Assembly (NCBI RefSeq): GCF_001458175.1
Contig: NZ_CYPW01000017.1
Span: 62,001 to 126,000, forward strand
Source: Shimia marina
GTDB taxonomy: Bacteria; Pseudomonadota; Alphaproteobacteria; Rhodobacterales; Rhodobacteraceae
Length of the DNA: 64,000 nucleotides
Direction of reading: 5' to 3'
Part shown: one piece after another, positions 1 to 64,000 of the stretch
Layout: each line of letters starts with the position of its first letter
How positions within the stretch are numbered: the stretch's first letter is position 1
Position numbers and translations under genes: made by a program
Notes under the pieces: generated by a model
What the model was told of the DNA's origin: nothing
The model's input: the letters and a program-made list of their open reading frames with translations, nothing else
Database searches by the model: none

Positions 1-295
1 CCTGCGCGGGCACACCAATCTCTTTGGCCAGATCCCCATAGGTCCGCGTCTCCCCCAATGGGATTGCCAGCATCGCGTCACAGACTTTCTGCTGAAATTC
101 TGACGCCTCCACCCGCAGGGGCAAATCAAACCCGCGCACAGGGTCGTCAAAATAAGCCACCAATTGCGCCGCCGCTTCTCTTAGCAAAGGCGTGTCGCCC
201 ACACCTCCCTGCCCCCATTCAGCACGGGTGATGGCCCCGTCCTCTTCGGTCAGGGTCATCGGGCCGGTCGGGGTTTCAACGGTGGTCTGCAACAT
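1..295 (-). CDS. ogt: Methylated-DNA--protein-cysteine methyltransferase (Ogt/Ada-type), 3' part cut off by window edge
   Basis: The first 98 residues of an O6-alkylguanine-DNA alkyltransferase, which removes alkyl groups from guanine or thymine by transferring them to its own cysteine. Residues 78-90 (IPLGETRTYGDLA) match the conserved DNA-binding-helix region of the family. The stretch before it, with an acidic N-terminal domain and FDLPL near residue 58, also fits the Ogt layout. The PCHRV active-site motif would lie beyond the window edge, so catalytic competence cannot be confirmed. The start is the ATG at 293-295. The gene reads the same way as ileS but lies downstream of it, about 110 bp after the ileS stop. 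Confidence 0.88.
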   Translation of the reverse strand, partial: MLQTTVETPTGPMTLTEEDGAITRAEWGQGGVGDTPLLREAAAQLVAYFDDPVRGFDLPLRVEASEFQQKVCDAMLAIPLGETRTYGDLAKEIGVPAQ

Positions 296-406
296 GGGCG
301 CACGATGCCGCCTCCCCCGCCCGGAATCAAGGCCACAGCGCAGCTCCTATAGCCATGAAAAAGGGCGCCCAAAACCGGACGCCCTTTCGATCTCATTCGC
401 AAAGCC

Positions 407-3307
<2,901 letters not shown>

Positions 3308-3515
3308 GTGTCCGGTCCTTTTCAGGCGGTCATATTTGGAATGAGAGAGGGCGGCGCGGTCTTCCATACGCCTTGTCCCGGCGGCTCGATCAGTTAGAGC
3401 GCCGGGCTGATAATTCGAATGATAATTGCGAATATCTGCGTCATACCCGCCTTATAGGCCGCAGCACGCACAGGGTAAAGCCATAAGGACAAGGCACCCC
3501 GCCTGCCTGCGCACG

Positions 3516-3548
3516 ACAAAAAAGAGGGCACGCAATGCGTACCCTCTT
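3516..3548 (-). terminator. Rho-independent terminator downstream of the Cys-rich small gene
   Basis: On the minus strand AAGAGGG (3548-3542) pairs with CCCTCTT (3528-3522). Further inner pairs follow, and the stem runs straight into a T tract (3521-3516). It lies about 125 bp after the stop of the 65-residue gene and upstream of ileS, so it would separate those two transcripts. Confidence 0.75.
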
Positions 3549-3671
3549 CCCGCTTAAATGATTGGCTGGCTGGACCTGGCTACGTGGCTGGCGCTATGGC
3601 TGGCTGCGTTGCTGGACCTGGCTTGCTGGTCACTGTACGTAAGCGGCCCGTTCTTTCAGGCGCTCCGTGAG

Positions 3672-3869
3672 TTAAGCGGCCTGGCCTTCAAAGCTTCCGC
3701 ACCAGTCGTTGCTTTTCACAACTGGCCAATGTGCGTCGCCGTGCATTTCCTCTTCGGTGAGGAAGGTTGGCGCGCTGAAACGGCAGAGGCCACCGGTTTC
3801 TTTCGCAGAGGTTTCTTTCACAGCTGCGTTGTCAAAGAAGGCGCAAACGTTACAGGCTTTATCGGTCAT
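3672..3869 (-). CDS. Small cysteine-containing protein of unknown function
   Basis: A 65-residue cytoplasmic protein starting MTDKACNVCAFF. It has four cysteines: a CxxC near the N-terminus (Cys6, Cys9), then Cys29 and Cys57 in the C-terminal NDWCG segment. This is consistent with a small metal-binding or redox fold, but I do not recognise a characterised family. A strong ribosome-binding site (AAAGGAGAG) sits 5 bases before the ATG, and a terminator follows, so it is a real gene. It is divergent from the truncated hemoglobin gene with about 310 bp between the starts. Short GGCTGG-rich repeats flank it on both sides. Any metal or redox role is inference. Confidence 0.8.
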   Translation of the reverse strand: MTDKACNVCAFFDNAAVKETSAKETGGLCRFSAPTFLTEEEMHGDAHWPVVKSNDWCGSFEGQAA

Positions 3870-4179
3870 GGTTCTCTCCTTTTGCTGTTCAGGAAAAGAC
3901 GTGGCTGGCGTTTGGCTGGCTGGGTCCGCCTGATGGCTGATGTGTTTTCTGTCGACTCACCTGAGTGAGTTCTTGCCCTAGGCTTAGATCAGAATGATTC
4001 TAGTTTCAAGAATTTTTGTTTACTTTCAATTGGTTGATTGATTTACTCAACAACAAAATCCGAGTATTTTGCTTACCAAAAATCCGACAAAATCACTCAC
4101 ATCTGGCACCGGGTGCGACTGTCTTGCAGTTGCAAGATCTCAACCGCGATTTTAGGTAGGAAAAAAAGGAGTTCGGCAC
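3870..4179. promoter_or_regulatory. AT-rich divergent control region with palindromes
   Basis: The region between the Cys-rich gene and the hemoglobin gene is markedly AT-rich from 3968 to 4100, unlike its surroundings. It contains the perfect 11-bp palindrome AGAATGATTCT at 3991-4001, which loosely resembles the Irr-type iron control element of alphaproteobacteria. It also contains CTTGCA-GT-TGCAAG at about 4122-4135. GGCTGG repeats at 3899-3924 repeat motifs found on the other side of the small gene. Both operator assignments are tentative. Confidence 0.45.
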
Positions 4180-4587
4180 ATGGCGTCTCTGCCTCCCAAA
4201 TTTGATGTAACCCGAAATGACATCGCCCGGGTCGTGGCCGCCTTTTATGAAATGGTGCGCCAGCATCCCGGGCTTGGCCCGGTTTTCGCCGTGCATGTAG
4301 AAGATTGGCCGGGGCATGAAGCTAAAATTGTAGATTTTTGGGCCAATGCCATTCTTCATGAGCGCAGCTATGACGGCAATCCGCTTAAGGTGCACCGCGA
4401 CGCTGGCAATGTGCGCCCGGGAATGTTCGAGGCTTGGCTGGCCCTGTTTGACATGACCCTCAAACGCGAGCTCTCTGAGACACAGGCGGCGGCCTGGTCG
4501 GCCTTGGCCCATCGCATTGGCCGCAGTCTGCGCGCAGGTGTTGTGGAAAAGGTGAAAGGCCCCGGGGGCGTGCCGATCTTGCGGTGA
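4180..4587 (+). CDS. Group III truncated hemoglobin
   Basis: A 135-residue 2-over-2 globin. Typical group III features are visible: the aromatic-rich A/B region with GLGPVF at residues 31-36, W..H..KIVDFW at 43-54, YDGNP at 64-68, and the likely proximal haem ligand His72 followed by F..WL.LF at 83-90. Members of this family bind oxygen or nitric oxide and are linked to redox or nitrosative stress, which is family knowledge rather than something shown here. The start has AAAAAAAGGAG about 8 bases upstream. It is transcribed divergently from a Cys-rich protein and convergently with ycjF, whose stop lies 6 bp away. Confidence 0.9.
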   Translation: MASLPPKFDVTRNDIARVVAAFYEMVRQHPGLGPVFAVHVEDWPGHEAKIVDFWANAILHERSYDGNPLKVHRDAGNVRPGMFEAWLALFDMTLKRELSETQAAAWSALAHRIGRSLRAGVVEKVKGPGGVPILR

Positions 4588-4593
4588 GCAAGC

Positions 4594-5598
4594 TCACCTC
4601 TCTTTAGAGAACAGACCGGTCAGAGCCCGTTTCACCAGCCCCGCCACAGAGGGGCGACGCCCCTCCCCAAAAGGCAGCGGTCGGCACACCTCCATTGCAG
4701 CAACGCCAACACGCGCGGTCAAAGCGCCATTCACAATGCCTTCGCCAAACCGGCGGCTTACTTTGGCCAGCGCGCCGCCGCCCGCGATGGTCCCAATCAG
4801 ATCATCGCCCGCCGCCACAGCCCCCGTGGCCACCAGATGCGTCATCACCGCGCGAAACAGGCGCCAACTGCCCAGCGTGCCGGACCGGCCGCCATAAACC
4901 TCCGCAATCCGCCGGATCATGCGCAGATTGGACGTCAATGCCGCCACCACATCCGCTAAGGCCAGCGGCACCAAGGCGGTCACCGCCGCCACTTGCCGGG
5001 CCGCTGCCTCCACTTCACGCTGCGCGGCCTTATCCAAAGGTGCCATCAATGCGATTTCGGCCAAAGCCAGAAGAGCATCCGCATCCAGCACCTCGTCGCG
5101 CTGCCGCCTGAGACTGTCACGCCCCCAAGACAGATCTTCGCGTCCGCGATAGAACTGCAACAGCGCGTCCACAATGCTCCGCGCCTGTCCCATCTCATGG
5201 GCCTGCACTGCCGCTTCTGCACGCATCTTCAAGCCATCCACACGCTTGAGACGCGCCAAACCGGCCAGCTCCTTCAGAACAATCATCACAGCCAGCAAAA
5301 GCGCCGCCGCTCCGATCCCCATCACGGCCCATCCAAGATAGAGATTGCGCGCCACCAGCCCGGTGGCAAAATCCCAAGCCGCCATGGACACAGCCGCACT
5401 CACGAACAGCCCCACAAGCGCCCAGAACCACCGTGTCAACCGGCTGGGCCTGCGCGCTGCCAATTGCGCTGTGACCTGCATTGCCTGACCTGTCGGGGCT
5501 GGTGCCATCAGATCAGGCACCGGAGCCGCCTCTGTCACGTCGACGCCATCGTCACATTCGATCAGAACGGGCCCGGTTTTGCTTGGTTCGGAGCTCAC
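4594..5598 (-). CDS. ycjF: YcjF/DUF697-family inner-membrane protein
   Basis: A 334-residue protein of the TIGR01620/YcjF type. An acidic, proline-rich N-terminal tail is followed by two transmembrane helices at about residues 57-76 and 87-108. A C-terminal helical DUF697 region contains hydrophobic segments near 205-285. The family nearly always sits next to the YcjX GTPase-like protein, and that is the case here: its ATG overlaps the ycjX stop by 4 bp, so the two are translationally coupled. In other bacteria the pair is associated with envelope stress, but the molecular role is not settled. Confidence 0.87.
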   Translation of the reverse strand: MSSEPSKTGPVLIECDDGVDVTEAAPVPDLMAPAPTGQAMQVTAQLAARRPSRLTRWFWALVGLFVSAAVSMAAWDFATGLVARNLYLGWAVMGIGAAALLLAVMIVLKELAGLARLKRVDGLKMRAEAAVQAHEMGQARSIVDALLQFYRGREDLSWGRDSLRRQRDEVLDADALLALAEIALMAPLDKAAQREVEAAARQVAAVTALVPLALADVVAALTSNLRMIRRIAEVYGGRSGTLGSWRLFRAVMTHLVATGAVAAGDDLIGTIAGGGALAKVSRRFGEGIVNGALTARVGVAAMEVCRPLPFGEGRRPSVAGLVKRALTGLFSKER

Positions 5599-7007
5599 AG
5601 CATATCTCCAATCAAAAACTGCGCCGCGCGGTCCACGCGGATATGTGGCGGGCCGCTCCCGGGGCGCAATGTGTTGGCGGCGGGGGCAAACTTCATCACC
5701 TGATAGTCGTCATCCAGCCACTTGGCTGCACCAGAGCGGGCCGCATTGAGCAGGACCGTCGGGTCCTCTGGCAAGTGACCGGGATAAAAGGCCGCCTGCC
5801 GTCGATCCGCCAGCAACTGTCCGCGCACACAGTCCAACTGACGCCCTTCATGAACCACCGTTTCCTCCACCGTGGTGCGCAGCGAGGCAAGCGACAGGGC
5901 GTCGGTCTTGGCCCCAGCAAACTGCGCGCGATCTGCGGCCTCACGCGTCAGCGCCTGCATGATATTGGTCAACTGCGGATGCTGACGATGGTGCAGGTGA
6001 TCCGCTTTGGTGGCCGCAAAGAGGATTTTCTCCACCCGTTTGCCCCGCAGCAACCTTGCAAGAAAGGCGTTCCGCCCCGGGCGAAAAGCGGCGAGCGTGT
6101 CGGCCAGACCAGCACGCATGTCTTCCACAGCTTGCGGTCCGGCATGAATGGCCCCCAGCACATCGACCAGCACCACCTGCCGGTCGATGCGCGCGAAATG
6201 GTCGCGGAAAAATGGCTTCACCACCTGTGCCTTATAGGCTTCAAAGCGTTTTTCAAACACCCGCCACAACGATCCGCGCTGCGCTTTGCCCGCCTCAGGC
6301 AAAGGCGCAAATGTCAAAACAGGCGATCCGGCCAGATCGCCGGGCAGCAAAAACCGCCCCGGTGTACAATCTGAAAACCCGGCCTCACGCGCCGCCTGCA
6401 AATAGGTGGTAAACTGCGCCGCCAGCGCCTGTGCCTGCGGCTCTGACAGCGGGGCCAGCACATCCGTGTCGCGCAGCAGCTCATGATAGCCGCGGGCAAG
6501 ATCCCGCCCCTCGGTGCGCGCCAGCACCTCGCGGCTCCAAGTGGCAAAGCTCTTGTCCATCAGCCCCAGATCCAGAAGCCATTCACCGGGATAATCCACA
6601 ATATCCAGATGCACGGTGCGCGGCCCCTGAAAACCGGACAACAGCCCATTGGGACGCACCCGCAAGGACACGCGCAACTCGCTGATCGCGCGCGTGCTGT
6701 CTGGCCAGACCGGCGCGCTGCCCGTCATGGCCGCCAAATGGCGCTCATAGTCAAAGCGCGGCACAAGATCATCTGGCTGTGGCTGTAAAAACGCTGCCTC
6801 AATCCGCCCTTCTGCACAGGCGGCAAGCTGTGGCATCCGTCCCCTGTCCAGGAGATTGGCCACCAAGGAGGTGATAAAGACCGTCTTGCCAGACCGCGCG
6901 AGCCCCGTAACGCCCAGACGGATCACCGGATCAAACGCCCCCGTCACCGTCTCTGTGACTGTTTCAATCTGGCGCGCCAGACCCTCTGCAACTGTGGAAA
7001 TGACCAA
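5595..7007 (-). CDS. ycjX: YcjX/DUF463-family P-loop protein
   Basis: A 470-residue GTPase-like protein of the YcjX family. The Walker A motif GLARSGKT is at residues 35-42, preceded by the [10 protein letters not shown] strand. [14 protein letters not shown] segment acts as the Walker B/switch region, and ATKADHLH supplies the base-specificity motif. The frame remains open far upstream, but family alignment points to a start near [13 protein letters not shown]. The best candidate is a TTG at 7005-7007 with AAAGGGG 8 bases before it. It forms a coupled operon with ycjF (4-bp overlap) and is divergent from truA. Confidence 0.88.
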
Positions 7008-7154
7008 TTGTGGCCCCTTTGCCTGCTTCAAACAGAACCTAAGCCCGCCGCCGGGGCATTTCCAGTGGGGACAATAGCGCCAAATTTCCCCGCCACTGCC
7101 CCAGCGCAAAACCGCGCTCTTCAAATTGCTGTGGCAATCGGCTACCTGAGGCGC

Positions 7155-7919
7155 ATGCCCAGATATGCTCTTCAAGTTGAATACCACGGTGCCCCCTTTG
7201 CAGGCTGGCAGCGACAGGCCGATCAGCCCTCTGTACAGGGGGCCATCGAGGCGGCGCTGGCCAAGCTTGAGCAACGCGCCCACACCATCGCGGCCGCCGG
7301 TCGCACAGATGCGGGCGTGCATGGCCTGGCACAGGTGGCCCATTGCGACATGGAGAACGACTGGGATCCATTCCGGCTGTCCGAAGCGCTGAATTTTCAG
7401 CTCAAACCCGCGCCCGTTGCCATTGTGAACTGCGCGAAGGTGGCTGACGACTGGCACGCCCGGTTTTCCGCCACTGAGCGGCGCTATCTGTTTCGCATCC
7501 TGATGCGGCGGGCACCCGCCACCCATCAGGCTGGCCTCGTATGGCAGGTGAAACACGATCTGGACGTTGCGGCCATGCAAGCGGGCGCGGATCACCTGAT
7601 TGGCAACCATGATTTCACCACCTTCCGCAGCTCGATCTGTCAGGCGGCCAGCCCGCAGAAAACGCTTGATGAGCTCAGAGTTGAGCAAGTCGACGGTTTT
7701 GGCGGGCCGGAGATCCGCTTCCATGTGCGTGCGCGCTCTTTCCTGCATAATCAGGTGCGCAGTTTTGTCGGCACGCTTGAGCGCGTGGGCGCAGGAGGCT
7801 GGCAACCGGAGGACGTGGCACAGGCCCTGCAGGCCCGCGACCGCGCCGCCTGTGGCCCGGTCTGTCCCCCACAGGGGCTCTATCTGGCCGGGGTCACCTA
7901 TCCGGATGCACCGTTCTAA
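7155..7919 (+). CDS. truA: tRNA pseudouridine(38-40) synthase
   Basis: A 254-residue TruA, which isomerises uridine to pseudouridine at positions 38-40 of the tRNA anticodon arm. The catalytic aspartate is Asp52 in GRTDAGVHG (residues 49-57). RRYLFRILM and [13 protein letters not shown] are further conserved family segments. The chosen ATG at 7155 gives the usual [12 protein letters not shown] beginning. The open frame extends about 50 codons upstream but crosses the ycjX promoter region. A short GAGG precedes the start. A GC-rich hairpin about 80 bp after the stop may end the transcript. Confidence 0.94.
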
Positions 7920-8000
7920 GGGCCTTTCACCCGCGCGATGTTTATGGCGCCAAGCAGGGCTCCCGCACCAAAGCGCTCATCACAGATGAGGCTTTCGCTT

Positions 8001-8037
8001 GGGCCCGGCTCAGCTGCGCTGAGCCTGTGCCCATTTT
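8001..8037 (+). terminator. Possible terminator after truA
   Basis: GGCTCAG-CTGCG-CTGAGCC forms a perfect 7-bp stem (8007-8025), flanked by outer GGGC/GCCC pairs and followed by ATTTTG. The T tract is short, so termination is plausible but not strong. Confidence 0.45.
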
Positions 8038-8168
8038 GCACCCAGAGGAAAAACCCGCGACCGCCCATAAAACAAGGCCACCAAGGAAATTGACCATAGG
8101 TCAACCCTTGACGTTCTGTTCAAAAATAAGGCTAGCTGCGCGCCACCAGAACCACTCAAGGCCCAGTT

Positions 8169-9290
8169 ATGTTTAAGCCCGCGATCACCGGAACCGGTGT
8201 CTTCACACCTGAGAACATCATCACCAATGACGAGCTGGTCGCCAGCTTCAACGCCTACGCCGACAAAATGAACGCAGTGAACGCCAAGGCCATTGACGCC
8301 GGCGAGATGGCGCCCCTGCAACATTCCTCCAGCGAATTCATTGTCAAAGCCTCCGGCATCGAACAACGGCACGTGCTGGACAAAGAAGGCGTCCTCAATC
8401 CCGATGTGATGCACCCGCAACTGCGCCAGCGGGACGATGATGAGCCCGGTGTGATGACCGAAATGGCACTGGACGCCTGTAAAAAGGCACTGGCTCAGGC
8501 ACAGGTGGAGGCGTCAGAGATCGATCTGGTGATCTGCGCCGCCTCCAACATGGAGCGGGCCTATCCGGCTATTGCCATTGAAATTCAAAAAGAATTGGGG
8601 GCGGGCGGCTTTGCCTTTGACATGAACGTCGCTTGCTCCTCTGCCACCTTCGGCATTCAGGCTGCGGCAGATATGGTGCGCGCGGGCTCTGTGCGCAAAG
8701 CCATTGTGGTCAACCCGGAAATCTGTTCCGGCCACCTGGAATGGCGCGATCGTGACTGTCACTTCATCTTTGGGGATGTGGCCACAGCCTCGGTGATTGA
8801 GCGCAGCGAAGACGCCAAAGGCGCGCATTTCGAAATCATCTCCACCCGCTGTGCGACGCAATTCTCCAACAACATCCGCAACAACAACGGATTCCTGCGC
8901 CGCTCACGCCCGGACGGGGTGATCGACCGCCGCGATATGCAGTTCATGCAAAACGGGCGCAAAGTGTTCAAAGAGGTGGTGCCCATGGTCTCCACCCATA
9001 TGCTGTCCCATATCGCAGAGGAGGGCATCAGCGCTGATCAACTGAGCCGCCTCTGGCTGCATCAGGCCAACAAATCCATGAATGATTTCATTGGCAAAAA
9101 GGTGCTGGGACGCACACCCGAAGACGGGGAGCAGCCCAACATTCTGCAAGACTATGCCAATACATCATCCGCAGGATCCATCATCGCCTTCTCCAAATTT
9201 TCAGACGACCTCACTCCCGGCGACTATGGCGTGATCTGTTCCTTTGGCGCCGGATATTCGGTTGGTTCGGTCCTGCTAAAGCGCCGCTGA
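8169..9290 (+). CDS. Beta-ketoacyl-ACP synthase III-like thiolase-fold enzyme
   Basis: A 373-residue FabH-like condensing enzyme. The catalytic triad is visible: Cys156 in NVACSSATFG, His298 in LWLHQAN and Asn331 in DYANTSSAGS. It is longer than housekeeping FabH (about 320 residues) because of an inserted, charged segment at roughly 28-92. It is therefore probably a specialised paralogue using an unusual acyl primer or doing a side reaction, rather than the main initiator of fatty acid synthesis. No plsX, acpP or other fab gene is adjacent. An AAGG precedes the ATG by about 7 bases, and a strong hairpin follows the stop. The substrate cannot be deduced. Confidence 0.87.
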   Translation: MFKPAITGTGVFTPENIITNDELVASFNAYADKMNAVNAKAIDAGEMAPLQHSSSEFIVKASGIEQRHVLDKEGVLNPDVMHPQLRQRDDDEPGVMTEMALDACKKALAQAQVEASEIDLVICAASNMERAYPAIAIEIQKELGAGGFAFDMNVACSSATFGIQAAADMVRAGSVRKAIVVNPEICSGHLEWRDRDCHFIFGDVATASVIERSEDAKGAHFEIISTRCATQFSNNIRNNNGFLRRSRPDGVIDRRDMQFMQNGRKVFKEVVPMVSTHMLSHIAEEGISADQLSRLWLHQANKSMNDFIGKKVLGRTPEDGEQPNILQDYANTSSAGSIIAFSKFSDDLTPGDYGVICSFGAGYSVGSVLLKRR

Positions 9291-9321
9291 TCCAGTCACA
9301 TTTGGTCACAATGATTCGAGT

Positions 9322-9346
9322 GTGCCGGGGCTGAAGCCCCTGGCAC
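9322..9346 (+). terminator. Strong hairpin after the ketoacyl synthase gene
   Basis: GTGCCGGGGC pairs with GCCCCTGGCAC around a TGAA tetraloop, giving a 10-bp GC-rich stem with one wobble pair, 32 bp after the stop. No clear T run follows, so it may act as an mRNA-end stabiliser or a factor-assisted terminator. Confidence 0.5.
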
Positions 9347-9386
9347 CTATCATTTATGACAGTTGAAATTCAAAAAACTGTTAAAA

Positions 9387-9415
9387 TTGACAGCTTTGTT
9401 AACCTAACTTTCTAA
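9387..9415 (+). promoter_or_regulatory. Sigma-70-type promoter for the downstream RNA
   Basis: TTGACA (9387-9392) is separated by 17 bases from TTCTAA (9410-9415), within an AT-rich stretch. This predicts a transcription start near 9422 on the plus strand. The spacing and the perfect -35 hexamer make it one of the best-looking promoters in the window, and no coding sequence follows it. Confidence 0.6.
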
Positions 9416-9421
9416 AGTCCT

Positions 9422-9653
9422 GACACAAAACTCCCCATCACGATGGGCTACCATCATAGGTGGATGGAGCTGTTGTCTCATCGTGGCGCTACCCCAGGTG
9501 TCCTGAGACAACAGGTTCGAGGCGCGATTTCCGCAAATCCCCGTCCGCTCTGTGCTGTCCCGTACAGAGGTTTCAATGCACACCCGTGCACAAATATTCC
9601 CGTAGGTCATTTTATGATGCAAGGGTGTTCTGGCTTCCAGAACACCCTTATTT
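9422..9653 (+). ncRNA. Candidate structured non-coding RNA of unknown family
   Basis: A roughly 230-nt plus-strand stretch lies between the promoter at 9387-9415 and a terminator-like 13-bp perfect hairpin at 9621-9649 (AAGGGTGTTCTGG / CCAGAACACCCTT) followed by TTATTT. Between them are four more hairpins: CCCAT-CACG-ATGGG (9434-9447), an 11-bp perfect stem CTGTTGTCTCA / TGAGACAACAG (9470-9514), CTCTGT / ACAGAG (9548-9569) and TGCAC-ACCC-GTGCA (9577-9590). No plus-strand reading frame starts and stops inside it. It does not look like tmRNA, 6S RNA, SRP RNA or RNase P. It sits between convergent genes, so it is not a leader. Expression is inferred. Confidence 0.5.
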
Positions 9654-9704
9654 CATGCACGTCTCACATCGCGGTTTTGGCAGCCTTCAAGACCCTAGCA
9701 AAGA

Positions 9705-10580
9705 TCAGTCTTTTCTGTACCGGAAAGTGCTGCCATGCGGCACGCCCATTTCCACCAAAACGCCGCCAACTTTTTGGTTCATCCGATGCAGGGGGTCCTG
9801 CACCAGCCCAACACTCATGGCCAGCGCTGCCAGATCCGCCCTGTTGGCCAAACCAGTCTTGGCCAACAGGTTGTTCATCCGCTGACGCACCGCAGAAACC
9901 GAAATCTCAAGCTGTTCGGCAATCACCTTGTCCTGCAGGCCAGCTCCAATCATCTCAAGCAATTCCCGCTGCTTGTCAGAGATGCTGTTACGCTGTGTAA
10001 ACTCGGCGGCAAAATGGGTCTGATATCGCTGATGCCCCATCATCGCCACCGCGTTGAGCACCCAGCCATGGGTCTGAATGATGTGGCGCATTTCGCGCTT
10101 TGAGTGGTCCCCACAGAAGGTGATCAGAGCAGCCTGCGGCGGCGCATGCAGGCGCAAAGGCACAGAAAACCCCGCCCTCAGTCCCCGCTCGGCGGCTTCG
10201 CGCAACACCGCATGCCGAGCTTCGGGCATATGATGATACTCATCGACAAACTCCAATCCGACAGCAATAGGGGTCAGATGATGCACCGCATGCGTGCGAA
10301 AATAGCTCCATTTGGCCACATCCGGATCTTCGTTAAAGGTGTTCAACCACGTGCTGTCATAGGAGGTCCGAATAAAAAGCGTGCGTTTCCAATTGGCAAA
10401 GTTATCTGCACAAATAAAATCGATGTAGGGCAGATTGAGTGCGCGCCCCACCTCCACAATCAAACCCCACACTTCCGCAGAGCTCTGTGTGGCTTCGAGA
10501 TCTGTCAAAAACCCCTGCAACAGATCAGGGGTATGTCGCTCGGCCGCCAGCAACGGCCGTCGCTGGCGTGGCCCCGCCAT
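9705..10580 (-). CDS. LuxR-type transcriptional regulator with autoinducer-binding-like domain
   Basis: A 291-residue regulator with an N-terminal autoinducer-binding-type sensor domain (about 20-180) and a LuxR helix-turn-helix at about 195-255 (LLEMIGAGLQDKVIAEQLEI, then VSAVRQRMNNLLAKTGLANR). About 35 residues follow the HTH, a longer tail than usual. In the ligand pocket the usual W-x3-Y-x8-D pattern reads W-x3-F-x8-W, so binding of a standard acyl-homoserine lactone is doubtful. No luxI synthase is present in the window. It starts 3 bp after the stop of the HTH gene upstream, so the two form an operon. A terminator-like hairpin and a candidate RNA on the opposite strand follow it. Confidence 0.84.
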   Translation of the reverse strand: MAGPRQRRPLLAAERHTPDLLQGFLTDLEATQSSAEVWGLIVEVGRALNLPYIDFICADNFANWKRTLFIRTSYDSTWLNTFNEDPDVAKWSYFRTHAVHHLTPIAVGLEFVDEYHHMPEARHAVLREAAERGLRAGFSVPLRLHAPPQAALITFCGDHSKREMRHIIQTHGWVLNAVAMMGHQRYQTHFAAEFTQRNSISDKQRELLEMIGAGLQDKVIAEQLEISVSAVRQRMNNLLAKTGLANRADLAALAMSVGLVQDPLHRMNQKVGGVLVEMGVPHGSTFRYRKD

Positions 10581-10583
10581 GGC

Positions 10584-11063
10584 TTAAACGGATTCCTCTT
10601 CCAGATGCAGCTTCATGTCCACCAGGACCCGCTGCAGCGCCACCGTCTCCTGCAAAAGCCGCTTGGCCTCCGCAACCGTGATGATCCCATCTTCGATGGA
10701 TTGATTGTATTCCGCCATCAACATGGCAAAGCGCTGACTGAGAGCAATGACATCTGAATTCACGCCGCCCTTGTCGTCAGAGTTGCGGCGACGCCCCTCA
10801 AGGTTGAGCGAATTTCCGCGCAACTCGGCCAGTGCGGCCGTCACATGCGGGTAAGAGGCCGCCTCTTCCAGCGCCGCCACCGCATCAATTGGCATGAACC
10901 GATCCGCATGTTCGTCGTGGGTGGAATAATAGCGTCCCAATGTCGCCTTGGATTTCCCTGTCAGCGCACAGGCCGCTTCAATACCTACGTCCTTGACCAA
11001 AGCCTCAGAATGCTTCTTCAGATAGCTGTCCACCACGGTCATGCACTTGTCCCAACTTCTCAT
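10584..11063 (-). CDS. Small helix-turn-helix protein, resembles phage CII-type regulators
   Basis: A 159-residue protein. Residues about 26-48 (VGIEAACALTGKSKATLGRY) read as a helix-turn-helix, and a C-terminal helical region at about 100-159 could oligomerise. It resembles short proteins annotated as phage regulatory CII-like, but I cannot name a family with certainty. The ATG at 11061-11063 has GAGG 9 bases before it; an internal ATG at codon 8 is the alternative start. Repeated ATGGGAAA motifs lie directly upstream. It is the first gene of an operon with the LuxR-type regulator, suggesting joint control of the same targets. Confidence 0.72.
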   Translation of the reverse strand: MRSWDKCMTVVDSYLKKHSEALVKDVGIEAACALTGKSKATLGRYYSTHDEHADRFMPIDAVAALEEAASYPHVTAALAELRGNSLNLEGRRRNSDDKGGVNSDVIALSQRFAMLMAEYNQSIEDGIITVAEAKRLLQETVALQRVLVDMKLHLEEESV

Positions 11064-11078
11064 TATTGCTGCACCTCT

Positions 11079-11126
11079 TTCCCAGATTTCCCATTTGAGG
11101 GGAAGACGTGCAAAATTTTCCCATTT
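11079..11126 (-). promoter_or_regulatory. Repeated ATGGGAAA motifs, possible operator
   Basis: Upstream of the HTH gene the minus strand carries AAATGGGAAA twice (11126-11115 and 11096-11086, about 30 bp apart) and a degenerate copy, CTGGGAAAG, at about 11085-11077. Three direct repeats on one face within 50 bp suggest an operator, possibly autoregulatory. This is inferred from repetition alone. Confidence 0.35.
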
Positions 11127-11434
11127 CTTGAATTACCCTGAATCTGGCATTTGAGAAAGACCGGATGCGTTTCGTCCGGCGGTATCAGTTTCCGGCGGGT
11201 GGGCCGGATTACAGGAAGAGCGCTGCGCAGCCTGTCACCTGCGCCTTGTTCGGCAATTGAGCCGCACGGCCTGACCCTATCATCCCCATTGGCCTTGGCC
11301 ACGATGGGACGGGCCGTGCTTCTGATTTTGTGCAAGACCCACCGCCACCTTACACCCGGCAAACGGGATTGTTTTCGTCCAACAGAACCATCCCCCCCTT
11401 GCGTGACCGGGGCGATGCAGCCTATCAGGCGGCC

Positions 11435-12052
11435 ATGGCCAAGCTCTACTTTCAATACTCGACGATGAACGCCGGCAAATCGACAGTGCTCTTGCAGGCC
11501 TCTCACAATTACCGCGAGCGGGGCATGCGGACCTACCTGCTGACCGCGCGGTTTGACAATCGTGCCGGTGAAGGTCGGATTGCGTCCCGCATTGGAATTT
11601 CAGAACCCGCAGACACCTTTGACGCCACCTCCGATCTCTTTGCTCAGATCAGCGCTCGCCTGTCCCAAGGCCCGCTCGCCTGTGTCTTCATTGATGAAGC
11701 GCAGTTTCTGAGCGAGGCACAGGTCTGGCAACTGGCACGTGCGGTGGACGATCTGAAGGTGCCCGTTATGTGCTATGGGTTGCGCGTGGATTTTCAGGGC
11801 CAGCTTTTCCCAGGCTCCGCGGCATTGCTCGCCTTAGCCGATGAAATGCGGGAGGTGCGCACGATCTGCCATTGCGGTAAGAAAGCCACCATGGTGGTGC
11901 GTCAGGATGAAAGCGGACAGGTGCTTCGAGAGGGCGCACAGGTGCAGATCGGTGGCAATGAAAGCTACGTCTCTCTCTGCCGCCGCCACTGGCGCGAAGC
12001 AATGGAAGACAGCCTCTCAGGTGACAGCGTGGCAGACTTCGCTTCACCCTAA
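11435..12052 (+). CDS. tdk: Thymidine kinase
   Basis: A 205-residue type II thymidine kinase, which phosphorylates thymidine for the pyrimidine salvage pathway. The P-loop STMNAGKS is at residues 9-16, the catalytic base is Glu88 in VFIDEAQF, and the structural zinc site is formed by Cys145, Cys147, Cys182 and His185. The start at 11435 gives MAKLYFQYSTMNAGK, the standard family beginning; the 35 open codons before it are not supported. It ends convergently with the hydroxyacid dehydrogenase gene, with a GC hairpin between them. Confidence 0.95.
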   Translation: MAKLYFQYSTMNAGKSTVLLQASHNYRERGMRTYLLTARFDNRAGEGRIASRIGISEPADTFDATSDLFAQISARLSQGPLACVFIDEAQFLSEAQVWQLARAVDDLKVPVMCYGLRVDFQGQLFPGSAALLALADEMREVRTICHCGKKATMVVRQDESGQVLREGAQVQIGGNESYVSLCRRHWREAMEDSLSGDSVADFASP

Positions 12053-12056
12053 ACAT

Positions 12057-12076
12057 GCGCGCCTCTCAGGGCGCGC
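12057..12076. terminator. Hairpin between convergent genes
   Basis: GCGCGCC-TCTCAG-GGCGCGC forms a perfect 7-bp GC stem in the 29-bp gap between the tdk stop and the stop of the convergent dehydrogenase gene. It could serve both strands, though no T tract follows on either. Confidence 0.45.
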
Positions 12077-12081
12077 TGGTA

Positions 12082-13035
12082 TCACACCTGATTGGGCGGT
12101 GTTTCTCCACGCTCAAAGGCCAGCAAGTTGTCAACGGCCATCATACCCATCTGACTGCGCACCTCCAGTGCGGCCGTGCCCAGATGCGGCAGCAGCGTCA
12201 CCGTATTGAGCTTGCGCAGCGCCTCTGGCACGCGCGGCTCAAACTCATAGACATCCAAGCCAGCCCCTGCAATCTTGCCCGCCTGCAACGCTGCAACCAG
12301 CGCCGCTTCATCCACCACTTCCCCACGGGAAATATTGATGAAATGCGCATGGCTCTGCATGGCCTCAAAAATATCTGCATCAAACAGATGATGCGTTTGC
12401 GCCCCACCGGGAACAGCCGCCACAAGCACATCCACCTGCCCCGCCAGATCCGCGAGGCGCTCCACGCGCGTGGCCTCAAACGGAAGGTCTTTGGCAGAGC
12501 GGTTCCAATATTTCACCGGCATGTTGAAGCCATAATGACACCGGGCCGCGATGGCTTGGCCAATACGGCCCATACCAACAATACCAACGGTTTTCCCCGT
12601 CACATGCAGCCCCAGCATCTGCGTGGGATGCCAGCCCTTCCAACCGCCAGAGCGGACCAACCGCTCCCCTTCGCCTGCACGACGCGCACTCATTAGGATC
12701 AGGGTCAATGCCACATCCGCTGTGGCGTCAGTCACAGCGCCCGGTGTGTTGCTCACCGCAATGCCAGCCGCCTTTGCCGCGGCCACGTCGATGTGATTAT
12801 ACCCCACCCCAAAATTGGCCAAAAGCTTACAACGCGGTGTGTCTACATCTGCAAACACGCCCGCATCAAACACGTCCCCCAAAGTCGGCAAGACAAGATC
12901 AAAGTTGCGCAGCGCATCGCGCAGCTCATCTGACTGCATTGGCAGATTGTTGAGCCGCACAGTGACATGAAACGCGTCGCGAGCGGCAGCCACCACAGCA
13001 TCGGGCAGCGGGCGCGTGATCAACAACCGTTTCAA
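12082..13035 (-). CDS. D-isomer 2-hydroxyacid dehydrogenase (glyoxylate/hydroxypyruvate reductase type)
   Basis: A 317-residue NAD(P)-dependent dehydrogenase. The nucleotide-binding GMGRIG is at residues 154-159, catalytic Arg237 lies in INISRGEVVDE, the Glu is in the YEFEP segment (264-266), and the catalytic His284 is in LLPHLGTA. The sequence type is closest to glyoxylate or hydroxypyruvate reductases, but the exact substrate is not determined. The start is an unusual TTG at 13033-13035. It overlaps the csaA stop as TTGA and has GGAGGG 8 bases upstream, which supports it. It is the last gene of the ybjN-proC-csaA operon. Confidence 0.9.
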   Translation of the reverse strand: MKRLLITRPLPDAVVAAARDAFHVTVRLNNLPMQSDELRDALRNFDLVLPTLGDVFDAGVFADVDTPRCKLLANFGVGYNHIDVAAAKAAGIAVSNTPGAVTDATADVALTLILMSARRAGEGERLVRSGGWKGWHPTQMLGLHVTGKTVGIVGMGRIGQAIAARCHYGFNMPVKYWNRSAKDLPFEATRVERLADLAGQVDVLVAAVPGGAQTHHLFDADIFEAMQSHAHFINISRGEVVDEAALVAALQAGKIAGAGLDVYEFEPRVPEALRKLNTVTLLPHLGTAALEVRSQMGMMAVDNLLAFERGETPPNQV

Positions 13036-13385
13036 TGCAAACGCCCTCCATTAGGCACAACGGCGTCTTTGCGCGTGCCATCCGGCCCGATCAACACGAT
13101 CTCACCGTTTTCATCGGACAGTCCCAGAACCAATATCTCCGACATGAATGTGCCAATCTGGCGCGGCGGGAAGTTCACCACCGCCATCACCTGCTGACCA
13201 ATCAGCCCCTCAGGCGTGTAATGCGCCGTGATCTGCGCCGAGCTTTTGCGCACGCCGATGTCACCGCCAAAATCCACCCAGAGTTTGATCGCCGGTTTAC
13301 GCGCCTCCGGATAGGGCTCCGCCTGCACCACCGTGCCCACGCGGATGTCCACTTTCAGGAAATCCTCAAACGCAATCTCAGCCAT
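13032..13385 (-). CDS. csaA: CsaA-type tRNA-binding protein
   Basis: A 117-residue OB-fold protein of the tRNA-binding domain family (MetRS C-terminal/CsaA). It begins with FEDFLKVDIRVGTV, and the core LKVDIRVG, SSAQIT and VNFPPRQIG segments match the family. CsaA proteins bind tRNA-like RNA and were described as export chaperones in Bacillus; the role in alphaproteobacteria is uncertain. The ATG at 13385 overlaps the proC stop by 8 bp. The C-terminus overlaps the TTG start of the next gene, so translation is coupled on both sides. Confidence 0.92.
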   Translation of the reverse strand: MAEIAFEDFLKVDIRVGTVVQAEPYPEARKPAIKLWVDFGGDIGVRKSSAQITAHYTPEGLIGQQVMAVVNFPPRQIGTFMSEILVLGLSDENGEIVLIGPDGTRKDAVVPNGGRLH

Positions 13386-14193
13386 TGGCCAGCTCCCGGC
13401 TACGGTCGGCAGCGGCCCCAACGGTCTTGATCATCAAGGGAGGCAATCCCACCGCCGGATCCATCAGCACATCAAGGCCTGCCTGCGTTGTGCCATTTGG
13501 GCTGGTCACATTGACGCGCAGTTGCTCAGGTGCCTCCTCGGCCTGCTCTGCCAGCGCGCCTGCGCCCGCTACCGTTGCCTTGGCCAGAGCCATGGCCAAC
13601 TCCGGAGACAGCCCCTGCGCCTCGCCTGCCGCCGCCATACATTCAATCATGTGAAACACATAGGCCGGGCCGGAGCCCGATAGGCCCGTCACCGCATCCA
13701 TCTGGGTTTCCCGCTCAAGACGCACCACCTGCCCAACCGCCTGCAGCAGCGCCTCTGCCGCTTCCAGCCCGGTCAGACCCGCAGGTCCATTACCCACAAT
13801 CGCTGTAATACCCTTGCCCACAGCCGCAGGCGTGTTGGGCATGGCGCGCACAATCGGGGTGAGCGCCCCAAGAATGTCCTCATAGGTGGCAATGGAAATA
13901 CCAGCCGCAACAGACACAAACAGCGTGTCCCCATTGCCCATTTCCTTAAGCACAGGCAGGGCATCGCTCATCATCTGTGGCTTGACCGCAATCAACACCA
14001 CGGCCGGGGCCTGAGGCAAGTCAGCATTCACATGGACGCCGCTTTGGCGCACCCAGTCACTCGGGTTGGGATCCTGCACCCACACAGATGCAGACGGCAG
14101 ACCATCCGCCAGCCACCCCTGCAGCATGGCAGATCCCATCTTGCCGCACCCCAAAAGCACCAGACCGCGCTCGGCAACAAAAGTCATGTCCAT
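13378..14193 (-). CDS. proC: Pyrroline-5-carboxylate reductase
   Basis: A 271-residue ProC, which reduces 1-pyrroline-5-carboxylate to proline using NAD(P)H. The N-terminal Rossmann motif reads LLGCGKMGSAM (residues 13-23). PNTPAAVGKG and the C-terminal signature DAVTGLSGSGPAYVF are well conserved. The ATG at 14191-14193 has AAAGGGGG upstream and was chosen over the longer open frame. It lies 32 bp after ybjN and overlaps csaA, placing it in a four-gene operon. Confidence 0.94.
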   Translation of the reverse strand: MDMTFVAERGLVLLGCGKMGSAMLQGWLADGLPSASVWVQDPNPSDWVRQSGVHVNADLPQAPAVVLIAVKPQMMSDALPVLKEMGNGDTLFVSVAAGISIATYEDILGALTPIVRAMPNTPAAVGKGITAIVGNGPAGLTGLEAAEALLQAVGQVVRLERETQMDAVTGLSGSGPAYVFHMIECMAAAGEAQGLSPELAMALAKATVAGAGALAEQAEEAPEQLRVNVTSPNGTTQAGLDVLMDPAVGLPPLMIKTVGAAADRSRELANG

Positions 14194-14225
14194 GAAAGCC
14201 CCCTTTGTGGTTTTGGGGGCCAGTG

Positions 14226-14726
14226 TTACGCCCGCCCGTAGGCCTCTGCAATGGCTACTTGCATTGCATCTTTCACAGTTCGCTCGCCCCAAACCACAAG
14301 CTGAAAGGCCGGATAAAAGCGCTCTGCATTCTCAATGGCGGTGCGGATCATGGTGTCAATCTGATCCGGGCTCGCCATCTGCCCACCGCTCAACACAAGA
14401 CCATAGCGATAGATCATCAGCTTCTGCTGCTCCCAATAGGTGAAAGCCCCGCCCCAGCATTCGTCATTCACCGCATTGAGCGCCTCATAGAGCTGCGGCA
14501 GCTTGCTGCGCGGCGGCTCTGCCTCATAGGAACAGACCATCCGCAGGGTCTCATCGAAGGCGGACCAAGCCAGAGTGATCGAATAGGTCTTCCACTGGCC
14601 TTCCACGGCCATAGCGATCTGATCATCTGCAATCCGGTCGAAGTTCCAGTCGCGCCCCTCGGCGAGATGCTCCACGATGTCGATCGGGTGCAAATCTTCC
14701 TCAAGAAACTGTTCTGATAATGCCAT
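14226..14726 (-). CDS. YbjN domain-containing protein
   Basis: A 166-residue acidic cytoplasmic protein of the YbjN/DUF1790 family. It has a two-layer fold whose core here includes WKTYSITLAWSAFDETLRMVC and PQLYEALNAVNDECWGGAFT. Family members act as small regulatory or chaperone-like proteins, and in E. coli ybjN affects motility and stress responses. The specific role here is unknown. It is the first gene of the operon with proC, csaA and the hydroxyacid dehydrogenase. Its upstream region contains three DnaA boxes, so DnaA could influence expression of the operon. Confidence 0.85.
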   Translation of the reverse strand: MALSEQFLEEDLHPIDIVEHLAEGRDWNFDRIADDQIAMAVEGQWKTYSITLAWSAFDETLRMVCSYEAEPPRSKLPQLYEALNAVNDECWGGAFTYWEQQKLMIYRYGLVLSGGQMASPDQIDTMIRTAIENAERFYPAFQLVVWGERTVKDAMQVAIAEAYGRA

Positions 14727-14796
14727 AGCGCCACCTCATTTATCTGCACGCTATGGGATTGGCAGCTCCCTAGCGCTTGGTGTCTGCTCTAGGGCC

Positions 14797-14892
14797 TGTG
14801 GATAACTCGACCCCCCTAACAACATATGGTGGTGCGCCGACTCATCAGTGTAAAGCAAAATATCTGTGGATAACGCAATAAGTTGTGGATTA
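14797..14892 (-). promoter_or_regulatory. Cluster of three DnaA boxes
   Basis: TGTGGATAA, the complement of the consensus DnaA box TTATCCACA, occurs perfectly at 14797-14805 and 14865-14873. A one-mismatch copy (TGTGGATTA) is at 14884-14892. All three point the same way and lie in a locally AT-rich 260-bp gap between ybjN and the PhzF-like gene. This may be a DnaA-regulated promoter, a DnaA-titrating site or part of a replication origin; the sequence alone does not decide. Confidence 0.6.
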
Positions 14893-14989
14893 CTATACCT
14901 TAAGCACAAGTCTTCGCCAGATGGGCGCAGGCCCCTAGAACGACTGTGTCCGGCACCCTAAATACCTCCAATTTAAAGGACTTCAGGCC

Positions 14990-15817
14990 ATGCCCCGCAG
15001 CTTTGCATTCGCGCAGGTGGATGTCTTCACCGACACGCCAACATGTGGCAACCCGTTGGCGGTGGTGCATGGTGCAGCGGCTTTGTGCGACACACAGATG
15101 GCGCAGCTGGCGCATTGGACCAACCTCAGCGAAACCAGCTTTCTGCTGCCCCCGAGCACGCCAGAGGCCGACTATGGCCTGCGCATCTTTACGCCAACGC
15201 AAGAGCTGCCGTTTGCCGGGCATCCCACATTGGGGAGCTGTCACGCATGGCTCACGGCAGGAGGGCAGCCCAAAGGCCACGATATAGTGCAAGACTGCGC
15301 CGCTGGGTTGATCCGCATCCGTCCGGACGCTCAAAAGCTCTTCTTCACGGCGCCACCTCTGTTGCGCAGCGGGCCTTTGGCGCAAGATCTTGTCGCGCGC
15401 GCCTGCGCTGGTCTTGGCCTCGATACCGCAGAACTCGCCGCGTCGGCCTGGGTCGACAATGGCCCCGGCTGGGCCGCGCTTCTGCTCAACGATCACAGCC
15501 GCGCCATGGCGCTCACACCCGATTACGCGATCCTCAACGGCATGCGCATTGGCATTGTCGCGCCCTCACCAGAGGCCGGGATTGATTTTGAAGTGCGCGG
15601 CTTTTCCGCTGGCGGATTTGAAGATCCGGTGACCGGCAGCCTGAATGCCGGTATTGCCCAATGGCTGATCTCAGCAGACATCGCCCCCACCCAATATGTG
15701 GCCGCACAGGGCACCGCTCTTGGCCGCAAGGGCCGCGTGCATGTGGTGCAGGAGGGCAGAGAAATCTGGGTGGGTGGCGCAGTGCAGAGCTGCATTGAGG
15801 GCACAATCACGCTGTAG
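14990..15817 (+). CDS. PhzF family isomerase-like protein
   Basis: A 275-residue protein of the PhzF/diaminopimelate-epimerase-fold family. It contains GNPLAVV at residues 20-26, the catalytic glutamate Glu48 in NLSETSFL, LPFAGHPTLG around 74-83 and the C-terminal RGFSAGGFEDPVTGSLN. The family's best-known member isomerises DHHA in phenazine synthesis, but most members, including those outside phz clusters like this one, have unknown substrates. No phenazine gene is nearby. It starts with MPRSFAFAQVDVFTDTP, which is typical. Confidence 0.88.
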   Translation: MPRSFAFAQVDVFTDTPTCGNPLAVVHGAAALCDTQMAQLAHWTNLSETSFLLPPSTPEADYGLRIFTPTQELPFAGHPTLGSCHAWLTAGGQPKGHDIVQDCAAGLIRIRPDAQKLFFTAPPLLRSGPLAQDLVARACAGLGLDTAELAASAWVDNGPGWAALLLNDHSRAMALTPDYAILNGMRIGIVAPSPEAGIDFEVRGFSAGGFEDPVTGSLNAGIAQWLISADIAPTQYVAAQGTALGRKGRVHVVQEGREIWVGGAVQSCIEGTITL

Positions 15818-15824
15818 ACGCCAA

Positions 15825-15852
15825 AGAAAAAGGCCAACCCGAAGGCCAGCCT
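15825..15852 (-). terminator. Rho-independent terminator of ubiK
   Basis: On the minus strand AGGCTGGCC-TTCG-GGTTGGCCT forms a 9-bp stem (with wobble pairs) around a UUCG loop. A T-rich run, TTTTCTTT, follows. It lies 28 bp after the ubiK stop. Confidence 0.8.
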
Positions 15853-15879
15853 CTCGTCGACTCAAAAACCGCTTGTGGC

Positions 15880-16119
15880 TTACTTGCCTTCCAGCGCTTC
15901 AATGCGGGCCTTGAGCGCTTCGTTTTCTTCGCGTGCCTTCTGCGCCATGGCACGCACCGCGTCAAATTCCTCGCGGGTCACGAAATCACGGTCCGCCAAC
16001 CAGCGGTCCATCAGCGATTTCATCGCGTTTTCGGCCTCGTCCTTGGCACCCTGCGCCACGCCCATGGCATTGGTCATCAACTGGGACATATCATCCATGA
16101 ACTTGTTCCGGGTTTGCAT
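15880..16119 (-). CDS. ubiK: UbiK-family ubiquinone biosynthesis accessory factor
   Basis: A 79-residue protein of the YqiC/BMFP family. It has an amphipathic N-terminal helix (MDDMSQLMTNAMGVAQG) and a C-terminal coiled coil (about 50-79, KAREENEALKARIEALEGK). UbiK assists the soluble ubiquinone-hydroxylating complex and binds lipids in E. coli. The invariant-looking FVTREEFDAV segment at about 46-55 is present. GGAGAG precedes the ATG by 4-5 bases. It is divergent from lgt, an arrangement seen in related genomes. A good terminator follows. Confidence 0.88.
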   Translation of the reverse strand: MQTRNKFMDDMSQLMTNAMGVAQGAKDEAENAMKSLMDRWLADRDFVTREEFDAVRAMAQKAREENEALKARIEALEGK

Positions 16120-16240
16120 CGCACTCTCCGCTAAATGATCCTGCCCCCTATATGGGCACCAAGCCGCTCAGACACAAGGTTGACTTTGTCGCGCCACCAA
16201 GGCCACTTGTGGCGCAAATCCATAAGCCCGCGAGCCGCTC

Positions 16241-17110
16241 ATGCCATTTCCCAATATTTCGCCAGAGATCTTCTCGATTTCGCTCTTTGGTATGGAATTT
16301 GCCCTGCGCTGGTATGCGCTGGCCTATATCGTTGGCATCCTGATCGGCTGGCGCATTGTAGTGGCCACGGTCAAACGCGCAGCGCTCTGGCCCAATGACA
16401 CCGCCCCGATCACCCCCCGTCAGGTCGAGGACTTGCTCAGCTGGGTGATCATTGGCGTGATCGCCGGCGGGCGTCTGGGCTATGTGATCTTTTACAAGCC
16501 GGCTTTCTACATCGCCAACCCCGCCGACATCATTCGCATCTGGGACGGCGGCATGTCCTTTCACGGCGGCATGCTGGGGGTGATCCTCGCAGGCTGGCTG
16601 TATTGTCGCAAATACGACCTGCGCCCGCTTCAGGTGGGGGATGCCATGGCCCTTGGCGTGCCTATTGGCCTGTTCCTTGGGCGCATTGCCAATTTCATCA
16701 ATGCCGAACTCTGGGGACGCCCCACCGATCTGCCATGGGGCGTGGTCTTCCCCGGCTATGCCGCACAGGACTGCGGTCAGCTTGTCGGCCTCTGCGCACG
16801 TCACCCCTCACAGCTTTACGAGGCGCTGATGGAAGGGCTGGTCCTTGGCGCAGTGATGCTCTACCTCGCCTATCGTCGCGGCGCGCTCAAACATCCCGGC
16901 ACCCTGATTGGCGTGTTTTTGATGGGCTACGGCAGCGCGCGTTTTATTGTTGAATTCTTCCGCCAGCCGGATGCGCAGTTTATCTCTGAGGGCAACCCGC
17001 TGGGCCTCGCCCTGCACATCGGAGGCTATGGTTGCACCATGGGTCAGCTCCTATCGCTGCCGATGATCGCCCTTGGCCTTTACCTCGTGATCCGCGCGCG
17101 CCGCACATGA
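16241..17110 (+). CDS. lgt: Prolipoprotein diacylglyceryl transferase
   Basis: A 289-residue inner-membrane enzyme that transfers diacylglycerol from phosphatidylglycerol to the lipobox cysteine of prolipoproteins, the first step of lipoprotein maturation. His108 in MSFHGGMLG and Arg148 in the GRIANFIN signature (147-154) correspond to known essential residues, and about seven membrane helices are apparent. The stop overlaps the start of the next gene as ATGA, beginning a coupled three-gene unit lgt-midA-pgeF. Confidence 0.96.
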
Positions 17111-18165
17111 CAGGGCTCACGCAACATCTGCTGGCCCGCATTGAGGCCCACGGCCCGATGACTGTGGCTGATTTCATGACAGAGGCGCTGCTGCACCCCA
17201 CTCTGGGCTATTACACCACGCGCGATCCTTTGGGGGCGGCGGGCGATTTCACCACCGCGCCAGAAATCAGCCAGATGTTTGGCGAGCTCATCGGGCTTGC
17301 CTTGGCGCAAACTTGGCTGGATCAGGGGGCCCCCGCGCCTTTCACCCTCGCAGAATTGGGCCCCGGTCGCGGCACGCTCATGGCGGACATCCTGCGCGCC
17401 ACCCGCGCCGTGCCCGGCTTTCACGCCGCCGCAGAGCTGCATCTGGTTGAGGCCTCCCCCACCCTACGCAGAAAACAACGCAATACCATCCCGACCGAGA
17501 TCACCCATCACGACACCATCGACACAGTACCCCAACAGCCGCTGTTTCTGGTGGCCAATGAGTTCTTCGACGCCCTGCCCATCCGCCAGTTCCAACGCGG
17601 ACCCACCGGCTGGCATGAGCGCCTGATCGCCATGCGCGACGGCGCGCTGAGCTTTGCCTTTGGCCCCGAATTGCCACAGCCGCAGCTCGAACACCGGCTG
17701 AGCGACACCACACAGGATATGATCGTGGAAACCTGCGCGCCTGCTCTGGGGGTTGCTTCCGAGATTGGCGCGCGCCTGCGCGATCATGGCGGCGCGGCCC
17801 TGATCATCGATTATGGCGATTGGCGCTCCAAGGGGGATACGCTTCAGGCCCTGAAAAACCATACCTTTATTGCGCCTTTGGAAGCGCCCGGAGAGAGCGA
17901 TCTCACGGCGCATGTGGATTTTGAAGCTCTCGCGCAGGCCGCGCCCTGTGCCCATGCCAAGCTGACCCCACAGGGCGTCTTTCTGGAACACCTCGGCATC
18001 ACCCCCCGCGCGCAATCCCTGGTCCCCCACCTCACGGGGGCCGCTCTGGAAAGTCATATCGCGGCGCATCGGCGCTTGACGCATCCAGAGGAAATGGGAA
18101 ACCTGTTCAAAGTGCTCGCTCTCTTCCCCAAGACCTGCACACCCCCACCAGGATGCCTGACATGA
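17107..18165 (+). CDS. MidA/NDUFAF7-family SAM-dependent methyltransferase (DUF185)
   Basis: A 352-residue class I methyltransferase of the DUF185 family, whose mitochondrial relative NDUFAF7 dimethylates an arginine of a complex I subunit. The SAM-binding motif ELGPGRGT lies at residues 83-90, and a conserved N-terminal [19 protein letters not shown] begins the domain. The bacterial target is not established. The ATG at 17107 overlaps the lgt stop (ATGA), and its own stop overlaps the start of pgeF in the same way, which fixes both boundaries. Confidence 0.92.
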
Positions 18166-18920
18166 CGCTTGAGATTCTCACCTCTGATCTGCTTGCCCCT
18201 CTGCACCACGGGTTCTTCACCCGACGCGGCGGAGCCTCCTCCGGTGTTTTTCACGGCCTCAACTGTGGCACCGGCAGCTCTGATCAGTCTGAAATTGTCG
18301 CCATAAATCGCCAACGCGTGGCCGACGCCATGCAGGTGACCCCCGCCCACCTGACAGGGGTGCATCAATACCACTCTGCCGACGTGCATATCGCCGTCGC
18401 GCCACTGACCGGAGAACGCCCCCGCGCGGATGCTCTTGTGACAGCCACGCCCGGTCTGGCCCTGTCGATTCTCACCGCCGATTGTCAGCCGGTTCTCTTT
18501 GCCGACGCGGAGGCCGGTGTGGTCGGTGCGGCCCATGCCGGATGGCAAGGTGCTTTGGGCGGCGTCTTGGAGGCCACGCTGGAGGCCATGGAAACCCTCG
18601 GAGCCAGCCGCGCCAACACCCACGCCGTCATTGGCCCCTGCATCAGCCAATCCGCCTATGAAGTGGGCCCGGAATTCCTGGATCGCTTTTTGGCGCAGGA
18701 CGCAGACAATCACCGTTTCTTTGCTCAAGGCACAGGGGATCGCCTGTTGTTTGACCTGCCCGGCTACGGGCTGCACCGGCTGCACAGCGCGGGCATCGGA
18801 CAGGCGGAATGGACCCGCCACTGCACCTATTCCGACCCGGATCGTTTCTATTCTTACCGCCGCACCACCCATGCGAAAGAAGCGGATTATGGCCGGTTGA
18901 TTTCCTGCATCCGCCTGTAA
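18162..18920 (+). CDS. pgeF: Peptidoglycan editing factor PgeF (YfiH/DUF152)
   Basis: A 252-residue YfiH-type protein, originally called a multicopper polyphenol oxidase and later linked in E. coli to clearing incorrectly amidated peptidoglycan precursors. Conserved residues are His71 in TGVHQYHSADVH, Cys108 in ILTADCQPVLF and His125 in GAAHAGWQG, which form the metal site. GGLNCGTG-type and DRFYSYRR segments are also present. The start at 18162 overlaps the previous stop (ATGA); an ATG three codons earlier is possible. It is the last gene of the lgt unit. Confidence 0.92.
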   Translation: MTLEILTSDLLAPLHHGFFTRRGGASSGVFHGLNCGTGSSDQSEIVAINRQRVADAMQVTPAHLTGVHQYHSADVHIAVAPLTGERPRADALVTATPGLALSILTADCQPVLFADAEAGVVGAAHAGWQGALGGVLEATLEAMETLGASRANTHAVIGPCISQSAYEVGPEFLDRFLAQDADNHRFFAQGTGDRLLFDLPGYGLHRLHSAGIGQAEWTRHCTYSDPDRFYSYRRTTHAKEADYGRLISCIRL

Positions 18921-19080
18921 GTTAAAGGCTTTTCAAGACCCGCCAAAGTGTCGCGACATTTTCCTTAAATCTGACCAATCCTGCCGCATCTGCGCCGCAT
19001 TTCCCAACGAGACTGATCGCAAGTTGGAAACAATCGGCCCGTAGAACACTGCAAAGAGGCCAGAGCCCAGGAGAGCAGAC

Positions 19081-19221
19081 ATGAAAACTCAAAGCCGCTT
19101 CATCAAATCCGTGGTTGCCGCATCCAAGGCCGATACGCCGCAAATGCCATGGGCCCGCGGCACACGCCGCGCCGCCTTTATTGCCAAGCGCAAAGGGGCC
19201 ATCCTCAAGCGAGCCGCCTGA
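19081..19221 (+). CDS. Small basic protein, 46 residues, function unknown
   Basis: A 46-residue, strongly basic protein (MKTQSRFIKSVVAASKAD at the start, then PWARGTRRAAFIAKRKGA). It has its own gene: AGGAGAG lies 6 bases before the ATG, and a rho-independent terminator begins 37 bp after the TGA. The arginine/lysine-rich, alanine-rich sequence with a central MPWARG turn suggests a nucleic-acid- or ribosome-associated peptide. I know of similar short proteins in Roseobacter-group genomes but no function. It stands alone between pgeF and purE. Confidence 0.8.
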   Translation: MKTQSRFIKSVVAASKADTPQMPWARGTRRAAFIAKRKGAILKRAA

Positions 19222-19258
19222 GGCCACAGATCTCCCCGACCCCTCGTTTTTCGCAAAG

Positions 19259-19290
19259 CATCCTGCCCTCCAGCAGGATGTTTTTGCGTT
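19259..19290 (+). terminator. Rho-independent terminator of the 46-residue gene
   Basis: CATCCTGC-CCTCCA-GCAGGATG, a perfect 8-bp stem (19259-19280), is followed directly by TTTTTGCGTTTT. This is one of the clearest terminators in the window, and it confirms that the small upstream gene has its own transcript end. Confidence 0.88.
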
Positions 19291-19393
19291 TTGCACAAAC
19301 ATCCTGCGCACAGGCTGTCAAAACCCTGCGCCGCATTGCTTAAATCCCTGAACCGTCTATAACCCTCGCCAAATTCCCATCTCAGAGGCGCAT

Positions 19394-19885
19394 ATGACGG
19401 ACACACCTCAAGTTGGCATCATTATGGGCAGCCAGTCGGATTGGCCCACGATGAAAGAAGCCGCCACCATCCTCGAAGAGCTCGGCATTTCCTACGAGAA
19501 GAAAATTGTCTCCGCCCACCGCACGCCAGATCGCCTCTGGGCCTATGGCAAAGCGGCTGCAGATCGCGGGCTGCAGGTGATCATTGCAGGCGCAGGCGGG
19601 GCCGCCCATCTGCCCGGCATGATGGCCTCCAAGACCCGTGTGCCCGTGGTGGGCGTGCCAGTGCAAACCCGCGCCCTGTCTGGTGTCGACAGCCTCTATT
19701 CCATTGTGCAGATGCCCAAAGGTTTCCCCGTGGCCACCATGGCCATAGGTGCAGCGGGTGCCGCCAATGCGGGCCTGATGGCCGCAGGCATTCTGGCGCT
19801 ACAGGATGCGGATCTGGCCACCCGCCTTGATGCCTGGCGCGACGCGCTGTCTGCCTCTATCCCGGATGAGCCCCAAGATGACTGA
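19394..19885 (+). CDS. purE: 5-(carboxyamino)imidazole ribonucleotide mutase
   Basis: A 163-residue class I PurE, which converts N5-CAIR to CAIR in purine synthesis. GSQSDW (12-17), the catalytic-loop SAHRTP with His42, and [11 protein letters not shown] are all present. It is coupled to purK: the purK ATG lies inside the last codons of purE (8-bp overlap). The pair forms the usual two-gene operon of the bacterial carboxylation step. Confidence 0.96.
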
Positions 19886-20951
19886 ACCGCTTCCCCTCGG
19901 CGCCACGATCGGCATCCTCGGCGGTGGCCAGTTGGGCCGCATGCTCTCTGTGGCGGCCTCCCGTCTGGGTTATAAAACCTGCATCTATGAACCCGGTGGC
20001 GATTGCCCGGCCAGCCATGTGGCGAATTACCACTTCCAGAAAAGCTATGACGATGCCGAGGCGCTGCGCGCCTTTGCAGAAGCTGTGGATGTGATCACCT
20101 ATGAGTTTGAAAACATCCCCACCTCCGCACTGGACATTCTGGAGGCGCATCGCCCCATTCGCCCCGGTCGCGAAGCTCTGCGCGTTAGCCAGGATCGCCT
20201 GACAGAAAAGACCTTCCTGAACGATCTGGGCCTGAAAACCGCGCCTTTTGCCAATGTCACCGATGCTGACAGCATGGCCAAAGCGGTGGCAGAGATTGGC
20301 GCCCCGTCGATCCTGAAAACCCGTCGTTTCGGCTATGACGGCAAAGGGCAGGCCCGCTTAAAAACCGCCGCCGATTCAGAGGCCGCGTTCGCCGATATGG
20401 CCGGTGCGCCTACGCTTTTGGAAGGCTTTGTGGATTTCTCACATGAGGTCTCCGTGATTGCCGCGCGCGGCATCGACGGTCAGGTCGCCTGTTTTGATCC
20501 CGGTGAAAACGTACATGCGGATGGCATCCTGCGCACCACCACCGTGCCTGCGAAACTGACTGCTGGCCAGCGCATGGATGCGGTGCTGCTGGCGGCCAAT
20601 ATCCTCAACAAACTCGATTATGTCGGCGTGATGGGAGTGGAACTGTTTGTCACCGCACAGGGTCTGATTGTGAATGAAATCGCCCCGCGCGTGCACAACT
20701 CCGGCCACTGGACCCAAAACGGCTGCACCGTGGATCAGTTCGAACAGCACATCCGCGCCGTGGTGGGCCTGCCTCTGGGCGATGGTCAGCGGCAAAATGA
20801 TGTGGTGATGGAAAACCTGATTGGCGCGGATATGGACCGCCTGCCAGAGCTGCTCAATGCGCGCGACACTGCTGTGCATCTCTACGGCAAAGCCGAAGTC
20901 AAAGCGGGCCGCAAAATGGGCCATATCAATCGCATCACCCGCGACACATGA
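19878..20951 (+). CDS. purK: 5-(carboxyamino)imidazole ribonucleotide synthase
   Basis: A 357-residue ATP-grasp enzyme that makes N5-CAIR from AIR, bicarbonate and ATP. The N-terminal [13 protein letters not shown] (about 11-23), [14 protein letters not shown] and the C-terminal ATP/metal segment [15 protein letters not shown] are characteristic. The start at 19878 overlaps the purE stop; an in-frame ATG four codons earlier is an alternative. A terminator follows the stop within about 5 bp. Confidence 0.95.
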
Positions 20952-20955
20952 ACAA

Positions 20956-20986
20956 AAGGCGCAGTGCAACCCTGCGCCTTCCTCTT
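20956..20986 (+). terminator. Terminator of purEK
   Basis: AAGGCGCAG-TGCAACC-CTGCGCCTT, a perfect 9-bp stem (20956-20980), is followed by CCTCTT. It begins 4 bp after the purK stop codon. Confidence 0.72.
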
Positions 20987-21005
20987 GATCCAAATATCCT
21001 GGGGG

Positions 21006-21039
21006 AGTCATCGCCCGCGATGACGGGGGCAACGCCCCC
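21006..21039. repeat. Two stacked hairpins between convergent purK and phnM
   Basis: GTCATCG / CGATGAC (21007-21023 region) is followed immediately by GGGGGC-AAC-GCCCCC (21025-21039). These GC-rich inverted repeats sit right at the end of the phnM gene on the other strand and may act as a bidirectional transcript barrier. Confidence 0.5.
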
Positions 21040-21043
21040 TCCC

Positions 21044-22183
21044 TCACCCAGCCATAAACCGCGCCGCCACCGTGCCGCTCATATGGCTCACCTTGCCTGC
21101 AACCAGCGTCGCGCCAATACGGCCATCCGGCCCCATCACCACCAGATCCGCCCGTTTGCCCGCCTCAAGACTGCCCCGATCCGTCAGGCCCAGCACTTGT
21201 GCAGGACGCGCAGACACCAGCGCCCATGCGGCGGCAAGGTCACAGACCCCATCCGCCACAAGCCGCATCACCGCCTGTCGCGGGGCCGGGTAATGATAGT
21301 CTGAAGCCAGCGCATCCACATAGCCTTTTGCCACCAAATCCGCTGCGCTGACCTTGCCAGAATGGCTGCCTCCACGCACCACATTTGGCGCGCCCATGAT
21401 CACCGGATCCCCGGCCGCATGGGCCGAGCGGGCGGCATCAAGGCTTTCGGGAAATTCACTGATCGTGAGCCCCCGCGCCCGCCAGAAATCACGTGCCTGC
21501 GCAGTGTCATCATCATGGCTGCCCAGACGGACATCCTGCGCCGCCAATCGCGTCGCCAGCTTAGCGACCGCCTCTGGCACCGCGTCACGCGCCGCGTGCA
21601 GCTCTTTGAGAAGGGCGAGATGTGCCTCAGGGCTGCGCCCACTCTTCAGCGCCTGTCCGGTCAGCCGGGGGGGCTTTTTGCCTTTGTCCAAAGCGGCATG
21701 CGGCAGGTGATCATTGAACACCACATAGGGCACCGCATGGGCCTGAACGGCAGCCTCAAACGCCGCATAGTCTGACAGCAGATGGCTCTCAAACCGCAGT
21801 TGCACAAGCATCTCCGTCAAGAGCCCTTCGGTCTGGCTCAGTGCGTCCAGAAAGCGGCGTGCAAACTCCGGGCTGCGCATGCCCCCTTCCCAGCTCCAGA
21901 ACTGCGCCAGCACAGCTGTGGTGATGCCATTGGCCGCCAGCTCCGCATCCACAGAGGCCAGCCCGTCGCCCAAGTTTTTCATTGCCCCACGGCGCGGCGC
22001 CAGATGGCGCTCAAACCCGTCTCCATGCAAATCCACGATTCCGGGCAAAATGCGATAGCCGCTCAGATCCACCTGACGCCCTCTGCCCGCGGCGGCAATC
22101 ACGCCGTCCTTCACCAACAGAGGCCCCTGCACCATCCCTTCCGGTCGCAGCACCTCTGCGCCAACAAGCTCCAGATCAGTCAC
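21044..22183 (-). CDS. phnM: PhnM-like alpha-D-ribose 1-methylphosphonate 5-triphosphate diphosphatase
   Basis: A 379-residue amidohydrolase-fold protein with the PhnM signature [20 protein letters not shown] (about 45-64), the metal-binding HGDD-like segment LGSHDDDT, and a C-terminal [12 protein letters not shown]. In the carbon-phosphorus lyase pathway PhnM removes pyrophosphate from the triphosphate intermediate. No other phn gene is in the window, so this copy is an orphan and may act on another substrate or work with a pathway located elsewhere. The start is GTG at 22181-22183, overlapping the stop of the lipase gene upstream, so the two are coupled. Confidence 0.88.
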
Positions 22184-23129
22184 CTTCTACGCCCGCATCA
22201 TCGGCGTCCAGATCGCCGTCCCCATCCCAGTCAGTGTATTTCTCGATCCAGTCGAAGAAATCATCGCCATCCTGTTCGACACCGTCCCCTTCGGCGCAGC
22301 CATTAGGGCCACAATCGTCATCCACCAGACGCTGCAACTCCCGCAGCGCCGCCTGCGCATCGCCCCAGCGCAGCGCGTGATCAAAGGCCCCATGGGTGAG
22401 AAACTCACGTGTCTGCACAATCACCATCGGGTTGTTCATCATAAAAGTATGGGTCACCGGCAGCACGATATGATCCTTCATGCCAGCCACTTTGGTGCTC
22501 TCCACCGAGACTTTGCCATCATCCGGCCCTTCGATCAGGCTGGAGAAATAGGGATTAAGCGAGCGGTTCCCCGCAATCACCCCAAGGTCAAAATCCACCG
22601 GCGGCAGATGACTGGGCAGGCCATCCGTGCCCAGCTGCATACCGGCCGGGCCATTCAGCCACTCAAAGGCCGGGATCGGGCCCAGTTCGTCCACCACTTC
22701 GCTGCCCTTGTTGGGCGGCCCCAACATCACCACGCGGCCAAGGTTTTCCGGCTTGTGATTGATGAACCAGACCCGTGTCAGAATGCCTCCCATCGAATGC
22801 GTGACAAAATGCACCCTACGGTCGCCACATTGCGCCACGGCTTCAGGGAGGGTGCTATATGCGAGATCCGCAATGTCTTCTTCGGTCGAGGGATAGCCCT
22901 GCCGCACCACATCAAATCCATACCGTTTAAGCGCCAGCTCCATCACCAGAAAGGAGCTTTCCGTGCGCGCTAGCCCGTGCAGCAGCACCACACAGTCCTG
23001 CGGCAAGGTCTCCTGAACAGCCTCTGCGGTACGCGTAGACGCAGCACTCTGCGCAGACGCATCCGTCGCATATGTGTTCAGCGACAGCCCAAATGCCGCC
23101 AAGACGGCCCATCTCGTGAAATTTCTCAT
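22176..23129 (-). CDS. Exported alpha/beta hydrolase (lipase-like) with C-terminal calcium-loop motif
   Basis: A 317-residue protein with a signal peptide (about 1-28, ending near DASAQS). The hydrolase fold has the oxyanion segment [13 protein letters not shown] (47-59) and the nucleophile elbow THSMGG with Ser112. The C-terminal tail at 300-311 ([12 protein letters not shown]) has the spacing of an EF-hand or thrombospondin-type calcium loop, and two acidic Cys-containing segments precede it. It is probably periplasmic or secreted; the substrate is unknown. The start ATG at 23127-23129 was chosen because it gives the signal peptide. It is translationally coupled to phnM downstream, an unusual pairing. 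Confidence 0.85.
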
Positions 23130-23206
23130 GCCCCTGAGATACGCGCTGCGCGCGCGCGACAAAAGCACAAACCTGTCAGAAAGCAGCATCATGCCGAGCT
23201 GCGCGC

Positions 23207-24052
23207 CTAGGCGCGGCGCATCGACACCAAGACGCCCCCGATCACCAGCGCCGCTGCCCCGACAAATCGCCATGTCAGCGGTTCCGCCAAAAACAGCATG
23301 CCCCCGGCCATGGCAATCACCGGCACCGTCAGCTGTGCCACCGCCGCGCGGCTTGCGCCCAGCGCGGGCAGGATCGCATACCAGAGCGCGTACCCCATCC
23401 CAGAGGTCAGTACGCCTGAGATCACCGCCAGCGTCACGCCGCCCATGCTCAGCGCCGCGCTGTCACTCATCCAAAGTGCCCCCATCAGCGCAATAGGCGC
23501 CGCGAGCATAAAATTCATCGCTGTTGCCTGCGTCGCATCGCGCTCCTGTCGTCCCTGCAGGGAGTAGACACCCCAGCCAACACCGGCCGCCGCCATGGCC
23601 ACCGCAGGCATCAGAGCAACCGCCGCCCCACCTGTGTCCGAAGCACCAGGCGCGAGCAGCCAGATCAGCCCCCCCAATGCCAGCCCAGCACCCAGCCAGC
23701 GCGCCATTGGCATCTCCTCACGTGCAAGCACAGCGCCACCAAACATGGTGATCTGCACCACGCCAAACAGGATCAACGCGCCCAGCCCGGATTCCAGTCC
23801 ACGGTAGGCCAGCGAAAACCCAAAAATATAGGCCAGCAATCCAAGCACGGCGACACCGCGTCCCCAACCGCCCAGCGCAAATCCACGCCGCTGCCATACA
23901 ATCAACAGAGCCAGCGCCAAGGCCCCAGATGTCAGGCGAATTGCGCCAAACGTAATGGCATCCATGCCAAAGCTTCCAACCGCAGCGCGATTGAGCACGG
24001 AATTTGCGGCAAAGGCCGCCATGGTGAGGGCTGTCAGTAGAAAAAGTCTCAT
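23207..24052 (-). CDS. EamA-family (DMT) membrane transporter
   Basis: A 281-residue inner-membrane protein with ten predicted helices arranged as two EamA repeats, a typical drug/metabolite transporter. Conserved-looking features include [11 protein letters not shown] at the N-terminus and the EEMP and AEPLTWR segments at the equivalent place in each half. The substrate cannot be predicted. The frame is open further upstream (ATG at 24073, TTG at 24088). I chose 24052 from family length, since no candidate start has a good ribosome-binding site. A 12-bp perfect inverted repeat at 24069-24105 overlaps or precedes the start. Confidence 0.86.
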
Positions 24053-24068
24053 GGCGGTCTTGGTGACA

Positions 24069-24105
24069 CGCATGGTCGGGCGGGGCAAGCCATCCCGACC
24101 ATGCG
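24069..24105. repeat. 12-bp perfect inverted repeat at the EamA start
   Basis: CGCATGGTCGGG (24069-24080) and CCCGACCATGCG (24094-24105) are perfect inverted copies separated by 13 bases. On the minus-strand transcript this would fold into a strong stem covering the upstream candidate start codons of the EamA gene. It could equally be an operator. No T tract follows, so it is not a typical terminator. Confidence 0.55.
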
Positions 24106-24237
24106 CTGGCCCTCAAGCACCGGCAGGACCAGTCCCAGTGCTTGAATGGCCAAGGCCAAACAGAACATATGCGGCTTTTGCAACATCACATAAAGCGGAA
24201 GCACGATGCTGCGCAGCTGGGGGAGCCTTAAAGCCCG

Positions 24238-24804
24238 CTAGTTCCGTGCGGCCATGACCTGTTGCGCAAACTGACGATCACGGGCTTTGTCGCTCAGCCA
24301 GATTGCCATGTAACGGTCGCGAATATCGCGATGGCGCAACGTGCATGTACGGGTGCCATTCACCCAGAATTTCAGTGCATCAGACGCCTCTGGCGCCGCC
24401 ACAATCCGATCGCCAGGCCGGATGTCGCGGTAACATGCCTCAAGCTTTTGCATGATTTCGGCATGATCACTGCGCGCGCCCTCAATGCGTTCCATTTCGC
24501 TCAGTGAGGCCCGCAGCAGCACCGCGCGGCGGATCTTGCGGGCATATTCAATCTCCAGCGCATAGAGGCCTTCTTCCTCAAAGCCCTGCCCTTGGGGCGC
24601 AAACATCTGCGCATCATAAACCTTCAGGCCAAGGTAGCGGAACTGGCCTGCTCCAACAGCCTGCGGTGCGCCCAACAGACTGCGCACTTCCGGTGCCGCA
24701 TCTGGGCCTGTGTCCGCTTTCACCGAGGCGCCATATCCCAGCGCAACTGCCAGCGCCAAGGCAGCCATCAAAACCCTTTCACGAATTGGCAATCTCACGT
24801 GCAT
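24238..24804 (-). CDS. Exported chalcone-isomerase-like protein
   Basis: A 188-residue protein with an N-terminal signal peptide (about 1-31, ALALAVALGYGASVKA) and a chalcone-isomerase-like domain. FRYLGLKVYDAQMFAP and the LEIEYARKIRRAVL segment are typical of the bacterial CHI-like family. Bacterial members are thought to be non-catalytic or lipid-binding, and no flavonoid pathway is present. Two cysteines (in EACYRDI and RTCTLRH) could form a periplasmic disulfide. It is a single gene between rsgA and the EamA transporter. Confidence 0.85.
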   Translation of the reverse strand: MHVRLPIRERVLMAALALAVALGYGASVKADTGPDAAPEVRSLLGAPQAVGAGQFRYLGLKVYDAQMFAPQGQGFEEEGLYALEIEYARKIRRAVLLRASLSEMERIEGARSDHAEIMQKLEACYRDIRPGDRIVAAPEASDALKFWVNGTRTCTLRHRDIRDRYMAIWLSDKARDRQFAQQVMAARN

Positions 24805-24870
24805 GTCTTTGCGCCTCCCTGTGCGAAGCTGTTGTCTTTACAATTTTTGTTTCTTTGCATGGGGTACGTG

Positions 24871-24903
24871 TAAAAACCGCGCGCGGATCACTCCACGCGC
24901 GGT
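24871..24903 (-). terminator. Rho-independent terminator of rsgA
   Basis: On the minus strand ACCGCGCG (24903-24896) pairs with CGCGCGGT (24883-24876), and TTTTTA follows at 24875-24870. It lies about 36 bp after the rsgA stop. Confidence 0.82.
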
Positions 24904-24939
24904 CACTTTTTGAGATTTCTACGAAGGTGTCGCCGCCGG

Positions 24940-26040
24940 TCAGCGTCGGCCTTTGCGCCCCTTATGGGCTTTGGTCACACTCTTCACCATCTTGCCGAAG
25001 TTTTTGTCATAGGCGCGCTTTTCCGCCAACGACGCGGTGTTGTGCCGCTCCTCTGCTTCCAGCTTGCGCCAGCGTTCAAACCGCTCCGCCTCCAGCGTAC
25101 CATCGGCAATCGCAGCGCGCACCGCACATCCCGGCTCACTCTCATGGGCGCAGTCTCTGAATTTGCACTGCGTTGCAATCTCAACCACATCAGAGAAAAG
25201 ATCCGCCACACCATCGCCGGCCTCCGCCAATTGCAACTCTCGCATGCCCGGCGTATCCAGAATCGCCAGACCACTGTCCGTAAAATGCAACTGCCGGCTG
25301 GTGGTGGTATGACGCCCCCGGCTGTCGTCCTCCCGGATCGCGCCGGTCTCTGCCTGCTCACTGCCAAACAAGGCATTCACCAAGGTGGATTTACCCACAC
25401 CGGAGGTGCCGAGAAAGGCGATGGTCTGCCCCGGTGCGCACCAATCGGCCAGCTTTTGCGCAGGCTCCTCACTTTTGGCATTGAGCAGCACCACTGGCAC
25501 CCGCGCCGAAATTTTCTGCGCCTCTGCGACAAACGGCGTGGGATCTTCACACAGATCTGCCTTGGTCAGCACGATCACCGGCGCCACTTCTGCCTCAAAG
25601 GCCAGCGCCAAAAACCGCTCCAGCCGTGCCACATTGAAATCGTTATTGCAGCTGGTCACCACAAAGGCCGTATCCACATTGGCCGCGATCATCTGGATCG
25701 AGCGATCATGCCCGGCCGCCCGCCGTTTAAACAGGCTCTTGCGCTCCAGTACGACACTGCGTGTTGGCAGCTCCGCATCATAAAGCAGCCAGTCCCCCAC
25801 CGTGGCCTCCGGCCCCGGTGGCACCAGTGCCTCCAGATCCGCGCCGCGCACCTGCAAGCCATTGCGGTGCACTTCCACCACCCGCACCGGCGGTGTCTGC
25901 GTGAGGGTCTCAAGGGCCAGCTGTTGGGCAAAAAATGGCTGCCAGCCTAAAATATCCAGCATCGCGCGCTTTGCAGGCTCTGGTGTCTGCGCGGGTGTCT
26001 GCGCGTCTGTGGGCAAAAATTGGGAATAGTCCCGTGTCAT
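24940..26040 (-). CDS. rsgA: Ribosome small subunit-dependent GTPase RsgA
   Basis: A 366-residue circularly permuted GTPase that helps late 30S subunit maturation. The permuted motif order is visible: TKAD (159-162, G4), then GTSGVGKST (211-219, G1) and DTPGMRE (262-268, G3). A C-terminal zinc finger follows with Cys292, Cys297, His299 and Cys305. The end is rich in lysine and arginine, fitting rRNA contact. The start at 26040 gives MTRDYSQFLP; the 47 open codons upstream have no support. A terminator follows. Confidence 0.95.
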   Translation of the reverse strand: MTRDYSQFLPTDAQTPAQTPEPAKRAMLDILGWQPFFAQQLALETLTQTPPVRVVEVHRNGLQVRGADLEALVPPGPEATVGDWLLYDAELPTRSVVLERKSLFKRRAAGHDRSIQMIAANVDTAFVVTSCNNDFNVARLERFLALAFEAEVAPVIVLTKADLCEDPTPFVAEAQKISARVPVVLLNAKSEEPAQKLADWCAPGQTIAFLGTSGVGKSTLVNALFGSEQAETGAIREDDSRGRHTTTSRQLHFTDSGLAILDTPGMRELQLAEAGDGVADLFSDVVEIATQCKFRDCAHESEPGCAVRAAIADGTLEAERFERWRKLEAEERHNTASLAEKRAYDKNFGKMVKSVTKAHKGRKGRR

Positions 26041-26244
26041 TCTTGGGTCACTCTCATGGGAGGGCCGCACCCTCTCCGGCTTGGCTTTGGCTTGGCCGCA
26101 AACTATCAGAAAAAAGCACAGGCACAAACGAGAAGCCCGGCGCAGCTCGCGTGCCAGACCTTCTTTGTTTCCTTTGCACATCGGGCGAGCGTTCTGTCAC
26201 CCGCCATGATCAGGCATCCATGTTCTGAGCCATAAAAACGCGTC

Positions 26245-27129
26245 TTAAACCGCCAACTTGCCAACAAACGCTTGCATCATTTCAACAAGCATCGGTGCCT
26301 GTTTGGGCGTGATCACATGGCCCATACCCGCAATCGGATGATGCGCGCACCCCGGGATCAAAGCGGCGATCTCTGCCCCCGCCTCCGGAGGGATCAACGT
26401 GTCCATTTCTCCGTGAATGACCTGACAAGGCAGCGCCACGTGGCGCAGATCTTCACGGCGATCCGTCGAAGCCATCACCGCCAGAACCTGCCGGTTGACG
26501 CCTTCGGGATCAAACGCGCGATCATAGGCCTGCGTCGCCTGCGCGCGCAGCTCTGCTTCGGTCATAGGATAGGCCGGGCTGCCCCAGCCCGCATATTCTG
26601 TAACAGCATTATTGATGAATGTGGCCCGATCCACCGGCCGCGCCAATAGGGCCGCCAGCCATGCAGCGCTGCCAGCACGCTCTGCAAAAGGCCGCGCCGT
26701 CGCCATCACAATCGTCGCACTCAGCAGCCTCTCGGCATGATCAAGGCACAATAGCTGCACAATCGCGCCGCCCATGGACATGCCAAACACATGCGCCTTC
26801 TCAATATCAAGCGCATCCATCACACCGACCACATCTTTGGCCATATCATCCAGCCGATAGGCCGGTGGCACCTTGCCATCCTCCAACGCCCGCGCGGTGA
26901 TCTCCTCCGCCCCGCTGGGCACACCTTCCTTGGGACAACGCTGCGACCGGCCAACATCACGGTTGTCAAAGATCACCACGTGATAGCCAAGCTCCGCCAA
27001 CCCTTCATAAAGCGCGTCAGGCCAATGGATCAGCTGCGAGCCCAGCCCGCGAATAAGCACCAAGGGCACGCCGTCTTTGGGTCCAAAGGTCTCCACTTCA
27101 ATCTGAATGCTATTGGCAGCGATCTGCAT
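26245..27129 (-). CDS. Alpha/beta-hydrolase family protein
   Basis: A 294-residue cytoplasmic hydrolase. The nucleophile elbow is GMSMGG (116-121, Ser118), the acid lies near GEMDTLIPP and the histidine in AGMGHVIT. A cap region rich in alanine (about 145-205) fits the esterase/haloperoxidase-like branch. The substrate is not predictable from sequence. The start at 27129 has a near-perfect AAGGAGG 7 bases upstream. The preceding 46 open codons lie in an AT-rich control region and are rejected. Confidence 0.9.
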   Translation of the reverse strand: MQIAANSIQIEVETFGPKDGVPLVLIRGLGSQLIHWPDALYEGLAELGYHVVIFDNRDVGRSQRCPKEGVPSGAEEITARALEDGKVPPAYRLDDMAKDVVGVMDALDIEKAHVFGMSMGGAIVQLLCLDHAERLLSATIVMATARPFAERAGSAAWLAALLARPVDRATFINNAVTEYAGWGSPAYPMTEAELRAQATQAYDRAFDPEGVNRQVLAVMASTDRREDLRHVALPCQVIHGEMDTLIPPEAGAEIAALIPGCAHHPIAGMGHVITPKQAPMLVEMMQAFVGKLAV

Positions 27130-27756
27130 GTGATGCCTCCTTTTGAGAGGCACAGTAGGCCAAGACCACAGAAAGTAAATCCAAGCCAAAGCGGAATTTA
27201 CGTAGACACGCAGAGAATGTGACCAAATGGAAAAAGATATCAAGTTAACAAAATTTCGTTGAACCATTTGATGTTTAGTGAGACGCTGTCAGAGGTAAAG
27301 TAAAACTCTCATCACTGACTCACCAGCTCATTTACTTGAGCGTGGTGTTTCTGCGTTTTTGCTGCAAACATCCTAAGATGTATGGGTCGTGCGTTTCTAA
27401 TGTGTTGGCTTACCTAAGCAGCCTATAATTTCCTATCTAAAGTAATAGGTTCAATGGAGAGGCAACCAACACGGCGCACCACCAGAAACGACCATGAGCA
27501 CCAGTTCAAAGCTCATTTTTCCAGTTCTTTGTTGAAAAAGTCTAAAGTGTTCGGGAACTGCCGCTCCTCCCACTAGGAGCTAACGCTTTACAAAATAGAA
27601 TTTTATTTTTCCGAACTCAGCATCTGACTTACCGCCCTAGTGAGTAGTGTACGATCGCTTAACTAAATATCGACAACTTTAGCATTAAGGTGACCGGAGG
27701 GAGCTCAAGCGCCAACAAAACCTCCCTCCAGCCTTAACATGCATAAGGACTTACAC
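27130..27756. other. AT-rich 627-bp gap without a supported gene
   Basis: This stretch is clearly richer in A and T than the flanking genes. It contains short runs such as ATAATTTCC and TTTTATTTTT and many in-frame stops. A 40-codon plus-strand ORF at 27454-27576 has no ribosome-binding site or recognisable product. Near the right end GGAGGGA (27696-27702) can pair with TCCCTCC (27723-27729) just before the small membrane-protein gene. It is a possible remnant of acquired DNA. Confidence 0.5.
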
Positions 27757-27972
27757 ATGTCACAATCCGATCATATCACATCTAAGAAGCCCGTTGCCAA
27801 AACCTCAACTCAACAGTCCGATGACGTTGCCGAAATAGAGAAGTCAGCACATTTTTTAGTTTCCTACCAGCACGGTAAAAGAACAGTTAACATTCAAGGA
27901 AAACATGGATTTCTCTTTGGCATGTTGATCGGGACTTTCACTGTTACGATCATGGTGATTTTGCTTTCATAA
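27757..27972 (+). CDS. Small single-pass membrane protein, unknown function
   Basis: A 71-residue protein with a polar, Ser/Thr/Lys-rich N-terminal half (MSQSDHITSKKPVAKTST) and one hydrophobic helix at the very C-terminus (about 48-71, GFLFGMLIGTFTVTIMVILL). It is probably tail-anchored with the N-terminus in the cytoplasm. AAGGAC sits 7 bases before the ATG at 27757; an in-frame ATG six codons earlier is less well placed. Base composition is low-GC compared with the neighbours, suggesting recent gain. It stands alone upstream of groESL. I do not recognise the family. Confidence 0.65.
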   Translation: MSQSDHITSKKPVAKTSTQQSDDVAEIEKSAHFLVSYQHGKRTVNIQGKHGFLFGMLIGTFTVTIMVILLS

Positions 27973-28085
27973 GAAAGCACTACTTTTCACCGTTCCCCTT
28001 ACGACGCCCTAACAGATACACAAACGCAAAGAGGCTCCACCTGATCAGTAGAGCGGCTCTAGCAAAAAAATTTGACGCAACGGCG

Positions 28086-28114
28086 TTGACTCCCTCCGAT
28101 GCACTGCCTAACTC
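28086..28114 (+). promoter_or_regulatory. groESL promoter
   Basis: TTGACT (28086-28091), a 17-base spacer and TAACTC (28109-28114) form a vegetative-type promoter. The predicted transcription start is near 28121, immediately before the CIRCE element, so HrcA binding would block initiation. Confidence 0.7.
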
Positions 28115-28122
28115 TTTCGCCG

Positions 28123-28149
28123 TTAGCACTCGCCGACAGGGAGTGATAA
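28123..28149 (+). promoter_or_regulatory. CIRCE element (HrcA operator)
   Basis: TTAGCACTC, nine bases, then GAGTGATAA. This is the CIRCE consensus TTAGCACTC-N9-GAGTGCTAA with one mismatch in the right arm. It lies about 50 bp before groES and predicts repression of groESL by HrcA, relieved on heat shock. The hrcA gene is not in the window. Confidence 0.93.
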
Positions 28150-28198
28150 CGGCTCCGCTGAGGAGTCAGGGAGACAACTCTATTAGGGAAACCTAACC

Positions 28199-28486
28199 AT
28201 GGCATTTACACCTCTGCACGACCGTGTGCTTGTACGCCGCGTCGAAAGCGATGAGAAAACCGCAGGCGGCCTGATCATTCCAGACAGCGCCAAAGAAAAA
28301 CCAGCCGAAGGCGAAATCGTATCCGTGGGCGCAGGCCTGCGTGACGACGCTGGCAACCGCGTTGCACTGGACGTGTCCGCTGGCGACAAAGTTCTGTTCG
28401 GCAAATGGTCCGGCACCGAAATCACCGTTGACGGTGAAGAGCTGCTGATCATGAAAGAATCCGACATCATGGGCATCATTGCCTGA
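28199..28486 (+). CDS. groES: Co-chaperonin GroES
   Basis: A 95-residue co-chaperonin that caps the GroEL ring. The N-terminal [22 protein letters not shown] and the mobile-loop region through GGLIIPD are standard, and the length is typical. AGGGAAA precedes the ATG. It is followed by groEL after 38 bp. Transcription is expected from the CIRCE-regulated promoter upstream. Confidence 0.98.
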
Positions 28487-28494
28487 TCGTCTGA

Positions 28495-30168
<1,674 letters not shown>

Positions 30169-30171
30169 GAC

Positions 30172-30286
30172 GAACTTTCGTAAGAAAGTTCTGTCTCAGC
30201 GTCAGGCGATTGGCCTTCGGGCCAATCTGCCGAAAGCTCTGGCCAGACAAGTTTCAAAGGGTCGCCTCCAGGCGGCCTTTTTCTTT
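30172..30286 (+). terminator. Three tandem hairpins ending in a groESL terminator
   Basis: The first hairpin is GAACTTTC-GTAA-GAAAGTTC (30172-30191), the second GATTGGCC-TTCG-GGCCAATC (30208-30227) and the third GGTCGCC-TCCA-GGCGGCC (30260-30277) followed by TTTTTCTTT. Only the last has a T tract and is the probable terminator. The first two, with stable tetraloops, may protect the mRNA end from exonucleases. Confidence 0.85.
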
Positions 30287-30360
30287 AAATGATGCATATG
30301 AGCGCATTGAAGGCTTAAACTGCAAGCTCTGTAACAAGCATGACTTTGAAGGTGCCAAAT

Positions 30361-30555
30361 ATGAAAAAGCGCAAAAGCCCCTGCACAGATGTTTGTGAAT
30401 TTAACGGCCCAAGTGGCTGGTGTCTTGGCTGTGGCCGCACACGTACGGAATGCGCAAAGTGGAAAAAAATGAAACCCTATGAAGTAAAAATCATTGAAAA
30501 GGACCTGACCCGCCGCATGGCAAAGATCACCGCAACACCACCTAAAGCGTCGTAG
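30361..30555 (+). CDS. DUF1289-family small Cys-rich protein
   Basis: A 64-residue protein with the DUF1289 pattern: CTDVCEF..., GWCLGCGRT and a following E..W, giving cysteines at about 9, 13, 22 and 25 with a further Cys near 32. It is likely a small metal-binding protein; its function is not known. The ATG at 30361 is preceded by GAAGGTG. It lies directly after the groESL terminator and 67 bp before an AraC-type regulator on the same strand. Confidence 0.85.
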   Translation: MKKRKSPCTDVCEFNGPSGWCLGCGRTRTECAKWKKMKPYEVKIIEKDLTRRMAKITATPPKAS

Positions 30556-30622
30556 ACTCTATGGGCAGCAACAGGCTGTCATTTAGCATTTTGTTAGAAA
30601 CGTCTCTCCCTGCGAGCGCTCC

Positions 30623-31363
30623 ATGTACGACCCCAAAGGCAACAGTAAAGACAAAACCACCGACGGCGTCCTGTTCACCGAAGCTGAGCCGCCCGAACAC
30701 CTGCGCGGCATCGTCCACCGTTTCCTATCGCTGCGCACGCCAGCTCCTCTGCCCGCAGACTACCGCTTCCACGCCCTGCCCGACGCCTGCACCTACATCA
30801 TTTTTGACCAGCAAAGCCCGGAGATCACCGGCGTCACACGCCTCAGCGCCTCCGCCGAAGAGCTGAACCTTGGCCGCGGCTTTCATTTCCTCAACATTCG
30901 CTTTCTCCCCGGTGTCTGGCAACGTGACCGAGCACCGCTGTCTTTTGGTCAGATCGATCAGCCCTACACCGGCGCCCTGCCGCTGAAAGATATAAACGCA
31001 ACGCTGATCGACCAACATCCCGACACCCAGCGCACCACGCTCATCTCCTTTGTCGAAGACCTACAGGCCCGTGGCATTCTCGTCGCCAACCTCATCACGC
31101 AAAAGATCTTTGCACAGATCGACGGTATCCACTCTGTGGCCGACATGGCCGCCATCGCGCAGCTCTCCTCCCGCCAGCTCCAGCGTGTACTGAAACAAAC
31201 CACCGGCTTTACCCCGCACGATTTCCTCAAAGTCCTGCGCCTGCAACAATCCCTTGGCGGCGAGCCCTCGCTCTCCTACGCCGACCAATCCCATTTCATT
31301 CACGCTTTCCGCCGGGCCACGGGCTACACACCCGGCCAATACGCCCGCAAATTCGATGTCTGA
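30623..31363 (+). CDS. AraC-family transcriptional regulator
   Basis: A 246-residue regulator with a beta-rich N-terminal sensor domain (about 1-140) and a C-terminal AraC-type double HTH (about 165-246, SVADMAAIAQLSSRQLQRVL and the YADQSHFIHAFRRATGYTPG signature). The first HTH helix looks complete, and the second carries the usual FxRxxGxxP motif in the form FRRATGYTP. The effector is unknown. It is followed 67 bp later by a VOC-family gene on the same strand, which may be its target. Confidence 0.9.
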   Translation: MYDPKGNSKDKTTDGVLFTEAEPPEHLRGIVHRFLSLRTPAPLPADYRFHALPDACTYIIFDQQSPEITGVTRLSASAEELNLGRGFHFLNIRFLPGVWQRDRAPLSFGQIDQPYTGALPLKDINATLIDQHPDTQRTTLISFVEDLQARGILVANLITQKIFAQIDGIHSVADMAAIAQLSSRQLQRVLKQTTGFTPHDFLKVLRLQQSLGGEPSLSYADQSHFIHAFRRATGYTPGQYARKFDV

Positions 31364-31430
31364 AATCTACAATACACCACCGCTCCTGCGCCCTAACCTC
31401 CCGGCATGACCAAAAACACAGGACAGGATC

Positions 31431-31811
31431 ATGCCCAGAATGAACGCCATCGGCTGGTTTGACATCTACACCGATGATCTCGCCCGCGCCGTCACTTTCT
31501 ACGAAACCGTGCTGGGCTGCACGCTTGAAACCATCGGCGACCCCACTGGCGAAATGCAAATGCGCGCCTTCCCGACAGAGATGACCCAATACGGCGCGGG
31601 CGGCGCGATCTCACATAGCCCCCACGCCCGCCCAGGCGCTGGCGGCACAGTGGTCTATTTCAATTGCGAAGACTGCGCGACCGAGCAAGCCCGCGTCAAC
31701 GAAGCTGGCGGCCAAGTCCTCCGGCCCAAATTTTCCATCGGCGAATTTGGCTTTGTCTCGCTCTGTCAGGACAGCGAAGGCAATGTGTTTGGCTTGAGTT
31801 CTCTGTCGTAA
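31431..31811 (+). CDS. VOC-family (glyoxalase/bleomycin-resistance fold) protein
   Basis: A 126-residue protein with the vicinal-oxygen-chelate fold: IGWFDIYTDDLARAVTFYETVLG at the N-terminus and GFVSLCQDSEGNVFGL at the C-terminus, the latter holding the usual metal-ligand or structural position. The substrate is unknown. In the same-strand pair with the AraC regulator it may be an inducible enzyme. The ATG is preceded by ACAGGATC, a usable ribosome-binding site. Confidence 0.88.
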   Translation: MPRMNAIGWFDIYTDDLARAVTFYETVLGCTLETIGDPTGEMQMRAFPTEMTQYGAGGAISHSPHARPGAGGTVVYFNCEDCATEQARVNEAGGQVLRPKFSIGEFGFVSLCQDSEGNVFGLSSLS

Positions 31812-32020
31812 GCTGTGACGTGGGGGTTCATCAAAATATGCCCCCACGATGCCCAAGAGACCGCCTCAGTCTCTTCACCGAAAAACGCAAAACCACGTCG
31901 CCGCGTTAACCTTTCAAGCCCCAAAAATTCCACCGTCGCGAAACAGTCGCAATACCGACCCGATACCGACGTGCCAACAGGGCGCCGTTTGCAGATGAAC
32001 GCACCGTCCCGGCGCAACGC

Positions 32021-32680
32021 TTAGTCCGCATCCGCTAGGGCCACCACACCGGAGTCGCTCAGCTGATAGACCCCTGTCTCCACCTTTTCAAACCAACCAT
32101 AATGGTTGTCCCGCATCATCGTTGTGGCTTTCTCCACGCCAGCGCCTTTGGCCACATCCCGCCCCCGGCTGGGGCCATTCTGGCGTAAAAAGGCGGCGCA
32201 TTTTTCGGCATCCTGGCGATACACCGTCACCTTCTCGCCCCGCATCCCGCCAGTGTTCGGGTCGCCGTCCAGCCGGGCAAAAGCTTTTAACAACTGCGCC
32301 TTGCGCCGCTTTGACTTGCGCGGCTGAAACGGGACCGGGTCACAATGCACCTCCACCGCGCCGTCTTTCAACCGCACCGACAGCACCCCAATGCCAAGCC
32401 GCTTGCATAGGCCAATATTGCCAGAAAACGCCTTCCATCCGGCGCGCCCTTTCCATCGTGGCACCGCCACATAGACCGCATCGGTCACCGCCTGCCGCGC
32501 CACTGCCTGTTGCAAAAGCGTGAGCGAAAACCCGGTTTTCAGCTCAACAATCACCGGCTCTTGCCCAGCCTTGATCGCCACCACATCCGCCGCACCCACT
32601 TCGGCTTTCACCTCAAACCCCCGCGCCTGAAGCCAGGCTTTGATGGGCGCATATAGCTCTGTTTCCGCGATCTTGCTCAT
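32021..32680 (-). CDS. DUF2161 putative PD-(D/E)XK-type nuclease
   Basis: A 219-residue protein. The N-terminal domain shows a nuclease-like pattern: EVGAADVVAIKAG with Asp32, then PVIVELKTGFSLTLLQQA with Glu46 and Lys48 in a D-x13-ExK arrangement. This resembles restriction-endonuclease-fold enzymes, and the family (DUF2161) is predicted to be such. A C-terminal winged-helix-like region (about 150-215) could bind DNA. No methylase or partner gene is adjacent, so a lone DNA-processing or repair role is as likely as defence. It is convergent with the VOC gene and divergent from the TraB/GumN gene. Confidence 0.82.
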   Translation of the reverse strand: MSKIAETELYAPIKAWLQARGFEVKAEVGAADVVAIKAGQEPVIVELKTGFSLTLLQQAVARQAVTDAVYVAVPRWKGRAGWKAFSGNIGLCKRLGIGVLSVRLKDGAVEVHCDPVPFQPRKSKRRKAQLLKAFARLDGDPNTGGMRGEKVTVYRQDAEKCAAFLRQNGPSRGRDVAKGAGVEKATTMMRDNHYGWFEKVETGVYQLSDSGVVALADAD

Positions 32681-32775
32681 ACTTAAGTCATAGCCTCATT
32701 CCAAAGCCCTGCCTACCGGCACTTGCCGCCACTCACAGGCTTGCTACTGTGGCGACAAATCAACGTGAGGCCCCC

Positions 32776-33777
32776 ATGCGTCTTCTTCTTAGTCTTTTGT
32801 TTCTCCTTGGGTTTTGCACCGTCGCCTCGGCCAATTGCACAGGCCCCAACCTGTTTGAAACCCGCCCGCAATCCGACCAGCAGACACTGCTTGTCAAAGC
32901 CGCAGAGGTGCCGTTTCACGAGGGCATTCTCTGGCAGGTTGAGAAAAACGGCGTGACCTCCTACATCATCGGCACCTTTCACGTACATCTGCCAGAACAT
33001 GCCGCAATGGTGGATCACCTACGTGGTCTGCGCCCGGCCCCAACCCAGCTTTTCATGGAGCTGACCGCAGAAGATCAGTTGGGATTTCAACGCCACCTCA
33101 CAACCAATCCGTCCCTCTTCCTCATTCAGGAAGGAGACAGCCTGATTGATCGCCTCGGCCCAGAACTCTGGCCCAAAGTCGCGGATCAACTGAAAGCGCG
33201 GGGCATGCCTCCTTTTCTCGCGGCCCGCTATCAGCCGTGGTTTCTTGGCATGACCCTGATGATGCCGCCCTGCGCCATGGAGATCGTCAAAAGCGGCCAG
33301 AAGGGCCTTGATCTTCAGATCGAAGCCATGGCCGCTGAAATGGATTGGTCTGCTCACTCTCTGGACACAACAGAACATCTGATCGACATTCTGGCAAGCG
33401 AGCCTTTGGATAAGCAGCTGGACGATCTGAAATGGAGCCTGCGTCTTCAAGAGGATCTCGCCGCACCAGAAATGATCCCCACCGTGATTGACCTGTATCT
33501 GCAAGAGCGCATTCAATTGATATGGGAGCTGAACCAAGCGGATCTGCGCATAAAATCCGAAGGCAATGCAGATGCGCAGCGCATGGCTACAATGATGCAG
33601 GAGGTCGAAGACAGCCTGTTGACCGCGCGCAACACCGCATGGGTTGAAAAACTCGCACCCGCGCTGTCGCAGACCTCCGCGCTGGTCGCGGTCGGGGCGC
33701 TACATCTGCCCGGGGAACACGGCGTGCTCGCACAGCTGCAAAATGCGGGCTTCACACTCACTCGCCTGCATTTCTGA
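32776..33777 (+). CDS. TraB/GumN-family exported protein
   Basis: A 333-residue protein with a signal peptide (about 1-19, MRLLLSLLFLLGFCTVASA) and a TraB/GumN (Tiki-like) domain. The first conserved element is YIIGTFHVH (about 63-71), and the C-terminal element is VGALHLPGEHG. Tiki relatives are metalloproteases using GxxH motifs; whether bacterial members are proteases is unproven. It is probably periplasmic. The ATG at 32776 has GTGAGG about 6 bases before it, and the signal peptide starts there. Confidence 0.88.
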   Translation: MRLLLSLLFLLGFCTVASANCTGPNLFETRPQSDQQTLLVKAAEVPFHEGILWQVEKNGVTSYIIGTFHVHLPEHAAMVDHLRGLRPAPTQLFMELTAEDQLGFQRHLTTNPSLFLIQEGDSLIDRLGPELWPKVADQLKARGMPPFLAARYQPWFLGMTLMMPPCAMEIVKSGQKGLDLQIEAMAAEMDWSAHSLDTTEHLIDILASEPLDKQLDDLKWSLRLQEDLAAPEMIPTVIDLYLQERIQLIWELNQADLRIKSEGNADAQRMATMMQEVEDSLLTARNTAWVEKLAPALSQTSALVAVGALHLPGEHGVLAQLQNAGFTLTRLHF

Positions 33778-33902
33778 CCGTCAAGCCACGGTCAACCGCG
33801 CCCCAAAGCCGCATCTGACCCTGGCCTCGTGACAAAAGCAGCGCGCCCTTCTATAAGGCGCGCAACCACACAGAACACCGTTATTTTTAAGGACCTCATG
33901 AC

Positions 33903-34817
33903 ATGACCATTCAGGTTTTTGGCCACAAATCCCCAGACACTGATTCCACAGGCTCCCCAATCATCTGGGCGTGGTATCTCTCTGAAATCAAAGGCACCGC
34001 TGCCGAAGCAAAGCTGCTGGGCGAGCCCAACACCGAAGCCGCATGGCTGCTGGAGCGCTGGGATCTGACCAAGCCTGAGATCATTGCCGACGTGGCAGAT
34101 GACGCCGCCGTGGTGATTGTTGACACCAACAACCCAGCCGAGCTGCCCGCCAACATCAATGGCGCAGACGTTCAGGCCATCATCGACCACCACAAGCTGG
34201 TGGGCGGTCTGGAAACCAAAGGCCCGATCGACATCACCATCCGCCCCGTGGCCTGCACCGCCACCATCATGCACGATCTGATGGGCGACATCGAGATGCC
34301 AGACTGGATCAAAGGCACCATGCTGACCTGCATCCTGTCTGACACGCTGGAATTCCGCAGCCCAACAACCACGGATCACGACAAAGCCGTGGCCGAGAAA
34401 CTGGCCGCAGATCTGGGCATCGACATCCCATCCTATGCTGCTGAGATGTTTGCCGCAAAATCCGACGTGTCTTCTTTCTCTGACGCAGAGCTGCTGCGCA
34501 TGGACTCCAAAGAATACGAAGTCGACGGCACCAAATTCCGCGTCTCCGTTCTGGAAACCACCTCTCCTGCCATCGTGCTGGATCGCAAAGCCTCCCTGAT
34601 GGAAACCATGTCCACCGTGGCCTCCGAGGACGGCGTCGATCAGGTTCTGCTCTTCGTTGTGGACATCCTGAACGAAGAAAGCACCCTGCTGGTGCCAAAC
34701 GATCTGGTCAAAACCGTTGCCGCGAAGTCCTTTGACGCCACTGCCGAGGGCGACAGCGTTGTGCTGCCCGGCGTTGTGAGCCGCAAAAAGCAGATCATTC
34801 CGAACCTCAAGGTCTGA
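33903..34817 (+). CDS. ppaC: Manganese-dependent inorganic pyrophosphatase
   Basis: A 304-residue family II (DHH) pyrophosphatase. GHKSPDTDS (7-15), the DHH motif at 95-97 in IIDHHK and the C-terminal substrate-binding SRKKQIIP near 293-300 are the family signatures. It hydrolyses pyrophosphate released in biosynthesis. Family II enzymes are common in Firmicutes and scattered in Rhodobacterales. A strong terminator follows, and the gene is monocistronic. Confidence 0.96.
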   Translation: MTIQVFGHKSPDTDSTGSPIIWAWYLSEIKGTAAEAKLLGEPNTEAAWLLERWDLTKPEIIADVADDAAVVIVDTNNPAELPANINGADVQAIIDHHKLVGGLETKGPIDITIRPVACTATIMHDLMGDIEMPDWIKGTMLTCILSDTLEFRSPTTTDHDKAVAEKLAADLGIDIPSYAAEMFAAKSDVSSFSDAELLRMDSKEYEVDGTKFRVSVLETTSPAIVLDRKASLMETMSTVASEDGVDQVLLFVVDILNEESTLLVPNDLVKTVAAKSFDATAEGDSVVLPGVVSRKKQIIPNLKV

Positions 34818-34838
34818 TCGCGCGTATATCTTAAAGCG

Positions 34839-34870
34839 AAAGGCCGGTGTGACCTCACACCGGCCTTTTT
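34839..34870 (+). terminator. Rho-independent terminator of ppaC
   Basis: AAAGGCCGGTGTG-ACCT-CACACCGGCCTTT is a perfect 13-bp stem (34839-34868) running into further T residues. A second inverted repeat, GGTGCGCA-CTCAC-TGCGCACC (34884-34904), follows near the end of the convergent hydrolase gene. Confidence 0.92.
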
Positions 34871-34925
34871 GTTGGCCCCGTAGGGTGCGCACTCACTGCG
34901 CACCTTTACCTATTCCCTTGCGGGA

Positions 34926-35822
34926 TCACCGCCCCCCGCCCCCCTGAGGCAAGTCCCCCTCAGAGAGCCACGCCCAAAGCTCCTGCCAAAGCGCCTCATG
35001 ACCTTTGCGAAACGCGCCTTCATGACCAACCTTTCGCTGCGCCAAATCCTGCGGCTGGCGCACGACGAGGTGTTTTTGCGCTTGGGGATAATGACTTAAT
35101 GTATCTTCACAGGCCGTCTTCGTAGCAATCGGATCGTCACTGAGCACCCAGGCACAGATCGGCCCCTCCACCGCATCAAAATGATGCATATACCGCCCAC
35201 TCTCCAGATCCGGCAAAAGATAGCTGCGTCGCCCACTCCACCGACGCCAGGTCTTAAACAGCTCCGGTGGCAAAGCCTCCCCGCCCCAAAGCCCCCCAGC
35301 TGGAATATAGCCGTACCGCGCCAAACAGAGGGGGCCATAAAGCCACCAGAAAAACCATTCCATGGGCAGGTTGCGCAGCTTGTGCACGCCCCAGAACCCA
35401 CTCCCCACCGCCACAAAGGCATGACGGGACACCTGAAGCTCAGGCTTGGCGAACCCGACCAATTGCCCGCCGATACTATGCCCCAGCGTGGTCAGCCACG
35501 CCCCCGGTGCCGCAGCCGCCAGATAGGCCAGCGCGGCAGACATGTCCCGTTGGCCCCAATGGGGGTAATCAATCCCTGAGCCGGCCAGATCCTCCGGTTT
35601 AGACTCCCCAATGCCGCGATAGTCATAGGTCAGAACCGTCGCCCCCCGCGCTGCAAAATAGGCCGCTGCATGGCGGTAGAACCGGCGTGGAAACCCTGTG
35701 CCTGCCGAGATCAAAATCGCCAACGTGGGGGCCTCCGCGCGATAAAGCGTGCCCGCCAGATCCCAGCCATCTTCGGTTCGGATACGCACATCCTGCACCG
35801 TCACTTCCGCAGCCTTCAACAT
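34926..35822 (-). CDS. Alpha/beta-hydrolase family protein
   Basis: A 298-residue hydrolase with YDYRGIGES and the nucleophile elbow TLGHSIGGQ (Ser near residue 114). The remaining length includes a Trp/Leu-rich cap (about 145-200). It resembles YheT/serine-aminopeptidase-like proteins, with no defined substrate. The ATG at 35820-35822 overlaps the marR stop (TGATG), so the two are co-translated; a GTG one codon earlier is possible. MarR and hydrolase together suggest response to a small hydrophobic compound, which is inference. Confidence 0.87.
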   Translation of the reverse strand: MLKAAEVTVQDVRIRTEDGWDLAGTLYRAEAPTLAILISAGTGFPRRFYRHAAAYFAARGATVLTYDYRGIGESKPEDLAGSGIDYPHWGQRDMSAALAYLAAAAPGAWLTTLGHSIGGQLVGFAKPELQVSRHAFVAVGSGFWGVHKLRNLPMEWFFWWLYGPLCLARYGYIPAGGLWGGEALPPELFKTWRRWSGRRSYLLPDLESGRYMHHFDAVEGPICAWVLSDDPIATKTACEDTLSHYPQAQKHLVVRQPQDLAQRKVGHEGAFRKGHEALWQELWAWLSEGDLPQGGGGR

Positions 35823-36289
35823 CACTCTGCCTTCTCCTGCTCTGAAACTGGCACTGCGGCGATAATCTCTTCAGCCTGATCCGCTATATGCATCAAAAAC
35901 CGCCCAATCACCGCTTGCTCCGCCTCCGTGAAGCCATCCAGTAACCGCGCGTTGGCTGTGCGCACCAGAGGGTCCACACGCCGCACAAGATCAAGTGCTG
36001 AGGGCTCTAGGAAAATCCGCACAATCCGCCCGTCTTCTGCCCCCCGCATCCGCCGCACAAAACCACGCTCACCCATTCGGTCGATCAAACCGCTGAGACT
36101 GGATTTGCGCATCGACAGCGCCTGCGCCATGTCAGACACCGCCTGCCCGTCTTTTTGAGACAAGAGTGCAAGAACCCCGAGCTGCGGCATAGACAATCCC
36201 GCAAGAGCCTGTGTTTTTTGCTCCACGGCACGTGTCATCGCAGCATGCGCCCGGTTCATGAGTAAGAAGATTTTGGGAGATTTGGCCAT
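35822..36289 (-). CDS. MarR-family transcriptional regulator
   Basis: A 155-residue winged-helix regulator. MPQLGVLALLSQKDGQAVSDMAQALSM, the recognition region SSLSGLIDRMGERGFVRR and the wing EDGRIVRIFLE are typical of MarR. It is likely a dimer that represses its own operon. The ATG at 36287-36289 is preferred over a GTG four codons upstream, though neither has a clear ribosome-binding site. Two TTCG-N4-CGAA palindromes lie directly before it. It is co-translated with the alpha/beta hydrolase. Confidence 0.9.
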   Translation of the reverse strand: MAKSPKIFLLMNRAHAAMTRAVEQKTQALAGLSMPQLGVLALLSQKDGQAVSDMAQALSMRKSSLSGLIDRMGERGFVRRMRGAEDGRIVRIFLEPSALDLVRRVDPLVRTANARLLDGFTEAEQAVIGRFLMHIADQAEEIIAAVPVSEQEKAE

Positions 36290-36291
36290 TT

Positions 36292-36330
36292 GTTCGCACA
36301 CGAATTACTTCAGTTAATTCGTATGCGAAC
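36292..36330 (-). promoter_or_regulatory. Nested palindromic operator of the MarR gene
   Basis: TTCG-CACA-CGAA (36293-36304) and TTCG-TATG-CGAA (36318-36329) are each palindromic and lie 25 bp apart centre to centre. The two halves are also inverted copies of each other over 16 bases with one mismatch. This two-level symmetry directly upstream of marR is what a pair of cooperating MarR dimers would bind. The left site overlaps the start region. Confidence 0.72.
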
Positions 36331-36386
36331 TTATGTAGAAAGCAACACCCCTTGTGCCTGACGTCGCGACAGGCGTTCACAGAGGG

Positions 36387-37247
36387 TCAGAGGTGCACCT
36401 GCGGTTCTGCCAGCCCCTGCGCCACGTCTTCTTGCACAAAGACCATGCCATTCTGCGGAGCCTGCGCCAGCACGTCTTGGGAGAGCCCTTCGGCCGCGGT
36501 TGTCACATAGAGATCACGCAAGTCAGGCCCGCCAAAGGCCGGACAGGAGGCATGTTGCCCCCCCACGTCCACCGCGCGCAGGAAATGGCCTTCGCTGTCA
36601 TAGGCTGCGACGCGTGCCGCCCCCCACTGCGCGATCCAAAGATTGCCCTGTGCATCGGTCACCGCACCATCCGGGTTCAGCCCCTCTGCCGTCAGATCAA
36701 GAAAGACAGAGGCCTCCCCAATCGGCGTACCGGTTTCACCATCAAGCGCCACACGCATCACCTGTTTGGTGACGGTGTCGGTGTAATAGGCACAGGCACG
36801 AGCCGCATCAAAACAGATCGCATTGGAGATGGTGATCTCCGTCGTCACGGTCTGCAAAACGCCTTCATAGAGACGGTAAATGGCCCCGGCACCGGGCTCT
36901 GCACGTTTGCCCATAGTACCAATCCAAAACCCGCCCCAAGGATCCGCGCGCCCATCATTGGACCGCGTACGCGCGTTATTCGCCTCAAGATCAATCAGCT
37001 TCACACGCGTGCCGGAGATCAGGTCAAACCGCCACAGCCCCGTTTCAGACGCCAGAAGCAATGTGGTCTCATCCACCCACCCGGCTGCGGAAAAATGCTC
37101 CTCAAAAGTCCATTCCTCTGCAACGCCCTCTCTCTGACTCAGCATCCGCTTGCCCATGATATCAAACCAGAAAAGCTGCGCGCGTTTCGGGTGCCAAAGC
37201 GGCCCCTCCCCCAATTCACACACGCGGGTGTCAAATACAGTGCTCAT
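36387..37247 (-). CDS. SMP-30/gluconolactonase-family lactonase
   Basis: A 286-residue six-bladed beta-propeller lactonase. The metal ligands of the family are in place: Glu14 in GEGPLWH, Asn97 in SNDGR, Asn142 in SNAICF and Asp193 in NPDG. The catalytic machinery therefore seems intact. It hydrolyses a sugar lactone, and the context with dgoK-like and SDR genes points to galactonolactone or a related aldonolactone. It is the third gene of the operon, separated from dgoK by 169 bp that contain no gene on this strand. Confidence 0.9.
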   Translation of the reverse strand: MSTVFDTRVCELGEGPLWHPKRAQLFWFDIMGKRMLSQREGVAEEWTFEEHFSAAGWVDETTLLLASETGLWRFDLISGTRVKLIDLEANNARTRSNDGRADPWGGFWIGTMGKRAEPGAGAIYRLYEGVLQTVTTEITISNAICFDAARACAYYTDTVTKQVMRVALDGETGTPIGEASVFLDLTAEGLNPDGAVTDAQGNLWIAQWGAARVAAYDSEGHFLRAVDVGGQHASCPAFGGPDLRDLYVTTAAEGLSQDVLAQAPQNGMVFVQEDVAQGLAEPQVHL

Positions 37248-37416
37248 GCAAATACCCTATCAGATGCTTCAAATAACCCAGTGGCGCTACAAGATGGCAC
37301 CCCTTTCAGGCGCGGCCCCAACACCCCCAATTATGGCGCTGAGCTTGCGGTGCTGCCTTTGGTGTTTCAAGGGGCGATTGCCTCTTGGCGGTAAATACAC
37401 AGAAAACCGGGCCGCC

Positions 37417-38307
37417 TCAGATCACCTGTGCGCGGGCGGCCTGCAATCCAGCGCGGGTCATGGCGTCACCGTCAACAACCTCCACCCAAGCGCCTTGAGT
37501 CTTGAGCGCCTCGGCATAAACGCCTGCCAGGCTGCTTTCCCCGATCACGGCAATCTGCTGCCCCAACCAATAGGGGCGTGACGCCGCCAGCTCTGCGCCC
37601 AGCAGCAGCCCTGACAGCCGCGCGGTTGCGACATCAGTCGATGTGCCCAGCAGAAGATCCCCGGCCCGGATCGAAAACAGCTCACTGGCCAGGCTTTCAG
37701 GGCGCGACAGGGTCATATCCAGCCCGGCCTGAAACGCCTCTGCGTTCCAGCCCTCCCCCACAGAATGGCGCAGCACAGATTGCTGGGTCAGGAGTTTGAA
37801 CATCTCACCGGTCATGAAGCTGCGAAAACTGACAACCTCATCCGCGCTGACATGGGCCCATTTTGTATGGAGGCCGGGCAGGCAGATCACCCCGTCCCAA
37901 TTCTGGTTTTGAGAAAGGAAGCCCGCCATCTGGGTTTCTTCGCCGCGCATCACATCAGCGGGCTGCGTCTGTTTCATACCGGGCACAAGGTACACTCGCA
38001 GCCGGGCATCTTTGCAAGGGAGCGCTTGAAGCTGCTCCGCCAGCGCGGGACAAGGGACCGCCCCATAGCGGACATCTACCCAACCCTGCGGTGCGCCTTC
38101 CATCCCGCAGATCACAACATCCGTTGGCGCATCGCTCAACCAGCCGAAAATCAGCGCCAGCAATGCTTCCTCAAAGGCTTCCGCCGTCAGACATGCTGGA
38201 CCAGCGTCGGACTGCGCCTGCGCGATCACCTCGCCATCATTCATGGCCCAGGCACGCACCATCGACCTACCCCACGCCACCGCGATCCATTCCGCCTTCA
38301 AAGACAT
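37417..38307 (-). CDS. dgoK: 2-dehydro-3-deoxygalactonokinase-like protein with altered active-site motifs
   Basis: A 296-residue protein of the DgoK family, which phosphorylates 2-keto-3-deoxygalactonate. MRGEETQ (120-126) and PGLHTKW (144-150) are the family signatures. However, the N-terminal phosphate-binding motif, normally DWGTS..RAW, reads AWGRSMVRAW (11-20), losing the aspartate. The GMVGxRQGW motif reads GMEGAPQGW, losing the arginine. Both changes are at positions expected to contact phosphate or substrate, so activity is questionable. It is 3 bp downstream of the SDR gene in the same operon. Confidence 0.85.
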   Translation of the reverse strand: MSLKAEWIAVAWGRSMVRAWAMNDGEVIAQAQSDAGPACLTAEAFEEALLALIFGWLSDAPTDVVICGMEGAPQGWVDVRYGAVPCPALAEQLQALPCKDARLRVYLVPGMKQTQPADVMRGEETQMAGFLSQNQNWDGVICLPGLHTKWAHVSADEVVSFRSFMTGEMFKLLTQQSVLRHSVGEGWNAEAFQAGLDMTLSRPESLASELFSIRAGDLLLGTSTDVATARLSGLLLGAELAASRPYWLGQQIAVIGESSLAGVYAEALKTQGAWVEVVDGDAMTRAGLQAARAQVI

Positions 38308-38310
38308 GCC

Positions 38311-39072
38311 CTACCCCGACACCACCACGCCGCCGTCAACGGCCATGCATTGCCCCGTCATCATCCGGCTCGCCTGCGACGCCAGATAAAGCGTCGGATC
38401 AATCATGTCTTCGGGCTTCAGGTGCTCTTTCAGACATTGTCGCTCCATATGGCCCGCCAGAGCCTCTGGGTCGGCCCACATATCCAGCTGCTTTTGCGTC
38501 AACACCCATCCCGGAGCCAGCGCATTCACACGGATCCCCTTCGGGCCAAGCTCTCTTGCGAGACTGCGCGTCATGCCTGTAATGCCTGCATTAGCGGTGG
38601 TGTAGATCGAATAACCCGTATTGCCCATCATATAGCTGATGGAGCTGAAATTGATGATCGCGCCGCCATTGTCCATCTGACGGGCGGCCTCCTGACAGGC
38701 AAAATAATAGGCCTTCAGATTGACGGCCTGCATCCAGTCATAAAAGGCTTCGTCCACCTCATCCAATGCGTGCCGCTGATCATTGGCAGCATTGTTGACC
38801 AAGACATCCAGCCCGCCATGTTCGCCAACGGCCTGTTGGATGGTTTCGCGCAGCCTTGGCACATCGGCGATATCGCACTGCATGAACAAAGGCGTTGCGC
38901 CATGTTTGGTCTCCATTTCCGCAATGAAGGCCTCTGCTGGACTGCGCCCAATGACCGCTACTTTGGCCCCCTGCGCCATAAACCCATCGGTCAACGCAGC
39001 GCCAATCCCACTTGCGCCACCGGTGATGTAAACTGACTTCCCTTTAAGGTCCGGAAAAATCGTTCCGCTCAT
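38311..39072 (-). CDS. SDR-family dehydrogenase, catalytic lysine replaced by asparagine
   Basis: A 253-residue short-chain dehydrogenase with TGGASGIG (17-24), NNAA (93-96), Ser143-Ser144 and Tyr157. In related aldose dehydrogenases the active site reads YTTAK; here it reads YTTAN, with Asn161 in the lysine position (codon AAT). Neighbours are a DgoK-like kinase and a lactonase, so an aldose (galactose-type) dehydrogenase role is inferred for the ancestor. The ATG at 39070-39072 is preceded by AGGGAGAG. It is the first gene of the operon. Confidence 0.87.
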   Translation of the reverse strand: MSGTIFPDLKGKSVYITGGASGIGAALTDGFMAQGAKVAVIGRSPAEAFIAEMETKHGATPLFMQCDIADVPRLRETIQQAVGEHGGLDVLVNNAANDQRHALDEVDEAFYDWMQAVNLKAYYFACQEAARQMDNGGAIINFSSISYMMGNTGYSIYTTANAGITGMTRSLARELGPKGIRVNALAPGWVLTQKQLDMWADPEALAGHMERQCLKEHLKPEDMIDPTLYLASQASRMMTGQCMAVDGGVVVSG

Positions 39073-39354
39073 CAATGTCTCTCCCTGAATACGGGTTCTA
39101 TGACTTTGTCCGAAAAAGGCACCGCATACGCGCCCATTCCGGCAGAAAAAGCACCTAAGCCCTTACACCGCGTGTCACAGGCTTCATGCACCACGGGTCT
39201 TCAACACCAGAAGCTGATGTACGGCAACAGGTAAATCGCCGCGCTCTTCAAAGTCGGAAAATCAATCGTAAAACCTCTGCGGTTACGGGCAGTTTGCATA
39301 TCGCGCAGCCGTTTGGGAAGCACAGGCCAGTCGCCCGCGGTCGGTCTGCTGAGG

Positions 39355-39708
39355 TCAATCCTCAATCACCCAATCGTCCGCGAACCCCAATTCACCAATC
39401 GCCAGCCAGGACATGCGCACGCGCGCAATCCGGCTGTCGCCCCAAGTGCGGAACACCAAATGAAACCCGAGATTGGTAACCTCCTCGGCCACCACTTCGG
39501 CCCGCAGGTTGGCTTGAGTGTCCATATCCCAAAGAGACAGGCTGACATGTACCGATGGCGGAACCCGGTATCTGGCCGAAAATTTGACCAGCTTGCGCCT
39601 CTCACGCGGCCCGTTGCCGGTCCACATTTCACCGCCATCTTCAAAATCAGAGAACAGGACTTCATCGCCCTGATCCACTCCGACGTGATTGTTTCTAATC
39701 CGTTTCAT
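39355..39708 (-). CDS. H-type lectin domain protein
   Basis: A 117-residue protein that is essentially one H-type lectin domain: VKFSARYRVPPSVHVSLSLWD, VTNLGFHLVFRTWGDSRIARV and a closing SWLAIG. In animals such domains bind N-acetylgalactosamine and form trimers and hexamers. Bacterial versions occur in Rhodobacterales with unknown ligands. It has no signal peptide. It lies about 115 bp after atpC on the same strand, beyond a terminator, and may be transcribed by read-through. Confidence 0.85.
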   Translation of the reverse strand: MKRIRNNHVGVDQGDEVLFSDFEDGGEMWTGNGPRERRKLVKFSARYRVPPSVHVSLSLWDMDTQANLRAEVVAEEVTNLGFHLVFRTWGDSRIARVRMSWLAIGELGFADDWVIED

Positions 39709-39765
39709 CGTACGTAATGTGAAAGGTGAAATTCGTCCCGATCAAGAGGAAATTCACAGATTAAA

Positions 39766-39799
39766 TAGAAAAGGCCCCACCGCTGTGGCGGCAGGGCCT
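39766..39799 (-). terminator. Terminator of the atp operon
   Basis: On the minus strand AGGCCC-T-GCCGC pairs with GCGGT-GGGGCCT around a short loop, and TTTTC follows. It lies 24 bp after the atpC stop. Confidence 0.85.
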
Positions 39800-39822
39800 C
39801 TTGATGTCTTCTGATACCGCGA

Positions 39823-40218
39823 TCAGACCATGTTTTCCGCCAGGTGCTCCAAGTCAGAGACGAATTTCTCCGCACCAACCTTGTGCTCTTCAGGCGCTTC
39901 CTGCGCTGCCTTGCGGGCGTCAGCGATGACATCCTCAAGGTCCGCTTTGGTGATCTCTTCCCCTTTGTGGGCATGCTCAGCGATCACAGAGATCGAATCT
40001 GCGGAGATTTCCGCGAAACCGCGGGTCACCACATAGTCTTTCTCACCATCCGCCGTCTGAACGCGCACAACGCCAGGGCGCAGTGAGGTCAGCATGGGCG
40101 AGTGGCCTGGCATGGCGGTCAAATCGCCTTCCGCACCAGGGATCTGCACAGCGGTCGCCTCAAACGAAGCAAGGCTCCGTTCTGGGCTAACCAGATCAAA
40201 TTGCATCACGTTTGCCAT
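39823..40218 (-). CDS. atpC: ATP synthase F1 subunit epsilon
   Basis: A 131-residue epsilon subunit. The N-terminal beta-sandwich MQFDLVSPERSLASFEATAVQIPGAEGD..MPGHSPML is standard, and the C-terminal helices carry acidic and lysine-rich segments. It couples the rotor to F1 and can inhibit ATP hydrolysis. It is the last gene of the F1 cluster, 110 bp after atpD, with a terminator behind it. Confidence 0.96.
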   Translation of the reverse strand: MANVMQFDLVSPERSLASFEATAVQIPGAEGDLTAMPGHSPMLTSLRPGVVRVQTADGEKDYVVTRGFAEISADSISVIAEHAHKGEEITKADLEDVIADARKAAQEAPEEHKVGAEKFVSDLEHLAENMV

Positions 40219-40328
40219 TTTGGGCCTCCTTAAAGCGTTTCGATTGTCTGAAACTGTTTGGACCGGCTGGCGTCTTGAAACTCTTGATTTCAGACAACGC
40301 CAGCCAATTCATTTCAAATCGACAACGC

Positions 40329-42642
<2,314 letters not shown>

Positions 42643-42654
42643 TGTCCGAACCCC

Positions 42655-44193
42655 TTATGAAAAGTCAGCAGCGAACGCGTCCAGAACGGCTTTCACTTTG
42701 TCAGCTGCGTCACCTTTGATCTTCGGATCTTCGTCGGTGATCCACTGAAGCAGATCCGCGTGCTTGCCGCGCAGGAACGCCAGCAGAGCTTCTTCGAAGC
42801 GGCCCACGTCAGATACGGACACTTTGTCCAGATACCCGTTCACACCTGCAAAGATGATGCAGACGATTTCCGCGTTGGTCAGCGGGGAGTACTGCGGCTG
42901 CTTCATCAGTTCGGTCAGACGCGCACCACGGTTCAGCAGCTGCTGAGTTGCGGCGTCAAGGTCGGAACCAAACTGAGCAAAGGCTGCCATCTCACGATAC
43001 TGCGCGAGGGACAGTTTCACCGGACCAGCCACAGAGGACATGGCGGAAGTCTGCGCGGAGGAGCCCACACGGGAAACCGACAGACCGGTGTTCACAGCAG
43101 GGCGGATACCTTGGTAGAACAGTTCTGTTTCAAGGAAGATCTGACCGTCGGTGATGGAGATCACGTTGGTTGGAATAAACGCGGAAACGTCGCCACCTTG
43201 GGTTTCGATGATTGGCAGCGCGGTCAGCGAGCCTGCACCGAAGTCTTCGTTCAGCTTCGCGGAACGCTCCAGCAGACGGGAGTGAAGGTAGAAAACGTCA
43301 CCAGGATAAGCTTCACGGCCGGGTGGACGACGCAGCAGCAGGGACATCTGACGATAGGCCACAGCCTGCTTGGACAGGTCATCATAGATGATCAGAGCGT
43401 GCTTGCCGTTGTCACGGAAGTACTCGGCCATCGCGGTCGCGGCATAAGGTGCCAGGAACTGCATTGGCGCAGGGTCAGAAGCGGTCGCAGCCACAACGAT
43501 GGAGTATTCAATCGCGCCGGTTTCTTCGAGCTTCTTCACCAGCTGTGCCACGGTGGAGCGCTTCTGGCCGATTGCGACATATACGCAGTACAGCTTCTTG
43601 CTCTCATCGTCGCCTGCGGCGTCGTTGTAGGATTTCTGGTTCAGGATCGCGTCCAGAGCAACGGCAGTTTTACCGGTCTGACGGTCACCAATGATCAGCT
43701 CACGCTGGCCACGGCCGATTGGGATCATCGCGTCCACGGATTTCAGGCCGGTTGCCATTGGCTCGTGCACGGATTTACGTGGGATGATGCCTGGCGCTTT
43801 CACGTCGGCCACACCGCGTGTGGAGGACTCGATTGGGCCCTTACCGTCCAGCGGGTTGCCCAGACCGTCAACAACGCGACCCAGCAGGCCGTCACCGGTC
43901 GGAACGTCCACGATGGAGTTGGTGCGCTTAACAGTGTCACCTTCTTTGATGTCACGGTCAGAACCAAAGATAACAACACCAACGTTGTCGTTCTCAAGGT
44001 TCAGCGCCATGCCTTGAATACCACCAGGGAATTCAACCATCTCACCGGCTTGAACGTTGTCCAGACCGTAGACGCGCGCAATACCGTCGCCGACGGAAAG
44101 CACACGGCCGACTTCGGCCACTTCGGCCTCTTGGCCAAAGTTTTTAATCTGCTCCTTAAGGATCGCAGAGATTTCGGCTGCTTGGATACCCAT
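42655..44193 (-). CDS. atpA: ATP synthase F1 subunit alpha
   Basis: A 512-residue non-catalytic nucleotide-binding subunit. The P-loop GDRQTGKT sits near residue 170, and the VGSSAQ segment containing the arginine finger ([11 protein letters not shown]) is intact. The ATG overlaps the last base of the atpH stop (TAATG), indicating coupled translation. Confidence 0.98.
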
Positions 44194-44753
44194 TATCCGA
44201 CCTCTTTCATTGCATTCTGGAGGGAAGCGAGCTTGGAGCGGATCGAGGTGTCGATCATCTTCGAGCCCACTTTAACTACAAGACCGCCCACGAGGCTCTC
44301 GTCGACGGTCGCGTTGATTTTGACATCTTTGCCAATGCGAGCGGCCAGCGTCTTTGCCAGCTTTTCGCTTTGGGTTTTGGTCAAAGCTTTGGCGGTGGTG
44401 ACATCGGCTGTCACTTCGCCCTTATGCTCGGCGATCATCGCCTGCAGGTGCTCAATCAGCTGAGGCAAAACGAACAGGCGACGTTTCTGGGCCATCAGGC
44501 TCAGAACATTCACCAGCACATCTTGCACACCCATTTTCTGAGCCACAGCCGCGATTGCGGCGCCCTGCTCATCACGGCTGATCAACGGCGAATGAATCAG
44601 GTTGCGCAGGTCTTCGCTGTCGGCCAACGCCGCGCTCAAACCTTCAAGGCTACCTTCCAATTCGCTGAGCGCATTGTTCTCTTGAGCGATCTCAAAGACC
44701 GCAGCGGCATAGCGTTCTGCAATGCCGGAGGAGATCGAAGCTGGTTCGGACAC
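44193..44753 (-). CDS. atpH: ATP synthase F1 subunit delta
   Basis: A 186-residue delta (OSCP) subunit linking F1 to the peripheral stalk. [18 protein letters not shown] and the C-terminal [21 protein letters not shown] are conserved. The start is most likely the GTG at 44751-44753 ([10 protein letters not shown]), with GGAAGGG about 8 bases upstream and the usual length. The open frame extends 12 codons further. It is the first gene of the operon; a 16-bp palindrome lies 33 bp upstream. Confidence 0.95.
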
Positions 44754-44785
44754 GTCCACCCTTCCGCTTGCTGGCCTCGCACATT

Positions 44786-44801
44786 GCATACCATGGTATG
44801 C
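44786..44801. promoter_or_regulatory. 16-bp perfect palindrome upstream of the atp operon
   Basis: GCATACCATGGTATGC is perfectly self-complementary. It is followed by a smaller overlapping repeat, GTATG-CGA-CATAC (44796-44808). It lies 33 bp before the atpH start, where an operator or leader hairpin would act. The binding protein is unknown. Confidence 0.5.
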
Positions 44802-44841
44802 GACATACGAGGGCGTTTCATGGCCTCGGGACTAACGAGGC

Positions 44842-45196
44842 ATTAAAATCCGTCGCGGGTGTAGCAGAGGAGTGCGCAGCTAGCAACATTGTTTGCAGGT
44901 TTCTCACACCGGGCATAAGCCCTTATTTTTAAAGCTGTGACGTAGGTGCGACCCTTTGCCTATTAAACCTTCGTTAAAAAATATGTCTTAAAAGCTCGTT
45001 TTCTGCACATCCGCACCCCATCTAAGCGCATTTTTCACATGTGACTCGGGGTCATTTGCCGCACCCACTGCGCTCAAATGTCCGTAAAAAGCGCCGCCAG
45101 ATTTGCCCAGCGCGGTGCCGTCAACGAAATATCAATGAAACCTCCGCCCTACTGATCTTGGGGAAATGAGTCTGATTCTGAGATCTGGGGGTAACT
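44842..45196. other. Divergent intergenic region between atp operon and RTX gene
   Basis: About 350 bp with AT-rich patches (TTATTTTTAAAG near 44922 and AACCTTCGTTAAAAAATATGTCTTAAAAG near 44965) that likely contain the promoters of both divergent units. I could not assign a clear -35/-10 pair. There is no supported ORF. Confidence 0.4.
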
Positions 45197-46795
45197 ATGG
45201 GTCCGATTGTACTTCTGTCGCTGCTGGGGATTGGCGCGGCAACTGCCTTTGTCGACGTGATGAGCGACTCCGATGACTCTGACGCATTGGATGTCAAAGA
45301 TGACACCAATGACGATGAAGATCAGGATCTTGGCATGGGGCCGATTGATGGCGCCGGAGACACCGGTGAAGAAGATCAAGACGGCGGTTCATCCTCAGGG
45401 CAAAACGCGGTCCAGCCTGAAGAGCTGAAAGGTCCGACATTACACGGCACCGATGAAGCCGATGAGCTCACAGCGCGCAGCACCCAAAACATCGACGCAG
45501 GTGAAGGCAACGATACGCTGAGTTCCCGTGGCTCCGGCACTCTGCTGGGGGGCGAAGGCAACGATATGATGGAAATTGGAGGCACGGCGAAGGGCTATGG
45601 CGGCCTCGGCGAAGACTATATGCACATTTCCGACGCAGGCGCAGCCTTTGGCGGATTTGGCAACGACACTTTCATTCTCAAAGCCCCGCAATCCGCGCTC
45701 AGCGGCCCGGCTGTCGCTGACGGAGGCGATGGGGATGATACCTTCGTGATGAAACCCCTCTCTGGCCTGCCCGAAGACAACGTCGCCCACATCCTGACGG
45801 GCGGCGCTGGGGCTGACGTCTATGCGCTTGACATCGATAGCGCCATCTCTGTGCGCGACGGTGCGGAAGGCGACAATCAGATCGTCGCCCGCATCACCGA
45901 TTTTGATCCTGACGAAGACATGCTTCTGCTCGACATCGGCGCTGCCACCAACATGCAGGATGTGGATGATCTGCCTATGCCAGAGGTCACCACCACCGAA
46001 GATCCCGATGGGGCCTACACCGATGTCCACTTCAAATGGACCAACCCGCTCAATCCCGACAATGTTGAAATCCGCACCATGCGGCTTGATGGCGTGACAG
46101 GTTTCTCCGCAGGGGCGGTACAGCTCACCAGCGTGTTTGATCCTGACAGCGCCCATTCTGACGATGAAACGGCCGGCGCAGCGGCCCATCGCCTCTTTGC
46201 CTTGACCCCAATCGAAGGCACTGCTGGGACAGATGACATCACGCTAAGCGACAGCGCCGCCACAACCCTCAAAGGGGGTGACGACACGCTCACCATCACC
46301 GGCGGCAGCCATTTGGCCTATGGCGGCGAAGGCAACGACACTATGATCGTCAACAGCGATGACAACGGCGCCGCGCAGCTCTTTGGCGGCGAAGGTGACG
46401 ATGTGATCACCGCTGATAAGATCCAGAACAACGACACCGCTCTGATTGGCGGCGAGGGCGACGACACCATCACATTCGGCCTTGGCCACTACGTCGAAGG
46501 CAATGCAGGGGCAGATACGCTGACCCTCAATGTCCACCCGGATGCGCTCGCTCAGGGGCCTGCGGTGCTTGATGCGCTCACGGGCAACCACCTGACCATC
46601 AATATACCACCTGAGCTTGAGGGCGAGCTGCACATTCTCAATCACACCTACAGCAATGGCTTTGAAGTGGTCTATTCCGAGGTTCTGATTGGGGACACCC
46701 CCATCCTGAAATTGATGGAAGAAGACTTCACCAATGGGGTGGGCATTGCTGAAAATGATCCAAGGCTGACCATCATACGCGACGCTGCTCTCTGA
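45197..46795 (+). CDS. RTX-type calcium-binding protein with N-terminal hydrophobic anchor
   Basis: A 532-residue, very acidic protein. Residues about 3-20 (PIVLLSLLGIGAATAFVD) form one hydrophobic helix, followed by an Asp/Glu-rich linker (22-75). Then come two blocks of glycine-aspartate nonapeptide-like repeats: GGEGNDMM, GGFGNDTF, GGDGDDTF and GGAGADVY in the first (about 95-215), and GGEGNDTM, GGEGDDVI and GGEGDDTI in the second (about 350-430). These are calcium-binding parallel beta-roll repeats. RTX proteins usually leave by type I secretion through a C-terminal signal; an N-terminal membrane helix is atypical. No secretion genes are adjacent. It is divergent from atpH. Confidence 0.87.
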   Translation: MGPIVLLSLLGIGAATAFVDVMSDSDDSDALDVKDDTNDDEDQDLGMGPIDGAGDTGEEDQDGGSSSGQNAVQPEELKGPTLHGTDEADELTARSTQNIDAGEGNDTLSSRGSGTLLGGEGNDMMEIGGTAKGYGGLGEDYMHISDAGAAFGGFGNDTFILKAPQSALSGPAVADGGDGDDTFVMKPLSGLPEDNVAHILTGGAGADVYALDIDSAISVRDGAEGDNQIVARITDFDPDEDMLLLDIGAATNMQDVDDLPMPEVTTTEDPDGAYTDVHFKWTNPLNPDNVEIRTMRLDGVTGFSAGAVQLTSVFDPDSAHSDDETAGAAAHRLFALTPIEGTAGTDDITLSDSAATTLKGGDDTLTITGGSHLAYGGEGNDTMIVNSDDNGAAQLFGGEGDDVITADKIQNNDTALIGGEGDDTITFGLGHYVEGNAGADTLTLNVHPDALAQGPAVLDALTGNHLTINIPPELEGELHILNHTYSNGFEVVYSEVLIGDTPILKLMEEDFTNGVGIAENDPRLTIIRDAAL

Positions 46796-46810
46796 TCGAA
46801 ATAGCCAAGC

Positions 46811-47551
46811 CTAGGCCGGGGCCACCTCAGGCGTCGGCGCCAGCACCCCCAATGGTTTTGCCACACGGCTGCGTACACCGGGCCCGCTGGGCGCATGCAC
46901 GCGCTTGCTGGCTTCCACGATCAACACGCCCCCCGCCATGACCGGCGACACGGTTTTGCCGAACCCTTCCCAAAGCGCGCCTGTTTTACGCCAGAACCGC
47001 TTGTGGCTGGGCGGCTGATAAAGCGTGGCGCGATGGCGTTCCGGCATGAACCCGTGACGCTTAAGCTGTGTTTCCAACTGCGTGGTGGAATAGGGGCGAC
47101 CGAATCCAAAGGGCGTTTTATCGCTGCGCGACCACAGGCCGGAGCGATGTGGCACCACAAACAAAGCCCGCCCTCCGGGGCCCAGAACCCGCTGCGCCTC
47201 ATCCAGCACATCGCCGGGTCGGTCACTGGTTTCCAGCCCGTGCATCATCACCAACCGGTCCACATGTCCGGTCTCAATCGGCCAGAGCGTTTCCTCACAT
47301 AACACAGAGACATTCGCCATGCCCGCAGGCCAGGGCATCACCCCCTGCGGTGCCGGCATCAGCCCAACAACCCGCCGCGCTTCTGCCAGATAAGGCCGCA
47401 GCAGGGGCACGGCAAAGCCAAACCCCGCAACCGTGAGCCCCTTGGCTTCGGGCCACAATTCCAGCATCTCGTCGCGCACAGCTTTCTGGGCCGCGCGCCC
47501 CAGGGTGCTGCGGTAGTAGAAATTGCGAAGGTCTTGCACATCAAGATGCAT
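46811..47551 (-). CDS. SAM-dependent methyltransferase (type 11-like)
   Basis: A 246-residue class I methyltransferase. [17 protein letters not shown] (about 39-55) stands at the SAM-binding motif I position, though the usual GxGxG is relaxed to [21 protein letters not shown] and [14 protein letters not shown] are motifs II-III. In Rhodobacterales this gene type is commonly divergent from gloB, as here. The substrate is unknown. It ends convergently with the RTX gene 15 bp away. Confidence 0.85.
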
Positions 47552-47612
47552 TGCACCCGGCCCTCTGATCGGCAAATCTGTAGACAACATAGCAACGCAG
47601 AGCCGAAATTCC

Positions 47613-48380
47613 ATGCCCCATCAAATCGTCACCATTCCCTGTCTGTCAGACAACTACGCCTTTCTTGTACATGACAAGACCTCCGGGGCGACCGCGCTGA
47701 TTGACGCGCCCGAAGCCGCCCCGATTCTGGCCGAACTGGAGCGGCGCAGCTGGCAGCTCACTCATGTGCTGCTCACCCATCACCATTGGGATCACGTGGA
47801 CGGCCTGCCCGGCATTCTCGACAGCCACAAAGCACAGGTCTACGGCGCCAAAGCAGATGCACATCGCCTGCCCGCCTTGGATCTGGCACTGGAAGAGGGG
47901 GAAACCTTAGATTTTGCGGGCGAAACCGTTTCGGTGATGGATGTCTCCGGCCATACGGTGGGGCATATCGCCTTTCACTTCCCGGACAGCAAAGCCGTCT
48001 TCACCGGCGACAGCCTGATGGCCATGGGCTGCGGTCGCCTGTTTGAAGGCACGCCAGCACAGATGTTTGACAGTCTCAGCAAGCTGGCCGCCCTGCCCGA
48101 CAGCACCACAGTGTGTTCCGGTCACGAATACACTGCTTCAAACTGCGCCTTTGCCGCATCGCTTGGCGAAAAAAACGACGACCTGGCCGCACGCATTGCC
48201 GCCGTAGAGGCCATGCGTGCCACCGGGCACCCAACCGTGCCCTCCAATCTCGGTCAGGAAAAACACACCAACCCCTTCCTGCGCAGCGCTGACCCAGCCC
48301 TTCAGGCCGCCATTGGCATGGCTGGCGCCGCACCGGTGGACGTCTTCACAGAGCTGCGCAAACGCAAAGACAACTTTTGA
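47613..48380 (+). CDS. gloB: Hydroxyacylglutathione hydrolase (glyoxalase II)
   Basis: A 255-residue metallo-beta-lactamase-fold enzyme that hydrolyses S-lactoylglutathione to lactate and glutathione, the second step of methylglyoxal detoxification. THHHWDH (55-61) holds the binuclear metal site, with [17 protein letters not shown] and the C-terminal HTNPFLR segment contributing further ligands and glutathione contacts. The start at 47613 gives the standard [18 protein letters not shown]. It is divergent from the methyltransferase gene. Confidence 0.94.
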
Positions 48381-48392
48381 TCTGAACCTAAA

Positions 48393-48424
48393 GAGCGGGC
48401 GTAAAATACAGTATATGCCCGCTC
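48393..48424 (+). terminator. Hairpin after gloB
   Basis: GAGCGGGC (48393-48400) and GCCCGCTC (48417-48424) pair over a 16-base AT-rich loop, 13 bp after the gloB stop. No T run follows, so it may terminate weakly or protect the mRNA end. Confidence 0.5.
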
Positions 48425-48605
48425 AATACGGTGGCGGCTCACGACAGAGTGACCCAACCAGAGGCTGTTTCCTGTGAAATCTGTATCAAATTTTGCAGAA
48501 AGTCCTTGAAGACCGCCGCCAATCGACCAAACTTTAACACACCGACCTTATGGTAAACGGCGGGGGCATCCGCCACCATATAACCCCGCAGGGAGCAGTC
48601 ACACC

Positions 48606-50933
48606 GTGCCGTCATTTTCAAACACGCTCGAACACGCCATCCACGCTGCGCTCGCGCAGGCCAACCAGCGCAAACATGAGTTTGCCACGCTGGAGCACCT
48701 GCTCCTGTCTTTGCTGGATGAGCCCGATGCGCTGCGCGTGATGCAGGCCTGCAGCGTGAACATCGACGAATTGCGCAGCGACCTGATCGAATTCATTGAC
48801 GATGACCTGTCCAATCTGGTCACCGATGTCGAAGGCAGCGAGGCGGTGCCAACCGCCGCATTCCAACGCGTGATTCAGCGCGCCGCCATCCACGTTCAAA
48901 GCTCTGGTCGCACCGAAGTGACCGGTGCCAATGTACTGGTGGCGATTTTTGCCGAACGCGAATCCAACGCCGCCTACTTCCTGCAAGAGCAGGACATGAC
49001 CCGCTATGATGCGGTGAATTTCATCGCCCATGGCGTGGCCAAAGACCCCGCTTTTGGCGAAGCCCGCTCTGTCAGCGGTGCAGATGACGAAAACGAACAG
49101 CGCATCGAAGGCACCGCCGAAGGCGGCGAAGCCAAGGAAAGCGCGCTGGCGAAATACTGCGTTGATCTCAACGTGAAGGCCGGCAAGGGCGACGTCGATC
49201 CGCTGATCGGCCGCGATCACGAGGTCGAGCGCTGCATTCAGGTGCTCTGCCGCCGCCGCAAAAACAACCCGCTTCTGGTGGGCGATCCCGGTGTGGGCAA
49301 AACCGCCATCGCCGAAGGTCTCGCGCGCAAAATTGTGCAGGGCGAAATCCCCGAAGTGCTCAGCGAAACCACCATCTACTCGCTCGACATGGGCGCTCTT
49401 CTGGCGGGCACCCGCTATCGCGGTGACTTTGAAGAGCGGCTGAAGGCCGTGGTGACCGAGCTTGAGGATCACCCAGATGCCGTGCTCTTCATTGATGAAA
49501 TCCACACCGTGATTGGCGCAGGGGCCACTTCCGGTGGTGCCATGGATGCCTCCAACCTGCTGAAGCCCGCGCTTCAGGGCGGCAAACTGCGCACCATGGG
49601 CTCCACCACCTATAAAGAGTTCCGCCAGCACTTTGAGAAAGACCGCGCCCTGTCCCGTCGTTTCCAGAAGATCGACGTGAACGAGCCCACCGTGCCCGAC
49701 AGCATCAAAATCCTCAAAGGCCTCAAAGAGTACTTCGAGGAACACCATGGCGTGAAATACACCGCGGATGCGATCAAAACTGCGGTGGAACTGTCCGCGC
49801 GCTACATCAATGACCGCAAACTGCCGGACAAAGCCATCGATGTGATCGACGAGGCCGGTGCCGCGCAGCATCTGCTGGCCGCCTCCAAGCGCCGTAAAAC
49901 CATCGGCGTGAAAGAGATCGAGGCCGTGGTCGCCAAAATCGCACGCATCCCTCCGAAAAATGTCTCCAAAGACGATGCCGAAGTGCTCAAGGATCTGGAA
50001 AAATCCCTCAAGCGCGTGGTGTTTGGTCAGGACAAAGCCATCGAGGCGCTCAGCTCCGCCATCAAACTGGCCCGTGCCGGTCTGCGCGAGCCTGAAAAGC
50101 CCATCGGCAACTACCTCTTCGCCGGTCCAACCGGTGTGGGTAAAACCGAGGTCGCCAAACAGCTGGCCGATACGCTCGGCGTGGAACTTCTGCGCTTTGA
50201 CATGTCTGAATACATGGAGAAACACGCGGTCTCCCGCCTGATCGGCGCGCCTCCCGGCTATGTCGGCTTCGATCAGGGCGGCCTGCTGACGGACGGTGTG
50301 GATCAGCACCCCCATTGTGTGCTGCTGCTTGATGAGATCGAGAAAGCCCATCCCGATGTCTACAACATCCTGTTGCAGGTGATGGACAACGGCGAGCTGA
50401 CCGATCACAACGGCCGCACTGTGAGCTTCCGCAACGTGGTTCTGATCATGACCTCCAACGCGGGTGCCTCTGAACAAGCGAAAGCCGCCATCGGCTTTGG
50501 CCGGGACCGCCGCGAAGGTGAAGACACCGCCGCAATCGAGCGCACCTTCACACCAGAATTCCGCAACCGTCTGGATGCAGTCATCTCCTTCCAGCCGCTG
50601 CCGAAAGAGACCATCCTGCAAGTGGTGGAGAAGTTCGTGCTGCAGCTTGAGGCCCAGCTGATGGATCGCAACGTGACCATCGAACTGACCCCGAAAGCCG
50701 CGCAATGGCTGGCCGACAAAGGTTATGATGACAAAATGGGGGCACGTCCGCTTGGCCGCGTCATTCAGGAGTACATCAAAAAGCCACTGGCCGAAGAGCT
50801 GCTCTTTGGCAAACTGGCCAAAGGCGGCGTGGTGAAGGTGAAGGTCAAGAACGGCGAGCTGGTCCTTGATCTGGCCGGCCCGGAAAACCCGCGCCTCACC
50901 GGCGACAAGCCACCGCTGCTCACGGCGGACTGA
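48606..50933 (+). CDS. clpA: ATP-dependent Clp protease ATP-binding subunit ClpA
   Basis: A 775-residue AAA+ unfoldase. An N-terminal double Clp_N domain (1-145) is followed by D1 with Walker A GDPGVGKT (226-233) and D2 with GPTGVGKT (507-514). The ClpP-docking loop IGF is present at 629-631, so it works with ClpP. No clpS gene precedes it here, although ClpS-ClpA adjacency is common. The start is GTG at 48606, with AGGGAG about 10 bases upstream. Its TGA overlaps the start of the M23 peptidase gene by one base (TGATG). Confidence 0.95.
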
Positions 50934-51907
50934 TGCTCACCCGCAGTATTGCATTGATTGGCGCGCTCGCAGCTTACCCCGCTGCGGGCGCGCCAACGTT
51001 TTCAACGCCCGTTGACTGTGAATTGGGCACAAGCTGCTTTGTGCAGAACTATGTCGATCATGATCCCGGCCCCGGCCATCAGGATCACAGCTGTGGCCCG
51101 CTGTCTTATGATGGGCACAAAGGCACCGACTTTGCCCTGCCCAGCCTTCTGGCCATGCAAGAAGGGGTGGATGTGTTGGCCGCCGCAGATGGCGTTGTTA
51201 CCGGCACAAGAGATGGCATGGCCGACCGGCTCTTCCGCGTCGAAAACAGCCCGGCTCTCAACGGGCGCGACTGCGGCAATGGCGTTGTGGTGGATCACGG
51301 CGACGGCTGGGTCACGCAATACTGCCATATGAAACAAGACAGCGTCGCCGTGGCGCAGGGCGATCAGGTGCGACGTGGCCAACCCCTTGGCGAAATCGGT
51401 CTCTCTGGCCGCACCCAGTTCCCACATCTGCATATCTCCGTGCGGCACAACGATCAGGTGGTGGATCCCTATTCTGCTGATACGTCTGGACCGGCGCCGG
51501 ATCAGTGCAAAGGCCCGCATCGCTCCCTTTGGGAGGCGCCTCTGGCCTATGTGCCCGGCGGGTTGATCCGCGCAGGCTTTGACGTGACCATTCCCGCCTA
51601 TGAGGATGTCAAATCCGGCATCGCCGGGCGGGCCGAAATTCCCTCCCAGGCCAAGGCGCTGGTGCTCTTTGCCTACGCCTATGGCAGCCGCGCCAATGAC
51701 ATTTTAGAGCTGCTGATTTCCGGCCCTGAGGGGGAGATCTTCTCCCATGAGGTCACTCTGGAAAAGGCACAGGCGCAGTATTTCCGCGCTGGCGGCAAAC
51801 GCACCCCGATGGGGGGCTGGCCCAAAGGGGCCTATCTCGGCCATGTGCGCATCTTGCGGGATGGCAAGGTGCTGGATCACTCAGAAGTGCCCCTCACCAT
51901 CCAGTAG
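50933..51907 (+). CDS. Exported M23-family (LytM-like) peptidase
   Basis: A 324-residue periplasmic protein with a signal peptide (about 1-20, ALIGALAAYPAAGA). The M23 domain has His62 and Asp66 in GHKGTDFALP, His132 in QYCHMK and the HLH motif at 165-167. All zinc ligands are therefore present, so it is probably an active peptidoglycan endopeptidase. A C-terminal beta-rich extension (about 205-324) follows. Its start overlaps the clpA stop, implying co-translation with a cytoplasmic unfoldase, which is unusual. It is convergent with the MotB-like gene 7 bp away. Confidence 0.88.
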   Translation: MLTRSIALIGALAAYPAAGAPTFSTPVDCELGTSCFVQNYVDHDPGPGHQDHSCGPLSYDGHKGTDFALPSLLAMQEGVDVLAAADGVVTGTRDGMADRLFRVENSPALNGRDCGNGVVVDHGDGWVTQYCHMKQDSVAVAQGDQVRRGQPLGEIGLSGRTQFPHLHISVRHNDQVVDPYSADTSGPAPDQCKGPHRSLWEAPLAYVPGGLIRAGFDVTIPAYEDVKSGIAGRAEIPSQAKALVLFAYAYGSRANDILELLISGPEGEIFSHEVTLEKAQAQYFRAGGKRTPMGGWPKGAYLGHVRILRDGKVLDHSEVPLTIQ

Positions 51908-51914
51908 ACAGCCC

Positions 51915-54131
51915 CTAAAGTTCGGTGAACTTCAGCTCAATCCGGCGGTTGCGCGCCCGTGCCGCAGCCGTGTCATCGCGATCCACCGGCTGATATTGTC
52001 CAAACCCATTGGCCGACAGCCGCGCAGGCGGCAGGCCCAACACATCAATCATATAGCGCACCACTGACAGGGCCCGTACCTGACTGAGTTCCCAGTTATC
52101 CGCAAAGGTGCCGCCCGTGATCGGCACATCATCGGTGTGGCCGTCAACGCGCAAAATCCAGTCGATATTGCTTGGAATATCGTCAATCACGCCCTGCAGA
52201 ATGCCCGCCACTTTGGCCACCTCGGCTTGCCCTTCGGGCGAAAGCTCCGCGCCACCGGGCGGGAACAGCACCTCAGAAGAGAAGACAAAACGGTCCCCAA
52301 CAATGCGCACCCCTTCTTGCGTGCCCAGGAGATTGCGCAGCTGCCCAAAGAACTCAGAGCGATACTGCGCCAGATCCTTGGCCTCCGCCTGCAGTGCAAT
52401 CTTCTCCTGCTCCAGACGAATACGCTCCGCCTCTTCCAACAGGCGGCGCTTGCGCTCTTCTGCGGCGGCACGTGCAAGCGCGGCATTCAAATCAGAGCCC
52501 AGCGCCTCAAGCTGCACCTGCGCCGCTGCATCCCGCTCTGCATAATCATCCAAAATCGTCTGCAACTGCCCCAACTGCGTGCGCAGCGCCCCGATCTGCT
52601 GGTTCAACGCCGCAATCTGGCGCAGGCTCTCTGCAGATTTGGCTTCTTCTTCGGAAAGCGCCTTATTGGCCTCCGCCAAAAGCGCATCACGCCGCTCTGC
52701 TTCCGTCAGCGCCGCCGCCTCGGCATTTTCCGCCGCCTTCTGCGCCGCCAAAGCTGCGGCAAGCTCCTCTTCCACATTAAGACCATCGCGCAGTTTCTGC
52801 TCTGCCGCCAGTTTGGCCGCCAGCGCCGTTGCCAACCGCTCCCGCAACGACGCCCCGCCGTCCTGCGCATCTGCCTCCGCGGCGACCGCGGCAGCAAGTT
52901 GCGTTTCCAGATCCGCGACCTGCGCGGTCAGCCCCTCAACCTGTGCCGCACGTTCCGCGCCCTCTGTCTCTGATGCAAGCTTGTCGCGCAGGGCCTGCGC
53001 AAGCTGCGCCTCCAGCTCTTGAAGGTCTGAGCGCCGCTCACCCACTTGCGCCTCTGCCGTGGCGCGCGCTGCCACTTCCTCCACCAGCTGCGCTTGCAAC
53101 TCTGACACCGTGCGCCGATTTTCCTCCAGCCCCAGCAAAGCCGCCGCCAATTGCGCCTGTACCGACGCCAATGCGCCTTCGCGCGCCTCCAATTCAGCTT
53201 CCACCGTCGCCAGTTTGAGCACGGTCTCTTCCAGGGAAGCATCCACAGTCTGCCCCTGCACAAGCGCCGCCGCCAGTTTCAGGTCCAGATCCTCCCGCGC
53301 CGCCTCTGCCGCCGCCAGCAGGGTCAGCGTGTCTTCGGCCTCCTTGCGCTGCGCCTCAAGCGCCAGGGTCATCGCCGTCAGCTCCGCATCCGCATTTTCA
53401 AGCCGCTTGCGCAGCTCTTCTGCGGCAGCCGCCTCCAGCACACGGCGCTGTTCTTGCGCACTCAGCGCGCGATCCAACCGATCCGCCTCTGCGGCCAACT
53501 CGTCAATCTGCTGCGCGCCCTCGGCCACGTCCTGACGCAGGCTGTCAATCAGCGCCTGCATCGCATCCGCCTCCGCCGCCGCCAGCCGCGCGGCCTCTGT
53601 GCCTGCATCAATCTCGTCACGCGCCTGTGCCAGAGCCAGCGAAAGCGCATCGCGTTCATCAATCAGCGCATCCCGCCGCCCTTCCAGCGTTTCGATATCG
53701 GCCAGAGCCTGCGCCCGCTGCGCCAAAAGCCCAGCCACCTGCGCCTCAAAATTGGTGATCTGCGTTTGCGCGGCCTGCAAAGCCGCCGCCTGCGCATCCC
53801 GCGTCGCGGTGAGCGCGGCAATCAATGCGGTTTGCTCGCGCAATTCAGTGTCGCGGTCCGCCAACGTCGCGGACAATCCCCCCAGTTCTTCTCGCAGATC
53901 CTGCGTACGGGTTCGCTCCAGCCCCAGCGCATCCGCCAAAGCAGCAACTTCCCCCTGCAGGGCGTCCAGCTCCGTGTCTTTTTCGGTGATGGTTTCCGTC
54001 AGCACGAACTGCACGATCATAAAAATCGTCAGCACAAACATCAAAACCAGCAACAGCCCGGTCATCGCATCCACGAAACCGGGCCAGATCGAAGCCTGAA
54101 ATCTCTGTCCAGTGCGCCGTGACAGGGCCAT
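51915..54131 (-). CDS. MotB/OmpA-like protein with very long coiled coil
   Basis: A 738-residue inner-membrane protein. One transmembrane helix (about 22-45, GLLLVLMFVLTIFMIVQFVL) is preceded by WPGFVDAMTG. Asp21 there occupies the proton-binding aspartate position of MotB. A heptad-rich, alanine/glutamate/leucine-rich coiled coil of about 500 residues (50-580) follows, then a C-terminal OmpA peptidoglycan-binding domain with VDGHTDDVP (662-670) and NRRIE (728-732). Ordinary MotB has only a short linker. It is 3 bp downstream of the MotA/ExbB-like gene, and the two must form a stator-like complex. Confidence 0.87.
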   Translation of the reverse strand: MALSRRTGQRFQASIWPGFVDAMTGLLLVLMFVLTIFMIVQFVLTETITEKDTELDALQGEVAALADALGLERTRTQDLREELGGLSATLADRDTELREQTALIAALTATRDAQAAALQAAQTQITNFEAQVAGLLAQRAQALADIETLEGRRDALIDERDALSLALAQARDEIDAGTEAARLAAAEADAMQALIDSLRQDVAEGAQQIDELAAEADRLDRALSAQEQRRVLEAAAAEELRKRLENADAELTAMTLALEAQRKEAEDTLTLLAAAEAAREDLDLKLAAALVQGQTVDASLEETVLKLATVEAELEAREGALASVQAQLAAALLGLEENRRTVSELQAQLVEEVAARATAEAQVGERRSDLQELEAQLAQALRDKLASETEGAERAAQVEGLTAQVADLETQLAAAVAAEADAQDGGASLRERLATALAAKLAAEQKLRDGLNVEEELAAALAAQKAAENAEAAALTEAERRDALLAEANKALSEEEAKSAESLRQIAALNQQIGALRTQLGQLQTILDDYAERDAAAQVQLEALGSDLNAALARAAAEERKRRLLEEAERIRLEQEKIALQAEAKDLAQYRSEFFGQLRNLLGTQEGVRIVGDRFVFSSEVLFPPGGAELSPEGQAEVAKVAGILQGVIDDIPSNIDWILRVDGHTDDVPITGGTFADNWELSQVRALSVVRYMIDVLGLPPARLSANGFGQYQPVDRDDTAAARARNRRIELKFTEL

Positions 54132-54134
54132 GGT

Positions 54135-55307
54135 CTACCCCTCCTGCCCACCTTTGGGCCGCTTCAGCGTGACTTTGGTGGCAGGGCCATCTGCTTCCTG
54201 CGCTTTCACCGTGCGTCGCAACAGCCGTGTGATCGCCGTGATCTCGGTGCGCAGCTCGGTCATGCTCTCCTGACGGCCTGCGGAAATCTCTTCAAGAATG
54301 CGCAGCATCTGCACATCAATGGAGCGCAGCCGCATCCGACTTTCGGCATCCATGCCGCCATCACCGCCTGCACCAGCTTCCCCCATCCGGGCCAGCAGAC
54401 GTTCCTGCCCGTCGCCAATCCGGTGCAACGCATTGGCCAACTCATCCAGATTGCCGCTCACATCGCGGGCTTGGGTGGCCTGCGCCATGGTCTCCCGCAA
54501 TTGATCCAATTGCCCGGACATATGTTCAAACGCCGCGCCCAATACGGAAATATCACCGCTGTCGCCATCGCTCGTGGAAAAGCCGACCCGCGTGATCGAA
54601 CTCAGCCATTCTTCAAGCTCGCGATAAAACCGGTTCTGCCCATGGCTGGCAAACAGCTCAAGCAGGCCCACAACCAGCGATCCCGCCAGCCCCAGCAAGG
54701 ATGAGGCAAAGGCCACGCCCATGCCGCCCAACTGGCTTTCCAGCCCATCCATCAGACGTGAAACCACATCCACGCTGGCATCCCCTGCACCAATATCAAG
54801 GCTTTTGATCGTATCCACCACCGCAGGCACCGTGGTTGCCAGCCCATAAAACGTGCCCAGCAACCCAAGAAAAATCAGCAGGTTCACAATATAGCGCGTG
54901 ATCTCGCGCCCTTCGTCCACCCGTGTTGCCACAGACTCCAGAATAGAGCTGGTCGAAGCCGAAGAAATCTGCCCATGCGTGCCCCGCTCCCGCAGCAAAG
55001 ACGCCAGTGACGCCAGCAGTGTTGGCGGATTGTAAGGATCATGCCCCTCCCGCAGCCCGGCAAAGCCTTCGATCCAGCGCACCGAGCGAAACAGCGAAAA
55101 CACCTGTGCAAAGGTGGCGGCAACCCCGATCAGGAAGACGAAGAAGATAAAGCCGTTCAGCTCCGGGTTCGCGGTGAACACCGGCATCACCTGCGGCAAG
55201 GCGATATAGCCCACAAAGGTCACCAGCCCCAGAACAATCAGCATCAGCAGAATCTGACGCGTCGGCTTAGAGAAATGCGGCTCGATTTTACGGTCCGGCT
55301 GATCCAT
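54135..55307 (-). CDS. MotA/ExbB-like membrane protein
   Basis: A 390-residue protein with four predicted membrane helices (about 17-38, 51-71, 139-160 and 195-220). The MotA/TolQ/ExbB core is in helices 3-4 (LLIFLGLLGTFYGLATTVPAV and GMGVAFASSLLGLAGSLVVGLL). A cytoplasmic tail of about 170 residues follows, with coiled-coil-like segments, a GAGGDGG linker and a basic C-terminus (TLKRPKGG). It should use proton flow together with the MotB-like partner. The ATG at 55307 is chosen over a GTG six codons upstream. No flagellar, ton or tol gene is adjacent. Confidence 0.86.
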   Translation of the reverse strand: MDQPDRKIEPHFSKPTRQILLMLIVLGLVTFVGYIALPQVMPVFTANPELNGFIFFVFLIGVAATFAQVFSLFRSVRWIEGFAGLREGHDPYNPPTLLASLASLLRERGTHGQISSASTSSILESVATRVDEGREITRYIVNLLIFLGLLGTFYGLATTVPAVVDTIKSLDIGAGDASVDVVSRLMDGLESQLGGMGVAFASSLLGLAGSLVVGLLELFASHGQNRFYRELEEWLSSITRVGFSTSDGDSGDISVLGAAFEHMSGQLDQLRETMAQATQARDVSGNLDELANALHRIGDGQERLLARMGEAGAGGDGGMDAESRMRLRSIDVQMLRILEEISAGRQESMTELRTEITAITRLLRRTVKAQEADGPATKVTLKRPKGGQEG

Positions 55308-55401
55308 GATGACGGATCCTGACACTTGTTTTTTCTGCGCTCACCCTACTGGCATGTCTCTGTCCTGCCAAGGAGTTTTGGGGCGCATCCTTGGGCTGTG
55401 A

Positions 55402-55926
55402 TCAGGCGGCGGTCATTCTGCGCACTTCGCGCGACAACCAGTCCAGATCTGCATCCTCAATGCCGAGTTCAAAAAGATGACTGGCGGTGTTGTGCAGATA
55501 CTCCGTGTTGGGCCCGCGCCCGCCCACTGCGGTCGAGATGATCTCTGCCTGCTCCTGCAACGCCAGATGACAATACTGCACATGATGGGGGTCAATCACA
55601 TAGGTCACCGCCTCCACCTGCCGCCCATCACTCAGCGCCAGTGGCAGGGTCTTCTCAAGGTAGGCAGAACTCACCAGTTCACGCTCGCGCAGATAGTCCA
55701 GTGTCTGCGCCTCATGGCCTTGCGCCACCTTCAGCGCGAGCCCCTGACAATGGGCGCCCTCTTCGGCATCCAGCGCCAGCACCAGCCCCGGATGCGCCTC
55801 GGTGCCCCGGTGATGGATTGAGCGCATACAGAAACTGCGGTGCCAGCCATCCAGCCGGGCCACCATCTGTTCTGCCACCTCAAAGCCGGGATTCCACAAG
55901 AGCGATCCGTATCCAAATACCCACAT
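55402..55926 (-). CDS. chaC: ChaC-like gamma-glutamylcyclotransferase
   Basis: A 174-residue enzyme of the ChaC family, which degrades glutathione to 5-oxoproline and Cys-Gly. WVFGYGSLLWNPGF (2-15) binds the substrate gamma-glutamyl group, and the catalytic-Glu region YLRERELVSSAYLEK lies at about 78-92. The length is a little short of E. coli ChaC but normal for this group. It is a single gene upstream of the stator pair on the same strand, 94 bp away, and divergent from the DUF2125 gene. Confidence 0.92.
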   Translation of the reverse strand: MWVFGYGSLLWNPGFEVAEQMVARLDGWHRSFCMRSIHHRGTEAHPGLVLALDAEEGAHCQGLALKVAQGHEAQTLDYLRERELVSSAYLEKTLPLALSDGRQVEAVTYVIDPHHVQYCHLALQEQAEIISTAVGGRGPNTEYLHNTASHLFELGIEDADLDWLSREVRRMTAA

Positions 55927-55998
55927 ATGCTGCCTCTGGTCCTACACGTCCTGCAGCGTTAAACACCAAAGCGAACCGCTTCGAAAGGGCTCACGCGC

Positions 55999-56994
55999 AT
56001 GAAACTTCTGGCATATCTCATCGGCCTCGCGGCACTGGTCTGGTCCGGCATCTGGATGGCCGGATACTGGGGGGTCACAACGGCGCTGCCCGCATGGTTT
56101 GAGGCCCGCCAGAACGAAGGCTGGGTCGCCGAATATGACGACCTCACCGTGTCAGGCTTCCCCAGCCGACTGGACAGCACCTTCACCAATCTCACCCTGG
56201 CCGATCCAGACACGGGCGTTGCCTGGGATGCGCCCTTCTTTCAACTTTTTGCCCTGACCTACCGGCCACATCATGTGATCGCCGTCTGGCCAGACCAACA
56301 GAGATTGGCCACCCCCGCTGAGAAACTCACGCTTGCCACCGAAGACATGCGCGCCTCACTGGTGCTGGATCCGGGCACGAATTTGACCTTGGCCCGCACA
56401 AACCTCGCAGTGCAGGGTCTGACGGTTGCCTCCAGTCTCGGCTGGAAGCTCTCCGCTGCTGCCATCAACCTCGCCATGCATCGCCAAGAAGGCACGGAAA
56501 GCACCTATCGTCTTGCCTTTCAGGCCGATGAGGTCACGCCCCCTGCCGGGTTTGATCTGCGCGACGAGATTGAGCTGCCACGCAGTTTTTCCAGCTTCAA
56601 AGCCGATCTGGTTGCAGAGTTTGACCACCCTTGGGATCGCAATGCCATCGAACAGGCCCGTCCGCAGCCGGTTGCGCTTGACCTCAAACTGGCTGAAATC
56701 GTCTGGGGGGATCTGCAATTGCATGCCGCAGGTGCTGTCACCCTCGACACGCGCGGTATCCCAACCGGTGATCTGACCATCCGCGCCGTCAACTGGCGCG
56801 ACATTCTTGAAGTCGCCCGCCAGTCTGAAAAGCTGCCCATCTCCGTGCTGGACACCGTGGAACAGGGGCTGGGTCTTCTGGCGCAGCTCTCTGGCAATGC
56901 CCAAGAGCTCGACATCCCGCTGACGTTTTCAGGCGGCGCAACCCGTTTGGGCCCGCTGCCCATTGGACCGGCCCCGCGCATCATCCTGCGCTGA
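55999..56994 (+). CDS. DUF2125-family exported or membrane-anchored protein
   Basis: A 331-residue protein with an N-terminal hydrophobic helix (about 4-26, LAYLIGLAALVWSGIWMAGYW), then a long beta-rich region typical of DUF2125: LTVSGFPSRLDSTFTNLTL, LALTYRPHHVIAVWPD and VNWRDILEVARQSEK. The family is restricted mainly to alphaproteobacteria and has no assigned function. It may act at the outer face of the inner membrane. It is convergent with the extensin-family gene, with stops 2 bp apart. Confidence 0.86.
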   Translation: MKLLAYLIGLAALVWSGIWMAGYWGVTTALPAWFEARQNEGWVAEYDDLTVSGFPSRLDSTFTNLTLADPDTGVAWDAPFFQLFALTYRPHHVIAVWPDQQRLATPAEKLTLATEDMRASLVLDPGTNLTLARTNLAVQGLTVASSLGWKLSAAAINLAMHRQEGTESTYRLAFQADEVTPPAGFDLRDEIELPRSFSSFKADLVAEFDHPWDRNAIEQARPQPVALDLKLAEIVWGDLQLHAAGAVTLDTRGIPTGDLTIRAVNWRDILEVARQSEKLPISVLDTVEQGLGLLAQLSGNAQELDIPLTFSGGATRLGPLPIGPAPRIILR

Positions 56995-56996
56995 GA

Positions 56997-57857
56997 TCAG
57001 CGGCAGTACGGCCCGCCGCGGTGGCGGGCCACATCAAAATGGAAATGGTCCTGATGATAGCGGTCTGAATTCGGCCCCAGCACGGTGCCAAAGGGACCGC
57101 AGGCTTTCTTGTGCATCTTCTTCAGAATGCGGCCTTTCTTGCCACCACGCCAATCGCGCAACACCGAAATGGTCTCGCCATTGTTCAGTTTGATCGCGGA
57201 GATATCAATGGCATTGCCCTTGCCGTGCTCGCTGATCTTCGCACCCTTTTTGTGGTTGCGCGTGCGGCAGGCATAATGCCCCGCCACTTTGATCTCCTGC
57301 ACCCCACCGCCATAGCTGCGCACAGAGTTTTTCAGACCATTGTCCACCCATTTTTCAAGCGCTTTGGCCGTGTCGCAATTCATGATTGAGGGCGTGCTGA
57401 GCTTCACACCATCCACTTCATAGAGCCGAATGGCCCCTTTGCGGATGCCACAGCCCGGCAGGGTGCCGGGGATCGGGTCAATCTCCTGACCAATCAGATC
57501 GCGGTCCCGACAGACTTTGCCGATACCTGCTTTGCGCCGGGCTTTTTTCTCCGCCCGCGTCAGCTTGGCTGGCACCACTTGGGCCTGCGTCACTGTCGCC
57601 GGGGCCTCCGCCACCGCTGCCGTCAGATAGGCCATATCCGCGCGGGCCTTGGCGCGGGATGCCGCCTGCGCATCAGCAGGGCGAGTCACGGGCCGCAAAG
57701 AGCGATCTGGCGCAAAGCTTGGCAGTGCAACAGGGTAAAGCTGCTGTTCACGCAACACAGGGCGCAGGCTGGTTTCCGGCGCTCCGGCCAAAGATGTCTC
57801 ACTGCCCAAAAGGCAAAAAGCCACCACCGTGGCCAGCATTCCAACGCCGCGCGTCAA
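56997..57857 (-). CDS. Exported extensin-family (D-Ala-D-Ala-peptidase-like fold) protein
   Basis: A 286-residue protein with a signal peptide (about 1-25, ending SLAGAPE) and a Pro/Arg/Ala-rich linker (30-110). The C-terminal extensin-like domain has CGIRKGAIRL, SEHGKGNAIDIS and DRYHQDHFHFD. The His/Asp pattern matches zinc peptidases of the LAS superfamily that trim peptidoglycan, so a cell-wall role is likely. Four Cys pairs may form disulfides. Its start overlaps the tyrC stop by 4 bp. Confidence 0.88.
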   Translation of the reverse strand: MTRGVGMLATVVAFCLLGSETSLAGAPETSLRPVLREQQLYPVALPSFAPDRSLRPVTRPADAQAASRAKARADMAYLTAAVAEAPATVTQAQVVPAKLTRAEKKARRKAGIGKVCRDRDLIGQEIDPIPGTLPGCGIRKGAIRLYEVDGVKLSTPSIMNCDTAKALEKWVDNGLKNSVRSYGGGVQEIKVAGHYACRTRNHKKGAKISEHGKGNAIDISAIKLNNGETISVLRDWRGGKKGRILKKMHKKACGPFGTVLGPNSDRYHQDHFHFDVARHRGGPYCR

Positions 57858-58789
57858 GGCTTGGGCGCCTCCCGTCCAAAGTTTGGCGCAGCCGTGTCCT
57901 GCCCCGCCTCAATAATGCCCCGCCGGATCGCTCGCGTGCGGGTAAAGTACTCATGCAGATGCGCGCCATCGCCCGTGCGAATGGCCCGCTGCAATGCAAA
58001 CAATTCTTCCGTGAAACGCCCCAGAATTTCAAGTGTGGCGTCTTTGTTGGTCAGAAACACATCCCGCCACATGGTCGGATCAGAGGCCGCAATCCGCGTG
58101 AAATCCCGAAACCCCGCTGCGGAGTATTTGATGACTTCGCTGTCGGTCACCCGGCGCAGATCATCCGCCACCCCCACCATCGTGTAGGCAATCAGGTGCG
58201 GCGCGTGGCTGGTGACGGCCAACACCAGATCATGGTGATCTGCGTCCATCTCATCCACATTGGCCCCCATGCCTTCCCAAAGCGCACGCAGCTGTGCCAC
58301 GGCTTCAGGGGCCGTACCGTCCACCGGCACCAGCAGACACCAGCGATTGTCATAGAGTTCTGCAAATCCGGCTTCCGGCCCAGAATGTTCTGTGCCTGCC
58401 AAAGGGTGCGCCGGGACAAAATGAACATCCTGCGGCAAATGCGGCGTCACGGCCTCAATCACATGGCGCTTCACCGATCCTACATCCGTGACCGTCGCGC
58501 CCGCTTTCAACGCCGGGGCAATCTCCTGCGCCACCGCGCCCATCGCCCCCACCGGCACACACAGCACCACAAGATCCGCGTCTTTCACGGCGTCAATGGC
58601 ACTGTCGCAGACCCGATCACAGAGCCCGATGCGCCGCGCAGTCGCCCGCGTGGCCTCAGAGCGCGCATAACCGGTCACTTCGCCCGCCAACCCGCCGCGT
58701 TTCATTGCCCAGAACATGGAAGACGCGATCAATCCCAGACCAATCAGCGCCACACGGCCATACACCGGCGCGGACACCGCGTCGCTCAT
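57854..58789 (-). CDS. Prephenate/arogenate dehydrogenase family protein
   Basis: A 311-residue NAD(P)-dependent dehydrogenase of tyrosine synthesis. The Rossmann motif [13 protein letters not shown] is at 13-25, and [16 protein letters not shown] and [21 protein letters not shown] carry the catalytic His and substrate residues. It converts prephenate or arogenate; the specificity cannot be told from sequence. It overlaps hisC upstream by 4 bp and the extensin gene downstream by 4 bp, making one coupled three-gene operon. Confidence 0.93.
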
Positions 58790-59871
58790 CGCGCGCCGCC
58801 CTTAAACTGCCCAATCGCATGAGCCACACGGCGACAGCTCGGCTCATCGCCGACAGTGATGCGCAGACAGTTGGGCAGACCATATCCCGTCACCCGGCGC
58901 ACAATCAGCCCCTGTGATTTAAGGTAGTCATCACAGGCTTCCGCTTCCGCCTGATCGGCAAACCGCGCCAGAATGAAGTTGGTGCAAGACGTGTCCGAGG
59001 GCACGCCAATCTCCATCAGCGCTTCGGCCAGCCAAGACCGCAAACGGGCGTTTTCTGCCCGGCATTTGGTGACCCACTCCTGATCCCGCACCGCCGCTTC
59101 TGCCAGCGCGGTCTGAATCGGGGACAGGTTGAACGGCTGACGCACCCGATTGAGCACATCGATGATCTCCTGTGAGGCGTAGCCCCAGCCCACACGCAGA
59201 CCGCCCAGACCATAAATCTTGGAGAAGGTGCGCGTCATCACCACATTAGAGCGTGCCTCAACCAGCCCGGCACCGCCGTCAAAGCCCTGCACATACTCTG
59301 TGTAGGCGCCATCATGCACAAGGATACAGCCCTCAGGCAGCCCATCGGCCAGCCGTGCCATGTCATTGCCACCAATCATGGTGCCAGTTGGATTGGCAGG
59401 GTTGGCGACAAACACAATTTTGGTTTTCTCGGTGCAGGCCGCAAGAATCGCGTCCACATCCACGACGCGCTCGCGCTCCACCGCAACAACCGGGGTCGCC
59501 CCCACCATATTGGCAAGGATCGGATACATCGAAAATCCGTGCTGCGGATATACGATCTCATCGCCAACACCTGCATAGGCATGGGTGATGAACTGCAACA
59601 CCTCATCGCTGCCCACACCACAGATGATCCGTGCCGGATCCAACCCATGTACCTCGCCAATCGCGGCGCGCAGCTCTTCATGCTCTGTCGAAGGATACCG
59701 ATGCAGATTCAAACCGGTCTTGGCATGTGCATCCTTGACCACGTCGCTGCACCCAAGAGGGTTTTCGTTGGAAGACAGTTTGGTGACGTCCTTGACGCCC
59801 TCAACCGTTGATGTGCCGCCGACATACAGGTCGATGTCCATAATACCCGGCTGCGGCTGAATTCCTGACAT
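58786..59871 (-). CDS. hisC: Histidinol-phosphate aminotransferase
   Basis: A 361-residue class II PLP aminotransferase. The cofactor lysine is Lys218 in [22 protein letters not shown] (31-40), NPANPTGT and the C-terminal [11 protein letters not shown] are typical of HisC. In alphaproteobacteria this hisC-tyrC pairing is common, and the enzyme can also transaminate aromatic keto acids, fitting its neighbour. AAGGAGAG precedes the ATG by 5 bases. It is the first gene of the operon. Confidence 0.94.
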
Positions 59872-60181
59872 GCGAACTCTCCTTCGTTGTTCGCTATGTA
59901 GCGAGGCCCAGCCCCATTGGAAAGACGCTATAGGGTGACTGCGCCAGAAGGACGCCGCAAAAGCCGGCGTTGTTGCATGGACACGTCACGCAAGCACGCA
60001 GCTGCCTAAGACACCAGCACCAGAGCGCACATCATAAATCAGCACAAAAATAGGAGGTAAAAACGACGAAAGGAGGCGACCCTCATCTCGCCTCCTCCCT
60101 TCTTGGCACCTGACTGCCAAACCAAGACCGGCCGCCGTTCACAATAGCGCGGCCCTTGACCTTACGGACAGCATCCACCGA
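59872..60181. other. 310-bp gap upstream of hisC with hairpins and a CCTCCTCCC motif
   Basis: The gap contains the hisC promoter region, an inverted repeat ACGCCG / CGGCGT near 59952-59970, and SD-like AGGAGG sequences on the plus strand near 60051 and 60071 with no ORF behind them. The right part carries the terminator of the 118-residue gene. CCTCCTCCC on the plus strand at 60091-60099 resembles the anti-Shine-Dalgarno loop motif of some alphaproteobacterial sRNAs. Confidence 0.4.
60059..60095 (-). terminator. Terminator of the 118-residue gene
   Basis: On the minus strand GGAGGCGA (60095-60088) pairs with TCGCCTCC (60079-60072), followed by TTTCGTCGTTTTT. It lies about 90 bp after the stop. 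Confidence 0.65.
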
Positions 60182-60538
60182 TCAGGCGTAATAGTCCACA
60201 ACAGATTTAGAAGAATCGATCCCCGCGTCATCCAGCTTGGCCTTCAGCACCTTGGCAAAGTCCCCCCCACCGCTGCGTTCAAAGCTGGTCACGGCAGAGC
60301 GGATCGCGCTCATCACCGCGCCGTCAACGGCCTTGTGCTGCTGGGCTTCGTTCTGACCACGACTGGCCCGCACCAGCTCCCGGATGGGCGGCACTTCCTG
60401 TGGTTTGGAAGACTCCTGTGGCGCGACCGCCGGTTGCCCCGCGTATTTTGCCAATGCGGCGTGCAACATTGCGTTCTGCGACGCACTCAACCCGCCCCAC
60501 CCTGTGGATTCGCCTAAAATTCCTACTGCTTCGACCAT
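60182..60538 (-). CDS. Protein of unknown function, 118 residues
   Basis: A soluble-looking protein with a glycine-rich start (MVEAVGILGESTGWGGL), a proline/glutamine linker (about 35-55) and a helical C-terminal half with LVRASRGQNEAQQHKAVDG, then VMSAIRSAVTSFERS. AAGGAG lies 7 bases before the ATG and a terminator follows, so it is a real monocistronic gene. I do not recognise the family. It sits between rpsD and the hisC operon. Confidence 0.75.
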   Translation of the reverse strand: MVEAVGILGESTGWGGLSASQNAMLHAALAKYAGQPAVAPQESSKPQEVPPIRELVRASRGQNEAQQHKAVDGAVMSAIRSAVTSFERSGGGDFAKVLKAKLDDAGIDSSKSVVDYYA

Positions 60539-60730
60539 GCGTCATCTCCTTCATGCACCAACCGTCACTACGGAGCAGCCCCCTATGCCGCCGTGCTTAA
60601 GGCAGGGTCACCTTTGCAGTTTTTTAAGATTCTGCCAACCAGACCGCTAAAATTGCACATATAAAACCGGCGCTTACACGAGTTTACGCTGGACTTTCCC
60701 GATAAATCTGAAAGCCCCTAGACCACCAGC

Positions 60731-60762
60731 CAAAGAAAAACCCCGCCACAATGGGCGGGGTT
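60731..60762 (-). terminator. Rho-independent terminator of rpsD
   Basis: On the minus strand AACCCCGCC (60762-60754) pairs with GGCGGGGTT (60747-60739), followed by TTTCTTTG. It lies 29 bp after the rpsD stop. Confidence 0.88.
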
Positions 60763-60791
60763 CTCCAAAATTCTTGGAATGTCGGCGAAGA

Positions 60792-61412
60792 TTAGTTCTT
60801 CGCGTAGAATTCCACGACCAGGTTTGGTTCCATGATGACCGGATATGGCACGTCGGACAGGCCGGGCTTGCGCACATAGGTTGCGGTCATCTTGCTGTGG
60901 TCGGCGTCGATGTAGTCAGGCACGTCACGCTCTGCGAGCTGAACAGCTTCCAGCAGAACGGCGAGTTGCTTGGACTTCTCACGCACTTCGATCACGTCGC
61001 CTTCTTTCACGCGGTAAGACGCGATGTTCACGCGCTTGCCGTTCACCAGCACGTGGCCGTGGTTCACGAACTGACGTGCTGCGAAAACGGTTGGCACAAA
61101 CTTCGCGCGGTACACAACCGCGTCCAGACGGCTTTCCAGCAGACCGATCAGGTTTTCACCGGTATCGCCTTTTACACGCTCAGCGTCGGCATAGATGCGA
61201 CGGAACTGTTTCTCGGTCAGGTCGCCGTAGTAGCCTTTCAGCTTCTGCTTTGCGCGCAGCTGGGTGCCGAAGTCGGACAGTTTGCCTTTGCGGCGCTGAC
61301 CGTGCTGGCCTGGGCCATAGTCACGACGGTTCACTGGGGATTTTGGACGACCCCAGATGTTTTCGCCCATCCGGCGGTCAATTTTGTACTTGGCAGCAGT
61401 TCTTTTTGTCAT
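60792..61412 (-). CDS. rpsD: 30S ribosomal protein S4
   Basis: A 206-residue primary rRNA-binding protein of the small subunit. [20 protein letters not shown], the S4 RNA-binding domain [36 protein letters not shown] and the C-terminal [11 protein letters not shown] are standard. The start at 61412 gives [17 protein letters not shown]. It is monocistronic, as in related genomes, with a strong terminator. S4 autoregulation is known in other bacteria, but no leader structure is evident here. Confidence 0.97.
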
Positions 61413-61566
61413 CTGCTGATCTCCTTCGTTCAGGTTTTCGAAGGGCGTTGTCCTCTTGCCGGATTTTGCCGACATGACAGGGTTCCTCTTGCGAGGGCCA
61501 CCAACACCAATGAGTGCGCGCTTATACGGGGGATCTGGGGGGAGTCAAGCGGTGAGTGACGCCAAG

Positions 61567-62694
61567 CTATTCTGAATAGTCGATCCGTTGATCATACAGG
61601 ATGAGCCCACGCAGATTCTTTCGATCCACATACTCCACAGCCGCAGCATCGGTCGAGAACCCATAGAACTCCGGATAGCTTTCGTAAATCTCCCGCTTTA
61701 GGGCCGAAACGCTCATAGGCACATAGCTGCAATCAAACCCACCAAGGTTCATAGGATGCCCTCGCCAGATTTTGAACATCGCGTATCGTTGCTTAAGCAC
61801 CCAAATGCCGTTGGATGCCAGAGTATCGTAATCATCTCTGCTCAAGGCGCACCGGGTCGCATCATGCCGCGTATCCCCTGTATAAGAGACCGGCACAAAT
61901 ATCTCGGCTTCGCTGCTTGTGCGCGCTTCTTCGCTATCGCCGAAATAATACATATCTACAGCAATCAAAGCGGTAAACGCCTCCGATTTTTGAGACGGCA
62001 CCACCAGTGCCACCTGATAGAGATAGACGCCGCCAAAGAGAAAGACAGAGAACAGCGAAAGCTTGAGAAATGCGCCTTCCATACGCGCTTTGAAGCTTCG
62101 CTTGCGTCGTTTTGGCCGTGCTTTGGATGGGGCGGGCTCCGCTTCATTCTTCTCCGCTATATGCGCTGCTGCCCCAGCAACCTCTTCCCTCACCGGAGTG
62201 GACTGCATTGAGGTCGGCGCCTTCGGTTTGGACAGGCCCTTACGCTTCAGCGCATCCTCCCCCTTTGGCGGCGACGTGGCAGTTGCATGCCCAGCAGAGC
62301 CATCAATCGTTGCTCCAAGATCAAACTTGGCAGAGGGCATCTCGCGCCAAGCTTCGGAAGCGGGGTTGACGACCTCCGCAAACGCCTCAGAACACGCTGT
62401 GTGACTTTGTGAAGCCTCACCGTCGCCCGCATTTTTTGTCGCTGTCTCAAGCCGCCGGTCGGTATCAATCACCATGACTCGCGCAGGCTCCGTCAGGATA
62501 TCAAGCGGAGCGATCTGCACCTGCTCCACCTCCCCTGCCCGAGGCGCCGCAACGGCAATCACCCGACCGTTGGCATCCTGCACTTCAAACAGGGGCACCC
62601 CCTGCTCAACACACTCTTCATTTGACACATGACAGGTCGAAACCCGGATCGGATAAGTCAATGTTTTAGGAGTAGAAATAGCAATTTTAGACAT
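61567..62694 (-). CDS. Single-pass membrane protein with lipoyl/biotinyl-like N-terminal domain
   Basis: A 375-residue protein. Residues about 25-76 (QGVPLFEVQDANGRVIAVAA then PRAGEVEQVQIAPLDILTEP) resemble a biotinyl/lipoyl-type hairpin fold, but no lysine stands in the turn, so it cannot be modified in the usual way. A charged, Ala/Pro/Lys-rich linker (80-205) with a basic stretch RPKRRKR leads to one membrane helix (about 208-232, FLKLSLFSVFLFGGVYLYQV). A C-terminal domain (235-375), probably periplasmic, has two cysteines and many Tyr and Asp residues. I do not recognise the C-terminal family. It is a single gene between the Hint gene and rpsD on the same strand. Confidence 0.75.
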   Translation of the reverse strand: MSKIAISTPKTLTYPIRVSTCHVSNEECVEQGVPLFEVQDANGRVIAVAAPRAGEVEQVQIAPLDILTEPARVMVIDTDRRLETATKNAGDGEASQSHTACSEAFAEVVNPASEAWREMPSAKFDLGATIDGSAGHATATSPPKGEDALKRKGLSKPKAPTSMQSTPVREEVAGAAAHIAEKNEAEPAPSKARPKRRKRSFKARMEGAFLKLSLFSVFLFGGVYLYQVALVVPSQKSEAFTALIAVDMYYFGDSEEARTSSEAEIFVPVSYTGDTRHDATRCALSRDDYDTLASNGIWVLKQRYAMFKIWRGHPMNLGGFDCSYVPMSVSALKREIYESYPEFYGFSTDAAAVEYVDRKNLRGLILYDQRIDYSE

Positions 62695-62825
62695 TCAGTA
62701 GAGGCTTTTTTGAAAATTCAGTGCCTCTCTGCATAGGAGCCAAAGCCACCCTACGTCAACGTTCCGTCTCCCGCCCAGGCACACCAACCTGAAACGATCA
62801 CAAGGTGGCCCGTCTTACAGCGACA

Positions 62826-62849
62826 CAAAAGGGAACCTCCGGGCTCCCT
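62826..62849 (-). terminator. Terminator of the Hint-domain gene
   Basis: On the minus strand AGGGAGCC-CGGA-GGTTCCCT forms an 8-bp stem with one wobble pair, followed by TTTTG. It lies 22 bp after the gene's stop. Confidence 0.72.
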
Positions 62850-62871
62850 CTCCCGCCTCAACCCAACCGGC

Positions 62872-63942
62872 TCACGCCGCATCATGCAACAGAATCGCCG
62901 CCTCGCTTGCGGTCAGATTGCGCCGCGCCATGGGACCATAACTGTGCGGATCGCGGGCAAGCTCCGGCAGATGCTGCAAAAGCCGCGCGCGGTCATCCGC
63001 CGCCAGATTGCCCAGATCCGCGCTTGCCGGATGGAAGCTCTCCGTTTCCACCCCATTGGCCCAGATCACCTCGTGTCCTGGCAACAAAAGATGCACATAG
63101 GTCACCTCGCGCAAGGCCGCATCCACCGCTACGGTGCTGCCATTCACCAGATCCCGCGCCGCCACCAACACCTCTGGCGCATTGAACAACGCCTGCGCTG
63201 TTGCCCCCCGCAGCAGCATACGGTGCTCCGGGCTGACCAACAGCTCCTGATCGGGGCGATCAATACCCAGCGCGCCGGGTTTGATGCGAATCGGGCGCAG
63301 CTTGGGCATGGCAAACAGGCGGGCACCGGTCATCCGGCGGCTGCCGATCCACTGAATCTCCTGCGCTCCGCTGTCACGCGTCTGCACGCGATCGCCTTCT
63401 CGCAAAGCCTCTATCAGCTTCGGGCCTTCAGGCGTGGCAATCCGCGTGCCCGGAGTGAAACAAATCACACCACTGCCCGCCTCCTGCACCTGCGGCCGCT
63501 GCAAAACACTCATGGATTGATGCACCACCCACAAGTCGCGCCCCTTGGGCGGCAACTCATCCAGAAACATCAAAAGGGGCGCGCTGCCGGCAACATCAAT
63601 CACTGTCGCCGTATAGCTGTCTGCCCCATCGGTCACCACAAAACCGCCCTCCATGAGCGGCGCATCGACGTCGACAGCTCCGAGAGTGTCGACAGATACC
63701 TGTGGATCTACTGCTGCACCAACCAGTCGGCGCACCATCTGCGCCGCCCGCTTGCGTATGTTTGTCCCTTCGTCGTCACGATCCAGACGCAACAAATCAC
63801 TTGGACCATCCACACGCACGGGGTCCCCGGCCCATGACCACACCACGCCTGTTTCCAGCGCCTGCAAGGGTGCAGCCTTCTGACCGTCAATTTCTGTCTG
63901 TGACCAGGAGATGACAAACGTGCCACGAAAGCCCGTTTTCAT
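62872..63942 (-). CDS. Hint (Hedgehog/intein-type) domain protein
   Basis: A 356-residue protein. The N-terminal 155 residues are a soluble beta-rich region without a recognised domain. The Hint domain begins at Cys161 in GVICFTPGTRIATPEGP and runs through LREGDRVQTRDSGAQEIQWIG (181-200), SPEHRML (237-243) and LPGHEVIWANGVETESFHP (288-305). Such Hint_2 domains are abundant in Rhodobacterales proteins and may autocleave at the cysteine. There is no typical C-terminal extein asparagine, so full splicing is unlikely. It starts 58 bp from the window edge. Confidence 0.87.
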   Translation of the reverse strand: MKTGFRGTFVISWSQTEIDGQKAAPLQALETGVVWSWAGDPVRVDGPSDLLRLDRDDEGTNIRKRAAQMVRRLVGAAVDPQVSVDTLGAVDVDAPLMEGGFVVTDGADSYTATVIDVAGSAPLLMFLDELPPKGRDLWVVHQSMSVLQRPQVQEAGSGVICFTPGTRIATPEGPKLIEALREGDRVQTRDSGAQEIQWIGSRRMTGARLFAMPKLRPIRIKPGALGIDRPDQELLVSPEHRMLLRGATAQALFNAPEVLVAARDLVNGSTVAVDAALREVTYVHLLLPGHEVIWANGVETESFHPASADLGNLAADDRARLLQHLPELARDPHSYGPMARRNLTASEAAILLHDAA

Positions 63943-64000
63943 TGCCCGATTACCTGCCTTGATAGTTTTTTTATTATGCGGAGGTTAACAAAGCAGACGA
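63943..64000. other. Right window edge, upstream of the Hint gene
   Basis: 58 bp with TTTTTTTATTATG at about 63967-63979 and no coding sequence that can be supported. It probably contains part of the promoter of the Hint-domain gene. Confidence 0.3.

Follow-up and report, generated by a model that had tools for sequence, protein, structure and literature searches.

The window analysed here is a stretch of 64,000 nucleotides from contig NZ_CYPW01000017.1 of Shimia marina, whose genome groups with Shimia, and it was compared with 24 other genomes of the same genus. The region of interest sits between two convergent genes, one for a beta-ketoacyl-ACP synthase III (KAS III) with its stop at 9290 and one for a LuxR-type receptor with its stop at 9705, a placement that an earlier note on this DNA, made from the letters alone, had read correctly. 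The locus comprises the following features, with coordinates counted from the first letter of the window:

8169 to 9290, plus strand: KAS III gene of the PRK07515 type (597.6 bits, cut-off 304), the upstream neighbour of the RNA in Shimia
9322 to 9346, plus strand: terminator-like hairpin after the KAS III gene, from a generic scan of the window
9347 to 9362, no strand assigned: lux-box-like palindrome 1, CTATCATTTATGACAG, from the alignment of upstream DNA and from the spacing and window box scans
9378 to 9393, no strand assigned: lux-box-like palindrome 2, CTGTTAAAATTGACAG, which contains TTGACA and lies 31 bp from box 1
9449 to 9454, plus strand: inferred -10 hexamer TACCAT (TAGCAT, TAATCT and similar in relatives)
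9462 to 9654, plus strand: structured non-coding RNA from its inferred start to the terminator tail, from the RNA alignment A2, covariation and the RNA model R1
9462 to 9467 with 9541 to 9546, plus strand: P1, the 5' strand GGAUGG paired to CCGUCC (helix 1; 95.8% of cells paired, two-sided changes in 3 of 6 pairs)
9469 to 9516, plus strand: P2 hairpin with the apical loop UACCCCAG at 9490 to 9497 (helices 2 and 3; two-sided changes in 14 of 14 pairs)
9548 to 9569, plus strand: P3 hairpin with the loop UGUCCC at 9556 to 9561 (helix 5; 95.0% paired)
9578 to 9589, plus strand: P4 hairpin, GCAC-ACCC-GUGC (helix 6; 94.7% paired)
9606 to 9618, plus strand: small GUC-AUUUUAU-GAU element with a U-rich loop (helix 7; 88.3% paired)
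9621 to 9654, plus strand: terminator-like hairpin and tail (helix 8; two-sided changes in 8 of 12 pairs)
9705 to 10580, minus strand: LuxR-type receptor of 291 aa, convergent to the RNA (PF03472 and PF00196 above cut-off, with fold matches)
10584 to 11063, minus strand: CII-like phage-type regulator upstream of luxR (phrog_101, E 6.4e-12)

KAS III and LuxR flank the RNA in all 17 loci found by BLASTN among the genus-mates, and the adjacency of KAS III implies no link to the RNA. A reading of the RNA as the trailer of the KAS III gene was rejected, since other genes lie upstream of it elsewhere and KAS III occurs without the RNA in five genomes. The hairpin at 9322 to 9346 may insulate the RNA gene; sites like it also turn up in shuffled sequence (mean of 1.2 per region). 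The CII-like protein, which also matches the YmfL family below cut-off, is encoded by the probable operon partner of luxR. In one relative (L013) the gap between the RNA and luxR is longer than elsewhere. An insert of roughly 0.75 kb lies there, at about 1611 to 2400 of the locus, and holds a 229-aa frame that by eye resembles an AhpD/carboxymuconolactone-decarboxylase-type protein.

The hairpins and the 13-bp stem that the earlier note had described between the two stops are present in the letters, and the segment 9422 to 9653 folds at -90.4 kcal/mol, against a mean of -64.9 kcal/mol for shuffles (z -5.47, with none of 200 shuffles as low). In the alignment of 20 RNAs (A2), 18 rows of which were used to derive the structure, 91.6% of cells are paired, compared with 82.2% in shuffled controls and no more than 50.8% in slid ones, although the slid comparison is biased towards a structure taken from these very rows and the kinship of the rows can itself beat shuffles. 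For these reasons the two-sided changes are the stronger argument: they are found in 30 of the 50 base pairs versus 16.4 after shuffling, a count that none of 500 shuffles reached. Both stems in which compensatory changes had been anticipated, those of P2 and of the terminator, carry them. P4 shows no two-sided change among the A2 rows and is absent from one locus of the genus (L039). The terminator stem pairs 13 bp (9621 to 9633 with 9637 to 9649) and is followed by ATTTC; relatives carry longer T runs, and the generic scan misses the terminator at 9621 to 9649 because the tail has too few T for the rule of that scan.

The loops of the RNA are better conserved than its stems. CCCCAG in the P2 loop is invariant in all 20 rows of A2, and TCCCGT is likewise present in 20 of 20; conserved unpaired C-rich motifs, the feature by which a C-rich-loop trans-acting sRNA is recognised, are found here. 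In agreement with the claim that the region lacks coding capacity, no conserved small open reading frame occurs in the 20 aligned RNAs, and among the ten closest rows the pattern of substitutions lacks a three-base periodicity. A TTG-started frame of 21 aa with a Shine-Dalgarno-like site is present in six of the 20 RNAs, the window's not being among them, and a small-protein reading was rejected as there is no conserved frame. Searches against Rfam 15 returned no family at or above the gathering threshold in the window or in the loci of 10 relatives, in line with the earlier impression that it matches no housekeeping RNA, and a permissive search of 9280 to 9720 gave two matches (E 0.49 and 4.1) that look like chance. 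The RNA appears to belong to an uncatalogued family. Based on the covariation, the conserved terminator, the different upstream genes in other genera and the insert before luxR in L013, the central proposal of the earlier note, an independent, non-coding and highly structured RNA, is strongly supported.

Its promoter has to be placed differently. The earlier note had assigned a consensus promoter, TTGACA-N17-TTCTAA, and an RNA start near 9422. The letters are there. TTGACA, however, forms the right half of a palindrome, CTGTTAAAATTGACAG, and TTCTAA lacks conservation as a -10, relatives keeping a TAGCAT/TAATCT-like hexamer instead; nor is the proposed promoter listed by the generic scan. Because relatives conserve this -10-like hexamer at the aligned place, the probable start of the RNA is near 9462, and the first hairpin from the 5' side in the fold begun at 9422 most likely belongs to the promoter DNA. 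In each locus the hexamer was chosen by hand, one locus (L040) being given another offset, and the -35 of the window is poor.

Upstream of this hexamer lie two 16-bp palindromes with the consensus CTGTCA-N4-TGACAG. LuxR-type proteins bind dyad-symmetric lux boxes and mostly activate (PMC10134790), and our label "lux-box-like" draws on this dyad symmetry and on the general form of such sites. In all 20 Shimia-group loci the boxes are 31 bp apart and the second begins 84 to 85 nt before the inferred RNA start; as the pairs were pre-chosen as the best at spacing 31, the independent part of this result is the constant distance to the hexamer. To assess the spacing itself, a matrix trained on the 20 loci was run on other luxR loci with 63 spacing values allowed, whereby 42 of 43 unique loci were scored (L070 was too short) and L078 was dropped as a repeat of the training locus L039. 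A spacing of exactly 31 was best in 16 of these 41 loci, the next commonest values occurring twice each. These 16 all belong to a set of 28 loci in which LuxR shares at least 55% identity with that of the window, compared with none of the 13 below 55%; the remaining 12 of the 28 do not peak at 31, and some show no visible RNA.

Within the 64-kb window, boxes 1 and 2 are the two best box matches. At a tolerance of up to three mismatches, five of the 25 genus genomes have the double site, each at one place (reversed control, 0). The other 20 give no match, and most luxR loci there are too diverged for this threshold. A strict double-box pattern gave no match in 394 genomes, a null that is uninformative because the pattern also misses box 1 of the window. 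The spelling CTG-N10-CAG has matches in the open-access literature that, by title, seem not to be about lux boxes. The centre of box 2 lies about 76 bp before the inferred start. LuxR-type activators act from upstream sites, and the position of box 2 fits activation of this kind.

The receptor itself carries both domains that define the LuxR type, the autoinducer-binding domain (PF03472, 36.3 bits, cut-off 23) and the GerE helix-turn-helix (PF00196, 34.7 bits, cut-off 23.5). An AlphaFold2 model built with 33 sequences (pLDDT 77.7, pTM 0.71) has QscR, TraR, RhlR, LasR and SdiA as its best fold matches. An invariant Thr-Pro at positions 103 and 104 stands, by eye and with reference to the residue numbering of TraR, where Asp-Pro would be expected; the receptor may have another residue in place of the Asp conserved among acyl-homoserine-lactone receptors, and the ligand may be unusual. 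Each of the 25 genus genomes has LuxI-type matches. In the 20 genomes that bear luxR, no such match shares a contig with it at a distance of 150 kb or less, and in the window's genome the matches are on contigs C27 and C9 with luxR on C17. By position, with no adjacent LuxI, the receptor is a solo. Genes for acyl-homoserine-lactone production have been reported in Shimia strain SK013 (PMC4818494).

Two alignments of LuxR loci were used. A1 contains, besides the window, 18 further LuxR loci out of 19 (L025 was left out), and A3 the window and 32 of 44 loci, omitting L042, L044, L045, L047, L050, L052, L054, L063 (stop codon), L070 (truncated), L072, L081 and L082. The LuxR frame is interrupted by one in-frame stop in L063 (573 to 1406), L102, L105 and L109, of which L063 and L102 are one locus and L105 repeats L070; in such genomes the receptor may be decaying. 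In Thalassococcus halodurans (L081, L082) a much diverged LuxR (37 to 38% identity) adjoins the same CII-like gene. The region past the LuxR stop holds one box-like sequence, GTATAAGAAATTACAG, at a distance of about 380 bp, and the receptor has perhaps been replaced at the same locus.

The occurrence of the RNA was analysed across the genus. BLASTN finds the RNA in 17 of the 24 genus-mates and in none of 35 other genomes searched, as a single copy in the window's genome, and two further RNA loci (L039 and L040) were reached via LuxR and read by eye. LuxR is present in 20 of the 25 genus genomes (E 1e-30), and the RNA model R1 detects the RNA in the same 20 (E 0.1). As all 20 positives are training rows of R1, only the five absences are an independent result of the model. 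In three genomes (G015, G019, G016) R1 has additional matches that are full-length but weak. These overlap with coding regions, their ends fall at terminators, and they were rejected as paralogous RNAs. In the five genomes lacking both luxR and the RNA, the KAS III and CII-like genes are adjacent, with 20 to 95 bp between the aligned ends, and on the KAS III tree the luxR-less state needs three changes, two of them forced by well-supported branches. The CII-like gene occurs in 24 of the 25 genomes, including these five, and is missing from G014, where luxR and the RNA are both present. The RNA therefore follows luxR and not its other neighbours. Together with the paired lux-box-like sites, this joint presence and absence suggests that LuxR is probably the functional partner of the RNA; the earlier note had rightly placed the RNA next to a LuxR operon and had missed this partnership.

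Beyond the genus, LuxR is found in 28 of 394 family genomes, or 27 of 393 genera, at E 1e-40. At nine loci of other genera, all of them best at spacing 31, a long upstream frame ends 9 to 113 bp before box 1. These frames are argE-like (L060, L061, L064), carB (L067, L071, L073), gyrB (L062), rimO (L069) and yqgE (L084), which indicates that luxR and the box pair stay together in different settings. R1 itself reports matches in eight of 394 genomes (E 0.01), mostly weak, and is convincing only in the two genus genomes and at the S. biformata locus (G252). At the expected place of LuxR loci it scores 26.4 bits in L074 and 11 to 17 bits in L077, L080, L083, L061 and L067, where plain terminators elsewhere reach 18 to 23 bits. 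Of 16 loci outside the training set, 8 have CCCCA at 10 to 60 nt downstream of the inferred start versus 1.08 expected, a count adopted after a stricter one, which required a hairpin loop and gave 4 of 16 versus about 1 expected, and after the sequences had been seen. Judged by its place, boxes and loop, the RNA outside the genus is likely homologous or analogous.

The structure and conservation of the RNA, the fixed geometry of the box pair, the domains of LuxR and the joint presence of luxR and the RNA were computed here, and the reading we favour adds to them a chain of predicted steps. The LuxR-type receptor would bind an acyl-homoserine-lactone-like signal; the signal-bound protein would then bind the sites at 9347 to 9362 and 9378 to 9393 and activate, rather than repress, the promoter with the -10 TACCAT (9449 to 9454). 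The putative transcript, non-coding, about 193 nt long and with the 13-bp terminator at its end, would act in trans, its C-rich loops (UACCCCAG, UGUCCC and ACCC) pairing with G-rich Shine-Dalgarno regions, and the mRNAs so paired would be repressed. Candidate target sites of the form CTGGGGA-N(4-9)-ATG number 38 in the window's own genome versus 4 for the backwards pattern, GGGGA being itself Shine-Dalgarno-like, and in 13 of 30 loci examined a frame of at least 60 aa begins at that ATG; none of these candidates stands out as a convincing target. We consider this full mechanism, a two-part cassette in which a solo LuxR drives a dedicated trans-acting sRNA with C-rich loops, to be fairly likely.

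Two other readings accept a real RNA and differ in its control. The boxes could bind another regulator, a different LuxR or the CII-like protein, with luxR merely linked: binding of LuxR is here a prediction, and the LuxI-type genes elsewhere in all 25 genomes suggest further quorum-sensing regulators. This is unlikely given that five of the 25 genomes have the CII-like gene with neither RNA nor luxR, that G014 retains the RNA although it lacks this gene, and that luxR and the box pair occur together beside different genes. It is quite improbable that the sign of control is other than activation, with signal-free LuxR repressing the RNA or the tandem boxes looping the DNA, so that the RNA would fall or rise with loss of signal. 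Two boxes far upstream of the start could indeed serve looping, but sites upstream of a -35 usually activate. LuxR-type proteins, moreover, are mostly activators (PMC10134790).

The remaining two readings concern what the RNA does. The location between convergent genes and the hairpin at the end would suit a structure without a regulatory role of its own, a bidirectional terminator region or the 3'-UTR of a neighbour; the loops are conserved more than the stems, however, the 5' end pairs within the RNA, the promoter geometry is fixed while the neighbours change, and the flanking genes occur without the RNA in five genomes, all of which leaves this reading scarcely credible. A real and LuxR-controlled RNA might instead bind a protein through its repeated C-rich loops and pair with no mRNA, as three hairpins with similar loops could be repeated protein sites. 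CsrA sponges, by contrast, carry GGA loops, from which these C-rich ones differ. Since UCCC loops are also documented to reach Shine-Dalgarno regions (PMC4132741), we regard protein binding as a poor prospect and retain the mRNA-pairing cassette as the preferred reading.

A receptor coupled to an sRNA is already known as a kind of system. In Vibrio the genes for the receptor VqmA and the sRNA VqmR are adjacent. The same pattern is seen in Shimia, where the sRNA gene lies beside the receptor gene and the two are jointly present. VqmA, a LuxR-type receptor for DPO, induces the trans-acting, Hfq-associated VqmR (PMC6451090), a precedent for a LuxR-type receptor acting through one sRNA, and in both cases the sRNA has a Rho-independent terminator (PMC6451090). 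Shimia differs in its PF03472 receptor, the tandem palindromes at 31 bp, the convergent gene order and the host group; the likeness to VqmR is one of mode of action, relatedness being judged via Rfam 15 only, where the Shimia RNA has no match. The Qrr sRNAs of Vibrio are likewise an sRNA output of quorum sensing, but they are driven by LuxO-P (PMC6451090), whereas the Shimia RNA is single-copy in the window's genome and apparently driven by LuxR boxes. With regard to pairing, LhrC uses its UCCC sites to bind close to the Shine-Dalgarno region, and RNAIII and RsaE are cited likewise (PMC4132741). These and other C-rich-motif sRNAs share several unpaired CCC motifs with the Shimia RNA; LhrC, RNAIII and RsaE belong to low-GC Gram-positive hosts, and pairing by the C-rich loops is for the Shimia RNA a prediction.

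On the receptor side, the Shimia protein resembles the LuxR solos, proteobacterial acyl-homoserine-lactone-type receptors without an adjacent LuxI, in combining PF03472 and PF00196 with no LuxI nearby, and differs from them in that its output appears to be an RNA. The main text of one review (PMC10134790) makes no mention of small RNA, sRNA or Shimia, and among the matches listed in the open-access literature, none describes a LuxR-controlled sRNA in the Roseobacter group or Rhodobacterales. The Shimia RNA, the box geometry and the coupling to an acyl-homoserine-lactone-type solo receptor appear to be new. Tentatively, and with more doubt than belief, we propose that in the Roseobacter group luxR and the sRNA form a portable cassette, gained or lost as a unit, in which a solo acyl-homoserine-lactone-type receptor has one non-coding RNA as its main or only direct output. 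In every genome in which the tandem site could be scored, it occurs just once. The direct activation of protein genes is what LuxR-type receptors are mainly known for. If the proposal holds, a population signal would be read out as post-transcriptional control. The pair makes direct predictions, namely two boxes, one start site and C-rich seeds, and its conservation in marine Roseobacter-group bacteria would hint at what one group of solo receptors does and would provide LuxR-type receptors with an RNA output on a par with Qrr and VqmR of Vibrio.
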